In this document: one piece after another, positions 1 to 50,889 of the stretch
Layout: each line of letters starts with the position of its first letter
How positions within the stretch are numbered: position 1 is the stretch's first letter
DNA from: Acidobacteriota bacterium
GTDB taxonomy: Bacteria; Acidobacteriota; Blastocatellia; Chloracidobacteriales; Chloracidobacteriaceae
Direction: 5' to 3'
Assembly (NCBI GenBank): GCA_016208495.1
Contig: JACQXX010000021.1
Location: forward strand, 1-50,889
DNA: 50,889 nt
Made by a program: the position numbers and the translations under genes
The notes under the pieces: model-generated
The model's input: only the letters and a program-made list of their open reading frames with translations
Told to the model about the DNA's origin: nothing
Database searches by the model: none

Positions 1-4
1 TCAT
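1..4 (-). CDS. Start of a leftward gene cut by the window edge
   Basis: Only the start codon is inside the window: an ATG on the minus strand at 4-2. Positions 19-13 read AAAGGAG on that strand, a near-perfect Shine-Dalgarno site 8 nt upstream. This is why the start is considered real although nothing of the product can be seen. No function can be given. Confidence 0.4.
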
Positions 5-206
5 TTCGGCTTCTCCTTTCAAGGTCCTTGTTTTTTTAACCTTTTCATCTTGCCTGGAGAATGCCTTCCTGTCATTTTCTTATTACCTTATCCTGTTTAT
101 TTGTAACATTTTGCGTTCCAACTCAAAATAGCCGCACCCAACTGATTTTTTGGGGCGAACACGCTTCGCCCCATTGTTTTTTCCCGCAAAAAGCAAGGGG
201 CCTGGT

Positions 207-401
207 ATGAAGAATGTTTACACGGCAGTGATCAAACAAGATGGTGACTGGTGGATTGGTTGGATCGAAGAAGTGCCAGGAATCAATTGTCAGGAAGCGA
301 CCCGCGCAGAGCCACTGGAAAGCCTCACTATAACATTACAGGAAGGACTGGATGAACCTCAGGATTTGAAAACCAGGGCCTGGGTCTCGTCCTGGTCCTA
401 A
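207..401 (+). pseudogene. HicB-like antitoxin, 3' end replaced by repeat DNA
   Basis: The 64 residues from the ATG at 207 start MKNVYTAVIKQDGDWWIGW and continue with EEVPGINCQEATRAE. This is the beta-rich N-terminal half typical of small HicB-family antitoxins, which neutralise HicA mRNA interferases. An in-frame ATG exists at 150, but 207 is preferred because AGGGG lies about 7 nt upstream and the family homology begins there. Members usually continue through a second helix to about 70-80 residues. Here the sequence diverges after LTITLQEGL, and the last residues are read from DNA (about 368 onward) matching the dispersed repeat found elsewhere. No HicA gene is on either side. It is probably a decayed solitary antitoxin; a short functional protein cannot be excluded. 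Confidence 0.6.
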
Positions 402-500
402 CCGTGGGCTTCGCACCACGGCTATTACACGACGACCCTTCGGGCCTGAAATCTTTATCCTGGTACTTAATGACCCTGAACCCTGAACCCCGAACCCTGG
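402..500 (+). repeat. Dispersed repeat, copy A
   Basis: A stretch beginning with the hairpin CCGTGG...CCACGG, then CCCTTCGGGCCTGAAATC and CTTTATCCTGGTACTTAATG, ending in CCCTGAA heptamers. By hand alignment over about 83 bases it differs at roughly six positions from the reverse complement of 41775-41860. It lies between the broken hicB and aroA. Confidence 0.75.
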
Positions 501-528
501 TTTTCACCGCCAGAACCCTCAATCAAAT

Positions 529-1839
529 ATGTCATCAACTGTTTCGCTCTCAAAAACTTTAAGTCTTGCCGGCACTCTCACGTTGCCGGGAGACAAATCC
601 ATTTCTCATCGGCTTGGGATGCTGGCGTCCCTGGCCGATGGAACCACCCACATCATCAATTTTGCCACCAGCGCTGATTGCCAGAGCACGCTCAATTGTA
701 TGCGGGCACTTGGGGTCACGGTCGAGGTGACGGATTTGGAGACGAACTCGATTGCGATTGAGGGCAGGGGGCGGACCGGGTTGCAACCTCCGAGTCGGGT
801 GCTTGATGCCGGCAATTCGGGGACGACCATCCGACTCCTGTCAGGAATCCTGGCCGGACAGCCGTTTGTCAGTACCATCATGGGTGATGAGTCCCTGTCT
901 CAGCGTCCAATGCGGCGCATTATGACACCGCTGACCACAATGGGCGCCCGGATCGAGGCGACCAATGACCAGTTTGCCCCATTGACAATTCATGGCGGCG
1001 CATTGCATCCAATTCAATACGCCTTGCCAATGGCCAGTGCCCAGGTGAAGTCGTGTATCTTGCTGGCCGGGCTGTATGCCGACGGTGAAACCTCGGTGAT
1101 TGAACCAGTTCCAACGCGTGACCACACCGAGCGCATGCTGCGTGCGTTTGGGGTCAACCTGACAACAGACGGGAAGGAAATCCGAATCCAGGGCGGCCAG
1201 CGGTTGAAAGCGCCGGCGACGAGTTGCACGGTGCCATCGGACTTTTCGTCTGCGGCCTTCTTTCTGGCGGCGGCGTTAATGGTTGAAGAAGCCGATTTGA
1301 CCATTCGCAATGTCGGCATGAACCCCACCCGGACGGGAATGCTCCAGTTACTCCAGTCGCTTGGGGCCGAAATTCAGATTGAAAACGAACGAGTTGAGAT
1401 TGGCGAACCAGTGGCTGATTTGCGGGTCACTCACCATCATCGAGTGGCCGCCGCACCCCTGGTGCTCAAGGGAGACATCATCCCCAACATCATTGATGAA
1501 TTGCCGATTCTGGCTGTGCTCGGGGCATGTTTAGGCGGGGTTGAAATTCGCGACGCCAGAGAACTCCGGGTCAAAGAAAGCGACCGCATCCGGCTGGTGG
1601 TTGAAAATCTTCGGCGGCTGGGAGCTGAAGTCACCGAGTTTGAGGACGGATTAAGCGCGCCGGGCAATCAGCCCTTCCGCGGAACAGTCATTGATACCGC
1701 CGGAGACCACCGCATTGCCATGGCGTTTGCCATTGCCGCCCTGGTTGCCGATGGAAACACCCATATACAAGGGGCTGAATGCGTTGAAGTTTCTTTCCCG
1801 AAGTTTTACAACGTTTTACACGCTGTCAGGCAGGCGTGA
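529..1839 (+). CDS. aroA: 3-phosphoshikimate 1-carboxyvinyltransferase (EPSP synthase)
   Basis: A 436-residue EPSP synthase, which transfers the enolpyruvyl group of PEP to shikimate 3-phosphate in the cytoplasmic chorismate pathway. The N-terminal motif LPGDKSISHRLGMLAS (residues about 19-34) is the shikimate-phosphate/PEP site. NSGTTIRLL is the second signature, and the late RVKESDRIR and DHRIAMAFA motifs are both intact. Length is normal for the family. In the PEP loop the glycine of the usual N-A/S-G-T motif is kept, so the well-known Gly-to-Ala change of glyphosate-insensitive enzymes is not present. No clear ribosome binding site precedes the ATG; the upstream DNA is repeat copy A. No other aro gene is adjacent. 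Confidence 0.95.
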   Translation: MSSTVSLSKTLSLAGTLTLPGDKSISHRLGMLASLADGTTHIINFATSADCQSTLNCMRALGVTVEVTDLETNSIAIEGRGRTGLQPPSRVLDAGNSGTTIRLLSGILAGQPFVSTIMGDESLSQRPMRRIMTPLTTMGARIEATNDQFAPLTIHGGALHPIQYALPMASAQVKSCILLAGLYADGETSVIEPVPTRDHTERMLRAFGVNLTTDGKEIRIQGGQRLKAPATSCTVPSDFSSAAFFLAAALMVEEADLTIRNVGMNPTRTGMLQLLQSLGAEIQIENERVEIGEPVADLRVTHHHRVAAAPLVLKGDIIPNIIDELPILAVLGACLGGVEIRDARELRVKESDRIRLVVENLRRLGAEVTEFEDGLSAPGNQPFRGTVIDTAGDHRIAMAFAIAALVADGNTHIQGAECVEVSFPKFYNVLHAVRQA

Positions 1840-1976
1840 AATACACTCGAATCATTTTCGAGTCTCTGGTGATTGGTTCCTGATGCGTTTAACCAACCAG
1901 GAATGTCACATCCCAGAAATACAGAGTCATTAACCAGGCCCTGAGCATAGAGAAACCAACCAGTTGGGGGTGTACG

Positions 1977-3119
1977 GTGAACATTGGAATTACCTGTTAT
2001 GCAACATATGGCGGGAGCGGTATTGTCGGATCGGAATTAGGCATGGAACTGGCCCGGCGTGGCCATCAGGTGCATTTTATTTCTTCGGCTTTGCCCACCC
2101 GAATTACTGAACTCAACGACAATGTGCATTTTCACGAAGTCGAAATTGCCAATTATCCGCTCTTTGATCATCCTCCCTATACCCTGGCGCTGGCGGTCAA
2201 AATGGCTGAGGTCATTCGCGAACAAAAACTGGATTTGTTGCACGTCCACTATGCCATTCCACACTCGGTGGCGGCCTTTCTGGCGCGTGAAATGCTGGTT
2301 GATTTCAAACATATTCCGTTTGTGACCACCCTGCATGGTACTGATATCACACTGGTTGGGGCTGATCGTTCATATCTTCCGATTACGCGGTTTGGGATTC
2401 TGAAAAGCGATGGCGTAACGGCGGTTTCCCAGTACCTGAAAACGGCGACCTGCGAAGTATTTGACGTGCCCCAGGATGTGATCGAAGTGATCCCAAACTT
2501 TATTTCACCCCAAATTTATCAGCGCAAACCACAGGATTGTCTGCTTGAGAAATGTGCTCCCAAAGGCGAAAAGATCCTGATGCACATTTCGAATTTTCGT
2601 GCGGTCAAGCGGGTAACTGATTGTATCCGCATCTTTGCCCGGCTCAACGGCAAGTTAAAAGCCAAATTGTTGATGGTGGGTGATGGCCCAGAGAAATCAC
2701 AGGCCGAGTGGCTGGCGCGTCAGCTTGGGGTTCACAAAGACGTGGTGTTTGCCGGTAAACAGCCCAATATTCCGGCCTACCTGTCGCTGGCCGATGTCTT
2801 GCTGTTGCCGAGCGAAACCGAATCCTTTGGACTTTCCGCACTTGAAGCCATGGCCTGTGAAGTTCCGGTCGTTGCCAGTCACGTCGGCGGCCTGCCTGAA
2901 GTCGTCATTGATGGCGAAACCGGGTACCTGGCTGACGTCGGCGATATTGAAGCCATGGCAAAATATGTTCAAAAAATATTGACGAGCGAGTCATTAGGCA
3001 AAAAAATGGGCGCGCTTGGGCGACAAGTAGCTATCGAACGATACAGCGCAGCGAGTATTATTCCGCACTATGAAGCCTATTATCAGAAAGTGCTGGATCG
3101 AGCGAATTCAGCCGCTTGA
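1977..3119 (+). CDS. bshA: N-acetyl-alpha-D-glucosaminyl L-malate synthase BshA
   Basis: A 380-residue GT4-family glycosyltransferase. It starts with the BshA hallmark ITCYATYGGSGIVGSELG and has HGTDITLVG and SYLPITRFGI in the acceptor domain. The C-terminal GT-B donor motif is ESFGLSALEAMACEVPVVAS with the EX7E spacing. BshA joins GlcNAc from UDP-GlcNAc to L-malate, the first step of bacillithiol synthesis. The start is GTG at 1977 with a GGGGG run 7-12 nt upstream; no ATG fits better. It lies 137 nt after aroA on the same strand. bshB and bshC are not in the window, so bacillithiol production is inferred from this gene alone. A generic GT4 transferase is the alternative, but the N-terminal signature is specific. 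Confidence 0.9.
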   Translation: MNIGITCYATYGGSGIVGSELGMELARRGHQVHFISSALPTRITELNDNVHFHEVEIANYPLFDHPPYTLALAVKMAEVIREQKLDLLHVHYAIPHSVAAFLAREMLVDFKHIPFVTTLHGTDITLVGADRSYLPITRFGILKSDGVTAVSQYLKTATCEVFDVPQDVIEVIPNFISPQIYQRKPQDCLLEKCAPKGEKILMHISNFRAVKRVTDCIRIFARLNGKLKAKLLMVGDGPEKSQAEWLARQLGVHKDVVFAGKQPNIPAYLSLADVLLLPSETESFGLSALEAMACEVPVVASHVGGLPEVVIDGETGYLADVGDIEAMAKYVQKILTSESLGKKMGALGRQVAIERYSAASIIPHYEAYYQKVLDRANSAA

Positions 3120-3129
3120 AGGTGTTTTT

Positions 3130-3370
3130 CACGTGCCGGTTTTTGGTTTTGCATCGCGAAGCGCTGCCGTTCGGATAGCCGGTCGGTTGGCCGCTTTGGG
3201 CCTACCACCGGACACGACAGCCTCTTCTTTTCTCCCCGCTCCACCCGCGCCCCTGCGGGGCGTGGGTGGAGCGGGGAGAGGTTGGAATAACATTTTTCCG
3301 GTGGTAGCTCCCAAAACCTCGCAACACACCGGCTATCCGAACGGCAACCCTTCGGGGTGCTCAGAGTAAT
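3130..3370. repeat. Nested palindromic dispersed repeat, long copy
   Basis: The 335-bp gap between bshA and the sigma54 regulator is filled by this element. Outer arms GCCGTTCGGATAGCCGGT (3166-3183) and its exact reverse complement (3328-3345) enclose about 144 bp. Inside is a second hairpin with 22-bp arms at 3232-3253 and 3257-3278, differing at one pair, with a 3-nt loop. A short copy without the inner hairpin lies at 49585-49700. No coding potential is evident. Confidence 0.8.
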
Positions 3371-3454
3371 TCGGAGAGACAATCAAAACTCCAATCAACT
3401 GGTGGTCATTACCTGCACAATACCAGTCACCAACTCTCATTTCCCCAAATTCAC

Positions 3455-4864
3455 ATGGCCAAAAAAGGTTCAATTCTTGTTGTTGACGATGAAGAAATCA
3501 TGCGAGACGTGCTTGAGACCTTGCTCTCAAGCGCCGGGTATCGCGTCGGACTGGCAAAAACCGGTGAAGAAGGGCTGGAACTGTATCAACAGCAGCCGTT
3601 TGACCTGGTTTTGCTCGATGTCTCAATGCCGGGAATGGGAGGCTTAAACACCCTGGAAGCGCTCCTCAAGCACGACCCGGAAGCCGTGGTGATTATGATT
3701 ACCGCCTATGCCACCTTTGACACCGCTGTGACCGCGTGGCAGGTCGGCGCCTATAACTGCATCCGCAAACCTTTTGAAAACAACCAGATCCTGCGAGTGG
3801 TCGAAGGCGGGCTTCGGCGGCGGCGCAAGGACGAAGAGCACCGCGAACTCAAGAAAACGCTCCGTCAGGTGAGCCAGAAAAACGAGATCATCGCCCGCAG
3901 TCCACGGATGCTCGAAATTCTGGAACTGGTTGAGCAGATTGCCCCGGCGCGGACGACGGTTTTGATTCAGGGCGAATCCGGAACTGGAAAAGAGTTAATT
4001 GCCCGGGCATTGCATTTTTCGAGTCCGCGTTCTGAAAGCGGCCAGTTTGTGACGGTCAACTCGGGCAACATTCCAACTGAACTGCTTGAAAGTGAATTGT
4101 TTGGCCATTTGCGGGGTGCGTTTACCGGGGCCTTTACCGCCAAAAAAGGGTTGTTTGAAGTGGCCGACGGCGGCAGTATTTTTCTGGACGAAATTGGAAA
4201 TCTGGCAGTCGAGACCCAAAGCAAACTGCTGCGGGTAATTCAGGAGCGCGAGTTCATTCCATTGGGCGATACGTCGCCGCGTCGGGTAGATGTGCGGATC
4301 ATTGCCGCCACCAACGTAGATTTGCGCCAGCACGTCGCGGAAGGGAAATTCCGCGAAGACCTGTTTTACCGACTCAACGTGATCAGCATTGACCTGCCGC
4401 CGCTGCGTGAACGCCGCGAAGACATTCTCCCGCTCGCCAAACATTTCATTCACAAGTACAACGAAGAGAATGCCCGCCACCTGGCTGAAGAAATCCGTCC
4501 GGAAATCCTGGCCTTGCTCGAAGCCTACCCCTGGCCGGGCAATGTCCGCGAACTGGCGAGTTCGATTGAGCGGGCCGTTGTGATTTCCCGCAGCAACGAA
4601 CTGGAGCTGGAATACCTGCGCGATGAGATTTTGCATCCCGAGCGCAAGTCAGGCACCTTCGGCAGCGAGACTGGGCCGCTGTCGCCGCCGGTGGATATTT
4701 CCCAGGGCATCTCGTTTTATGACGAAGTTGCGCGTTTTGAAGTGAGCCTGATCCGCAAGGCCATGGACCTGACAAGCGGCCACCAGAGCCGCGCTGCCAA
4801 GCTGTTGGGCCTCAACGCCACTACGCTCAACAGCAAGATCAAGACCTACAACATTAAAGTCTGA
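3455..4864 (+). CDS. Sigma54-dependent response regulator, NtrC family
   Basis: A 469-residue transcriptional activator with three domains. The receiver (about 1-125) has the acidic pair at D11-D12 and phospho-acceptor D55 in LLDVSMPGMGG. The AAA+ domain has Walker A GESGTGKE at 173-180, the sigma54-contacting loop GAFTGA at 221-226, Walker B IFLDEIGN and arginine-finger region FREDLFYRLNV. The C-terminal Fis-type helix-turn-helix has SRAAKLLGLNATTLNSKIK. It would activate RpoN promoters once phosphorylated. The ATG is preceded by weak AT-rich sequence without a strong ribosome binding site. No sensor histidine kinase is adjacent, so it is an orphan here and its regulon is unknown. The HNH gene follows after 15 nt and may be cotranscribed. 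Confidence 0.93.
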   Translation: MAKKGSILVVDDEEIMRDVLETLLSSAGYRVGLAKTGEEGLELYQQQPFDLVLLDVSMPGMGGLNTLEALLKHDPEAVVIMITAYATFDTAVTAWQVGAYNCIRKPFENNQILRVVEGGLRRRRKDEEHRELKKTLRQVSQKNEIIARSPRMLEILELVEQIAPARTTVLIQGESGTGKELIARALHFSSPRSESGQFVTVNSGNIPTELLESELFGHLRGAFTGAFTAKKGLFEVADGGSIFLDEIGNLAVETQSKLLRVIQEREFIPLGDTSPRRVDVRIIAATNVDLRQHVAEGKFREDLFYRLNVISIDLPPLRERREDILPLAKHFIHKYNEENARHLAEEIRPEILALLEAYPWPGNVRELASSIERAVVISRSNELELEYLRDEILHPERKSGTFGSETGPLSPPVDISQGISFYDEVARFEVSLIRKAMDLTSGHQSRAAKLLGLNATTLNSKIKTYNIKV

Positions 4865-4879
4865 ACATTCTGAAAAAAT

Positions 4880-5698
4880 ATGGCGGTTGGCAAGAAGAAG
4901 GGAAAACGATGGTCCCGTGATGAATTGCTGTTGGCAATGAATCTGTATTGTGAAATCCCATATGGAACAATGCACGCGCGTAACCCCAAAATCATCACGT
5001 TCGCGCAGGCACTTGGGAGATCACCTGCCAGTATCGCTATGAAGTTGGTCAATTTTGCTTCATTAGATCCATTTCATCAGGCACGTGGCATTAAGGGGCT
5101 TCAAGGTACAAGTCAAGCCGACCGTGAAATCTGGACAGAATTTCATTCCGACTGGGAAAAACTAGCCACCGAAAGCGAATCTTTGCGCCTACAAACTCTT
5201 GGGGAAATTGAAGTAGCCGAAACAACGCCGCAACGTCAATCAAGATTGAGTCAAACTGAAATTCAAGCGCCAAGCTTGCCGTATTCCGGCCCAACTGAAA
5301 AAGTCCAATCTGTGAAAGTTCGACTGGCTCAAAACTTCTTTCGCCGGACGGTATTGGGGTCGTATGGTACGCGCTGCTGTATCTCCGGAATTTCGTTACC
5401 GGAGCTTCTGATTGCCAGCCACATTTTACCTTGGAACCGATTTCCTGATTTTCGGACCAACCCCCACAATGGTCTGTGTTTGTCTCGACTTCACGATGGT
5501 GCTTTTGATCGCGGATTGATCACACTTGATGAAGACCATCGAGTGGTTTTGAGTCAGTACCTCAAAGACGCACTTCCCAACAAAGCGTTAGAGCTGAATT
5601 TTGTTGCATTTGAAGGTGTTCCGATTCGACTGCCTGAGAAATTCCAACCTGAACCGAACTTTCTCAAACAGCACCGGGAAGAGATTTTTCTTGGATAA
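4880..5698 (+). CDS. HNH endonuclease with N-terminal conserved domain
   Basis: A 272-residue protein. The N-terminal part (about 10-105) has WSRDELLLAMNLYCEIPYGT and an LGRSPASIAMKLVNFASLDP stretch, a conserved helical module seen before HNH domains. The linker is about 105-145. The C-terminal nuclease domain has CCISGI (C166-C167), SHILPW (H181), NPHNGLC (N197) and LHDGAFDRG (H205), the HNH_2-like (PF13391) arrangement in which His-Asn-His bind the metal. Such proteins are often restriction-like nucleases. No methyltransferase or partner gene is adjacent, so a defence role is only possible. It starts 15 nt after the sigma54 regulator; the short gap suggests cotranscription. Confidence 0.8.
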   Translation: MAVGKKKGKRWSRDELLLAMNLYCEIPYGTMHARNPKIITFAQALGRSPASIAMKLVNFASLDPFHQARGIKGLQGTSQADREIWTEFHSDWEKLATESESLRLQTLGEIEVAETTPQRQSRLSQTEIQAPSLPYSGPTEKVQSVKVRLAQNFFRRTVLGSYGTRCCISGISLPELLIASHILPWNRFPDFRTNPHNGLCLSRLHDGAFDRGLITLDEDHRVVLSQYLKDALPNKALELNFVAFEGVPIRLPEKFQPEPNFLKQHREEIFLG

Positions 5699-5743
5699 GT
5701 GAAACCCCGAGTTTTAGAGTAGGTTCTTGACCTCTTTTAATGG

Positions 5744-6067
5744 TTATTCAACTTGTAGAAAAGCAGAGGTAAAGACACCTTCTTGGGTTAAATTGCAAAT
5801 CGTCTCGCGAATTACTTCAGGAGTCAGCTTTTCCACAACAATCATATCTGGTGTGCAAAAATAGAGACCAGCCGCACATTCTCCAGTCCTTTTATTTTTG
5901 TCAAAGAGTGATTGTAAGTTTTTTAGGGTAAAGAAGGTGGCAACATACCGTGTCCCATTTTGGAATTGGACTTCTACGTCCACATTATCGTCATCTGGAT
6001 CAAGTTTTTGTTCTCCGGTAAAAATAATTGTTTGGTAAGTTTCTTCCGATTGAACGATTTTCCACAT
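5744..6067 (-). CDS. Small conserved-looking protein of unknown function
   Basis: A 107-residue acidic protein with no signal peptide or membrane segment. It has a DPDDDNVDVEVQF strand, then NGTRYVATFFTLKNLQSLF and GECAAGLYFCTPDMIVVEKL, a mixed alpha/beta pattern. The ATG is preceded by GGGAAG 5-10 nt upstream, and the frame ends cleanly before the HNH gene with which it converges. I do not recognise a named family. The convergent position beside a nuclease makes an immunity-type role conceivable, but nothing in the sequence shows it. Confidence 0.6.
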   Translation of the reverse strand: MWKIVQSEETYQTIIFTGEQKLDPDDDNVDVEVQFQNGTRYVATFFTLKNLQSLFDKNKRTGECAAGLYFCTPDMIVVEKLTPEVIRETICNLTQEGVFTSAFLQVE

Positions 6068-6120
6068 TTTTTCTTCCCAAATGGATCGTAACTCTAGGAT
6101 TACAGCGAGGTTTCAGTTTT

Positions 6121-6152
6121 AACCTTCGAAGCAGGTAGTAAACAATAGCCTA
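6121..6152. repeat. REP-like palindrome on the 3' side of the transposase
   Basis: AACCTTCGAAGCAGGT followed by AGTAAACAATAGCC resembles the REP-like unit on the other side of the transposase (6836-6870), with one decayed stem position. It suggests that the transposase gene sits between two copies of the repeat. Confidence 0.55.
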
Positions 6153-6208
6153 TGGAGGGCTGGTTGGCGGTTCGGGTTAGTCTCGAAGCTTGCGGCAAAG
6201 AAGGGGTA

Positions 6209-6661
6209 TCAATCAAATATGTACCGCTCATCATAGGGAATTCCATGGGCTTTTAGAAACGCCACAAATTCCTCTTCAAATGTCATTCGATGGTGATGAG
6301 ATTCTTGATTTTGGATGTATTGACGAACTTTTTCCATTTGTGATTGGCTGACTGAAAAGGCGCCATATCCACGCTGCCATTCAAACCGCGAATGAATGAA
6401 ACCGGATTCATTGACCCATTTAGAAGTGCTTGATTTCAAACTGCGAAGAAAATCAGATAGAGAATACTTTGGGTGCAAGCTCACCAACAAATGGACGTGA
6501 TCTGCCACACCTCCCACCTCAAGGGCGACACTGTCCATGCCTCGGACTGTGCCGCCCAGGTATTGATGAAGCTGTGAACGCCAACTTTCATCAATACATC
6601 GCTGACGGCGTTTGGTCGAAAAAACGATATGCATCAATGAATTGGTGAAGGCATGGGACAT
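6209..6661 (-). CDS. IS200-like / REP-associated tyrosine transposase (RAYT)
   Basis: A 150-residue Y1-type transposase of the IS200/IS605 TnpA superfamily, which cleaves and joins single-stranded DNA at hairpins. The HUH metal motif is HVH at 55-57 in GVADHVHLLVSL. The catalytic tyrosine is Y115 in QYIQNQESHHH, and the N-terminal strand LMHIVFSTKRRQ is typical. Length is normal for TnpA and the frame is intact, so it may be active. Unlike complete IS200 elements it lacks visible dedicated left and right ends. Instead REP-like palindromes flank it at 6121-6152 and 6686-7086, which fits a domesticated RAYT. An ordinary IS200 copy is the alternative. Confidence 0.85.
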   Translation of the reverse strand: MSHAFTNSLMHIVFSTKRRQRCIDESWRSQLHQYLGGTVRGMDSVALEVGGVADHVHLLVSLHPKYSLSDFLRSLKSSTSKWVNESGFIHSRFEWQRGYGAFSVSQSQMEKVRQYIQNQESHHHRMTFEEEFVAFLKAHGIPYDERYIFD

Positions 6662-6685
6662 CGGTTGCGTTCGCGCCTTTCTGTC

Positions 6686-7086
6686 GGCTGCTTCGCAGGT
6701 TGAAATTTGATGGTGTGCGGTTCACCAGGATTATCGGATTCCTCTGGCTGCATTCGGGATGAGCCAGCCATTATCCGTAGTTTGCACAGCCGATGGCAGG
6801 ACGTCGTCCTCAAGGGATCGGTTGGCCGCCATTCTAACCTGCGAAGCAGGTGATAGACAGTAGCCCCCGGTGCAACCGGGGGATTGGTTGACCCTCACCC
6901 CAACCTGCGCAGCAGGTGACAGACAGTGATCAGGGGAATTGTTGGTAACCGGGAATTGTATTATTGAAGGTGCGTGATTGGGTGGCGTTTGTTTCTTTCT
7001 GTCACCTGCTTCACAGGTTGGGATGTGACAGCGTGCGATTCCCCCGGTTGCACCGGGGGCTACTCTCTTTAACCTGCTTCGCAGGT
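6686..7086. repeat. Cluster of REP-like double-hairpin units
   Basis: The 494-bp gap upstream of the transposase. Forward units have AACCTGCGAAGCAGGT (6836-6851), an 11-nt spacer, then GCCCCCGGTGCAACCGGGGG (6863-6882); a degenerate palindrome is at 6902. Inverted units follow: palindrome 7002-7019, CCCCCGGTTGCACCGGGGG at 7041-7059 and AACCTGCTTCGCAGGT at 7071-7086; another lies near 6686-6701. The paired forward and inverted layout is like bacterial interspersed mosaic elements. No gene is supported here. Confidence 0.75.
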
Positions 7087-7155
7087 AGAAAATGTTGACT
7101 CTCCTACTCATCGAACCCATCACGGAACAATTTACCGACGGAACTGTTTTGATGG

Positions 7156-8130
7156 CTAACTAAAACTTGCCAACACTTCCTGTGGTCGTGCGGTGGCGGT
7201 GCCGACTTTGCCGACGACGACGCCGGCGGCGTGATTTGACAAAATCGCCGCTTCGAGCATGGACGCTCCGGCGGCCAGCGCCAGGGCCAGGGTGGCCACA
7301 ACAGTGTCTCCGGCACCGGTGACGTCATAGACTTCGCGGGCAACGGTTGGAATGTGCGTCAGGTCGCCCGAAGCCGCAAATAACGACATGCCTTCTTCGC
7401 CACGCGTGATCAGGACGTTGGGGAAGTCGAGCATCCGGCGGACTTCGTGCCCGATCTCGATCAGGGTTGCTTCGGACTCAATTGTGCGGCGGGTAATCGC
7501 TTCGGCTTCGTGATGGTTTGGGGTAATCACCGTCACGGGTTTGTAAAAGGGAAAGTTCCTCAGCTTCGGATCCAAACAAACCGGAAGGTCCTGGCGCCGG
7601 GCCTGGGGCAACACGGCCTGTAAAAGTCCCGGCGTCAGGACTCCCTTGTCATAGTCGGAAATGACCACGGCATCAACTTCGTCGAGAAATTCAAGCGCGG
7701 TTTCGATCAAATCCTGTTCGATCTGGGCATTGACTGGTGACCGGTTTTCACGGTCCACCCGCACCACCTGTTGCGAATGGGCAATCACACGGGTTTTGAC
7801 CGTGGTCGGACGCGACGCATCGGCCACCAGTCCGCAGGCTTCAAGTCCAAGCTTTTCAAATTCAGCTTTCAGGATTTCACGTGAGGTGTCGGTTCCAGTG
7901 ACTCCGACCACCAGCGGGATGCCGCCCAGGTTCAAGATATTGGCCCCGACGTTGGCCGCTCCGCCAAGGTGGCGGGTCTCGCGTTCGACCTCAACCACGG
8001 GAACGGGGGCTTCGGGGGCGATTCGGCGGGCACGTCCCCAGGTGAATTCATCCAGCATAATGTCGCCCAGGACCAGGACCCGACGACCTCGAATTTCATT
8101 GAGCAGTTTTTGAGCACGAGTTCGCTTCAT
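7156..8130 (-). CDS. rfaE1: D-glycero-beta-D-manno-heptose-7-phosphate kinase (RfaE1/HldE kinase domain)
   Basis: A 324-residue PfkB-family sugar kinase that phosphorylates heptose 7-phosphate at C1 in the ADP-heptose branch of LPS core synthesis. The N-terminal motif VLVLGDIMLDEFTWGRARRIAPEAPVP is diagnostic of RfaE/HldE. GGAANVGANI is PfkB signature 1, and VYDVTGAGDTVVATLALAL is signature 2 with the catalytic Asp. It has only the kinase domain; the fused nucleotidyltransferase of E. coli HldE (about 475 residues) is absent and must be a separate gene elsewhere. It implies an LPS-bearing outer membrane. It lies 50 nt downstream of the FHA gene, so cotranscription is likely. Confidence 0.92.
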   Translation of the reverse strand: MKRTRAQKLLNEIRGRRVLVLGDIMLDEFTWGRARRIAPEAPVPVVEVERETRHLGGAANVGANILNLGGIPLVVGVTGTDTSREILKAEFEKLGLEACGLVADASRPTTVKTRVIAHSQQVVRVDRENRSPVNAQIEQDLIETALEFLDEVDAVVISDYDKGVLTPGLLQAVLPQARRQDLPVCLDPKLRNFPFYKPVTVITPNHHEAEAITRRTIESEATLIEIGHEVRRMLDFPNVLITRGEEGMSLFAASGDLTHIPTVAREVYDVTGAGDTVVATLALALAAGASMLEAAILSNHAAGVVVGKVGTATARPQEVLASFS

Positions 8131-8180
8131 TCGGTTCGGTTCAAATGTTCCTTTTCAGAAAATGCCCCCGGCAAAATGGC

Positions 8181-8891
8181 TTATTCGAGGGTGATTTTGA
8201 CTTCGATGTCGCCAAACTGAACGATCTGGCCAGAAGCAATTGGGGTGCTGCCTTCAAGCGCCGTTGGCGAACCGGAGAGAAAAGTTCCATTTGTACTGCC
8301 TAAATCCTGCAAAATCAAATGATCTGGTGGAGAAAAGCGCAACACGGCGTGAAACTTTGAAACACTTGGATCTTCAATGACCAGCATGTTGTCACGGGTA
8401 CGACCGATTTTGATGGCGATATCTGACGGGAGAAGCTGGCTGAAAAGTTCCTGACCATCCGAAGTGCGGATCACCTGGAGGTAAATTGGCCGCACGGTGG
8501 ACGTCGTGGCGACCGAGACCGGTGCTTCAAACCCGACCCGCAGGGTTGGCGAGTCGTGGAAAACATCACTGATGACCTGAACCAGCACTCCGGCGCGCAG
8601 GCTGTAGCGCCGGTCACGAATAAATTGTTCGATGGATTCTTTGAGTTGTTGTGTCAGTTGGTCGCGGTGGGTGTCGGAAAGTTCGCAAAAGAGTTTGTAG
8701 GGCAGGGCGACGGTAATGACGTGCGGTGCGATATAGCGCGTTCCGTCGCGTTCGAGGCTTTGCTCCAAAAGTCGTTGCAACCGTGGGCTCAGCTTGAGAT
8801 AGAGTTCGCGCAAGTTTGTGTCTTGACCGCTTCCGGCGGAATCCAATTTACCTCCCAGGCTTTCAAGAATGCGGCGAAACCAGTGTTCCAT
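8181..8891 (-). CDS. FHA domain protein with DUF3662 N-terminus (FhaA-like)
   Basis: A 236-residue cytoplasmic protein. The N-terminal DUF3662-type domain (about 1-125) is followed by a C-terminal forkhead-associated domain (about 150-236). The FHA part has the phosphothreonine-binding pattern IKIGRTRDNMLVIEDPSVSK and LQDLGSTNGTFL with conserved GR, S, H and NG residues. Proteins of this architecture, such as mycobacterial FhaA, read phosphorylation by Hanks-type kinases. A Ser/Thr kinase (31853-33520) and a PP2C phosphatase (29716-30822) occur in the window, so a shared phospho-signalling circuit is plausible, though they are 20 kb away. The ATG is at 8891; rfaE1 follows after 50 nt. Confidence 0.88.
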   Translation of the reverse strand: MEHWFRRILESLGGKLDSAGSGQDTNLRELYLKLSPRLQRLLEQSLERDGTRYIAPHVITVALPYKLFCELSDTHRDQLTQQLKESIEQFIRDRRYSLRAGVLVQVISDVFHDSPTLRVGFEAPVSVATTSTVRPIYLQVIRTSDGQELFSQLLPSDIAIKIGRTRDNMLVIEDPSVSKFHAVLRFSPPDHLILQDLGSTNGTFLSGSPTALEGSTPIASGQIVQFGDIEVKITLE

Positions 8892-9002
8892 ACAGAATGA
8901 GGATTCAGAGGAAAAAAATAGCTAACTATCAGTAATTCAACTGGATAGCTGTTTTGCGGGTCATTCTTCAATACTGGCATAAACAGTGTTTGGGAAGCAA
9001 CG

Positions 9003-9179
9003 TCAGCGACGCTTTACCGATTGATACAGGACCTCCGCCAGCCAGCCAAACCCAATCCCCAACACAATACCAACCAGAAATTGTACAATCTGTCCAAATC
9101 CAAGAAATCGAGCGGTGCCCGCGCCCAGGATGACACCTGCAAAAAAGCCGGCGGTGTTGACAACTTCCTTTGTTTTCAT
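9003..9179 (-). CDS. Small membrane protein, two predicted helices
   Basis: 58 residues from the ATG at 9179, preceded by GTGGGG 5-10 nt upstream; an alternative in-frame ATG is 12 nt earlier. After MKTKEVVN the chain is hydrophobic (TAGFFAGVILGAGTARFLG, then IVQFLVGIVLGIGFGWLAEVLY) and ends VKRR. The glycine-rich pattern suggests two packed transmembrane helices. No family is recognised. It follows the 270-residue membrane protein gene by 26 nt on the same strand, so the two are probably cotranscribed. Confidence 0.6.
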   Translation of the reverse strand: MKTKEVVNTAGFFAGVILGAGTARFLGFGQIVQFLVGIVLGIGFGWLAEVLYQSVKRR

Positions 9180-9205
9180 GGAAAACCCCACGCAAGTGCT
9201 TCAAG

Positions 9206-10018
9206 TTAAGGTTTTAAGTTCAGGAACATGTGCGTTCGAACACATTCCATAAGGGTCGCTTTGACAAGGCCATCAGCGATCAGGCAGCCAATGCCAGCAG
9301 CGATTCGAAGTCGTCGAGAAGTATCTGGCGGATGAGTTGCTTCCGTCAACTGCCTGAAGGACCAGGCTGTAACTTCATAGGTAATAAATAAATAACCACA
9401 CCCGCGCAAAATGGACCAGAGATGCCAGCCCAGAACCAGCGCCAGCCAGCGGTTGGTGCTGACACCGATGAGTTGCGCGTTGTAATAATTCATCAAATCA
9501 ACTTCGTAAAACCCCTGGAAAAAAATGATGCTGCCCAACGAGGTATAGCCAAAGACAATGGCGGCTCCCAGCAGCAGGAAATGAGCCGGCACCCAGTTGG
9601 CCAGTTGATATTCCGGTTCATACCCGGTTTGTATCCAGGCCCAGGATTTTTTCCAGTAGGCTTCGGCATCGGGTAAAACCAGTGCCATTCCCTGGGGATC
9701 ATGGATGGAAAACAGAATTACCACCAAGGAATGAAACAGATAGGCTAACGCCAGGGTTGCCATTCCCTGGGGCCAGGCATTGATTCGAATACTGTATAAA
9801 CACACCACGGTCAACAATATCGCTGAAATCAACTGATGACCTTTGACCGACAGCCAGTACGAGCCGACAACCGGCAAAACCCCAATCAGAATCGCGGTTC
9901 CGATCCACCGCTGATGGCGACAGCATGGCTCGGCCAGATCTATGAAACGGCCAGCCGCTTTTCGCCACGCGGTTGGGATCGGAAATGGCCAGATCCAGTA
10001 TGGATGGCGGTGCATCAT
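9206..10018 (-). CDS. Multi-pass membrane protein of unknown function
   Basis: 270 residues with about six hydrophobic segments, including WIGTAILIGVLPVVGSYWL, ISAILLTVVCLYSIRI, MATLALAYLFHSLVVILF, AHFLLLGAAIVFGYTSLG and WLALVLGWHLWSIL. There is no signal peptide, nucleotide-binding motif or recognisable transporter signature. Aromatic residues are frequent. The gene belongs to a leftward group of membrane proteins (permease-like, 186-residue single-span, 41-residue, this one and a 58-residue one), suggesting a shared membrane function. The ATG-ATG start has no strong ribosome binding site. I do not recognise the family. Confidence 0.65.
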   Translation of the reverse strand: MMHRHPYWIWPFPIPTAWRKAAGRFIDLAEPCCRHQRWIGTAILIGVLPVVGSYWLSVKGHQLISAILLTVVCLYSIRINAWPQGMATLALAYLFHSLVVILFSIHDPQGMALVLPDAEAYWKKSWAWIQTGYEPEYQLANWVPAHFLLLGAAIVFGYTSLGSIIFFQGFYEVDLMNYYNAQLIGVSTNRWLALVLGWHLWSILRGCGYLFITYEVTAWSFRQLTEATHPPDTSRRLRIAAGIGCLIADGLVKATLMECVRTHMFLNLKP

Positions 10019-10262
10019 GGGTTGGAATGGGCAATTCCCAGTTTGGAAAGGTACTCATACCAGTTTGTAGTCAGTAGATCGTAGTCAGTAATTCACTAAC
10101 TTCAATTGATTGAATTACTTGACTGTTTTCTAAGACGATCACTTCATTCCAAAATGGTATCACTCTGTGGAGTTGAGACTGAGAATGCTGGTCATGCGTG
10201 AGGCTGATAGCCAGCTTCACGGCAAATCAATAATGTGAAAAAAGAGTTGAAAAAAGAGCAGT

Positions 10263-10470
10263 TTTGAACCCGCGAAGCGGGTGGCAGGTTCGTCGCCCAG
10301 GGTGCAATCCTGGGAAAAAGTTCGTTCCTCACCCCCCGTCCAGCCAGCCGCCGCCTACGGCGGCTGGACGGGCGGGGAAAAGGTAGGGGATGACCAGGTT
10401 CCCAGGGCTCGAAGACTCGCCCTGGGCTACGAGCCGGCGCCCAGTTCTGGGCTGAGAACCAAAAACGGCT
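10263..10470. repeat. REP-like double hairpin and GC-rich palindromes
   Basis: This 476-bp gap carries AACCCGCGAAGCGGGT, a spacer, then GCCCAGGGTGCAATCCTGGG. It has the same two-hairpin layout as the units at 6836-6882, but with stem bases changed on both sides. A GC-rich hairpin at about 10338-10374 (AGCCGCC, GCCTAC, GGCGGCT core) and an inverted CCCAGGGCTCGAAGACTCG unit near 10400 follow. No gene is supported in 10019-10494. Confidence 0.65.
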
Positions 10471-10494
10471 TCAGCTCTTAACTGGTATCAATGG

Positions 10495-10620
10495 TTAACG
10501 TCTTGGAATTGGAATAATGTACCATCCCGTGGTGAAATAAAGGATGGCATTTCCGACTACAAAGATGAGGATAAACCAGACAATCCCACCCCACCCGCTA
10601 TCATCATCATCGTCACTCAT
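10495..10620 (-). CDS. 41-residue single-span membrane protein
   Basis: A very short gene. ATG at 10620, stop at 10497-10495. The peptide starts MSDDDDDSGWGG, has one hydrophobic helix IVWFILIFVVGNAILYF and ends TTGWYIIPIPRR. GAGGA lies 6-10 nt before the ATG, a strong ribosome binding site. The acidic N-terminus followed by a helix and a basic C-terminus looks like a designed membrane micropeptide rather than chance. It lies between two membrane-protein genes on the same strand and may be an accessory subunit. Function unknown. Confidence 0.6.
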   Translation of the reverse strand: MSDDDDDSGWGGIVWFILIFVVGNAILYFTTGWYIIPIPRR

Positions 10621-10899
10621 ACAGTTTCCTCGCTTTCTCAACGATTCATTCAAAAAACTGGTGTGAAGTCTCCCTGCAGGTTGGCACGTTCAGGAGAACG
10701 ACTGATCATTACCTGGGCGCTTCCAACGACTGGTCGTCGGAAAACCAAAAAATGGCTGTTTATAACCTGCAAGATTGAATGTTGTTTGATTGTAACTGAC
10801 ACTGAATGAACTACTTGTTGCGATGTAACTTCCCAACAATACACATTTGCTCAAAGGCCGGCAAGGTCAAAACAAAGGAAATGACAAAAGAATTTTTAC
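10621..10899. other. Non-coding gap
   Basis: 279 bases between the 41-residue gene and the 186-residue gene. A 64-codon minus-strand frame exists (10650-10844), but its product has no recognisable pattern. I see no clear RNA, terminator or repeat here. Confidence 0.4.
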
Positions 10900-11460
10900 T
10901 TACCTGATTGGAGCGCGCCCAATTGTATTTTCTGGCTGTAATGCCTGCTGAATTTGCTCAACCAGGGCGGTGTCGTGGCGTTGCTCAGCCCAGTTCAGTG
11001 CTTTTTGAAGGATCGGAATGGCTTCTGAATGGTTTGACTGCTCCAGAAAGAAGACCGCTCGCCGTTGCTGGTCAGGGTTTCCGCAGACCAGCGTTCGTTC
11101 GGCACGCGTCAGATACAGTGGTGCATCCAGTCTGGTCAGGAGGCGCGGGGCAAGGTCAGATGGATTGGCGGCAAGCATCCAATCGTCATAGAGTCGAAGC
11201 CGGTCAGGCTGGGGTAAGTGTTGAAACTGGGTTATTTCAGAGACTGAGAAATCTCCGTCCACGGCTGAATCAACCAGTGGTTTCAAATTTGCCGGGAGTG
11301 CCTGATAGGTTTCAGACCGGTATTTTTCAAAGAACGTGCGTTGCGTGGCAATTCCAGCCGCCAGGACCACACTGCCAGCAAAAAGGCCGCCAATCAGAAG
11401 GAGTTGTCCCGTTAGTGATCGAAGATCATCCGGTGAGAGCCGTTTATGAAGCGGTTGCAT
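10900..11460 (-). CDS. Single-span membrane protein, permease partner
   Basis: 186 residues from the ATG at 11460, with AGGACGG about 7-13 nt upstream; an in-frame TTG lies 18 nt earlier. One hydrophobic segment near the N-terminus (LLLIGGLFAGSVVLAAGIA) is followed by a mainly helical soluble region with repeated short helices (NPDQQRRAVFFLEQSNHSEAI, LQKALNWAEQRHDTALVEQI) reminiscent of TPR or HEAT-like packing. The start overlaps the end of the permease-like gene by 17 nt, a translationally coupled arrangement that strongly suggests the two products work together. No family recognised. Confidence 0.7.
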   Translation of the reverse strand: MQPLHKRLSPDDLRSLTGQLLLIGGLFAGSVVLAAGIATQRTFFEKYRSETYQALPANLKPLVDSAVDGDFSVSEITQFQHLPQPDRLRLYDDWMLAANPSDLAPRLLTRLDAPLYLTRAERTLVCGNPDQQRRAVFFLEQSNHSEAIPILQKALNWAEQRHDTALVEQIQQALQPENTIGRAPIR

Positions 11461-13129
11461 GTCCAAACCGTCCTGCAAAAACCCGTTTTACCTGCCACTG
11501 AAGACCGATGACCACCAGGACCAGCAGGGCCAGGTATCCGGCAAAAATGGGTGCTGATCGAAGCGCTGCCACGTGGGCAACGCCAAAAAATAAAGCTGCC
11601 GTATTGATGGCTGCGGTTGTTCCAACATTTCGACCGAGAATTCCTCCTCTGGCCAGCGGCATTGAAAAAGGCAATCGGCGCGTCACTCCAAGCAGCGCCG
11701 CTGAACAGCCAGCATCCACAACCAGCCACCCGGTGATGCCATGGAGCAGGGCATAGAGTGGCTGCTGCCACTGGATTCCAAGCACCAGGATCATTCCCAA
11801 CAGGACTGGGAGCAGAATCTGCGTCATCACCGCTTTGCGCATCCCCTGGGCCACCGCAAGTGGGTTCTGGAGCGGGGCTGTCTGTACTATCCAGGCGGCT
11901 TCATAGGCTTGACTGTAGTTCAAATTGGTGAAGATGGTCGGAATCGGCATCACGAGCAGGTACAGGCTCATCACCGGGATTGCCGCCTCGCGTGACGGCA
12001 TCCAAAAGGGACAGTCCAGTCGGTTTGTCAGAAAGCCTAAACCAAAAAGCGCAACGGCCATTCCCATTGTCGGCCAGATTCGCATGCGAAGATCCTGATC
12101 CCGGCGCAGCATCGTGCCGCACAGCCAGTACACGGCACGTTCGGGACGTGATCTGGTCAGCCAATCGGTTATCTGTCCACCCAGACGACCTGGAATTGCG
12201 AGTGGGGGAAGTTCGATGCGCTGCCAGGCGGCATTCCCTGGACTTAAATGTTGAAACGACTGTGAAAGTTGACGCAGGACCAGGGCCCATAAGCCAATCA
12301 TCACCACGAAGGCAATTCCGAAAATCCACCACTGCGCCTGCATCAGGCCATCTCGGAAACTATCAACGGCGGACGCCAGCCAGCTTGATGGCAGGTAGAC
12401 GAGCCACGGCGGCGGGGTATAGGCCACCATTTCAATCCGCCCCTGAGTATCTCGGAAAATAGCCTGTCCGCCATAAAAGGCGACCATAATCAAAATAATT
12501 TGAGTCCAGGCCAGCAACTCGCGGGCTTTATCGCCTGGATGTGTCTGAAACCAGAGGGCATACACCAAAATGATACTGGCGACCGTGATCAGATTGGCTA
12601 TGGTGGCAACCGTGAGATAAACCAGCGGAAATACCCAGGTGGTATCGCGCAATCCAAGCCCAATGATAGCTGGAAAGAGGTTCAAAGCGGCAGTCATCAT
12701 CAGCACGTAGCCAAGCAAATTGGTCAAACGTGCCGCCGAATACGTCCGACCAAAGACAGGATGATGCCCAAGGGTATTGATATCGCCCGGATCAAAAACC
12801 ACTTCATTGAATTCAACAATGATGGCCGTCCCAATCATGGCCATTGAAGTTGAAAGACAGACAAAGGTGAAAAACCAGGCATCAACGCGAGTAAACAGGA
12901 CAGTCGCCACTAGCCCGCCCAGGATCAGGTATTGACCGACGATCCAAAAGAGCGGAGAGATTGCTTCCGTTGGTTTTGAGGCCGTGGCACGACCAAAAAA
13001 CTGACTGCGCAGGTCCATGACGACAAACACAGTCAGCAATGCTCGAAACGAGCGGGTGTGAATCCCAAGCCAGTTTAAAAACCGGTCAATGGCTGTGCCT
13101 GATCGCTGCAATCCATCATGAGGGGTCAT
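11444..13129 (-). CDS. Multi-pass membrane protein resembling an ABC-2 type permease
   Basis: 561 residues from the ATG at 13129; the longer frame begins with a TTG two codons earlier. Roughly 11-13 hydrophobic segments are seen, for example ISPLFWIVGQYLILGGLVATVLF, FFTFVCLSTSMAMIGTAII, LLGYVLMMTAALNLFPAIIG and ANLITVASIILVYALW. A loop with DPGDINTLGHHPVFGRTY after the second helix pair resembles the segment of some large ABC-2 type exporter permeases. No ATPase gene is adjacent, so the assignment is tentative. It is coupled by overlap to the 186-residue gene. Neighbouring small membrane proteins suggest a complex. Confidence 0.55.
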   Translation of the reverse strand: MTPHDGLQRSGTAIDRFLNWLGIHTRSFRALLTVFVVMDLRSQFFGRATASKPTEAISPLFWIVGQYLILGGLVATVLFTRVDAWFFTFVCLSTSMAMIGTAIIVEFNEVVFDPGDINTLGHHPVFGRTYSAARLTNLLGYVLMMTAALNLFPAIIGLGLRDTTWVFPLVYLTVATIANLITVASIILVYALWFQTHPGDKARELLAWTQIILIMVAFYGGQAIFRDTQGRIEMVAYTPPPWLVYLPSSWLASAVDSFRDGLMQAQWWIFGIAFVVMIGLWALVLRQLSQSFQHLSPGNAAWQRIELPPLAIPGRLGGQITDWLTRSRPERAVYWLCGTMLRRDQDLRMRIWPTMGMAVALFGLGFLTNRLDCPFWMPSREAAIPVMSLYLLVMPIPTIFTNLNYSQAYEAAWIVQTAPLQNPLAVAQGMRKAVMTQILLPVLLGMILVLGIQWQQPLYALLHGITGWLVVDAGCSAALLGVTRRLPFSMPLARGGILGRNVGTTAAINTAALFFGVAHVAALRSAPIFAGYLALLVLVVIGLQWQVKRVFAGRFGHATAS

Positions 13130-13184
13130 AAACAATCAGAAAAACCGCGGGAAGTAATACCATTTAGGGCTGAAGGGTATCGGG

Positions 13185-13315
13185 CTAAGGGATAAGGGAA
13201 CAGAGCCCGATCTGGACAAGGGGACAAGAGGACAAAGGGACAAGGAGAAAAACATTCTCCCGCTCCCAACGCCGGGAGGAGGATCTCCTTGTCTCCCCAT
13301 CTCCTTATCTCAAAC
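13185..13315. repeat. Inverted pair of short tandem repeats
   Basis: Left arm of GGACAAG-type units (13215-13245, including GGGACAAGGAGA) and right arm of complementary type (TCTCCTTGTCTCCCCATCTC, from 13285) around a short spacer. It is one of the bookended intergenic arrays in the window and lies between the permease-like gene and the icd terminator. Confidence 0.6.
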
Positions 13316-13395
13316 AGGCTCATATTTCCTTATCCTGGCGCTTATGACCGGCACCGTGGTCCGGGTATCCTCCGGCAGCTTGACGTCGCTTTCAT

Positions 13396-13430
13396 AAAAA
13401 ACGGCTTGACACTCGTTCAGTGTCAAGCCG
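13396..13430 (-). terminator. Intrinsic terminator of icd
   Basis: On the minus strand a perfect 12-bp stem (CGGCTTGACACT with AGTGTCAAGCCG, 5-nt loop) is followed directly by TTTTTT. It begins 41 nt past the icd stop, in the correct orientation for rho-independent termination. Confidence 0.92.
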
Positions 13431-13471
13431 CGGGATTTCAAAGCCGCGTCAAGCTGCGGCACTCCAAAAAA

Positions 13472-14716
13472 TTACATGTTTTCCACAATCGCGGCGGCAA
13501 ACTCGCTGGTTTTGACCTTGGTGGCGCCTTCCATCTGGCGTTCAAAGTCATAGGTCACGCGTTTTTGAGCGATGGTTTTTTCAAAGCCGCTCATGATGAG
13601 ATTGGCGGCTTCGTTCCAGCCCATATGCTCAAACATCATCACGCCTGAGAGAATCACTGATCCGGGGTTGATGACATCTTTGTCGGCATATTTCGGAGCT
13701 GTTCCGTGCGTGGCTTCAAACACAGCGCCAAAATCGCCGATGTTGCCACCGGGAGCAATCCCAAGTCCGCCAACCTGGGCCGCGGCGGCGTCTGACAGGT
13801 AGTCACCGTTGAGGTTTGGCGTCGCCAGCACGTCATATTCATCAGGACGAATCAAGATTTGCTGGAACATTGAATCGGCAATCCGGTCTTTGATCAGGAT
13901 TTTGCCTTCGGGCATCTCGCCGTCATATTTGTCCCAGAGTTCCTGTTCGCTCACGGTGACATCGGCAAACTCTTCACGAGCCAGTTCATAGCCCCAATCC
14001 CGGAACGCGCCTTCCGTAAACTTCATGATGTTGCCTTTGTGGACCAGCGTCACACTGGGGCGATTGTGATCAATCGCGTATTGAATCGCCCGGCGAATCA
14101 GCCGTTTGCTGCCAAAGGCCGACATGGGCTTGATGCCAAGTCCGCTTTCCGGTCGGATTTTTTTGCCGAGTTTATCGCCCAAAAACTCAATCAACTGATT
14201 GGCTTCATCGGTGCCAGCTTTAAATTCAATCCCGGCATAGACGTCTTCGGTGTTTTCACGAAAGAGCACAATGTCGAGTTTGTCAGGATTTTTGACCGGT
14301 GACGGCACACCGCTGAAATAACGAACCGGACGCACACAGGCATAGAGGTCCAGATCCTTGCGGAGCGCGACGTTGAGCGAGCGAAAGCCTCCGCCGACCG
14401 GCGTGGTCAATGGTCCTTTGATCGCCACGACAAACTCGCGAATGGCATTGAGGCTGTCTTCTGGAAACCAGTTGCCAAACTTTTCATAGGCTTTTTCGCC
14501 AGCGAAGATTTCAAACCATTTGACTGACCGCTGGCCGCCGTAGGCTTTTTCAACCGCGCCGTCAAACACCAGTTGTGATGCCTTCCAGATGTCGCGACCC
14601 GTGCCGTCGCCTTCGATAAAAGGAATAATCGGATGGTTGGGAACATTCAATTTCCCATTCTCAATGGTAATTTTCTGTCCGTCCGTAGGGACTTCGACCC
14701 CGTTAAATGAAGCCAT
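13472..14716 (-). CDS. icd: NADP-dependent isocitrate dehydrogenase
   Basis: 414 residues from the ATG at 14716, chosen because AGGAGG ends 6 nt upstream; the frame could be extended 17 codons but without a binding site. It oxidises isocitrate to 2-oxoglutarate and CO2 in the TCA cycle. The substrate loop [20 protein letters not shown] contains the serine phosphorylated by AceK in E. coli. NADP preference is indicated by HGTAPKYAD and VTYDFER, which keep the Lys-Tyr and Tyr/Arg residues that hold the 2'-phosphate. Length matches the E. coli type. It is a single-gene unit with its own terminator, divergent from the TPR-CHAT gene. Confidence 0.96.
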
Positions 14717-14962
14717 GTGATGCCTCCTAAATTTCGATGTTTCAAAGGAATAATGACGTGAGGACACTACAGGATACTGTAATGAATGTTGTGGAAGCGC
14801 TGAGTCTATTCAGTTGGGGGAAAGTGTCAAGAAGGCTTTGTTTATTATTTTCAAGCACAAGCGTGGTGGTTCCTTGTTTCAGACCCCAGATTCAGCGAAG
14901 ATACTCTCTCCATCCCAAATCACGTTTCATTTCTTCAATTTCCAGCTCAAAAACGACTGTAT

Positions 14963-17900
14963 ATGAAGCCCATTTCTCTCTTTTCTCTGTGCATGACTGT
15001 GTGCCTTGCCGTCAATGCTCCATATTTAGCGGGAGTATCTGATCTGTTTTCACGAATTTATCCTGGTTTGGTTCAGGTACAACCCATGACCGAACTGGTA
15101 CCAGGGGGGCATGTCTTGCGTGACTTAAAGGGTGGGGAAACACATAGTTACACGCTGAAGCTAAAAGTGGATCAATTTGTGGACCTGCAGGTGATGCAAA
15201 AAGGCGCGGATGTGGTGCTGCGCATTTGTGGCCCGGATGGGGCAAAACTTCAGGAAATTGACAGCCCAAATGGTTCGGACGGCCCGGAATCGTTGTTTTG
15301 GGTTTCGTCTATCGCAGGCGAGTATCGGGTGGAAGTGAGGTCCCTCGAAAAAAATGCACCTTCCGGCCAGTATGAAATTGAACTCCGAACCGTGCGTCAG
15401 GCAACTGAGGCAGATCGTGAGCTTGGCAGCACCATTCAACTTGATCTGGAGGCGGCTGAATTCCTGAAAGCAAACCAGCTTGATCGGGCGCTTCCACTCG
15501 TCGAAAAAGCCCAGGCGATTCGTGAAAAATTTCTGCCAATTGAACATGTACAGGTACTTACCGGGCTCGACCGGTTGTCGCGTCTCTACCAGGCAGCAGG
15601 TGAAAATGCCCGCTGGATTTCAACCGAAGAACGGCGGGTTGCTGCCTACCGCAAAGCTTTAGGACCAGAGCATCCAAATGTTGCGGTGATGTTCAACGAT
15701 CTGGCAGTGGCCTATCAGAGTCTTGAAAATTTGGCCCAGGCTGAATCCCTCTTTCAACAGGCGCTGGCGATTTATGAAAAAACCCTTGGCCCGGAACATC
15801 GGGAAGTCTCGGTGACGATGAACAATTTAGGGCTTTTGTACCAGGCCAAAGGCGAATATACGAAGGCCGAAACTTTCTTTTTAAAATCACTGGTGATGCG
15901 AGAAAAGCTTTTTCCTCCAGGTCACCCAATAATTGATCAGGCCCGCAACAACCTGGGCTGGCTGTATCGGGAAAAGGGGGAGTACGGTAAAGCCGAAGCC
16001 ATTTTGCAGCAAGCGTTAATCGGTTTAGAAAAATCCATTGGCCCCCAACACCGCAATGTGGCTTATGTGTTGCTCAATTTGGCGAGCGTGTATCAAGACC
16101 TGGGCAACCTGGGAAAATCTGAGCTTTTGCTACAGCGGGCTCTCAATATTCGGGAAAAAGCATTGGGTCCAGATCATCCTGAAGTGGCCGTGACACTCAA
16201 CAACCTGGGGTATTTGTATCGGGAAAAAGGCGATTATGACAAAGCGATCCAGCTTCTGGAGCGGGCACTGACAATTTATGAAAAGAAGCTCGGCACTGAG
16301 CATCGCGAAATAGCGAACTCATTGAATAATATTGGCTTAGCCTATTTTGGTAAAAAAGAATTCACTCGGGCTGAACAATATTTTCAACGCGCTCAGGCCA
16401 TGTATGAAAAGGTCCTGGGACCTGACCATCAACTGGTGGCTCGACCACTTGCCAATCTGGCAAACGTGTATCAGGAAACAGGCCAACTGACTCAGGCTGA
16501 GGCCCTTTTACAACGTGCATTAAAAATTACCAACCACTCAGTCGGCCAGGAATCAGTCCTTTCGGCCAAAATACTGGCGAATGCGGGCAAGGTGAGTCAG
16601 CAAAATGCCGACTATTTGGCTGCCGAGCAGTATTTTCAACAAGCGCTGATGATTTGGGAAAAAACCTGTGATGATGCCTATCCGCTTCTGGGGAACACTT
16701 TGACCCAATTGTCTCGGCTCTATCAAGTAACCGGTAATTTTCCCAAAGCGATTGAAGCTCAGGTTCGAGCAAATGAAACCAGAGAGCGTGATCTGGCCCG
16801 CAATCTGGTCACTGGTTCTGAGCGCCAGAAACTCACCTATCTTGAACTTAGCTCCAAAGAGAAAGACATATCACTCTCACTTCATCTTCAGCACCAGTTT
16901 GACAACGCACTGGCCGCCCGAATGGCGTTCCAGGTTCTTCTCGTTCGTAAGGGGCGGGCGCTAGATGCGATGACGGATGTCATGGAGCGTCTTCGCCGAC
17001 AGGCTGGGCCCGAAGACCAGAAACTTATTGACAATCTGGCGGCTGAAAAAACCGCACTCTCGCAACTGACGTTGCGAGGGCCTGGGAAAGAAGGCGCGGC
17101 AACATATCGCACGACACTTCAATCCCTCGAAGCCAAAGTCGAGCAACTCGAAGCCGCGCTCAGTGCCAGAAGTGCTGAATATCGGGTTCAAACTCAAGTT
17201 GTGACGCTTGAAGCCGTCACAAAGGCCATCCCGGCTGATTCGGTGCTGGTGGAATATGTCGAGTATCGTCCCTTTGATGCCAAAACAGCCGGCTTCGGCA
17301 AGCCTCGCTATGCGGCGTATGTGCTGGACCATACCGGGAAACTGGCCTGGGCTGATTTGGGCGAGGCCGAGAAAATCGAAGGACTGGTTCAACAGTTCCG
17401 GTCGGTGCTTCGGACAAAATCCGCCAACCTGGAACGGCAAGTGAAGCCCGCCGCCCGGGCAATAGACGATCTGGTGATGGCACCTATCCGCCGATTGGCG
17501 GGAAACAAACGCCATTTGTTGATTTCACCGGATGGCGCCTTAAACCTGGTTCCCTTCGGCGCGTTGGTGGACCAGAAAGGGCGCTTTCTGGTTAAAACCT
17601 ATACCACAACCTATCTGACCAGTGGCCGTGATCTACTTCGGATGCAGGGTGGGATTCCAAATCAGCATCCGCCGCTGGTGGTGGCTTCGCCTGATTTTGG
17701 CTCGCAGACTGATACCTCAGCCCTCGAATCAGGGAGAACTCTCGTTCTGAACGACGTTCGAGTATTCTTTTTGCCACTTCCCGGAACACAAAAAGAAGCT
17801 CAGTCCTTGCAGCATATATTTCCAACGGCGACCGTGGTTACTGGGAGCGCGGCCACTGAAACCGCTCTCAAACAGGCAAAAAGTCCGAAATTGCTCCATA

Positions 17901-18445
17901 TTGCCACCCACGGTTTTTTCCTGCCGGGCGAGCCTGGAAAGCCGGATGTTCCATTGACAACTGAGCTGGATCGGTCCCTGCGCAATCTAACACCGTTGAT
18001 GGTCAGTGCTGATGAGTCGGTAACCAATCCCTTGCTGCGTTCTGGTCTTGGTTTAGCCGGGGCCAATCTCCGTAAGAGTGGCGACGAAGATGGTATTTTA
18101 ACGGCGCTGGAGGCGACCGGGCTTGATCTGTGGGGCACCAAACTGGTGGTGCTTTCGGCCTGCGACACCGGAGTGGGCGATGTGAAAAATGGGGAAGGTG
18201 TCTATGGGTTACGGCGAGCACTGGTTCTGGCTGGTTCGGAAAGCCAGGTGATGAGCCTGTGGCCGGTCTCGGATCGCGGGACGCTTGAGTTGATGATCGG
18301 ATATTATCGGAATTTACTGGCTGGTCAGGGCCGAACCGAAGCCTTGCGCACCGTGCAACTTCAGATGCTGCGCAACCCCAGATATCGCCATCCCTTTTAC
18401 TGGGCAAGCTTTATCCAATCGGGGGCGTGGGGGAAGTTGGAGTGA
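14963..18445 (+). CDS. Secreted TPR-CHAT protein (caspase-like protease domain)
   Basis: A 1160-residue protein. Residues 1-24 look like a Sec signal peptide. About 45-150 is a beta domain like the PPC (pre-peptidase C-terminal) fold, with [12 protein letters not shown] and GEYRVEV. About 155-640 holds around ten 42-residue kinesin-light-chain-type TPRs with recurring ALGPEHPxVA and [18 protein letters not shown] coiled stretch follows (about 680-750). The CHAT domain (about 850-1160) has catalytic His983 ([10 protein letters not shown]) and Cys1067 ([13 protein letters not shown]). CHAT proteases belong to clan CD with caspases. With a signal peptide it would act in the periplasm or outside, unlike the cytoplasmic TPR-CHAT of type III-E CRISPR. 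No substrate gene is evident; the gene stands alone, divergent from icd. Confidence 0.93.
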
Positions 18446-18668
18446 CTGCCGGGGTCCAAATTGCCTTATCTTCTGCACCGGTAGGGCAACAACCTCGAAA
18501 CCTTTGATAAACCGGCAAACGTTGACACTGGCGGAACCCGTCAACTATTATCGCCCCCAGTACTCATCCAAGCTGTATTTTCTTTATCTCTTCATAGACA
18601 AATCAGTTACCGAACCTTCAAGGTTTCAGCCTTCAGGCCAGTTTATCTGCCATCCAGGGGAAGTTTTC

Positions 18669-20345
18669 ATGACGACGCACCACATTACTCATCCACTTGA
18701 CGAAGTCCAGCGCGAGTGGGAAGAGGGGACACTCAAGCGCACGCTGGCCAAAATGCCGGAGTCACAGGACACCTTTACCACTGTTTCTCTCAAACCAATT
18801 CAGCGTTTGTACACGCCAACTGACCTGCCCGATTTTGAGTATGAGCGGGACCTTGGGTTCCCGGGCCAGTTTCCCTACACGCGGGGCGTCCACGCCACCG
18901 GGTATCGAGGCAAACCCTGGACCATGCGTCAGTTCGCCGGGTTTGGCTCGGCGGACGATACCAACCAGCGGTTTAAATACCTGCTGGCCCAGGGCCAAAT
19001 GGGGCTTTCGGTGGCCTTTGACCTGCCGACCCTGATGGGCTATGACTCAGACAGCCCACTCTCAAATGGCGAAGTCGGAAAGTGCGGCGTGGCGATTTCC
19101 AGTCTGGAAGACATGGAGCGCCTCTTTGATGGCATTCCGCTAGAGCAGGTCACAACTTCGATGACCATTAATGCGCCGGCCTCGGTGATTTTTGCCATGT
19201 ATCTGGCGGTGGCCGAAAAGCAGGGCGCCGATCTGAAGAAAATCTCTGGAACGCTCCAAAATGACATTCTGAAAGAATACATTGCCCAGAAAGAATGGAT
19301 TTACCCACCGCGTCCGGCCATGCGGTTGATTACCGACATCTTTGAGTATTGCGCCAAAGAAGTCCCCAAATGGAACTCAATTTCGATTTCCGGCTATCAC
19401 ATCCGCGAAGCTGGTGCCACCGCCGCCCAGGAACTGGCGTTTACGCTCCGCGATGGCATCGAATATGTCCAGTTTGGCATTGATGCCGGCCTGGATGTTG
19501 ACGAATTTGCCCCACGTCTGTCCTTCTTCTTTAATTCGCACAATGATTTCTTCGAGGAAATCGCCAAATATCGCGCCGCCCGCCGGATTTGGGGCCGGGT
19601 GATGCGTGACCGGTTCAACGCCAAAAACGAGCGGTCCTGGATGCTGCGCTTCCATGCCCAGACCGCCGGATGTACGTTGACCGCGCAACAGCCATACAAT
19701 AACGTGGTTCGGGTGGCCATTCAGGCCCTGGCGGCGGTGCTGGGCGGCGCGCAATCACTCCATACCAATTCGCTGGACGAAACGCTGGCGCTTCCAACTG
19801 AAGAATCAGTCACGATTGCACTTCGAACACAACAAATCATTGCCCACGAAACCGGGGTTGTGAACACGGTGGATCCGCTTGGCGGAAGCTACTTTGTGGA
19901 AAAGCTAACCAACGAACTCGAAGCCGAGGCGATGGAGTACATCAACCGGATTGATGCCATGGGTGGTATGGTCGAAGCGATTGAACATGGCTTCCCCCAG
20001 AAGGAAATCCAGGAATCGTCATACCTGTACCAGAAAGCGTTTGAACGGAAAGAAAAAATCGTGGTCGGCGTCAACGAATTTACCCAGGCTGAATCCCAGC
20101 CGTTGTCAACACTGGTCATTGATGATGCCGTTGAACTCGACCAGCGCCAGCGCCTGACCGCGCTCCGCGCCCGTCGTGATCAGCCCCGGGTTGAACAAAC
20201 CCTCCGCGCCCTGGCCGAAGGAGCACACGGAACCGCCAACACAATGCCTTTGATTTTGGATTGTGTTCGGGCCTATGCCACATTGGGCGAAATTTGCGAT
20301 TGCTTGCGGCCAGCGTTTGGCGAATACAAAGAACCAGCCTTTTAA
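18669..20345 (+). CDS. Acyl-CoA mutase large subunit (methylmalonyl-CoA mutase family), isobutyryl-CoA mutase-type active site
   Basis: 558 residues from the ATG at 18669, with AGGGGAAG upstream; a longer frame from 18504 lacks homology and a binding site. This is the catalytic TIM-barrel subunit without the B12 domain, which is a separate gene at 21441. It has [63 protein letters not shown] with His244, and [15 protein letters not shown]. Automatic annotation would call it methylmalonyl-CoA mutase. However, the two specificity positions are Phe89 (Tyr in methylmalonyl-CoA mutase) and Gln207 (Arg there). Phe/Gln at a spacing of 118 is the pair known for isobutyryl-CoA mutase (Phe80/Gln198 in IcmA). 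The likely reaction is isobutyryl-CoA to n-butyryl-CoA, with adenosylcobalamin. No meaB-like chaperone is nearby. Confidence 0.88.
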
Positions 20346-20350
20346 GACAG

Positions 20351-20450
20351 AATGAAGAATCTTTTGAGTGAAGAATGAAGAAAAAATCCGCATAATTTCT
20401 CAATTCTTCATTCTTCATTTTTCATTCTCAATTCTCAATTCTTCATTCAG
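20351..20450. repeat. Inverted pair of GAATGAAG / CTTCATTC arrays
   Basis: GAATGAAGAAT-type units on the left (20351-20380) and ATTCTTCATTC-type units on the right (20402-20450), separated by about 20 bases. The arms are complementary and could form one long hairpin between the mutase gene and the response regulator. Confidence 0.6.
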
Positions 20451-20477
20451 ATAAGCCTTTGGAAATAAAGGATATTT

Positions 20478-21176
20478 ATGGCACGAATCTTGGTGATAGA
20501 CGATGAAAGCGACATCCGAATGGCGACGATTATGGCCCTCCAGACAGGAGGCCATACCATCGTTGAAGCCGACAGTGGAATTGCCGCGATGAAGCAGCTC
20601 AAAGATCAGCTCCGGTCAAACACGCTGGTTGATCTGATTGTATGTGACGTAATGATGCCCGGGATGACTGGGCATGACGTCTGTCAGTTGGTACGGCTTG
20701 ACCCGGCGCTGAGCGACATTCCGTTTATTTTCTTGAGTGCCAAGCGTGACGCCGATGAGCGTCTGGAAGGCATCGAAGCCGGGGCTGATGACTATGTTGG
20801 CAAGCCTTTTTCGCTGCAGGAACTACACCTGCGGGTCAATGCGGCACTGGCAAAACACAAACAACTGGTCGCCACCGGGCAGCGCATCTCCGCCGACCCG
20901 CTGATTCAACTGTCACTGGCCCAATGTATTGATTTGATTGTTCGCCATACCTTGAGTGGGAAACTATCGGTGTTACTCAAAGGAACCATTCAGGGCACAA
21001 TCTTTTTTGAAGGTGGGCATGCCGTCCACGCCAAGCTGGAAGACAAAATCGGAGAGGCGGCAGTGCGTGAAATTCTAGCGTCTCAACTACTTATGTATTC
21101 CTTTGAAGCCTATGAAGTAACCGACCAGATGACGATGGCCATGGATATTTCGCGGGCAATCAAACGACCGAATTAA
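20478..21176 (+). CDS. Response regulator with C-terminal DUF4388 (PATAN-like) domain
   Basis: 232 residues. The receiver domain (about 1-125) has the acidic pair at D7-D8-E9, phospho-acceptor Asp in LIVCDVMMPGMTG, Thr/Ser in FIFLSAKRD and Lys in VGKPFSLQEL. The C-terminal part (about 135-230) has SLAQCIDLIVRHTLSGKLSVL and GTIFFEGGHAVHAKLEDKIGEAAV, the DUF4388/PATAN pattern found in signalling proteins of environmental bacteria. There is no DNA-binding domain, so it probably signals by protein contact. It sits between the two mutase subunit genes on the same strand. Whether it controls them is unknown, and no kinase is adjacent. Confidence 0.87.
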   Translation: MARILVIDDESDIRMATIMALQTGGHTIVEADSGIAAMKQLKDQLRSNTLVDLIVCDVMMPGMTGHDVCQLVRLDPALSDIPFIFLSAKRDADERLEGIEAGADDYVGKPFSLQELHLRVNAALAKHKQLVATGQRISADPLIQLSLAQCIDLIVRHTLSGKLSVLLKGTIQGTIFFEGGHAVHAKLEDKIGEAAVREILASQLLMYSFEAYEVTDQMTMAMDISRAIKRPN

Positions 21177-21177
21177 A

Positions 21178-21370
21178 GGGTTCCGGGTTCCGGGTTCCGG
21201 GTTCCGGGTTCCGGGTTCCGGGTTTTCGAACCCAAACCCGAACGTCGTGTTATTTCAGATCCTGATAAGTCTTTGCGGAAAAAATTCCCCGTTTCTAAAG
21301 GTTCAATGATTGAACAGATTGTCTTCCCTGAACCCTGAACCCTGAACCCTGAACCCTGAACCCTGAACCC
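21178..21370. repeat. TTCCGGG heptamer array facing a CCCTGAA heptamer array
   Basis: Six perfect copies of TTCCGGG (21181-21222), a spacer of about 100 bases, then six copies of CCCTGAA (21326-21367). The right unit is the reverse complement of TTCAGGG, one base from TTCCGGG, so the arms pair imperfectly. It lies between the response regulator and the B12-binding subunit. Confidence 0.9.
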
Positions 21371-21440
21371 TAAATTGTGTTGCCCCACGCTTCAAAAACT
21401 GCCGTCTGGCAGAAAAAATTCAAATTTTGTTGAAAGAACT

Positions 21441-21860
21441 ATGCAACCGACCATGAGTGAAGCACCTGAAAAGAAAATTCGAATCCTCATTGCCAAGCCT
21501 GGCCTGGATGGTCATGACCGGGGGGCAAAGTATATTGCCCGTGTGTTGCGCGATGCTGGAATGGAGGTAATTTACACCGGACTTCGACAAACGCCCGAAC
21601 AAATTGTCACGGCTGCACTCCAGGAAGACGTTGATGCGATTGGCGTTTCGATTTTATCTGGTGCGCATATGACGTTATTTCCTCGCATTTTGGAACTGAT
21701 GAAGGACAAAGAGCTTGATGATGTGCTGCTCTTTGGCGGTGGAATCATTCCGGATGAAGATATTCCAAAGCTTAAGGATCTTGGGGTTGGTGAAATTTTC
21801 ACCCCCGGCGCCCTTTCCGAAGACATCATTCGCTACCTGACCGAGTCCATTCGCAAGTAA
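21441..21860 (+). CDS. Acyl-CoA mutase small subunit, cobalamin-binding
   Basis: 139 residues from the ATG at 21441; a second ATG follows four codons later (MSEAPEK). A single B12-binding domain. The motif [11 protein letters not shown] gives D23-x-H25-x-x-G28, where the His replaces dimethylbenzimidazole as lower cobalt ligand. [13 protein letters not shown] and [13 protein letters not shown] complete the Rossmann-like fold. It must pair with the large subunit encoded at 18669-20345; a split arrangement is known for IcmA/IcmB and archaeal mutases. The response regulator gene lies between the two. GAAAGA upstream is a weak ribosome binding site. Confidence 0.93.
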
Positions 21861-21861
21861 T

Positions 21862-22012
21862 CCCTGGGCTGAAGAAACCGGGCTGAAGAAGTTGGGTAAT
21901 TCAGTCCTGAGCTTGCGAATTTTCAGCCCGAAGTCTTCAGCCCGAAGTTTTCAGCCCCAAGCCCTGAGCTTGCGAATCTTCAGCCCAAAGTCTTCAGCCC
22001 CAAGCCCTATTC
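21862..22012. repeat. GGGCTGAAG / CTTCAGCCC and CCCCAAGCCCT repeat cluster
   Basis: GGGCTGAAG units at the left (21867-21892) face many CTTCAGCCC and AGCCCCAAGCCCT units at the right, ending 2 nt before the ATG of pgeF. TGAGCTTGCGAATTTTCAGC occurs twice with one change (21909, 21966). Confidence 0.75.
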
Positions 22013-22014
22013 TT

Positions 22015-22818
22015 ATGTTTGAGCTTCGACACCACGGCACCACCGCCGTTATTGTGTGTTCCACATTGGAAAATCTGGGATTTATCAACGGATTCAGTAC
22101 CCGTCTGGGCGGAGTGAGTCCGTTGCCTGAATCAGCACTGAATCTGGGACATTTTGGCGGCGATACTCACGAAAATGTGGATGAAAACCGCCGCCGATTT
22201 TTGACGGTTTTGAACGCCGCTGAGTATCCAATTCATACCTTGAAACAGGTTCATTCAGCACTGGTGCATCAAGCTGATCCTCAGGATATCACTGGACCAA
22301 AACGTGAAGGAGATGCCCTGGTTGGTCAGGAAGCCGGAAAGCTGGTTGGTGTGTTGACGGCTGACTGCTTGCCGGTTTTGATTGTGGATCCGAAAACCGG
22401 GGCCTATACGGCGGTTCATGCCGGCTGGCGCGGAACCCTCCAGCGCATTACCGAAGAAGCGGTTCGCGCCCTGTCTGAAGTGTTTGGAGTTTCCCCATCT
22501 GATTGCCACGTGGCGCTTGGTCCCTGTGCCACGGCGACGCACTATGAAGTTGGCGACGAACTGGTTGATCAGTTTCGGGAGGTCTTTGACGAAGCGGCTG
22601 AGGGCTTTTTTCAGCGACCTGCTGGAAGTCGCAAGGCCCATCTGGATGTGCAGGCGGCCAATCTTCATCAGTTGGTCAGGGCTGGGATTCCACGTCATCA
22701 AATCTACATTTCCGAGTACTGCACCATGCAGCGCAACGACTGGTTTTTTTCCTACCGGTGCGAAAAAGAAACTGGCCGGGTTGGGCGGCTGCTGTCGGTT
22801 GTCGGACGCAAACTCTGA
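22015..22818 (+). CDS. pgeF: PgeF/YfiH-family multicopper-oxidase-like enzyme (purine nucleoside phosphorylase, laccase domain)
   Basis: 267 residues from the ATG at 22015; the upstream extension is translated repeat. Motifs are GFSTRLGGVS, TLKQVHSALVH, VGVLTADCLPVLIVD, YTAVHAGWRGTLQ and ALGPCATATHYEVGDEL; the conserved His, Cys and His bind one zinc. Family members (YfiH, PgeF, FAMIN) phosphorolyse purine nucleosides and can deaminate adenosine; E. coli YfiH also edits cell-wall precursors. The downstream run of nucleotidase, RpiB and DeoC genes supports a nucleoside role here, which is inference. There is no visible ribosome binding site. Confidence 0.9.
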   Translation: MFELRHHGTTAVIVCSTLENLGFINGFSTRLGGVSPLPESALNLGHFGGDTHENVDENRRRFLTVLNAAEYPIHTLKQVHSALVHQADPQDITGPKREGDALVGQEAGKLVGVLTADCLPVLIVDPKTGAYTAVHAGWRGTLQRITEEAVRALSEVFGVSPSDCHVALGPCATATHYEVGDELVDQFREVFDEAAEGFFQRPAGSRKAHLDVQAANLHQLVRAGIPRHQIYISEYCTMQRNDWFFSYRCEKETGRVGRLLSVVGRKL

Positions 22819-22855
22819 AGCAATTGCATAATTCATAATTGACACGCCGTTTACG

Positions 22856-25054
22856 ATGAAACAAGGTAAAAAACGAACTCCATCACCGACCCAACCTGAC
22901 CCAAGCATCGAGTTACCCGCCGGTACACCTACCTCAGAACCACAATTTACACTTCCGTCCTCAGTCAGTGCCGTGATCCCCCTGGTTACCTTTGTGGTGG
23001 CACTCACCGGGTACTGGTTTACCATGGCCCGAACCGTCACGCTGGTTGACAGCGGAGAACTCATTTTGACGGCGGCCACCTGGGGGGTGGCGCATCCACC
23101 TGGAGTTCCGCTCTACACCTTTTTGGGATTTTTCTTCAGCAAACTCCCGATTGGCAGTGTGGCTTTTCGCATCACGCTGATGTCGGGTGTCTTTGCAGCG
23201 TTGACGGCGGCGATGGTGACGCTCCTGACTCGTGAAATCTGGTGGTTGATGCGTGAGAAAGAAGAATTAGCCCGACGTCGCCCCAGCAACAAAAAAAATG
23301 AGCCGGGTGGAGACTCCGCCCCACTTGCCCAATGGTCAGTGGTCTTTGCCGAAGTTTTGATTCCACTTGGTACTGGACTGGCCTTTGCCTTCTCAAAAAC
23401 GCTCTGGTATTACGCCTCGGTCGCTGAAGTCTATTCCTTGAATCTGGCGCTGCTCGGCATCGTGATTTTTCTGGTGACACGCTGGTTGCGAGTCAGAGTT
23501 CAAAACCTGGCAACTCAATCCGAGTCGTGTGAAACCTGGTGGCTGATTGCCGGGGCCACGCTGGTCTATGGTCTGGCGCTCGGGGTGCATCACGTGACAA
23601 TTGTGCTGACCTTTCCGGCGTTTGTGATTCTGGTCTGGATGTCAGCCGGAACCGCATTTTTTCGCAGCCGTGAGTTTGCCTGGTCAGTGGGGACGGCTGT
23701 GGTTGGAGTGGTCCTGGTCTATGCCTATCTGCCGCTGGCTGCTTTGCGTGAACCAGTACTGAGTTGGGGCTATCCGGCAACTGTCGAGCGGTTTCTCTGG
23801 CACATTTCCGGCAAGCAGTATCAGGTCAATCTTTTTTCGGCGGATGGTGAAAAGGTGGCGGCTGAATTCCGCACTTTCTTAGCGTTGCTGGTTAATCAAC
23901 TGACCCCGGCTGCCACAGTGGGAATGCTTGTCGGAGTATGGGCGCTCTGGCACAAAAACCGCACCTGGCTCATTTTTCTCTTGCTGGTCGTGGTCTTGAA
24001 CGTCGCGTACTCAATCAACTATGAAATTGCCGAGGATAAAGACGCCTATTACCTGCCGACCCATCTTGCCTGTGCCCTGATGCTTGGGATTGGGCTCCAG
24101 TTTCTGGTGGAACAGATTCGGCTTTTTGGGAAAGTTGCAATTGCCGTGGCTGGAGTGGCGATTGTGGCCTTGCCGGCGGTGTGCTTCGGCTTGCATTTTC
24201 AGGAAAACAACAAACGCACCTACCTGATTGCCCGTGATTATGTCGAAAACACCCTGCGCACCGTGTCACCCGGCGGACTGCTGTTGACGCTCGACTGGCA
24301 GGTATATTCGCCCTATCTGTATCTGCGCCATATCGAAGGCTTTCGGACAGATGCCACTGTGGTGGATGTCAATCTGATGCGACGCTCGTGGTACGTGGAT
24401 CGGTATTTGCCGCGACAATATCCGGAGATGATGCAGGCTTGTGCGGCTGAAAAACAGGCGTTTCTGGAAGATTTATCACTCTTTGAACACGATCAGCCCT
24501 ATAACGCCGAGCAGATTCAAAAACACTTTCTAGCCCTCATCGAAGCCATGGTGAAATACCACCTCTCCCGGCAAGGCGTGTGGTTGATGTTGCCGATGGA
24601 ACCAGGGGTTGGTCAGGGGTACACCTGGGTGCCCGAAGGTCTGACCATGCATGTGGTTTCTGAATCACAGACCGAAGCCCAGCGCAAATATACAACGGCG
24701 CCAGCCCTGGAATTACGTGGGCTCCTGGATCAGTCCGTGTTTTTGGACGAAGTCGCCAAAGGAAAAGTCGCTGAGACCTATTCGATGATGATTGCCAATC
24801 GTGGAAAATATTTGACTTTAATTGGCCAACCAGAGGCTGCATTTGAGCAGCTTCGACTTGCACTTCAACTCGATTCGGACAATGATCGAGCCTACGAATT
24901 TATGGGCGATATCTATGTCTCGCAAGGTCTGCTTGGAGCCGCCCAGGATGCCTATCAGACCGCCCTGCAGTTCAATCCCAACAACACCAGTGCTCGCCAG
25001 AGTTTACAACGGTTGATTCCGCCACCGGCCCCGGCGACACCCCCAAAACCTTAA
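22856..25054 (+). CDS. DUF2723 membrane protein with C-terminal TPR
   Basis: A 732-residue integral membrane protein. After a Pro-rich cytoplasmic N-terminus (1-33) there are about 11 hydrophobic helices. The DUF2723 hallmark TLVDSGELILTAATWGVAHPPGVPLYTFLG lies at about 62-91, with the Asp-Glu pair used by GT-C type glycosyltransferases. After about residue 450 a soluble region follows, ending in two TPRs (YLTLIGQPEAAFEQLRLAL, GLLGAAQDAYQTALQFNPN). It probably transfers a sugar from a lipid-linked donor at the outer face of the membrane; the acceptor is unknown. It lies 37 nt after pgeF and 6 nt before the nucleotidase genes. Confidence 0.85.
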   Translation: MKQGKKRTPSPTQPDPSIELPAGTPTSEPQFTLPSSVSAVIPLVTFVVALTGYWFTMARTVTLVDSGELILTAATWGVAHPPGVPLYTFLGFFFSKLPIGSVAFRITLMSGVFAALTAAMVTLLTREIWWLMREKEELARRRPSNKKNEPGGDSAPLAQWSVVFAEVLIPLGTGLAFAFSKTLWYYASVAEVYSLNLALLGIVIFLVTRWLRVRVQNLATQSESCETWWLIAGATLVYGLALGVHHVTIVLTFPAFVILVWMSAGTAFFRSREFAWSVGTAVVGVVLVYAYLPLAALREPVLSWGYPATVERFLWHISGKQYQVNLFSADGEKVAAEFRTFLALLVNQLTPAATVGMLVGVWALWHKNRTWLIFLLLVVVLNVAYSINYEIAEDKDAYYLPTHLACALMLGIGLQFLVEQIRLFGKVAIAVAGVAIVALPAVCFGLHFQENNKRTYLIARDYVENTLRTVSPGGLLLTLDWQVYSPYLYLRHIEGFRTDATVVDVNLMRRSWYVDRYLPRQYPEMMQACAAEKQAFLEDLSLFEHDQPYNAEQIQKHFLALIEAMVKYHLSRQGVWLMLPMEPGVGQGYTWVPEGLTMHVVSESQTEAQRKYTTAPALELRGLLDQSVFLDEVAKGKVAETYSMMIANRGKYLTLIGQPEAAFEQLRLALQLDSDNDRAYEFMGDIYVSQGLLGAAQDAYQTALQFNPNNTSARQSLQRLIPPPAPATPPKP

Positions 25055-25060
25055 AAAAGC

Positions 25061-25909
25061 ATGATGAATTTTCGGTCGCGTTTGCTTTCCTTGTGGTTGT
25101 TCATTTCACTGGTCGCCGTACCAGTGGCAGGCATTCCAGCATTCGCCACGGGCCAGAAGGCTGCTCAACAGCCGGTTCGCCGTGTTGAAGTCGAGCCGGA
25201 AAAAACCAAAGCCACCATCCTCACGGCTGATGAAACCGTCGCTGAAGATCCGGAAGTCAAAATATTTGTCGAAAAGTATGGGGCTTCAATCAAGGCCAAG
25301 CTTTCAGAAGTGATTGCTCACACCCCACGTGAGATCCGTCGTGGATCTGGCTCCGATTTGGGGCGACTTGTGGCTGATGCCATGCTGGCCGTTGCCCATC
25401 AGAAAACCAAACGAAAAGTTGATCTGGCGATTTCAAATACCTATGGCATGCGTGGTGATTTACCGGCTGGCGATATCACGATTGCCAATGTTTTTACCAT
25501 TATGCCGTTTGAAAACCAGCTTGTGTTGCTCGAATTAACCGGGCAACAATTGCTGGAAGGTTTTGAATATGTCGCCACACACTTTGACGAATCGGCGGGT
25601 TTTCCGCTGGCCAACTGTATTGTCCGAGTCAAAGACGAGAAACTGGTAAGCGTCGAAATTGGCGGCCTGCCGCTCGATCCAAAGAAAACCTACACGCTCG
25701 CCACCAGTGATTATTTGTACTATGGGGGCGATGGCTACCACTTTAGCCAGGGCAAGAATTTCCGCCACGTCGGGGTTACGCTTCGGGATGCCATCATTAG
25801 TTACATGCGTCAGCAAAAGACGGTTGAAATCCCAACCCAGGCCCGATTTATCAACGAATCAGCGCCAACCGATACACAACGGGAAACACCAGCAGGAGGT
25901 CAGCGATGA
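25061..25909 (+). CDS. 5'-nucleotidase C-terminal (substrate-binding) domain protein, exported
   Basis: 282 residues with a Sec signal peptide (about 1-30, cleavage near AFATG). The mature part matches the 5_nucleotid_C domain alone: GSDLGRLVADAMLAVA, DLAISNTYGMRGDLPAGDIT, VFTIMPFENQLVLLELTGQQL and YTLATSDYLYYGGDGYHF. In UshA-type enzymes this domain binds the nucleoside and follows the metal domain in one chain. Here it is separate and is encoded before the metal domain, with a 4-nt ATGA overlap. Coupled translation implies equal amounts and a two-chain enzyme in the periplasm. Confidence 0.9.
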   Translation: MMNFRSRLLSLWLFISLVAVPVAGIPAFATGQKAAQQPVRRVEVEPEKTKATILTADETVAEDPEVKIFVEKYGASIKAKLSEVIAHTPREIRRGSGSDLGRLVADAMLAVAHQKTKRKVDLAISNTYGMRGDLPAGDITIANVFTIMPFENQLVLLELTGQQLLEGFEYVATHFDESAGFPLANCIVRVKDEKLVSVEIGGLPLDPKKTYTLATSDYLYYGGDGYHFSQGKNFRHVGVTLRDAIISYMRQQKTVEIPTQARFINESAPTDTQRETPAGGQR

Positions 25910-26817
25910 ACCGAAGAACTTTTTTGACCACCGGACTGGCTGCTACGACAGGTGTTGCCCTTGGCGGCTTTCCCTCAATTATCAAAGCCCAGTCCGCCGA
26001 AACGCGAATCACGGTTTTGCACACCAACGATACCCATTCTCAAATTGAACCGATGGTCGCCGGGGTGAATGTCGGGAAGGGCGGTATTGCCCGTCGCATG
26101 ACACTCATCAAGCAAGTCCGACAGGAATCTCCTAACACGATCCTGGTTGATGGTGGCGATGTTTGCCAGGGCACACCGTTCTTCAATTTCTATCGGGGTG
26201 AGGTCGAGTACAAGGCAATGTCAATGATGGGGTACACGGCTGGAACGCTGGGAAATCATGAATTTGACAATGGCGTGGGCCCGTTGGCCAAAGCCCTTTC
26301 ATTTGCGAATTTTCCGATTGTGAATTCCAACTATGATTTTTCAGGCGCGCCAAAATTACGGGCGCGAGTCAGGCCCTTTATCGTGCGCACTATTGGAGGT
26401 ATCCGGGTCGGGATTTTTGGGCTCGGCGTCAATTTCAAAAATTTGGTTTTGCCCGATAACCATAAAGGGATAAAGTACCGCGATCCAATTGAAGTCTCAC
26501 GACAAATGGTCAAACAGTTACGCGAACGTGAAAACTGTGACTTTGTCCTGGCACTCTCTCATTTAGGTTACCCCAAAGACAATATTGGGACCAATCTGCT
26601 CATTCATGACATCATGGTGGCCGAACAAGTTGAAGGCATTGATTTTATTGTCGGCGGCCACACCCATATGTGGATGGATGAACCTGACGTTATCACCCGC
26701 TCAGGTGGTGGCAAAACGGTGTTATTCCAGGCTGGATATGCGGGGGTCAGAATGGGGCGGGTTGATTTCTATTTCCGTGATCGAAAACTGGCTGCCTGGA
26801 ACGGAAAACCGAGTTAA
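25906..26817 (+). CDS. 5'-nucleotidase metallophosphoesterase domain protein, Tat-exported
   Basis: 303 residues starting MNRRTFLTTGLAATTGVALGG, a twin-arginine signal. The metallophosphatase domain has D42 and H44 (HTNDTHSQ), D85 (VDGGDVCQGTPF), N117-H118 (LGNHEFD), a His in LALSHLGYP and GGHTHMW near the end: the full di-metal site of UshA-type 5'-nucleotidases. The usual C-terminal substrate domain is absent and supplied by the preceding gene. AGGAGG lies 6 nt before the ATG, inside the upstream gene. It would hydrolyse nucleoside 5'-phosphates or related esters outside the cytoplasm. Tat export is expected because metal is loaded before transport. Confidence 0.92.
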   Translation: MNRRTFLTTGLAATTGVALGGFPSIIKAQSAETRITVLHTNDTHSQIEPMVAGVNVGKGGIARRMTLIKQVRQESPNTILVDGGDVCQGTPFFNFYRGEVEYKAMSMMGYTAGTLGNHEFDNGVGPLAKALSFANFPIVNSNYDFSGAPKLRARVRPFIVRTIGGIRVGIFGLGVNFKNLVLPDNHKGIKYRDPIEVSRQMVKQLRERENCDFVLALSHLGYPKDNIGTNLLIHDIMVAEQVEGIDFIVGGHTHMWMDEPDVITRSGGGKTVLFQAGYAGVRMGRVDFYFRDRKLAAWNGKPS

Positions 26818-26824
26818 GAGAATG

Positions 26825-27012
26825 AAGAGTGTGGTTAGGAGTCGTTAAAAAACAAGTTCCCATTTTGAAAAAAAGTGCTATCCAGCCAAAGAGAGCGAAG
26901 AGTAAGGGACTGTAAAAATACAACTTCCCGTTTTTATCGAAAGTCACCCGGAGAGATCCAATTTCAGAACAGGAAGGTTTCTAACCACTCATCACTAGCC
27001 ACTAACCACTAT
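26825..27012. repeat. GTGGTTAG / CTAACCAC inverted pair
   Basis: GTGGTTAGGAG at 26830-26840 faces CTAACCACTCATCACTAGCC and ACTAACCACT just before 27012. The right array reaches to within about 30 bases of the rpiB start. A related larger array is at 31720-31842. Confidence 0.6.
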
Positions 27013-27043
27013 GATTGCTTCATTCTTTCTTTCACCGAGGCTT

Positions 27044-27670
27044 ATGGCTGAATTTAATCTGACCGAAAAAAGCATCATCACCGAAAGCGATTTACAAAAG
27101 ATCCCGGCTGGCGCTCAGTTGATGATTAGTGCTGATGCTCGTCTGACACCGCTGGCACATGATTATGTGGCGGCTCATTCACTGACGATTTTGCGCAAGC
27201 GCCGGGGTGATACTCGGGTCCGCAAGCTCGCCATTGGCGCCGATCATGGCGGGTTTCAAGTGAAAGAAAAGCTGAAGGTTTGGCTGGCAGGCAAGGGAAT
27301 TGAAGTTCAGGATTTTGGCACCCACGATGAACGGGCCGTGGATTATCCCGATTATGCTCATGCTGTTGCGGCAGTGGTTGGAAATGGAACTTTTCCGCTT
27401 GGAATCTTGCTTGATGGTGCTGGAATCGGCTCCTGTATGGTGGCGAACAAAGTTCCCGGTGTCCGGGCGGCGATGTGTTATGACGTGGCTTCGGCACGCA
27501 ACAGCCGCGAGCACAACGACGCCAACGTGCTCACGCTCGGCGCCAAAATGCTCTCAGAAGAGAAAATTCTGGAAGTTGTCGAAGCCTGGTTGAACAGTGT
27601 TATTCGGGAAGATCGCCACATCCAGCGGGTCAATAAAATCAAGCAGGTTGAAGCACGGTATTTGAGATAG
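27044..27670 (+). CDS. rpiB: RpiB-type sugar-phosphate isomerase with N-terminal extension
   Basis: 208 residues from the ATG at 27044, chosen over 27011 because GAGG lies 5 nt upstream while the earlier ATG sits in repeat DNA. Residues about 60-208 are the RpiB fold: IGADHGGFQVKEKL, VDYPDYAHAV, VPGVRAAMCYD and SREHNDANVLTLGAKML. It would interconvert ribose 5-phosphate and ribulose 5-phosphate. Residues 1-55 (IITESDLQKI, LTPLAHDYVAAH) are an added module resembling the N-termini of microcompartment proteins such as EutQ/EutT. The usual catalytic Cys in the CGTGIG motif is Asp124 (LLDGAGIGSCM). The deoC gene follows after 113 nt. Confidence 0.88.
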   Translation: MAEFNLTEKSIITESDLQKIPAGAQLMISADARLTPLAHDYVAAHSLTILRKRRGDTRVRKLAIGADHGGFQVKEKLKVWLAGKGIEVQDFGTHDERAVDYPDYAHAVAAVVGNGTFPLGILLDGAGIGSCMVANKVPGVRAAMCYDVASARNSREHNDANVLTLGAKMLSEEKILEVVEAWLNSVIREDRHIQRVNKIKQVEARYLR

Positions 27671-27783
27671 GGTAATAGGACATAAAGGACCTAAATGTAA
27701 GGGGGCTGTTGCTGTGAACTGCACCCACTTTGAAAACCCGGAACCTGGAACCCTGAAGAATCCACACGAGGACACACAACTCC

Positions 27784-28644
27784 ATGTCACATTCAGAATT
27801 GAGCGTTGAAGCCCTGATCGCCCAGATTACTGACGAAATTTATGCCCGGTTAACCCAGGAAGCGGCACTGCATTGCTGCAGTTCTGATATGCAGTATGCA
27901 CTGCATTGTGGAGCGGAGCGGCTTGGGGTGCGAGCTGAACTTTCGCCTGCCGCCCGTGAGATTGCTTCTTCGATTGATCACACCTTATTAAAACCCGAAG
28001 CCACCGAAGCCGAAATCGAGCAATTGTGTCGGGAAGCGGCTGAATATGGCTTTGCGTCGGTGTGTGTCAATCCAGGTTGGGTTCGCAAAGCTTACCAGAT
28101 TTTGCGCTGTACGGACGTGCTGGTCTGTACCGTGATTGGCTTTCCACTTGGGGCCAATACACCAGATGTCAAAGCGTATGAAGCCCGTCGCGCGATTTTT
28201 GATGGGGCACGCGAAGTGGATATGGTGATCAATGTGGGAGCGCTCAAATCGGTCAACCACGAACTGGTTGAACGTGACATCCGGTCTGTGGTTGATGTGG
28301 CCCACGAAGCCGGTGCCATCTGTAAAGTCATCATCGAAACCGCACTTCTGACTGATGAAGAAAAAGTTACCGCCTGCCTGCTTTCAAAAGTGGCTGGTGC
28401 TGATTTTGTGAAAACTTCGACCGGGTTCAGCAAAGGCGGCGCCACGGTTCACGACGTCGAACTGATGCGGCGGGTGGTTGGCGCGGAAATGGGCGTGAAA
28501 GCTTCGGGTGGAGTTCGAGATTTTGCCGGGGCACAGGAAATGATCAAAGCCGGAGCTTCCCGAATTGGCGCCAGCGTTGGCGTCAAGATCGTGCAAGGGT
28601 TGGGCAATCCGACCCAGGTGGCGGCTTCTGGCGGTGGATACTAA
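27784..28644 (+). CDS. deoC: Deoxyribose-phosphate aldolase with N-terminal extension
   Basis: A 286-residue class I aldolase that splits 2-deoxyribose 5-phosphate into glyceraldehyde 3-phosphate and acetaldehyde. The catalytic domain spans about 55-280 with [33 protein letters not shown] (Asp146), [10 protein letters not shown] (Lys181) and the Schiff-base Lys210 in [15 protein letters not shown]. Typical bacterial DeoC is about 220-260 residues. The extra N-terminus has an amphipathic helix ([18 protein letters not shown]) and a short Cys cluster (C31, C32, C42), like aldolases packaged in sugar-phosphate microcompartments. Toxic acetaldehyde would give a reason to enclose it. It lies next to rpiB; no shell gene is in the window. 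Confidence 0.95.
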
Positions 28645-28650
28645 GCCGAA

Positions 28651-28781
28651 TCCGGGTTCCGGGTTCCGGGTTCCGGGTTCCGGGTTCCGGGTTCCGGGTT
28701 CCGGGTTCCGGGTTCCGGGTTCCGGGTTCCGGGTTCCGGGTTTTCGAAGTGAGCTTCATTCTTCATTCTTCATTCTTCATT
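28651..28781. repeat. TTCCGGG heptamer array (12 copies) and CTTCATT array (4 copies)
   Basis: Twelve perfect TTCCGGG copies at 28657-28740, then TTTTCGAA as at 21223-21230, then four CTTCATT copies at 28754-28781, ending 3 nt before the methyltransferase ATG. The whole deoC-methyltransferase gap is repeat DNA. Confidence 0.95.
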
Positions 28782-28784
28782 TCT

Positions 28785-29447
28785 ATGTCAAACACCAGCG
28801 CTTTTGTTCAAAACGATATTCACAATTATATTTTGTCAGTCACACTGCGGGAACCTGAGCTTTTACAGCGATTACGGGAAGAGACTGCCAGCCATCCGAT
28901 GTCGCGAATGCAAATTGCGCCGGAGCAAGGACAGTTTATGGCCCTGCTGGTTCAAATGCTTGGAGCCAAAAAAACACTCGAAATAGGTGTTTTTACTGGC
29001 TACAGCTCGCTCAGTGTTGCCCTGGCTCTGCCGCCAGATGGAAAAATTGTGGCCTGTGATGTGAGTGAAGACTGGACCAATGTGGCCCGACGATACTGGA
29101 AAGAAGCCGGCGTTGAGCACAAAATTGATTTGCATCTGGCCCCAGCCGTCGAGACCTTGAGTCAATTGCTGGCTGATGGAGAAGCCGGAACCTTTGATTT
29201 TGCGTTTCTGGACGCCGACAAAGACAACTATGACACGTACTATGAACTTCTCTTGCCGTTGCTTCGACCCGGTGGCGCGATTGCGATTGATAATGTGTTG
29301 TGGTCAGGGCGAGTTCTTGATCCTGAGGTCAATGATGCCGATACGGTAGCGCTCAAGGAACTGAATCAAAAACTCCATCACGATGAGCGCATTAGCTTGA
29401 GTATGCTTCCGGTTGCAGATGGTTTGACGCTGGCGGTGAAGAGATGA
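28785..29447 (+). CDS. SAM-dependent O-methyltransferase, caffeoyl-CoA OMT family
   Basis: 220 residues from the ATG at 28785; the longer frame starts within the repeat. Class I methyltransferase fold: SAM motif I TLEIGVFTGYSSLSVALAL, motif II VACDVSEDWTNVA, and the metal-binding FLDADKDNYDTYYELL with the Asp residues that hold Mg in catechol and caffeoyl-CoA methyltransferases. LLRPGGAIAIDNVLWSG is also typical. The substrate is probably a catechol-like small molecule; none is indicated by neighbours. The start codon has no ribosome binding site because the CTTCATT array occupies that place. Confidence 0.92.
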   Translation: MSNTSAFVQNDIHNYILSVTLREPELLQRLREETASHPMSRMQIAPEQGQFMALLVQMLGAKKTLEIGVFTGYSSLSVALALPPDGKIVACDVSEDWTNVARRYWKEAGVEHKIDLHLAPAVETLSQLLADGEAGTFDFAFLDADKDNYDTYYELLLPLLRPGGAIAIDNVLWSGRVLDPEVNDADTVALKELNQKLHHDERISLSMLPVADGLTLAVKR

Positions 29448-29453
29448 AGTGAG

Positions 29454-29710
29454 TCAGTAGTCAGTAGTTGATAAGTCAGTAGTCAGTAGACAAAACCCAG
29501 ATCGTTGAATCCAGGGAACTCTTGAAAAGAATTGTTCATAACTGACTCAAATAGAATAAAATACTCTTGACATGAACTCCCAAATCCCAACACTCGACTA
29601 CTGACTACTGACTACTGACTACTGACTACTGACTACTGACTACTGACTACTGACTACTGACTACTGACTACTGACTACTGACTACTGACTACTGACTACT
29701 GACTACTGAC
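29454..29710. repeat. GTCAGTA units facing a TACTGAC array (16 copies)
   Basis: Left units GTCAGTA (29455-29488, four copies in two pairs) face sixteen uninterrupted TACTGAC copies at 29599-29710. The units are exact reverse complements, separated by about 110 bases. The array ends 6 nt before the PP2C stop codon, in the convergent gap between the methyltransferase and the phosphatase. Confidence 0.95.
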
Positions 29711-29715
29711 CCAAA

Positions 29716-30822
29716 TCAAAACCCAACAATTTTGAACAACAGATATAAAACTGTGAGCAGTAAAATCGAACTCAACCCGATGAGGAGTTTGGTATGGGCC
29801 CGGGCGTAGCGTTCGCGGCGGATATTGAGCATCTCCCGAAGTTCCTGCCGGGTAAATTCGCCTGATCGAATCGGGTTGTAATCCTGCAACATATGAAATG
29901 AAGAGGAAATTTCTTCATTGTTGTCCGGCAGATTCAGGCTTGTTCCACTGACCTGAGCGATGACCACCGTTGCGTCATCGTGTGACCCACGTTCGCGTGC
30001 CATTTCGGAAAGTCTGGCTGTTGCCGCGGCTGGTGACTTAGCAGCCAGAACCGTCGCCAATATTTCATCATTCGACACAGTGTTGTACATTCCATCGCTA
30101 CATAAAATCAGCCAATCGCCTTGTTTGACATCAACGCTGGTTTGGGCCACGGTCACGGTGCTTCGTAATCCAACCGCCTGCAATACCACGCTGTTTCCAG
30201 TGCTATAACTAGCATCTGTGCGCGACATCTCGCCATTCTTGACTAACATTTCCGAGACGGATTGATCTTCGGTGACCTGCCGTAACGTGCGATTTCGCAA
30301 CAGGTAACATCGAGAATCGCCAACTTCGACCACGTGAGCGGTGCGACCAAGCAACAGGACGGCGGTTAAGGTGGCGCCCATCCCGTGCCAGGCTGGATTA
30401 TTTTGCCAGGCTGACCAGACGCGTTCGTTGGTTGCCTCAACCGCTTCGAGAAAAGCTTCTTCGGGTGGGCGTTGTTTGTAGCGGACAATCCATTCTTCGG
30501 AAAGTGCCTGCACCGTTAAACCACTGGCAATTTCACCAGCCAGATTTCCTCCCAGGCCATCCGCCACCGCGAGCAAAATGCCTTTCGCTCCAACCGGTGC
30601 CGCCAGCGTATCACCAGCTTCGGCCCGGCGATGTTGATCGGTGTGAAACACCAGGAAATTGTCTTCATTGGCAATATGGGTTGTGCCCTGGGTGCTCAGG
30701 CCGCAGGCGGTCGCTCGGACGTCAAAGGAAAGTTGAAGCGACCGGAGTTCACTCAGCCGATCGGAACTGGGACCAAATGCCGAACTGGAGTCGCTAAAGG
30801 GCGGGCTCATAACAGCAACCAT
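29716..30822 (-). CDS. PP2C-family serine/threonine phosphatase, membrane-anchored
   Basis: 368 residues. The PP2C/Stp1 domain (about 30-290) has GTTHIANEDNFLV, LLAVADGLGGNLAGEIAS, EVGDSRCYLLRN, LILCSDGMYNTVSNDEI and SHDDATVVIAQV, supplying the Asp residues for the two metals. A single C-terminal helix (LLIGLSSILLLTVLYLLFKIVGF) ends the protein, so the catalytic domain faces the cytoplasm. It should reverse phosphorylation by Hanks-type kinases, one of which is encoded two genes away at 31853-33520. ATG at 30822 with GAGGT about 12 nt upstream; a second ATG lies four codons in. Confidence 0.92.
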   Translation of the reverse strand: MVAVMSPPFSDSSSAFGPSSDRLSELRSLQLSFDVRATACGLSTQGTTHIANEDNFLVFHTDQHRRAEAGDTLAAPVGAKGILLAVADGLGGNLAGEIASGLTVQALSEEWIVRYKQRPPEEAFLEAVEATNERVWSAWQNNPAWHGMGATLTAVLLLGRTAHVVEVGDSRCYLLRNRTLRQVTEDQSVSEMLVKNGEMSRTDASYSTGNSVVLQAVGLRSTVTVAQTSVDVKQGDWLILCSDGMYNTVSNDEILATVLAAKSPAAATARLSEMARERGSHDDATVVIAQVSGTSLNLPDNNEEISSSFHMLQDYNPIRSGEFTRQELREMLNIRRERYARAHTKLLIGLSSILLLTVLYLLFKIVGF

Positions 30823-30931
30823 AAATATGTTGATACCTCTGCTTCTTCAATGGACTTTGAATCTGAAGAAGCAGCGTCGCAACGGGAAAACCGAAGAAAA
30901 TCCCCTGGGCCCTGAGAGGCACCTGGGAGGC

Positions 30932-31597
30932 TCATTCGAATTGTTTTCGGAATTCGAGGAATTGCTGCTTGAGATCGGTGAGTTCCTGGCGGAGCGCCGC
31001 AACTTCAGATTCAAGTTGCGCCATACGTTCATTTTCCGCTGAGGGTTTACTGACAACGCTTTCCGTGGCCGAACTGGGTTCGGGCCTTTCGATTTTAATT
31101 TCTCCGCTGAGCAGGTGGGCAAACCGTGTCTCTTTGGTTCCTGGCTGACGTGGTAACCGAATGATCAGTGGGTCTGGACTGCGGGTTTCCAGCGTCTGGA
31201 GGGTCTCCTCAACTTCGGCCAGCGAGCCGAATTCATAAATTCGCCCCCCACGGCTCCGCAGTTCGCCAGGGGTTTGAGGTCCGCGGAGCATGAGAACATC
31301 CATCACTGCGATTTCCGGCATTTTGAGGGCAAATTCTTCCGTGAAAATCTCAGCATATTTCGGCACCCGGTGGTCGGCACCGCTGATTTGACGAGCACAC
31401 CGTTTCCCCCGAAGGTTAAACAGTGCATCCAGGACGGTTGAATCGTCATAGGAAACCACGGGTTCGCGGTTCGACAGTTGATTACAGGCGTTCACCAGCG
31501 CATTGAGGGTTAATGGGTAGTAGTCAGGCGTGGTGAATTCTTTCTCGATCAGTGCGCCGAGCACTCGCACTTCAACGGCAGTCAGGATGAAGTCCAC
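30932..31597 (-). CDS. YceH/DUF480 family protein
   Basis: 222 residues from a GTG at 31597 with AAGGAAG about 12 nt upstream. Another GTG at 31669 would extend the frame by 24 residues, but the internal start aligns exactly with the start of E. coli YceH (LTALEARV against LTAVEVRV). Typical motifs are YPLTLNALVNACNQLSNREPV, DALFNLRGKR and LLRGPQTPGELRSRGGRIYEF, two winged-helix domains. The C-terminal tail (about 175-222) is a predicted coiled coil (LESEVAALRQELTDLKQQF). Function is not established in the family. It lies between the phosphatase and kinase genes on the same strand. Confidence 0.88.
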   Translation of the reverse strand: MDFILTAVEVRVLGALIEKEFTTPDYYPLTLNALVNACNQLSNREPVVSYDDSTVLDALFNLRGKRCARQISGADHRVPKYAEIFTEEFALKMPEIAVMDVLMLRGPQTPGELRSRGGRIYEFGSLAEVEETLQTLETRSPDPLIIRLPRQPGTKETRFAHLLSGEIKIERPEPSSATESVVSKPSAENERMAQLESEVAALRQELTDLKQQFLEFRKQFE

Positions 31598-31719
31598 GGC
31601 AAACTCGCTTCCTTTTTGGGAGATGAACTCTTCGTCTAGAAGAAAACAAATGTGAGGCTGGATAAACACTTATGCACCAAGCCACGCCAGATGTAAAGCT
31701 ATATAAGAATGAAGAATGT

Positions 31720-31842
31720 GATTAGTGGCTAGTGGTTAGTGATTAGTGGTTAGTGGTTAGTGGTTAGTGGTTAGTGGTTAGTGCGTGGTTCTTGGTTCTT
31801 CTTCGAAAGCATTGATTTCTAACCACTAACCACTAACCACTA
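31720..31842. repeat. TTAGTGG array facing CTAACCA array
   Basis: Five perfect TTAGTGG copies (31743-31777) with degenerate copies on the left, a spacer of about 45 bases, then three CTAACCA copies (31819-31839). The units are reverse complements. The right array ends about 12 nt before the kinase stop codon. Confidence 0.92.
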
Positions 31843-31852
31843 GATGGTTTCT

Positions 31853-33520
31853 TCATTCCGAGCTGGTTGGACCAAAAAACTGAGAACTGACCCAGCCATC
31901 TTCAACGCTGGTGTCAGAGCGTCTGACCCACTCCACTGGTCGCACCCGATACCAGCGGCCTTGTTCTTCAAGGATTTCCACCCGAACTCCCCGTGCCAGT
32001 TCGCCCACGACATTATTTTCAACCCGTGGCGCCGACCGAACATTGACCCCCGTTGTCGTCACGGCATATCGCGTGGATCTGGTCCAGATTCCACGCGTCT
32101 TAAAAAACTGAAAGTCAGCCACATACTGTTTGGTGGTGCGATAAATGACCACCAGACTGGTGACAAAAAGGATCGCAATCGTCAAAGTGGTTAACCAGTG
32201 AATGACCCCAGGGGTAAAGATCGCCCACCATCGAGATGGTCGAGGTTGAACTGGAATTTCGGGCGTGGTCGCCGGCTGGTTTGCCGCAATGGTTTGAGGG
32301 ACAGTTCCTTCGGGAATTGAAAGGGGAATGAATGATTTGCCGCCACGGGCCTGTTCAGAGGGGGCATTTCCTTTGCGAAGGGAAACGGGTTGGGTTGAGT
32401 GAGCTGAATCAATCGGGATGACAATTCGACTAACTGGTTTTGGGATGGGGCCACGTGATTCGGAGGCTGAGACTGAACCAAGAAGCCGGGTTTCGCCGTG
32501 CTCAGTGGCAGCCGGGGCAATCTGAGTGGCTGGAATAAAATGGGCGGCTGGCGGAGCTTCAGGAATTTCAAGCGGGGCACTGCGGGCTGAACGTGGTTGA
32601 ACGCGGGTGACTTCATCCTCTTGCCACTCACCAAGACGAGAAAAGTCTGTCCAAAATGACTCAACATCCGGATACCGCTCCCTGGAGTCAGCAGCGGTGG
32701 CTTTTTGCAGAATGCGCAGGAGTTCCTGGCTATAGGGAAGTGTGATAAGCGGGTGAGGAAGTGCCGTAATTGGCCTGCCGTTAAACATCTGAGGTGCTTT
32801 TCCGCTCAGGACCGTGTAAATCGTCTTTGCGAGGGCATAAATATCAGCCGCGGGTGTCAGTCGTCGCCCCCAGGTGATCTGACCATCAAAATTCGGATGA
32901 TGTTCAGGTGGAGCATAGACATTGGTGCCAACGCGGGTGATTTCTTCATCTTCCCGATGGGCAATTTTCGCCACACCAAAGTCAGCAATCTTGATAACTT
33001 TCAAATCCGCTGAGAGCAGCAGGTTTGAGGGCTTCATGTCCCGATGTATGATCTGTGACTCGTGAGCATGTTCGAGCCCTTCGGCAACTTGCTGGAAGTA
33101 AAACAGGGTTTCTTCAAGTGACAGCGGGCCGTGTGAGCGGCAGAAATCGAGCAGATTTCCACCAGCCATATATTCAAGCACAAGAAAATAAAAGGGTTTC
33201 CCTTGCAGATCAGTGGCCATTCCGTGCCCAAGCCGCCGAACAATATTGGGATGGCGGATGGTATCGAGTACCTGAGCTTCGGTCTCGAAATTCTCAACTA
33301 AAACCCGATCCAGTTCTGGTTCGAGTGAACCTTGCAAGCTGGTATTGAGGGCTTTAATGATGACGGTTGCCCCGTTGAGGTGATCATTGGCGATAAAAAT
33401 CTCCGCATAGCTCCCCTGTGCAATACAGCGCAGCACTGCAAAACGGTCGTCAATGAGTGTGTTTTCGAGAGAAAGTCGGTTCATGGCAAATGGTGATCGA
33501 GAGGGTGCAATCGTCATCAT
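31853..33520 (-). CDS. Hanks-type serine/threonine protein kinase with transmembrane helix and SH3-like domain
   Basis: 555 residues from the ATG at 33520; ATGs at 33517 and 33484 are alternatives and none has a clear ribosome binding site. Kinase domain (about 25-285): glycine loop IAQGSYAEIF, Lys56 in VIIKAL, HRDMKPSNLL with catalytic Asp161, DFGVAK with Asp180, and APPEHHPN. A Pro-rich linker follows, then one membrane helix (IHWLTTLTIAILFVTSLVVIY). The C-terminal bacterial SH3 domain (AVTTTGVNVRSAPRVENNVV) ends in GWVSSQFF. The SH3 domain would lie outside the membrane and could bind cell-wall material. PP2C and FHA proteins in the window are likely partners. Confidence 0.93.
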   Translation of the reverse strand: MMTIAPSRSPFAMNRLSLENTLIDDRFAVLRCIAQGSYAEIFIANDHLNGATVIIKALNTSLQGSLEPELDRVLVENFETEAQVLDTIRHPNIVRRLGHGMATDLQGKPFYFLVLEYMAGGNLLDFCRSHGPLSLEETLFYFQQVAEGLEHAHESQIIHRDMKPSNLLLSADLKVIKIADFGVAKIAHREDEEITRVGTNVYAPPEHHPNFDGQITWGRRLTPAADIYALAKTIYTVLSGKAPQMFNGRPITALPHPLITLPYSQELLRILQKATAADSRERYPDVESFWTDFSRLGEWQEDEVTRVQPRSARSAPLEIPEAPPAAHFIPATQIAPAATEHGETRLLGSVSASESRGPIPKPVSRIVIPIDSAHSTQPVSLRKGNAPSEQARGGKSFIPLSIPEGTVPQTIAANQPATTPEIPVQPRPSRWWAIFTPGVIHWLTTLTIAILFVTSLVVIYRTTKQYVADFQFFKTRGIWTRSTRYAVTTTGVNVRSAPRVENNVVGELARGVRVEILEEQGRWYRVRPVEWVRRSDTSVEDGWVSSQFFGPTSSE

Positions 33521-33629
33521 AAGTAGCCAGCGAAAAATGAAAAGGGAAAAAGTAAAAGCTGCAGCCAGATGTGGAAATGCGACTGGTTGCCATACGCCAC
33601 TTGCCCGTGTATGTTTCGGGGACACAAGA

Positions 33630-33815
33630 CATGGGGCTTAGGGCTTGGGGCTGAAGACTCGCAAGCTCGGAGCAAAGGAAGGGATGAGGGATGAAAGATG
33701 AGGGATGAAAGAAAACCAATTCTTCAGCCCTCAGCCCCAAGCCCTCAGCCCTGGTTTTCTCAGCCCGACTGCTTCAGCCCGACTGCTTCAGCCCGAAATT
33801 TTCAACCCACTTTCT
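33630..33815. repeat. GGCTTGGGGCTGAAG / CTTCAGCCC inverted repeat cluster
   Basis: Within the 310-bp gap between the divergent kinase and DUF58 genes. Left arm GGGCTTGGGGCTGAAG (33640-33655), middle GATGAGG/GATGAAA heptamers (33684-33711), right arm CTTCAGCCCTCAGCCCCAAG (33724-33743) and three CTTCAGCCCGA units. A near-identical layout is at 38650-38815. No promoter could be picked out. Confidence 0.85.
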
Positions 33816-33830
33816 TCTGAGTTTCCAGTC

Positions 33831-35147
33831 ATGAACTTTGTTTTTACCAACCGATTTTTGTGGCTTTTTGCCATTGGGCTGGTTTTTTTAATTGTGAGCT
33901 GGGTGGTGCCACCGCTCCGATGGCTGGTGCTGATCTATGACCTGGCGTTGGTGGCAGCGGCTATCTGGGATTACCGACACACTGAATCTCCAGAAATCTT
34001 CAAAGTCAATCGGGTGTGCGAAGGCCAGTTTTCAATCGGTGCTGAAAACCCGGTTACAGTGACCGTTGCCCATTCGGCCAAACGTCCAATCCAAATCCAC
34101 TTAAAAGATGAATACCCACCAGAATTGATCACCGAACAGCGTGAAAGTGAACTCGTGGTCAACCCTCGTCATCAGGCATTTTTCAGCTACACGGTATTTG
34201 CCACTTCGCGAGGGGCGTTTACCTTTGGTGGCATTGCGGCACGCTATCTTGGCCCGCTGGGGCTGATCTGGCGTCAGACGACATTCCCGGCGACCCAAAC
34301 TGTCAAAGTCTACCCTAACATTCAGGAAGCCAGAAAAAATGAACTGATTGCCCTTCGAAATCGGGACCTCCGGCTGGGTCAGCGGCGAATGCGCCACAAG
34401 GGGCAGGGCCGTGAATTTGAATCGTTGCGCGAATTTGTAACGGGTGATGAAGTCCGCCATATTTCCTGGTCAGCTACGGCCCGGCGTGGAAAGTTAGTGA
34501 CTCGTGAATATCAAGTCGAGCGCAGTCAGAATATTGTGGTGATGATTGATTGCGGACGATTGATGACCACCCGCATCGGAAAGCTGACCAAACTCGACTA
34601 CGCGGTCAACGCGGCGCTTTCAATTGCCTATGTGGCCACGGCCAGTGGCGACAATATGGGGATTTTGGCTTTTTGCCGACAGGTCACCCACTACCTGCCA
34701 CCCAAACACGGGCGGACACAACTGGCGAAAGTTCTGGATAGTCTCTATGACGTGAAGGCTGAATTGATTGAACCATCCTATGCGCGTGCTTTTTCCTACC
34801 TCAACACGAACTGTCGGCGACGGTCGCTGGTTATCATTCTCACGGATCTGGTGGATCGTGATGCCTCGGCGGAACTTCTGACCCACACGGCGACCCTGTT
34901 TCCGCGTCATTTGCCCTTGATTGTAACCATTGGGGATAAAGATTTGTGGGGGCTGGTTCGTGAGGTGCCAAAGACTTCTGAAGCGGTGTTTGAGCAATCT
35001 GTCGCTGAGGAGTTACTGTCTGAACGAGAGTCGGCACTTCGTCGGATTACGCAACTTGGTGGGCTGGCGCTTGATGTCCCAACCGGAAAACTCTCATTGG
35101 AACTGGTCAACAAATACCTGGAAGTGAAGGAACGAGGGCTCTTGTAA
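33831..35147 (+). CDS. DUF58 domain protein, membrane-anchored
   Basis: 438 residues from the ATG at 33831; the longer frame is translated repeat. Two N-terminal helices (FLWLFAIGLVFLIVSWVV, WLVLIYDLALVAAAIW) are followed by a beta domain. The DUF58 core has GREFESLREFVTGDEVRHISWSATARRGKLVTREY. A von Willebrand A-like domain has VVMIDCGRLM with the usual DxS metal motif altered to DCG. DUF58 proteins commonly sit beside MoxR ATPases and transglutaminase-like proteins; neither is here. Role in envelope or chaperone-like complexes is inferred only. It is divergent from the kinase gene. Confidence 0.88.
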   Translation: MNFVFTNRFLWLFAIGLVFLIVSWVVPPLRWLVLIYDLALVAAAIWDYRHTESPEIFKVNRVCEGQFSIGAENPVTVTVAHSAKRPIQIHLKDEYPPELITEQRESELVVNPRHQAFFSYTVFATSRGAFTFGGIAARYLGPLGLIWRQTTFPATQTVKVYPNIQEARKNELIALRNRDLRLGQRRMRHKGQGREFESLREFVTGDEVRHISWSATARRGKLVTREYQVERSQNIVVMIDCGRLMTTRIGKLTKLDYAVNAALSIAYVATASGDNMGILAFCRQVTHYLPPKHGRTQLAKVLDSLYDVKAELIEPSYARAFSYLNTNCRRRSLVIILTDLVDRDASAELLTHTATLFPRHLPLIVTIGDKDLWGLVREVPKTSEAVFEQSVAEELLSERESALRRITQLGGLALDVPTGKLSLELVNKYLEVKERGLL

Positions 35148-35235
35148 CCCGTGCCTGGTGGCCTGGTTTTTCAACCCTGATTTTCAGCCCTCAGCCCCAA
35201 GCCCTCAGCCCTGGTTTTTCAACCCGGAACCCGGT

Positions 35236-35526
35236 TCACCTGTCTTCCGGTGAGTCAGGCTTGCGTTGTGCCAGATCCAAATAGCTTTCCTTATTTTGAA
35301 TTTTTCGGGACATGTCGTCCATCGTGCCTTCAAACTGCCCGAAATCACTCATGAATTTGGACATACTGGGCGGCAACGAGCCAAGCGCCGCCGATGAGGT
35401 ATCAATTTTGTTGCGCTGGTCGGTCAGGTCCGCAAAAATCAGGGCTTCGTCGTCAGTGAGTGTTCCTTTGTATTTTTTGAGTGCGAGCTGGCGATAGAGG
35501 GCTTCAAGGTCTTCAGACAATTCCAT
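35236..35526 (-). CDS. Small hypothetical protein
   Basis: 96 residues from the ATG at 35526, supported by AGGAG 9 nt upstream; the upstream frame to 35625 has no homology or binding site. Helical and charged: ELSEDLEALYRQLALKKYKG, LTDDEALIFADLTDQRNKID, then MSKFMSDFGQFEGTMDDMSRKI. No signal or membrane segment. I recognise no family. It is divergent from the MaoC gene and converges with DUF58. Confidence 0.65.
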   Translation of the reverse strand: MELSEDLEALYRQLALKKYKGTLTDDEALIFADLTDQRNKIDTSSAALGSLPPSMSKFMSDFGQFEGTMDDMSRKIQNKESYLDLAQRKPDSPEDR

Positions 35527-35645
35527 AATCAGATACTCCTGAGCGTGATTTTGCAGTGGAAAGTGTGAATAATATAGAGGCCGCAATCTTCCAATCGCAA
35601 CCTTTAAATCAAGTTTAACTCCCAAGATTTCCTGAAGTTACATTT

Positions 35646-36059
35646 ATGAGTGAACATACCCCACGAACTTTTTCCATTGGCGAATGGGCTTCGCTGTCAA
35701 AAACCATCACTGAAACTGATGTTACTCTGTATGCTGGCATTACTGGCGACTTTAATCCGGTGCATATTGACGCTGAATATGCTAAAACGACTCGATTTGG
35801 TGCCCGAATTGCCCACGGGATGTTGACCACCGGGTTTATTTCAGCCGTGCTTGGCATGAAGCTTCCTGGTCCAGGGGCTATCTACCTTGGCCAGGAATTG
35901 AAGTTCCTCAAGCCGGTGTACATTGGCGACACCATAACGGCACGCGTTGAAGTTTTGGAATTTCATGCTGAGAAAAAAATCCTGGTGGCTAAAACCGAAT
36001 GCCTGAATCACCGTGGCGAAATTGTTTTGACTGGAACGGCCAAATTGTTGGTGTCGTGA
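35646..36059 (+). CDS. MaoC-family (R)-specific enoyl-CoA hydratase
   Basis: 137 residues, single hot-dog fold. The hydratase-2 motif is ITGDFNPVHIDAEYA with catalytic Asp35 and His40, followed by RFGARIAHGMLTTGFISAVLG; length equals PhaJ-type enzymes. These hydrate trans-2-enoyl-CoA to (R)-3-hydroxyacyl-CoA, linking beta-oxidation to polyester or other acyl use. FLKPVYIGDTITARVEV is the second family stretch. It may be a single-gene unit; no pha genes are adjacent. Confidence 0.9.
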   Translation: MSEHTPRTFSIGEWASLSKTITETDVTLYAGITGDFNPVHIDAEYAKTTRFGARIAHGMLTTGFISAVLGMKLPGPGAIYLGQELKFLKPVYIGDTITARVEVLEFHAEKKILVAKTECLNHRGEIVLTGTAKLLVS

Positions 36060-36187
36060 GAAATTTGAAAGATCAGGTGTGTACCCGTGACAGTTAAATT
36101 TTGATTGAACATTCAATGGAATGACACTTGCTGAAGTGATCCCAAACTATCGAAATTGATTTCAATTCGAAAAGAGGGTCCTTCCAC

Positions 36188-37168
36188 ATGCCGTTTGATA
36201 ATTTGTGCAAATATCTGGCAGAGCAGTATCCACTGGACTTTGCCGAATGGATTTTAGGATACCGGCCTGCTCAATCTGAAGTTCTGAAAACAGAACTCAG
36301 CATTGAGCCGGTTCGGGCTGATTTTGTGACCTTTCTGAAAATTGAAGGGCGCATTTTGCATATTGAGTTTCAAGTCAATGCCGATGCCAAACCCCCGATG
36401 GAATTTCGCCTGTTGGAATATTGGGTTCGGCTCTATCGGCAGTATCAACTTCCAATTACTCAGGTTGTGGTCTTGCTGAAAGATTCGCTGGCAGCTCGGA
36501 ATCTGCCCAGTGAATTTCGGGCGGAAAACACCTTCCACCGGTTTCACATTATTCGGATGTGGGAACAACCACCCCAATTTTTTCTGAACAGTTTGGGGCT
36601 TGTCCCGCTCAGTGTGCTGACACAAACTTCGGATCCAGGTGATTTGCTTCGGCAGGTTGCCACCAAACTCAACACTATCTCTGAACCAAACCAAAGACGA
36701 GACACCCTGGCCTGTGCCCAAATCCTGGCTGGGCTTCGGTTTGACAAAAATCTCATCAAAAGCTTATTGCGGGAGCGTGTTATGCGGGAATCAGTGATTT
36801 ATCAGGAAATTTTAGAAGAAGGCTTGCAGGAAGGTCGTGAACGCGGTTTACAACAAGGACTGCAGGAAGGTTTACAACAAGGACTGCAGGAAGGTTTACA
36901 ACAAGGACTGCAGGAAGGTTTACAACAAGGACTGCAGGAAGGTTTACAACAAGGTTTGCAACAAGGTTTGCAACAAGGCCAGATTCAGGGAGAGCAATTT
37001 ATAATTTTGCGGATGCTGGCTCAGAAATTAGGAAATTTGCCAGATCATTTAATTTCGCAAATTAAACAGTTGCCAGCGTCGTCACTTGAAATTTTGGCTA
37101 TCAAACTTTTTGATATATCTTCGGTTGAGGATGTTCAAAATTGGCTGGCTTCGCATCCAGTTGAATAG
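36188..37168 (+). CDS. Rpn-family / DUF4351 PD-(D/E)XK nuclease-like protein
   Basis: 326 residues. N-terminal nuclease-like domain with Asp45 (RADFVTFLKIEG) and Glu60-x-Gln62 (LHIEFQVN), the E-x-Q version of the PD-(D/E)XK motif seen in Rpn and transposase-like proteins. Residues about 205-265 are a low-complexity run of LQQGLQEG octapeptides, from 24-bp DNA repeats. The C-terminus (RMLAQKLGNLPDHLISQIKQL, LEILAIKLFDISSVEDV) matches DUF4351. Rpn proteins cut DNA and promote RecA-independent recombination. AGAGGG lies about 10 nt before the ATG. It stands alone and may be a mobile or defence-related passenger. Confidence 0.85.
   Translation: MPFDNLCKYLAEQYPLDFAEWILGYRPAQSEVLKTELSIEPVRADFVTFLKIEGRILHIEFQVNADAKPPMEFRLLEYWVRLYRQYQLPITQVVVLLKDSLAARNLPSEFRAENTFHRFHIIRMWEQPPQFFLNSLGLVPLSVLTQTSDPGDLLRQVATKLNTISEPNQRRDTLACAQILAGLRFDKNLIKSLLRERVMRESVIYQEILEEGLQEGRERGLQQGLQEGLQQGLQEGLQQGLQEGLQQGLQEGLQQGLQQGLQQGQIQGEQFIILRMLAQKLGNLPDHLISQIKQLPASSLEILAIKLFDISSVEDVQNWLASHPVE
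36848..36943 (+). repeat. Four perfect 24-bp tandem repeats inside the Rpn gene
   Basis: Unit TTA CAA CAA GGA CTG CAG GAA GGT, coding LQQGLQEG. Four exact copies are followed by degenerate LQQG units to 36979. The unit is a multiple of three, so copy-number change keeps the frame. Confidence 0.95.
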
Positions 37169-37184
37169 AAACTATACTCATTAT

Positions 37185-37272
37185 GAAGGATGAATTATGA
37201 ATTATGAACTGGCTATTTAATTGAAAATCAAGTAGTTCGTTCATTCATAATTCATAATTCATAACTCATAAT
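37185..37272. repeat. ATGAATT / AATTCAT inverted pair
   Basis: ATGAATT units at 37190-37208 face TTCATAA units at 37244-37268, spacer about 35 bases. It lies in the convergent gap after the Rpn gene. Confidence 0.75.
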
Positions 37273-37280
37273 TACTATAA

Positions 37281-38009
37281 CTACCACTTCTGACTTTGGT
37301 CTTCGAGTGCATCAAGGGCTGCCTGCAATTCTATTTGTTGGGCAGCCATTTCTGTTTCGTTTGCCTGACGGGACACCACAATCGGGCGACCATAGGCAAT
37401 CCGGGCGCGTGAAAAGGGTTTGGGCACCCGAAATCGGTCCCAGCTTTTCAATTCCCAATATTTTTGAGTGGTCACACACATTGGCAAAATCGCGGCTCCG
37501 CTCAGACGAGCCAGCATCACGGCCCCAGGTTTGGCTTCATATTTTGGTCCTTTCGGACCATCAATTGTAAAGGCGGTATCGTGCCCATCGCGAACGCAAC
37601 GGGCCATTTGTTTGAGTGCCTGGATACTGCCTCGAGTCGCTGAACCGCGCGAGGCCCCATAGCCAAAAAGCTGGATGACCCGAGCGATGATTTCTCCGTC
37701 AAAACTTTGTGACGTCATCACGACAATTCCTCGCCGCCGAAAAAACAAAGTGGCGCCCAGGATTCGATTGTGCCAGAAGGTATAAATGATCGGTGTGCCT
37801 TCGGGAACAGCACCGCGTTTGTCAGTCGGATCGGCTGTTCCTTCGCCGGTTTTGTCCCAACGGAGCGTGAGACCAATTCCCGTGAGCACCAGATAGGTGA
37901 GATAAGCAACGAGATGAATCATCAGCCGCTGCCGGAGTGTGTATCCACTCAGGTCAGCGGCCTGATACGGATCCGTCCCAATTGGAGAAACAAGAGGTCT
38001 ATCACTCAA
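37281..38009 (-). CDS. DUF374 lysophospholipid acyltransferase-family protein
   Basis: 242 residues starting at TTG (38009), 9 nt after the HPRT-like gene; AAGGAA overlaps that gene's end. One hydrophobic helix (LMIHLVAYLTYLVLTGIGL), then YTFWHNRILGATLFFRR with the catalytic His, RGSATRGSIQALKQM and FTIDGPKGPKYEAKPGAV, all typical of DUF374. Such proteins resemble LpxL-type acyltransferases and probably acylate lipid A or phospholipid at the inner membrane. Overlap-like spacing means an operon with the HPRT-like gene. Confidence 0.88.
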   Translation of the reverse strand: MSDRPLVSPIGTDPYQAADLSGYTLRQRLMIHLVAYLTYLVLTGIGLTLRWDKTGEGTADPTDKRGAVPEGTPIIYTFWHNRILGATLFFRRRGIVVMTSQSFDGEIIARVIQLFGYGASRGSATRGSIQALKQMARCVRDGHDTAFTIDGPKGPKYEAKPGAVMLARLSGAAILPMCVTTQKYWELKSWDRFRVPKPFSRARIAYGRPIVVSRQANETEMAAQQIELQAALDALEDQSQKW

Positions 38010-38018
38010 TGCTGGTTA

Positions 38019-38540
38019 TTATTCCTTGGTAACGTCTGTCAGAGCAGCCAGATAGGGAAGTTGTCGGTGTTGATCATGAAAGCCTAGCCCATAGCCGACG
38101 ATCATGTCTTCAGTTCGGGAAAATCCAACGAAATCAGGTTTAATCTCAACCTTGCGAAAATCAGGTTTGTCAATTAACACCGCTGATCGAATTGAATTGG
38201 TGCCGAGGGATTGAATATGCGAGAAGAGAAAGTCGAGCGTGACCCCGGTATCGAGAATCCCGCCCACCAGAAGAATATTTTGGCCTTTCAGATCACTCGT
38301 CGTTGAGTAAATGATACCTTTATGTCCAGCCTCATGTTGTTCAGTGGCTTTCATAAAACCGCAACGCACTGGTCGCTGAAAGGCCCGCAACAAATCAGAG
38401 AGAAACATAAAAGAATCTTCCAGCAGACCGATCAGCGTCAGGTCCTGCCCTTCATAGGCGGTTTCAATTTCCTGCGCCAGTTCCTGAACCCGGGTTTTAA
38501 TTTCCTCTTCGTGGACAATGACTTGCAGGTTGTCGGACAT
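38019..38540 (-). CDS. Hypoxanthine phosphoribosyltransferase-like protein with altered active site
   Basis: 173 residues; AAGGAG lies 8 nt before the ATG at 38540. The fold follows E. coli Hpt throughout (LIGLLEDSFMFLSDLL, ILLVGGILDTGVTLDFL, VLIDKPDFRKV, VGFSRTEDMIVGYGL). Key residues are changed. The acidic pair of the PRPP motif (V-E-D) is Gly93-Gly94, the R/K-G of the first loop is Glu41-Asp42, and the Asp after VGYGI/L is Gly153. The DTG phosphate loop (97-99) and purine-contacting Lys125 remain. An active enzyme would make IMP or GMP from hypoxanthine or guanine and PRPP. Given the changes it may be inactive, use another substrate or be regulatory. Operon with the acyltransferase. Confidence 0.8.
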   Translation of the reverse strand: MSDNLQVIVHEEEIKTRVQELAQEIETAYEGQDLTLIGLLEDSFMFLSDLLRAFQRPVRCGFMKATEQHEAGHKGIIYSTTSDLKGQNILLVGGILDTGVTLDFLFSHIQSLGTNSIRSAVLIDKPDFRKVEIKPDFVGFSRTEDMIVGYGLGFHDQHRQLPYLAALTDVTKE

Positions 38541-38649
38541 AAAGTAATCTCCTTACGATTGAATGAAGACTGCGTTTGTGACTGGACCGAATGCCCCATT
38601 CTAGGTTGGGTATCCAGGGTTTTCAACTCAGGCTTGTGAAAAACCAGGG

Positions 38650-38815
38650 CTTGAGGCTGAAGAAACCAGGGCTTGGGGCTTGGGGCTGAAGACTCGCAGG
38701 CTCGGAGCACAGAAAGGGATGAGGGATGAAAGATGAGGGATGAAATAAAACCAATTCTTCAGTCCTGAGCCCCAAGCCCTGAGCCCCAAGCCCTGAGCGC
38801 GAAGTCTTCAGCCCG
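38650..38815. repeat. GGGCTTGGGGCTGAAG / CTTCAGTCCTGAGCCCC repeat cluster
   Basis: Same layout as 33630-33815: CCAGGGCTTGGGGCTTGGGG and CTGAAGACTCGCAGGCTCGG on the left, GATGAGG/GATGAAA heptamers (38717-38743), then GAGCCCCAAGCCCT units and CTTCAGCCCGAGG on the right. The right end runs into the oppD reading frame. Confidence 0.85.
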
Positions 38816-39785
38816 AGGTTTTCTCATGCAACCAGCAGGCTGACCAGTGGGAAGCTCCGATTTGATAGAGTGGCGGGGCTGCGCTTCGACACCGATCCTG
38901 GACTTCACTACAGCGAGGTGCAAACGCGCAACCCGCCGGCAATCTGGCTAAATCAGGAGGCAGTCCAGGGATTTGATAGAGTTCAACCTGATCCAAACCC
39001 GGATCCGGAATTGATTTCAGAAGTCCCACCGTGTACGGGTGACCGGGCGATTCAAACAGGTTTTCAGTTGGTGCTGATTCAACAATTTTCCCAGCATACA
39101 TCACGGCAATGCGATCAGTCATTCCCGCGACGACACCTAAATCGTGGGTGACCAGGATCACCGACATTCCAATTTTTGAGCGGATATCTTTCATCAACTC
39201 AAGGATTTGAGCCTGAATCGTCACGTCCAATGCCGTAGTTGGTTCATCAGCAATCAGAAGTTTAGGAGTGCAGCTCAGTGCCATGGCAATCAGGACACGC
39301 TGGCGCATTCCGCCTGAGAATTCATGTGGGTATGCGTCAATGCGTTGACTTGCCTCCGGAATACCAACCTGTTCCAGCAGTTCAATTGCTTTACGGCGAG
39401 CTTCAGTTTTGGTCAATCCCAAATGTAATTCGGTCAACTCAGTTAACTGGCGGCTGATTTTCAAAAATGGGTTGAGCGACGTCATCGGATCCTGAAAGAT
39501 CATGGCGATTTGCTTGCCGCGAATCTGCCGCATTGCCCGTTCTGACAGCGCCAATACATTTTGTCCGTCAAATTCAACCACTCCACCAGTGATTTTCCCT
39601 GGCGGATCCGGAATGAGTCGCATCAACGACAGGTTAGTGACTGATTTTCCACTTCCGGATTCACCAACGATGCCCAGTGTTTCACCTTGTTCCAGTTGAA
39701 ACGAAATCCCATCCACGGCTTTGACAACGCCGGACTCAGTAAAAAAGAACGTTTGCAGATTTTTGACTGAAAGCAATGGCGGCAT
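38808..39785 (-). CDS. oppD: Oligopeptide/dipeptide ABC transporter ATP-binding protein
   Basis: A 325-residue ABC ATPase. Walker [14 protein letters not shown]-loop [12 protein letters not shown], signature [14 protein letters not shown], Walker [13 protein letters not shown] and H-loop LVTHDLGVV. The C-terminal [15 protein letters not shown] is the oligopeptide-type extension with conserved Cys residues. It would energise the OppB/OppC channel encoded upstream; 5 nt separate it from oppC. No second ATPase (OppF) follows, so it may form a homodimer or use a partner elsewhere. Its last residues KTSG and the stop codon come from the repeat cluster. Confidence 0.94.
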
Positions 39786-39790
39786 GATGG

Positions 39791-40684
39791 TCAGTTTTTC
39801 CTCATTTGTGGGTCGAGTGCATCCCGCAAGCCATCACCGACAAAATTTAAGCTTAACAAAGTAAGTGTCATCAGGACCGCAGGGAAAATCAGTTGCCAGG
39901 GATAAATCGAAATTGACTGGACGCCTGAGCTGACCATCGTGCCCCAACTCGCCAGTGGCGCCTGCACACCCATCCCCAAAAAACTCAGGAAGGATTCTTC
40001 CAGCATCACAGTTGGAATCGTGAGGGTTGAATACACAATCACCGGCCCCAGCGTGTTGGGCACCAAATGTCGAAAGATAATACCGGGGCGACTGACACCA
40101 ATGGACACCGCCGCTTCAACAAACTCCTGGTTTTTAAGCGAAAGCACCTGTCCGCGCACAATCCGTGCCATCGTGAGCCACGAAATCGCTCCGAGTGCGA
40201 TATAGAGCAACATCAGGCTTCGCTCAAAAAAACTCAGCAGGACGATAACAATAAAGATAAACGGCAGAGCGTAAAGCACATCCACCGCCCGCATCATCAC
40301 TTCATCGGTTTGGCCTCCGATATAGCCCGAAACTGCGCCATATGAGACTCCGATCACAATACTGACAAAGGTTGAGACCAGGGCTACCTTGAGTGAAATT
40401 TGCCCTCCGGCCAGACACCGCACCAGAATATCCCGCCCAAGTTCATCCGTCCCAAACCAGTGTGCCAAACTTGGGGGTTGGTTCAGCGCATTAAAATCTT
40501 GCTGGTCATAGGTATACGGTAAAAATTCCGGCCCAATCAGAACCATGCCTATCATCACCACAAGCAATATTCCGCCCACCACGGCCAACTTGTTTTTGAG
40601 CAGCCGACGCCAGGCATCTTTCCAAAGACTGGTGCCTTCAGCCAGCTCAAATGATTCATTCGTTGCGGAAAGGAATGTGGGCAT
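39791..40684 (-). CDS. oppC: Oligopeptide ABC transporter permease, OppC/DppC family
   Basis: 297 residues with about six helices. The N-terminal helix VVGGILLVVMIGMVLIG is followed by the OppC-type periplasmic segment (HWFGTDELGRDILVR). The EAA cytoplasmic loop is EAAVSIGVSRPGIIFRHLVPNT, which contacts the ATPase. It lies between oppB (54 nt) and oppD (5 nt) in the operon. Confidence 0.94.
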   Translation of the reverse strand: MPTFLSATNESFELAEGTSLWKDAWRRLLKNKLAVVGGILLVVMIGMVLIGPEFLPYTYDQQDFNALNQPPSLAHWFGTDELGRDILVRCLAGGQISLKVALVSTFVSIVIGVSYGAVSGYIGGQTDEVMMRAVDVLYALPFIFIVIVLLSFFERSLMLLYIALGAISWLTMARIVRGQVLSLKNQEFVEAAVSIGVSRPGIIFRHLVPNTLGPVIVYSTLTIPTVMLEESFLSFLGMGVQAPLASWGTMVSSGVQSISIYPWQLIFPAVLMTLTLLSLNFVGDGLRDALDPQMRKN

Positions 40685-40738
40685 TGAGGTTCAGGGTTCA
40701 AGGTGTTCGAAGTAGGGGGCGGACCGATGTGTCCGCCC

Positions 40739-41740
40739 TTAATAGCGAATGCGCGGGTCAATCGCCGCATAGGCAAGGTCAACGAGGAAATTCGCCACAA
40801 TCAGAAAAACCGAAACCAGCAGCACTACGCCCATAACCAGCGTGTAATCACGGGAATTGGCGGCTTCGATAAAGAAATTTCCCAATCCGGGAATCAGAAA
40901 AATTTTCTCAACAACAATCGTCCCACCCAGCAGAAAAGCCAGCGCCGGACCTGAAAATGAAACTACAGGCAGCAGTCCTCCGCGGAGGGCGTGCCGGAAA
41001 ACCACCGCGGTTTCCGAAAGTCCTTTCGCGCGAGCGGTGCGGATGTAATCTGCTCGCAAGACTTCGAGCATCCCGGACCGGGTCAGGCGCGCAATATAGG
41101 CCGAGTAGAGGCCGCTCAGGGTAATCGCCGGCAAAATTAAATGTCGGAAGTCTCCCCATCGCGCCGGGGGCAACCAGTACAAGGTCAGTGAAAAGACCAG
41201 AATCAACAGTGGCCCCAGGACAAAACTTGGAATTGATACCCCAAGCACGGCAAAGAACATCGCTCCATAATCAATGACCGTGTTTTGCTTGAGTGCTGCC
41301 AGGATTCCCAATCCCAACCCGACCACCAGTGCAATCACATAGGCCGCCAGCCCGAGTGCCACCGATTTCGGCAGACTGTCCCGAATGATGTCATTCACAG
41401 TTTGATCCGCATACCGGGTCGAGGGGCCGAGATCAAAGGAAAAAACCACTCGTTTCAAATAGTTCCAGTACTGGTTGTCGCTGCCATTCCATTGAAACGT
41501 CAGTCGTTGCTGCCACGGGCGATGCTGTTTGGGGTCGTCAGGTTGAACCAGTGAGAGAAAAAAGATGGGTTTATCCAGGCCATATTGACGGTTCAAACTC
41601 TCAACAACTTGAGGTGGGAAGGCTTTGGCATTGGCAAAAGGATTCCCTGGGGCGCTCCGAATCAGAAAAAACGAGAGCGTCAAAATCAAGAGCAGTAATG
41701 GAATCAGGCCAGCCAGGCGAATCAGAAAAAAACGAAACAT
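40739..41740 (-). CDS. oppB: Oligopeptide ABC transporter permease, OppB/DppB family
   Basis: 333 residues from the ATG at 41740 (MFRFFLIRLAGLIPLLLLIL); a longer frame to 41857 is translated repeat copy B. The OppB features are LTLSFFLIRSAPGNPF and the periplasmic RQYGLDKPIFF. The EAA loop is DYIRTARAKGLSETAVVFRHALRGG. About six helices. It transports peptides together with OppC. A repeat-filled gap of 222 nt separates it from oppA upstream, so oppA may have a partly independent transcript level. Confidence 0.94.
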   Translation of the reverse strand: MFRFFLIRLAGLIPLLLLILTLSFFLIRSAPGNPFANAKAFPPQVVESLNRQYGLDKPIFFLSLVQPDDPKQHRPWQQRLTFQWNGSDNQYWNYLKRVVFSFDLGPSTRYADQTVNDIIRDSLPKSVALGLAAYVIALVVGLGLGILAALKQNTVIDYGAMFFAVLGVSIPSFVLGPLLILVFSLTLYWLPPARWGDFRHLILPAITLSGLYSAYIARLTRSGMLEVLRADYIRTARAKGLSETAVVFRHALRGGLLPVVSFSGPALAFLLGGTIVVEKIFLIPGLGNFFIEAANSRDYTLVMGVVLLVSVFLIVANFLVDLAYAAIDPRIRY

Positions 41741-41774
41741 GAAAAGGTCAATGAAGAATTGAGAATGAAGAAAA

Positions 41775-41960
41775 CCAGGGTTCAGGGTCATTAAGTACCA
41801 GGATAAGGATTTCAGGTCCGAAGGGTCGCCGTTCAATAGCCGTGGCGCGAAGCCCACGGGAAGAGAATGGAAAAAGAATTGATTCGAAAACCCTGAACCC
41901 TGAACCCTGAACCCTGAACCCTGAACCCTGAACCCTGAACCCTGAACCCTGAACCCTGAA
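41775..41960 (-). repeat. Dispersed repeat copy B and CCCTGAA array (10 copies)
   Basis: 41775-41860 is the reverse complement of copy A at 402-500. Then ten perfect CCCTGAA copies at 41891-41960, facing the complementary TTCAGGG at 41781-41787. The array stops 2 nt before the oppA stop codon. Confidence 0.9.
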
Positions 41961-41962
41961 CC

Positions 41963-43579
41963 CTAATTCTGAATAGACACAAACTTCATTTGATGGGTGT
42001 CGAGCAGGTTGACGTGATACCCCTTGACAAAGGGCTTGGTCATAAAACTATTGGTGTAAAAATAAATTGGAATCAACGGCACCTGGTCAATCAGGTAATT
42101 TTCAGCCTCGGCCAGGATCTGAAGTCGTTTGGCCGGGTCTGATTCGGTGCTTGCCTGTTTGAGCAGCCCACCGTATTTGGGGTCAAGCCAGCCAGAGTGG
42201 TTATTGAGATTTTCAGTCTGGTAAATATCAAGAAACGTTGTTGGATCAAGATAATCACCCTGCCAGACGTCGCGGCATACATCAAAATCGCGTCGGTCCC
42301 ACCGGGCTTGGAAGGTTTGCCATTCTTCGTTTTGCAGTTCGACCGTTAATCCAAGATTTTCTTTCCACATGCGCTGAATTGTTTCAGCAATCTGTTTATG
42401 GCTTTCCTGGGTGTTGTAGTAGATGGTGAATTTCGGAAACCCTTTTCCATCTGGAAAGCCAGCCTGAGCCAACAACCGTTGGGCTTCGGGTGGGTTAAAA
42501 TCAGGGCCTTTGAGCACCGGATACCCTGGAATCCCTGGTGGAATGAGCATCGTGGCTGGTTGAATGATTCCATTAAAGAGTTTTTCGGCAATTTCGCGTT
42601 TGTTGATCGAAAGGTTTAACGCCTTTCGAACCAGCGGGTTATCAAAGGGTTTTCGGGTGACATTGATCGAATAATAATAAGTGCTGAAAAAGGCGCCAGT
42701 GCAGTAATCCTGCTTGGTTTGGATGATTTTCATAAACGGAAGCGGAATCAACCCGCTCGTCATCACATCCAGTTCGCCTGCTTTATACAAATTCATCGCG
42801 GCGGCGTCATTGACTGGTAAAAAGCTGATTTCATTGAGCTTCACTGTGGCTGCATCCCAGTAGGTGGCTGATTTGCGCAGCACAATCACATCATTGGGGC
42901 GATGTTCGGCCAGTGTAAAAGGTCCGTTCGTTACGATTTTCGCTGGTTCAACCCACTGTGCACCGTGGCGTTTGATGGTCCATTCCGGCAAGGGGACGAA
43001 CATAAAATGAGCGGTCAGTTTGATGAAAAATGCGGTTGGATGCTCCATTTCAACCCGGAGCGTCAAATCATCAACTGCCTGCACTCCAAGCGTTTCAACC
43101 CCCATTTCGCCGTTGCTGATCGCTTCGGCATTTTTCAAGCAAAACATCAGGGCGACATATGGCGAGGCTGTTTCCGGGTCAACCGCGCGCCGCCAGGCAT
43201 ACACGTAGTCGTGAGCCGTCACCGGGCGTCCATCTGACCAGCGGGAATTGTCGCGCAGGTGAAAGACCCAAACCTGGGCGTCATTGTGTGATTCCCACGA
43301 GACGGCACTCCCTGGAAGCGGCTCCAATGTCTCAGGATGGTAGACCGTCAATCCTTCAAACAATTCCTTAATGATATTGCTTTCCGCCACGCCAGTGGTC
43401 TTGTGAGCATCGAGTGAGCGTGGCTCAGAGTGGTTCCCGAAGACAATTTTTTGCTCTTTCGGGGCGACAATGGTCCCAAAATAGCCACCTGGTGGAATAA
43501 CACAGGCGGTCAAGGCACAACTTGCCACAAGCCAGGCAAGCGCGAAATACCTCGAATGATTGGACTTCAAGGTGGACAT
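41963..43579 (-). CDS. oppA: Oligopeptide-binding lipoprotein, OppA family
   Basis: 538 residues from the ATG at 43579; another in-frame ATG is two codons earlier and the rest of the upstream frame is repeat. Lipoprotein signal with lipobox LTAC and acylated Cys26. SBP_bac_5 domain: GNHSEPRSLDAHKTTGVAES, IIKELFEGLTVYHPETLEPL, WSDGRPVTAHDYVYAWRRAV, and KALNLSINKREIAEKL. It captures peptides outside the inner membrane and hands them to OppB/C. It is the first gene of the leftward opp operon. Confidence 0.94.
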   Translation of the reverse strand: MSTLKSNHSRYFALAWLVASCALTACVIPPGGYFGTIVAPKEQKIVFGNHSEPRSLDAHKTTGVAESNIIKELFEGLTVYHPETLEPLPGSAVSWESHNDAQVWVFHLRDNSRWSDGRPVTAHDYVYAWRRAVDPETASPYVALMFCLKNAEAISNGEMGVETLGVQAVDDLTLRVEMEHPTAFFIKLTAHFMFVPLPEWTIKRHGAQWVEPAKIVTNGPFTLAEHRPNDVIVLRKSATYWDAATVKLNEISFLPVNDAAAMNLYKAGELDVMTSGLIPLPFMKIIQTKQDYCTGAFFSTYYYSINVTRKPFDNPLVRKALNLSINKREIAEKLFNGIIQPATMLIPPGIPGYPVLKGPDFNPPEAQRLLAQAGFPDGKGFPKFTIYYNTQESHKQIAETIQRMWKENLGLTVELQNEEWQTFQARWDRRDFDVCRDVWQGDYLDPTTFLDIYQTENLNNHSGWLDPKYGGLLKQASTESDPAKRLQILAEAENYLIDQVPLIPIYFYTNSFMTKPFVKGYHVNLLDTHQMKFVSIQN

Positions 43580-43741
43580 AAGCATTGGGATACAACAAGT
43601 GGTTGAAATGGATCGTGAGAAAACGGTGCTGAATGGCCTGTGAGTTATTACTCTAAAGGCTGGAGATGACTTTTGGCAACCTGCGGGCTGGATTGCATCC
43701 ATCATTCCTTTTGCGTTAGAAACCCTGGACCGAGCGCCAGG

Positions 43742-43885
43742 ATGACAAAATGACAAGGTGACAAGATGACAAAATGACAAAATGACAAAATGACAAGGTG
43801 ACAAGATGACAAGGTGACAAAATGACAAGGTGACAAGATGACAAGATGACAAGGTGACAAAATGACAAAATGACAAGGTGACAAG
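43742..43885. repeat. Octamer array, ATGACAAR/GTGACAAR, 18 copies
   Basis: Eighteen head-to-tail 8-bp units alternating ATGACAAA, ATGACAAG, GTGACAAG and GTGACAAA in the 384-bp gap between the divergent oppA and carB. It is the only array here with an 8-bp rather than 7-bp period. CCCTGAA-type remnants follow to the carB start. Confidence 0.93.
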
Positions 43886-43963
43886 GTGATTTTATTTCAT
43901 CCCCCATCACTTCCGAAAATCCTGAACCCCAAACCCTGAACCCTCAGCGATATAAACACTACC

Positions 43964-46900
43964 ATGCCCAAACGTACTGATATTCAAAAAATTCTGATCA
44001 TTGGCTCCGGACCGATTGTGATTGGCCAGGCTTGTGAGTTTGACTATTCGGGGACTCAAGCCTGCAAAGCCTTGAAAGTCGAAGGATTTACCGTTGTCCT
44101 GGTCAATTCGAACCCGGCTACGATTATGACTGATCCGGGGCTGGCTGACCAAACTTATATTGAACCACTGACGGTCGAAGCCCTCGAATCAATCATTGAC
44201 CGCGAGCGGCCCGATGCCCTTTTGCCGACGGTTGGTGGCCAGACGGCGCTCAACCTGACCGTTCGACTGGCTGAAAAAGGAATCCTGGATCGCTATCAGG
44301 TCACTTTGATTGGCGCCAAAATCGAATCTATCCACATGGCTGAAAATCGCCGGCTTTTTAAACAGGCAATGGATGAAATTGGTCTTGAAATGCCGAAAGC
44401 CGCCTTTGTGACTTCACTTGAGCAAATTGACGAAGTCATTCAAAAGATTGGGTATCCGGCCATTATTCGACCGAGTTTCACCCTTGGCGGGGCTGGAGGC
44501 GGGGTTGCTTACAACGACGAAGAATTCCGCCAGATTGTGGCACGTGGGTTAGCACTTAGCCCAATTACCGAAGTGCTGGTTGAAGAATCAATCCTGGGCT
44601 GGAAAGAGTATGAACTCGAAGTCATGCGCGACCATGCCGACAACATCGTGATTGTGTGTTCGATTGAAAACTTTGACCCGATGGGGATTCACACGGGCGA
44701 CTCGATCACGGTGGCTCCGGCGCAAACGTTGACAGATCGCGAATATCAAATTTTGCGTGATGCGTCGTTGCGGATTATTCGCAAGATCGGGGTTGAAACT
44801 GGCGGCTCCAATATCCAGTTTGCCGTGAATCCGCATGACGGACGCTTGCGCGTGATTGAAATGAACCCACGCGTGTCGAGGTCTTCGGCGCTCGCCTCAA
44901 AAGCCACCGGGTTTCCGATTGCCAAGGTGGCGGCCAAACTGGCCATTGGCTACACGCTGGACGAAATCCCCAATGACATTACCCTCAAAACTCCAGCCAG
45001 TTTTGAACCGGCGCTTGATTATGTGGTGGTCAAAATCCCGCGATGGGCCTTTGAAAAGTTCCGCGCTACTGAGGCAGTGCTTGGCACCCAGATGAAATCC
45101 GTTGGTGAGGCCATGGCAATTGGCCGAACGTTCAAAGAAGCTTTTCTCAAAGCCCTGCGATCACTTGAAACCGGAAAAACCACGACGCTTGAGTACGTTG
45201 ATGACCAGCACCTGCGCAATCAACTGGTCACACCCAACCCGGATCGCGTCGGATATTTGATGATGGCCCTCAGTCGCGGCTGGTCGTGTGAGACATTGCA
45301 TCAGTTGACCTCGATTGATCCCTGGTTTTTGTTCCAGTTGCAGCAGCTTTCCGAAGTCGAAAAAGACGTTCAGGCTCAAACGCTGGCTACCCTTTCAGAT
45401 CAGCGATTATTTGAACTCAAACAACTTGGGTTTGCCGACCGCCACCTGGCGGATTTGCTTGGAATTGATGAACCAGCGGTTCGCGAGCGCCGCCTGGCGT
45501 CTGGCATCAAACCGGTCTTTAAACGGGTGGATACCTGCGCGGCTGAGTTTGCTTCGTTTACGCCCTATCTCTATTCAACCTATGAAGATGAATGCGAAGC
45601 CGAGCCTACCGACCAGCCGAAAATCATGATTTTAGGCAGCGGTCCCAATCGCATCGGACAGGGCATTGAGTTTGATTACTGTTGCTGCCACGCCAGTTTT
45701 GCCCTCAAAGAAGCCGGATATGAGGCCATTATGGTCAACTGTAATCCAGAAACCGTTTCGACTGACTATGACACGGCGGATCGGTTGTATTTTGAGCCAG
45801 TGACTTTTGAAGCGGTGATGAACATTGTTGATCTTGAAAAACCAACCGGAGTGATCGTCCAGTTTGGTGGCCAGACGCCGCTCAATCTGGCCCGACGGTT
45901 GATGGCCGCCGGCGTGCCGATTATTGGAACGTCGCCAGATTCAATTGATCTGGCTGAAGATCGCGAGCGGTTTGGAAAATTGCTGGCTGATCTCAACATT
46001 CCACAGCCTCCAAATGGAATGGCGCTCTCTATCGAAGAAGCCATTGTGATTGCCAATCGGATTGGCTATCCGGTGCTGGTGCGTCCAAGTTATGTCCTTG
46101 GCGGACGTGCCATGATGATTGTGTATGATCAGGCCGGGCTCGAACAATATATGACCGAAGCCGTCGAAGTTTCTGCCGGGAAGCCCGTGTTGATTGACCG
46201 GTTTTTGGAATCAGCCTTCGAAGTTGACGTGGATGCGCTGTGTGACGGCGAAAAGGTGTGTATTGCAGGAATTCAGGAACATATTGAGGAAGCTGGTATC
46301 CACTCTGGCGATAGTTCGAGTGTGTTGCCGCCCTACATGATCGAACCCTGGCATCTGGACCAGATGCGGCGCTATACCCGGCAACTGGCCCTGGCGCTCA
46401 AGGTGGTCGGGCTGATGAATATCCAGTTTGCAGTCAAGGATGACACCGTCTATGTCCTCGAAGTCAACCCGCGTGCTTCGCGAACCGTGCCGTTTGTGAG
46501 CAAAGCCACGGGGGTTCCACTCGCCAAAATTGCTGCTTTATTGATGGTGGGCAAGAAGTTAACCGATTTCAATTTGCCGCCGGTGCTCTCTGTCAACCGG
46601 TTTTATATCAAGGCGCCGGTGTTTCCATTCATTAAATTTCCTGGTGTGGATCCAGTCTTGGGGCCGGAAATGCGCTCAATCGGGGAAGTGATGGGGGTGG
46701 CTGATAGCTTTGGAATGGCCTTTTTGAAATCGCAGTATGGCGCGGGTATCAACCTGCCACAGCGTGGAACGGCTTTTCTCAGCATCAATGATCAGGATAA
46801 ACCCAATGCCATCAAGGTCGCCCAGCGACTGCATAACCTTGGGTTCAAATTGATTGCCACTCGCGGCACCCAGGACATGCTTTCAAAGGCTGGATTGCCA

Positions 46901-47197
46901 GTTGAAATGGTCTTTAAAGTCAACGAAGGCCGTCCGCACATTGTGGACATCATCAAAAGCCGCAAGGTAGATCTGATTGTCAATACACCACTTGGCAAAA
47001 TGTCCTACTTTGATGAACAGGCCATTCGCAGCGCCGCTATTCAGTATGAAGTGCCCTGCATTACCACCATTACCGGGGCGGTCGCCGTCACCAGCGCGAT
47101 TCAAGCGCTTCAATTTGAAGCCATTGAAGTTCAGAGCCTGCAGGAATATCACCGCTCAGGGCTGGACATCGTTTTGGGGCTGAAGGCATCGGGCTGA
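43964..47197 (+). CDS. carB: Carbamoyl-phosphate synthase large subunit
   Basis: A 1077-residue enzyme making carbamoyl phosphate from bicarbonate, ammonia and two ATP for arginine and pyrimidine synthesis. Two homologous halves: each starts with an [20 protein letters not shown]-type motif (second copy [19 protein letters not shown] near 553) and contains an ATP-grasp domain ([11 protein letters not shown] and [10 protein letters not shown]). The C-terminal MGS-like allosteric domain is about 935-1077. Length is normal. carA is not in the window. The last residues KASG and the stop codon lie at the junction with the GGGCTGAAG repeat. The upstream gap has an octamer array. Confidence 0.97.
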
Positions 47198-47460
47198 AGA
47201 AAGCGGGCTGGGGGCTTGGGGCGACTGAAGGGATGAGGGATGAAGGATGAGGGATGAAATAAAACCAGTTCTTCCGCCGTCTTCTTCAGCTCCGAGCCAC
47301 CAGCTTTCACGTGTCGGTTTTTGGTTCTCATCCCGGAGGGATGGAGCAAAGTTAGCCGGTGGTCAGCATCGCTTTGGATGCGCCAAGCATTATTCAATAC
47401 CAACGGAAAGGCCACGGGTTTCTTATCCTGGCGCATATGGCCCCAAGCCCTGAGCCCTGG
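47190..47460. repeat. Composite repeat region
   Basis: GGGCTGAAG and GGGGGCTTGGGG units (47193-47221), GATGAGG/GATGAAA heptamers (47231-47258), then a module with TTTCACGTGTCGGTTTTTGG as at 3127-3146. CTTATCCTGGCGCATATGGC (also near 13329 as CTTATCCTGGCGCTTATG) follows, and CCAAGCCCTGAGCCCTGG ends it. No gene is supported. Confidence 0.75.
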
Positions 47461-47474
47461 TATTCCCCAGTCCC

Positions 47475-48278
47475 TCAGATTTTCCAATCCTCAAACTTGA
47501 GCCCCGTAAAGGCTTTTAATTGTTCAATATCCGGGTGGAGATACTCCATAATTCGATGTTTGGTGGCTTCGTTTATGGTGGGCCGTTCCAGTTCCTGCCC
47601 AAACAAATGGAGCAGGCGACGGCGGCGCGGGGAAGTTCGCGGAAACATCTTGAGCACGACCTGTGACACAAAAGATGGTTTCCGTTTGTGCTTTGATTGA
47701 TGGAGTTTGAATGAAAAATCTTCGTGGGTGAAGGTGTCGTCTACCCCCAAAAATTTGAACACACGCTGAATGGTCGCCACCCGTTGATTTTCCAGATCCT
47801 GATTATCAAAAATAAGGATCCGATCTGCCGGGTAATACTTCAGAAATTGTTCCAGTTGCCAGTAATAGCGGGTGCAGTTGATCAACGGATTGTGATCAAG
47901 TTTTTCCAGGGTTGCTTCCATTGTCCGGGTTTCAAGCCCGGCTGAAATCTGGTGGATATAGTGCGAAACAATGCGCTCAATCGGGTGACGGACAATGTAG
48001 ACCAGTTTGGCATCTGGAATGACCTGGTGCATCCGCTCAGGAACCCCAGGGAAATTTGGGTGTTTGGTGTAGTTAGGTGATGATTCCCCGCGAATCTCAG
48101 CCGGTTCAGGAAATTGCGCTTCATACCAGTCCAACCCGTTCGCCCAGCCTTTCGATTTGATAAAAAAGTTCAGTTCCTTCTGTTCAGACATAAAAATCTG
48201 AGGGTGAAGACTTAAGTAGCCGTGGAGACTGGTGGTTCCACATTTCATGGCCCCAATGATGACAAGGTTGGGAAGCAT
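47475..48278 (-). CDS. Sulfotransferase family protein
   Basis: 267 residues from the ATG at 48278; a longer frame to 48341 lacks homology. The PAPS 5'-phosphosulfate loop is IIGAMKCGTTSLHGYL near the N-terminus. The 3'-phosphate site is LVYIVRHPIERIVSHYIHQI with conserved Arg and Ser; GESSPNYTKHP and YWQLEQFLKYYP follow the heparan-sulfotransferase-like pattern. It would move a sulfuryl group from PAPS to a carbohydrate or other envelope acceptor. Divergent from tdk. Acceptor unknown. Confidence 0.9.
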   Translation of the reverse strand: MLPNLVIIGAMKCGTTSLHGYLSLHPQIFMSEQKELNFFIKSKGWANGLDWYEAQFPEPAEIRGESSPNYTKHPNFPGVPERMHQVIPDAKLVYIVRHPIERIVSHYIHQISAGLETRTMEATLEKLDHNPLINCTRYYWQLEQFLKYYPADRILIFDNQDLENQRVATIQRVFKFLGVDDTFTHEDFSFKLHQSKHKRKPSFVSQVVLKMFPRTSPRRRRLLHLFGQELERPTINEATKHRIMEYLHPDIEQLKAFTGLKFEDWKI

Positions 48279-48444
48279 AGATTTTTGATTTTCTTCAGAG
48301 ATGTGATAAGAGAGAACGTTCGAAACTGCCACAAATAACACACAAAGGATTTTCGGGCAATCTTTCCACCGGGAAAGTCAGGGAGAGGCTCGCTCTGTGA
48401 TCGGCTCTCGTCGGTTGGTCGTGGCCCGAAGCACAAAATAGCTT

Positions 48445-49050
48445 ATGCACATTGAACATCACCCACGACACTCCGGCTGGATCGAAGTCATTGCCGGAGG
48501 CATGTTTTCTGGAAAAACCGAAGCCCTGATTCACCGGCTCCGGCGTGCTCAGATCGCCCGATTAAGGGTCCAGACCTTCAAGCATGAAATTGACGAGCGC
48601 TATGCAACCTATCACATTGTCTCGCATAGCCAGCTTCGATTCGAGGCTGAAAATGTGACCCGATCCTTAGACATTTTGCCGATGGTCAAAGCTGAAACCG
48701 ATGTGGTTGGCATTGATGAAGGCCACTTTTTTGATGCAAATCTGATTGAAGTCTGTTCTGAACTCGCCAACCAGGGAAAGCGGGTGATCGTGGCCGGCCT
48801 GGATCAGGATTACCTGGGCCGTCCGTTTGAACCGATGCCGCAATTGCTGGCGATTGCTGAGTACATCACCAAGCTCCAGGCGATTTGTGCCCAATGCGGC
48901 AATCCCGCCAATTTCTCACAGCGTCTGGTCGCCAACGAAGCCAGGGTCCTGGTCGGGGCCGATGGATTTTATGAAGCCCGGTGTCGGCGCTGTTTTGTGC
49001 CACAGGTTTTGAGGGTCGAACCGGCGGTCAAAGTTGAAAGCGAGCATTGA
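48445..49050 (+). CDS. tdk: Thymidine kinase
   Basis: 201 residues, type II thymidine kinase. Walker [16 protein letters not shown] at about 18-32, Walker [12 protein letters not shown], lasso-type [21 protein letters not shown], and a zinc ribbon with Cys pairs at CAQCG and CRRCF. It phosphorylates thymidine to dTMP in salvage and fits the nucleoside-use theme of the 22-29 kb region. It ends 4 nt before ispF and probably shares its transcript. Confidence 0.95.
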
Positions 49051-49054
49051 ACCT

Positions 49055-49534
49055 ATGTTTCGAATCGGAATCGGATATGACGTCCATCGTCTGGTCGAAG
49101 GGCGCAAGTTGATCATCGGCGGAGTTGAAATCCCATATGACCGTGGGTTGCACGGTCATTCGGATGCCGATGTCCTGACCCATGCCATTTGCGATGCGCT
49201 GCTTGGGGCTGCCGCGTTGGGCGATATTGGCCAACATTTCTCTGATCGTGACCCTCAATGGGCAGGCATTGATAGTTTTCACATGCTCAAGCACGTCGTC
49301 CATCTGGTCGGTGAGTGCCAGATGAGAGTGGTCAATGTTGATAGTAATATTGTTGCCCAGGCGCCAAAACTGGCGCCGTATATTCCCGCCATCCGCCAGC
49401 GATTGGCTGACGCACTCCACCTGCCACTCGACGCCGTGAGTGTGAAAGCCAAAACCAACGAAGGGCTGGACTCAATTGGACGCAGCGAAGGCATTGCCGC
49501 CCAGGCAGCCGTTCTTGTGAAGATTTCGGGCTGA
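49055..49534 (+). CDS. ispF: 2-C-methyl-D-erythritol 2,4-cyclodiphosphate synthase
   Basis: 159 residues from the ATG at 49055, 4 nt after tdk. IspF makes the cyclodiphosphate of the MEP isoprenoid pathway. Metal ligands Asp9 and His11 are in [38 protein letters not shown] and [14 protein letters not shown] are complete. No ispD is adjacent. The last residues KISG and the stop overlap the CGGGCTGAAG repeat. Confidence 0.97.
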
Positions 49535-49584
49535 AGAAGTCGGGTTATTTTTGATCCAATCCACAGGCAGTCAACCCTTTTAAA

Positions 49585-49700
49585 CGCAGGGTTTTGGGTT
49601 TGCACCGCGAAGCGTTGCCGTTCGGATAGCCGGTGGTAGCTCCCCAAACCTCGCAACCACCGGCTATCCGAACTGCAGCCCTTCGGGATGCTCAATCCAA
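49585..49700. repeat. Nested-palindrome repeat family, short copy
   Basis: GCCGTTCGGATAGCCGGT at 49617-49634 and the near reverse complement ACCGGCTATCCGAACTGC at 49659-49676, with GCACCGCGAAGCGTTGCCG to the left and CCCTTCGGGATGCTCA to the right. This matches both flanks of the element at 3130-3370 but lacks its inner hairpin. Confidence 0.85.
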
Positions 49701-49790
49701 TTCTCAAAATACCTGGTTCTGCTGAAGGACAATCAAAGAAATTACAGAGTGAAAGTCTCCCCCCAATCCCGAAGTCTTCAGCCCTGACGT

Positions 49791-50687
49791 ATGTCCACCA
49801 CATCGCCACCCATTTTTATTCTTGGAATTACCCAGCGAAGCGGGACCAATTACCTGCATGATTTACTTGCCTTGCACCCTGATTGCCGTCCCGGTGGCGT
49901 GATTTTTGAAGATTTTCTCATTCATTATTCCGACCCACTGGCCAAATATGTCTCAACTGTCTATGACCACTGGAGTCCAGGATGGAACGTCCTTGAAAAA
50001 ATCGGTCCAGAAGAAGTGCTGTTTGAATGCCTTGGAAATGGTTTGCTTGAGTTTCTGACCCGCCAGTGGAAATCAGCGTCAACTGAAATAAATCCACGGC
50101 AACGGCTGCTTTCAAAAACTCCAAGCGTGGTCAATTTGCGTCACTTTTTCCGGTTTTTTCCGCACGCTCACCTTCTGATTGTGGTGCGCGATGGACGGGC
50201 AATTGCCGAGTCGGCCCACCGCAGTTTCAATACCGCATATGAACGGTCATTTCAGGAATTAGCAGAAGGTGCGCGGGAAATTCTTCGATTTAAACGAGTT
50301 ACAAACCAGGAAACCCACCCCTTTTCAATTGTCCGTTACGAAGACCTCTATCCTGACCCAGAACCCAGGCTTCGCGAACTCTTTGCTTCTCTGGAGTTAG
50401 ATCCACAACGCTTTGATTTTGATCAGGCGCGAAACCTGCCGGTTCGTGGCTCATCGGATGTGAAACAAGCTGAAGGCCAGTTACACTGGAAACCAGTTGA
50501 AAAGAAAGCAGATTTTAACCCGTTAAACCGGTTTGCCCACTGGCCACCTGCATTGCACGAACGATTTGCCTGGGTTGTTGGGCCATATCTGATTGAACTT
50601 GGGTATGAGCCAGCTCAAGTGACGGCACCTGGCTTCCTGAAAAAACTCCGCCACCGCTGGCTGGATTGGCGAGGAAAGAGCGAATAG
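49791..50687 (+). CDS. Sulfotransferase family protein
   Basis: 298 residues. 5'-phosphosulfate loop FILGITQRSGTNYLHDLLALHP at the N-terminus, 3'-phosphate site LLIVVRDGRAIAESAHRSF, and FSIVRYEDLYPDPEPRLREL downstream. It is distinct in sequence from the sulfotransferase at 47475-48278, so it is not a recent duplicate. Substrate unknown. The upstream 90 bases include CTTCAGCCCTGA repeat sequence, and no ribosome binding site is evident. Confidence 0.88.
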   Translation: MSTTSPPIFILGITQRSGTNYLHDLLALHPDCRPGGVIFEDFLIHYSDPLAKYVSTVYDHWSPGWNVLEKIGPEEVLFECLGNGLLEFLTRQWKSASTEINPRQRLLSKTPSVVNLRHFFRFFPHAHLLIVVRDGRAIAESAHRSFNTAYERSFQELAEGAREILRFKRVTNQETHPFSIVRYEDLYPDPEPRLRELFASLELDPQRFDFDQARNLPVRGSSDVKQAEGQLHWKPVEKKADFNPLNRFAHWPPALHERFAWVVGPYLIELGYEPAQVTAPGFLKKLRHRWLDWRGKSE

Positions 50688-50802
50688 CGAGTAGCGAGTC
50701 GTCAATCCAAAAAGTGAAAAGTGAGTAGCGAGTAGTATCCAAAACAAGCTATAGGTTTTCAGAAAAAGAATCCGGAAAATGTAACGCATCGAGTCAAAAA
50801 AC

Positions 50803-50866
50803 TTGACGATGGAAAAAGAACTGAGTATTCCCCGCAAAAGAAAAAAATACCAAAGGAGAATACTCA
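50803..50866 (+). promoter_or_regulatory. Sigma70-like promoter with overlapping inverted repeat
   Basis: TTGACG (50803-50808), a 17-nt spacer and TATTCC (50826-50831) look like -35 and -10 boxes. A perfect 9-bp inverted repeat, TGAGTATTC at 50822-50830 and GAATACTCA at 50858-50866, overlaps the -10 box and could be an operator. Confidence 0.45.
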
Positions 50867-50868
50867 GA

Positions 50869-50889
50869 ATGAGACCACGTCTTACCATA
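50869..50889 (+). CDS. Start of a rightward gene cut by the window edge
   Basis: ATG at 50869 encoding MRPRLTI before the window ends, with AAAGGAG at 50852-50858. The promoter-like sequence upstream supports a real start. The product cannot be identified from seven residues. Confidence 0.5.

What the first reader, a model, noticed from the sequence alone, without database searches (positions are those of the whole stretch)
29454..29710. Arrays come as reverse-complement bookends around a short spacer
At least eight gaps have array, spacer, reverse-complement array: GTCAGTA/TACTGAC (29454-29710), TTAGTGG/CTAACCA (31720-31842), ATGAATT/AATTCAT (37185-37272), GAATGAAG/CTTCATTC (20351-20450), GTGGTTAG/CTAACCAC (26825-27012), TTCCGGG/CCCTGAA (21178-21370), GACAAGGAGA/TCTCCTTGTC (13215-13300) and the GGGGCTGAAG/CTTCAGCCCC sets. 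The words differ but each gap pairs with itself, so any transcript would fold into a long hairpin. This could serve as terminator, RNase III substrate or a footprint of a hairpin-based copying process.
Basis: partly seen in the sequence, partly recalled or inferred. Interest (0 to 1): 0.72.

Follow-up and report, generated by a model that had tools for sequence, protein, structure and literature searches.

The report
Mirror-image seven-letter repeats bracket gene gaps
In this bacterium and several relatives, many gaps between genes hold a run of a repeated seven-letter DNA word, a short middle piece, and then the mirror-image run, nearly always with the G-rich run first, so that each gap can fold into a hairpin; a similar pattern has been published for one word in another bacterial group, but how it arises is not known.

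Summary
In 1.157 Mb of the window's genome, period 7 dominates tandem arrays. Of 321 arrays tested, 142 have an exact reverse-complement 10-mer within 300 bp on one side (3' of their G-rich strand) and 0 on the other. Strict pairs: 49 inverted against 19 direct; 48 of 49 have the G-rich arm first, one is a tie. Relatives repeat this: G001 28 inverted, 2 direct; G002, G014 and G026 together 6 and 0.

Many of the gaps carry dispersed foldback elements. The named GTCAGTA element has a 106-bp core with 99 matches in this genome and none found in four relatives. A second family has nested words around an 18-bp core. Words differ between genera in orthologous gaps.

Best reading: hairpin elements whose arms grow by 7-nt slippage and are kept matched partly by hairpin-templated copying. 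The copying step has only mixed support. A terminator role is not supported. Convergent G-rich heptamer pairs were already reported in Xanthomonas (PMC4692102), so this is a new variant of a known kind; the cause of the polarity is open.

The parts
29452..29489 (+). Left arm of the GTCAGTA element (G-first), with one degenerate GTTGATA unit
29490..29595 (+). Core of the GTCAGTA element: 99 matches genome-wide; three small conserved hairpins without covariation above shuffles
29596..29710 (+). Right arm, about 16 TACTGAC units, ending 5 bp before the stop of the next (minus-strand) gene
31718..31783 (+). GTGGTTA arm (G-first) of a core-A element; a GAATGAAG outer layer lies just upstream
31801..31818 (-). 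Core A (AAATCAATGCTTTCGAAG on the minus strand) in the loop of the nested element
31819..31842 (+). Reverse-complement arm (TAACCAC units), followed by outer CTTCATTC at about 31851
37180..37208 (+). Left arm, ATGAATT units
37243..37273 (+). Right arm, AATTCAT units
20350..20382 (+). Left arm, GAATGAAG-type units (degenerate)
20403..20448 (+). Right arm, TTCATTC-type units
21178..21224 (+). Left arm, GGGTTCC units, starting 1 bp after a stop codon
21326..21371 (+). Right arm, TGAACCC units (complement of GGGTTCA, one base different from the left arm)
26820..26838 (+). Left side of a nested element: GAATGAAG, then a single GTGGTTAG
26981..27011 (+). Right arm, TAACCAC-type units; the loop between holds another core, as also seen in L028
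13214..13245 (+). Left arm of octamer type, GGACAAGG
13284..13311 (+). Right arm, TCTCCTTGTC-type
33640..33707 (+). Left side of a GGGCTTG/GGGCTGA/GGGATGA element
33722..33797 (+). Right side, TCAGCCC/CAAGCCC arrays
38667..38745 (+). Left side of a second copy of that element
38764..38798 (+). Right side of that copy, CCTGAGC/CCCAAGC
28651..28742 (+). Unpaired array, 13 units of GGGTTCC ending in TTTTCGAAG; no matching right arm in the gap
41889..41964 (+). Unpaired array of about 11 AACCCTG units; no matching left arm

Best explanation
These gaps hold intergenic foldback (hairpin) elements, many of them dispersed copies. Shown: an element is an arm of tandem heptamers, a core or loop, and the reverse-complement arm; the G-rich arm comes first in almost every case; several families have conserved cores in many copies; words nest in a fixed order. 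Inferred: the arms lengthen and change word by 7-nt slippage, and the two arms are kept matched in part because a nascent strand folds back and copies one arm from the other (template-switch correction of an inverted repeat). Also inferred: where they sit (next to stop codons, seldom between divergent promoters) reflects tolerance. Speculative source of the polarity: the polymerase stalls on a G-rich template while making the second, C-rich arm, when its G-rich partner has already been made and can serve as a foldback template.
For: Reverse-complement partner on the inner side for 142 of 321 arrays and on the outer side for 0 (149 and 1 with 9-mers); G001 66 and 4 of 113. Strict pairs 49 inverted / 19 direct in G000, 28 / 2 in G001, 6 / 0 in G002, G014 and G026 together. 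Polarity 48 to 0 with 1 tie in G000; all 8 convergent, all 4 divergent and 28 of 29 tandem pairs are G-first, as are 8 pairs not placed in a clean gap, so it does not come from gene direction. GTCAGTA core: 99 matches in G000 (37 to 142 bits), none in G001, G002, G014, G026, with 150 first-look candidates scored in each genome. 68 of 86 G000 spacers (32 kb-scale samples chosen around GTCAGTA copies included) match another spacer, on both strands. Core-A family: 53 elements; GAATGAAG lies outside GTGGTTA in 36 of 37 left and 20 of 20 right sides that have both words. The variant GTCAGTC tends to occur in both arms (r = 0.65, p = 0.0006, n = 38); columns 25/152 of alignment A1 change from A-U to C-G together in 3 of 27 paired rows; of 7 carriers in the right arm, 1 has a nearest core that also carries it. 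GGGTTCN arms agree within elements (p = 0.037, 32 elements, not corrected for seven tests). About 100 bases of one G001 spacer lie inside AATTGAG arms at one place, inside GGGTTCA arms at a second, and without arms at a third.
Against: Variant agreement is mixed: GTCAGTN gives p = 0.03 when counted a second way; GTGGTTN (29 elements) shows none (0.875 against 0.873 permuted, p = 0.48); GAATGAN and three G001 words hardly vary (p = 1.0); core-A arms give p = 0.12, 0.04 and 0.04 at three flank widths. The four elements with the variant in both arms have somewhat more similar cores than average (0.874 against 0.816), two of them 0.943, so descent is not excluded. At 21178-21371 the arms differ in every unit. 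Arm lengths are not correlated in the GTCAGTA family (r = -0.11) and the right arm is longer in 30 of 40, whereas copying would predict similar arms. 179 of 321 arrays have no partner by the 10-mer test. Only 5 of 28 G001 spacers match another spacer in the smaller G001 sample. No enzyme that moves the elements was found. The spacer seen in two kinds of arms could be an element inserted into two existing loops.
Confidence: 0.5

Rival explanations
1. Ordinary non-autonomous mobile elements: the arms are inherited terminal inverted repeats that slipped independently; they match by descent alone, without copying between arms.
For: Conserved cores in many copies and both orientations; fixed nest order; arm lengths uncorrelated; a relative of one G001 spacer keeps the same word AATTGAG; no variant agreement for GTGGTTN; cores of variant carriers somewhat closer than average.
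Against: Inner-layer words differ around core A and one G001 spacer stretch lies in different arms; GTCAGTC tends to be in both arms while most nearest cores lack it. Target-site duplications were not examined, and no transposase was found beside arrays in the G000 loci fetched.
Confidence: 0.32
2. Functional RNA hairpins (bidirectional terminators, mRNA stabilisers or RNase III substrates) kept by selection.
For: Very stable folds; outermost arrays lie nearer to stops (median 20 bp, n = 193) than to starts (51 bp, n = 151); arrays in 38 of 94 convergent and 18 of 73 divergent gaps of 100-700 bp; 0 of 36 GTCAGTA elements between divergent genes; core hairpins kept in 97.2% of cells.
Against: No T-run beside the arms of three window elements by reading; loops up to several hundred bases; no clear core orientation bias in tandem gaps (16 against 11); no Rfam match in the window; no covariation in the core beyond shuffles; avoidance of divergent gaps is also what tolerance predicts.
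Confidence: 0.1
3. Polarity is imposed by translation: an A/C-rich leader is favoured upstream of start codons, and pairing carries this to the other arm.
For: In MacGregor 2015 (PMC4679880; abstract, passages and two sections read) most TAACTGA repeats sit just upstream of starts in one orientation; here too the C-rich arm faces downstream starts.
Against: All 8 strict pairs in convergent gaps, which have no start codon, are G-first; by position, 56 arrays in convergent gaps follow the rule and 9 do not.
Confidence: 0.03
4. Docking arrays for a DNA- or RNA-binding protein, or G-quadruplex sites, with the hairpin incidental.
For: Several words have runs of three G; quadruplex formation in vitro is reported for GGGAATC-type repeats (PMC4692102; abstract and discussion read).
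Against: Words such as GAATGAA, ATGAATT and AATTGAG have no G-runs; words differ within and between genera, which a single binding protein would hardly tolerate (inference).
Confidence: 0.05

Closest known systems
Convergent GGGAATC heptamer repeats of Xanthomonas (Rehm et al. 2015, PMC4692102; abstract, three sections and passages read)
   Same: Heptamer arrays mostly in gene gaps; two sites in convergent orientation in 70 (Xcc) and 75 (Xac) cases, which I read as the same G-rich-first polarity; near gene ends, rare between divergent genes.
   Different: One word family there, and no conserved spacers reported in what I read; here many words per genome, mostly matched to themselves, with conserved cores, nesting and word turnover between genera. 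That paper found only a few inverted pairs in Nostoc.
TAACTGA heptamer repeats of Beggiatoaceae, cyanobacteria and Bacteroidetes (MacGregor 2015, PMC4679880; abstract, passages and two sections read)
   Same: Intergenic heptamer arrays with a similar word.
   Different: Direct repeats; one inverted repeat among 170 sets in the genome studied in detail.
REPINs and REP sequences with RAYT / TnpA-REP (PMC3116915, PMC8266576; search listing only, details recalled)
   Same: Short inverted pairs, intergenic, many copies per genome.
   Different: Arms here are tandem heptamers, not short palindromes; the IS200-like transposase genes fetched from this genome have no such arrays beside them.
Foldback and Galileo elements of Drosophila (PMC4079207, PMC3573991; search listing only, details recalled)
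   Same: Long inverted arms with internal tandem repeats around a central part.
   Different: Eukaryotic and much longer; Galileo has its own transposase.
Template-switch origin and maintenance of hairpins (Monttinen and Loytynoja 2022, PMC8794818; abstract and opening read)
   Same: A replication error that makes and mends reverse-complement arms.
   Different: The part I read does not treat heptamer arrays or a polarity like this one.

Membership tests
Convergent G-rich heptamer repeats (Rehm 2015 type) | Tandem heptamers, mostly in gene gaps | tested here: met
   Period 7 dominates; 279 of 342 arrays lie in gaps called with a simple ORF finder
Convergent G-rich heptamer repeats (Rehm 2015 type) | Pairs with G-rich strands pointing at each other | tested here: met
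   48 of 49 strict pairs, 1 tie; inner 142, outer 0 of 321
Convergent G-rich heptamer repeats (Rehm 2015 type) | Word of type GGGNATC | tested here: not met
   Main words are GGGTTCN, GTGGTTA, GTCAGTA, GAATGAA, GGGATGA
REPIN / REP | RAYT-class transposase linked to the repeats | tested here: not met
   Nine PF01797 hits in G000: the eight loci fetched (about 2 kb each) hold no period-7 array; around the ninth, in the window at 6305-6646, one search lists no period-7 array between 500 and 20402
REPIN / REP | Each arm is itself a short palindrome | tested here: not met
   Arms are tandem heptamers
MITE | Many copies with terminal inverted repeats | tested here: met
   99 core matches; 40 copies with flanks read, nearly all with both arms
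MITE | Target-site duplication and empty sites | not tested
   Array ends are ragged and no close relative is held; G001 gaps are too diverged
MITE | Core and arms transmitted together | tested here: inconclusive
   Holds for GTCAGTA; one G001 spacer stretch occurs in two kinds of arms and in none
Intrinsic terminator | Short GC-rich stem followed by a T-run | tested here: not met
   Read in three window elements, both directions; no terminator scan was run
Known structured RNA | Match to an Rfam family | tested here: not met
   0 matches in the window at gathering scores
Foldback-type element | Long inverted arms made of tandem sub-repeats of variable number around a core | tested here: met
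   likeness only, no shared sequence with the eukaryotic elements was sought

The most novel reading that the evidence does not exclude
Heptamer bookends are the footprint of a general, strand-polar repeat-writing process: a 3' end folds back on a hairpin and adds 7-nt steps, so that any word can be amplified, but always as a G-rich arm followed by its complement. It would act independently in unrelated bacteria (here and in Xanthomonas).
Probability: 0.25. Interest if true: 0.8.

Novelty: new variant of a known kind. Interest (0 to 1): 0.55.

Why it matters
Heptamer arrays in bacterial gene gaps are an older observation whose cause and function the two papers read here leave open. The nearly absolute polarity, the self-matching of gaps with many different words, and about a hundred copies of one core in a single genome make it testable: any explanation must say why the G-rich arm comes first whatever the gene directions are. 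If arm-to-arm copying were confirmed, this would be a visible case of replication error building and keeping long hairpins.

Tried and rejected
Reverse transcriptase as the writer: among 12 genomes searched, PF00078 hits occur in G000, G001, G011, G014, G022 and G026 but not in G002, which has the arrays (90% complete). Two G000 RT loci were fetched: one RT is a stand-alone protein, the other looks CRISPR-linked (my recall, no call); one array lies in each 4-kb stretch, about the genome average. IS200-like transposases: no array in the eight G000 loci fetched; of five G001 loci fetched one has a single array; the one G014 and two G002 loci have none. RNA function of the GTCAGTA core: hairpins are kept (97.2% of cells paired, 30 to 62% when slid), but covariation does not exceed shuffles; an earlier count with misplaced columns is discarded. 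Core-A arm complementarity on all 89 fuzzy core matches (p = 0.0002) is discarded because many of those matches are chance and inflate it; the cleaned set of 53 (chosen by a GTGGTTA- or GGT-type word on the left) gives p = 0.12, 0.04, 0.04. Translation-driven polarity is contradicted by convergent gaps. A plasmid search with the TACTGAC array found no match, but the tool's low-complexity filter may hide such queries. The 106-bp core was sought in 58 genomes (the own one and 57 relatives) and found only in the own.

Limits: genes were called with a simple greedy ORF finder; the control is a first-order Markov resample; the relatives other than G001 were sampled thinly (57 to 120 kb each). Loci L016-L035 were chosen around GTCAGTA copies; they are left out of the counts called unbiased but used in family comparisons. 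In one search, 4 of 40 elements were dropped for want of two flanking ORFs. No call names the organism; a relative of Chloracidobacterium is my guess from genome sizes.

Full report
WHAT IS THERE. The window belongs to an 8.38-Mb genome in 177 contigs. Its gene gaps hold tandem arrays mostly of period 7. The lead case lies between a plus-strand O-methyltransferase gene ending at 29447 and a minus-strand PP2C-type phosphatase gene whose stop is at 29716: left arm 29452-29489 of GTCAGTA units, a 106-bp core, and a right arm 29596-29710 of about 16 TACTGAC units. Two long arrays in the window, 28651-28742 and 41889-41964, have no partner.

IS IT CHANCE. No. In a first sample of 357 kb there were 85 period-7 arrays with at least 14 matched positions, 18 of period 8, 9 of period 9, none of period 4, 5, 6, 10, 11 or 13, and none in Markov resamples. 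In 1.157 Mb not chosen for these elements, 342 arrays gave 119 neighbouring pairs under 400 bp apart: 49 inverted same-word, 19 direct same-word, 51 neither; random pairing gives about 8% for each of the first two. Of the 18 direct pairs that fall in the distance bins, 12 are less than 15 bp apart (mostly one array broken by a mismatch, to judge by their words), whereas at 60-130 bp there are 22 inverted and 0 direct. Seven loci from other phyla (93 kb) hold no period-7 array.

POLARITY. In 48 of 49 strict pairs the left arm is the G-rich one; the last is a tie. A test that does not need two arrays asks whether each array has an exact 10-base reverse-complement match within 300 bp on the 3' side of its G-rich strand (inner) or on the other side (outer): 142 inner and 0 outer of 321 arrays tested (149 and 1 with 9 bases); direct matches 30 inner and 17 outer; in G001, 66 and 4 of 113; in G002 4 and 0 of 9, in G026 4 and 0 of 4, in G014 0 and 0 of 4. 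Within 15-400 bp the order G-rich then C-rich occurs 62 times and the reverse 2 times; neighbouring arrays 600 bp or more apart show the opposite tendency (C then G 66, G then C 17 of 157), as expected if bookends alternate with genes. Polarity does not depend on gene direction: all 8 convergent, all 4 divergent and 28 of 29 tandem strict pairs are G-first. In G001, 25 of 28 pairs are G-first, 1 is reversed and 2 are ties; these three are ATTTGC-type words, which keep one orientation among themselves.

DISPERSED FAMILIES. The GTCAGTA core is a family: 40 copies with flanks were read, and a model built from 29 of them gives 99 matches in the genome at E up to 0.001 (37 to 142 bits) and none in G001, G002, G014 or G026; the tool scored 150 first-look candidates per genome. 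Flanks of 36 copies: 27 tandem, 9 convergent, 0 divergent, although divergent gaps make up 73 of 449 gaps of 100-700 bp. A second family has the 18-bp core AAATCAATACTTTCGAAG; 53 elements were kept, 35 of them in the unbiased sample, with GAATGAAG outside GTGGTTA in 36 of 37 left sides and 20 of 20 right sides that have both words; 20 of 53 right sides have all three layers (inner AACCA, TAACCAC, TTCATTC) and 5 have none. Overall 68 of 86 spacers in G000 match another spacer in the sample, about equally on both strands; in the smaller G001 sample 5 of 28 do. Two G001 spacers searched against that whole genome had two and one relatives at 74-77% identity. Of the two relatives of the first, one lies inside GGGTTCA arms and one has no arms, while the query has AATTGAG arms; the relative of the second has AATTGAG arms too. 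So core and word can part company, either because words change or because an element was inserted into another's loop.

RELATIVES. Arrays like those of the window recur in relatives: GTCAGTA-type in G002 and G014, GTGGTTA-type in G002, GGGTTC-type in G001. Six window gaps have orthologous genes on both sides in G001 (after 22818, 25054, 25909, 26817, 27670 and 28644). None carries the same word in both genomes. G001 has bookends in four of them (GGGAGTC, GAATTGA-like, GGTAAAT-like and GGACTGA); in those four the window has almost no gap or other words. In the fifth neither has an array, and in the sixth the window has the GGGTTCC array and G001 nothing. The GTCAGTA gap itself can be compared on its left side only; there G001 has no gap.

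COPYING BETWEEN ARMS. In the GTCAGTA family the variant GTCAGTC occurs in both arms of 4 elements, in the left arm only of 6, in the right arm only of 2, and in neither of 26 (n = 38; r = 0.65, permutation p = 0.0006). Counted another way p = 0.03. Of 7 right-arm carriers, 1 has a nearest core that carries it, but the four concordant cores are somewhat closer to each other than average (0.874 against 0.816). GGGTTCN: p = 0.037 (one of seven tests, uncorrected). GTGGTTN: no agreement (p = 0.48). GAATGAN and three G001 words hardly vary. Arm lengths are uncorrelated and the right arm is longer in 30 of 40. Core-A arms: p = 0.12, 0.04, 0.04. So copying is plausible, not proven. The process itself, template switching that makes and mends hairpins, is published (PMC8794818, abstract and opening read).

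PRIOR ART. Rehm and colleagues (PMC4692102; abstract, sections on Xanthomonas repeats, intergenic position and discussion, and passages read) found 186 and 183 GGGAATC arrays in two Xanthomonas genomes, with 70 and 75 cases of two sites in convergent orientation, placed near gene ends and rare between divergent genes; they leave the function open. MacGregor (PMC4679880; abstract, passages and two sections read) described TAACTGA arrays, almost all direct. No paper of the library holds Acidobacteri, heptamer, tandem repeat and intergenic together; the capped listings showed no other paper on inverted heptamer arrays by title or abstract start.

VERDICT. Real, strongly non-random, and a new variant of a known kind: multi-word, mostly self-matched, nested and dispersed foldback elements with nearly absolute polarity. 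The terminator reading is not supported; the copying reading is partly supported; the cause of the polarity is open.

Noticed in passing
window 6209-6661 (-): IS200-like Y1 transposase (NF033573, PF01797) near different palindromes of CCTGCGAAGCAGG type, not heptamers.
   Followed up: partly
window 33640-33797 and 38667-38798: Two similar composite repeats (GGGCTTG, a shared GACTCGCAAGCTCGGAGCA-like piece, GGGATGA arrays), apparently a further dispersed family.
   Followed up: partly
window 36845-36978: 24-bp tandem repeat (5.6 copies, 95% matched) inside the ORF of an Rpn-type nuclease/transposase (TIGR01784).
   Followed up: no
window 43741-43889: Octamer array (GATGACAA) running into the start of the mechanically listed ORF 41963-43876 (-); the true start is probably further in.
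   Followed up: no
L026 about 10900-11050: One right arm grades from TACTGAC through TCATCAC and TAATCAC to TAACCAC, as if the words had evolved from one another.
   Followed up: no
G000 contigs C56, C92, C59, C32, C138, C97: GTCAGTA elements lie at or within about 40 bp of contig ends, so the draft assembly probably breaks at these repeats and copy counts are approximate.
   Followed up: no
L177 868-2418 (+): Stand-alone reverse transcriptase of 516 aa just behind a short TACTGAC array.
   Followed up: partly
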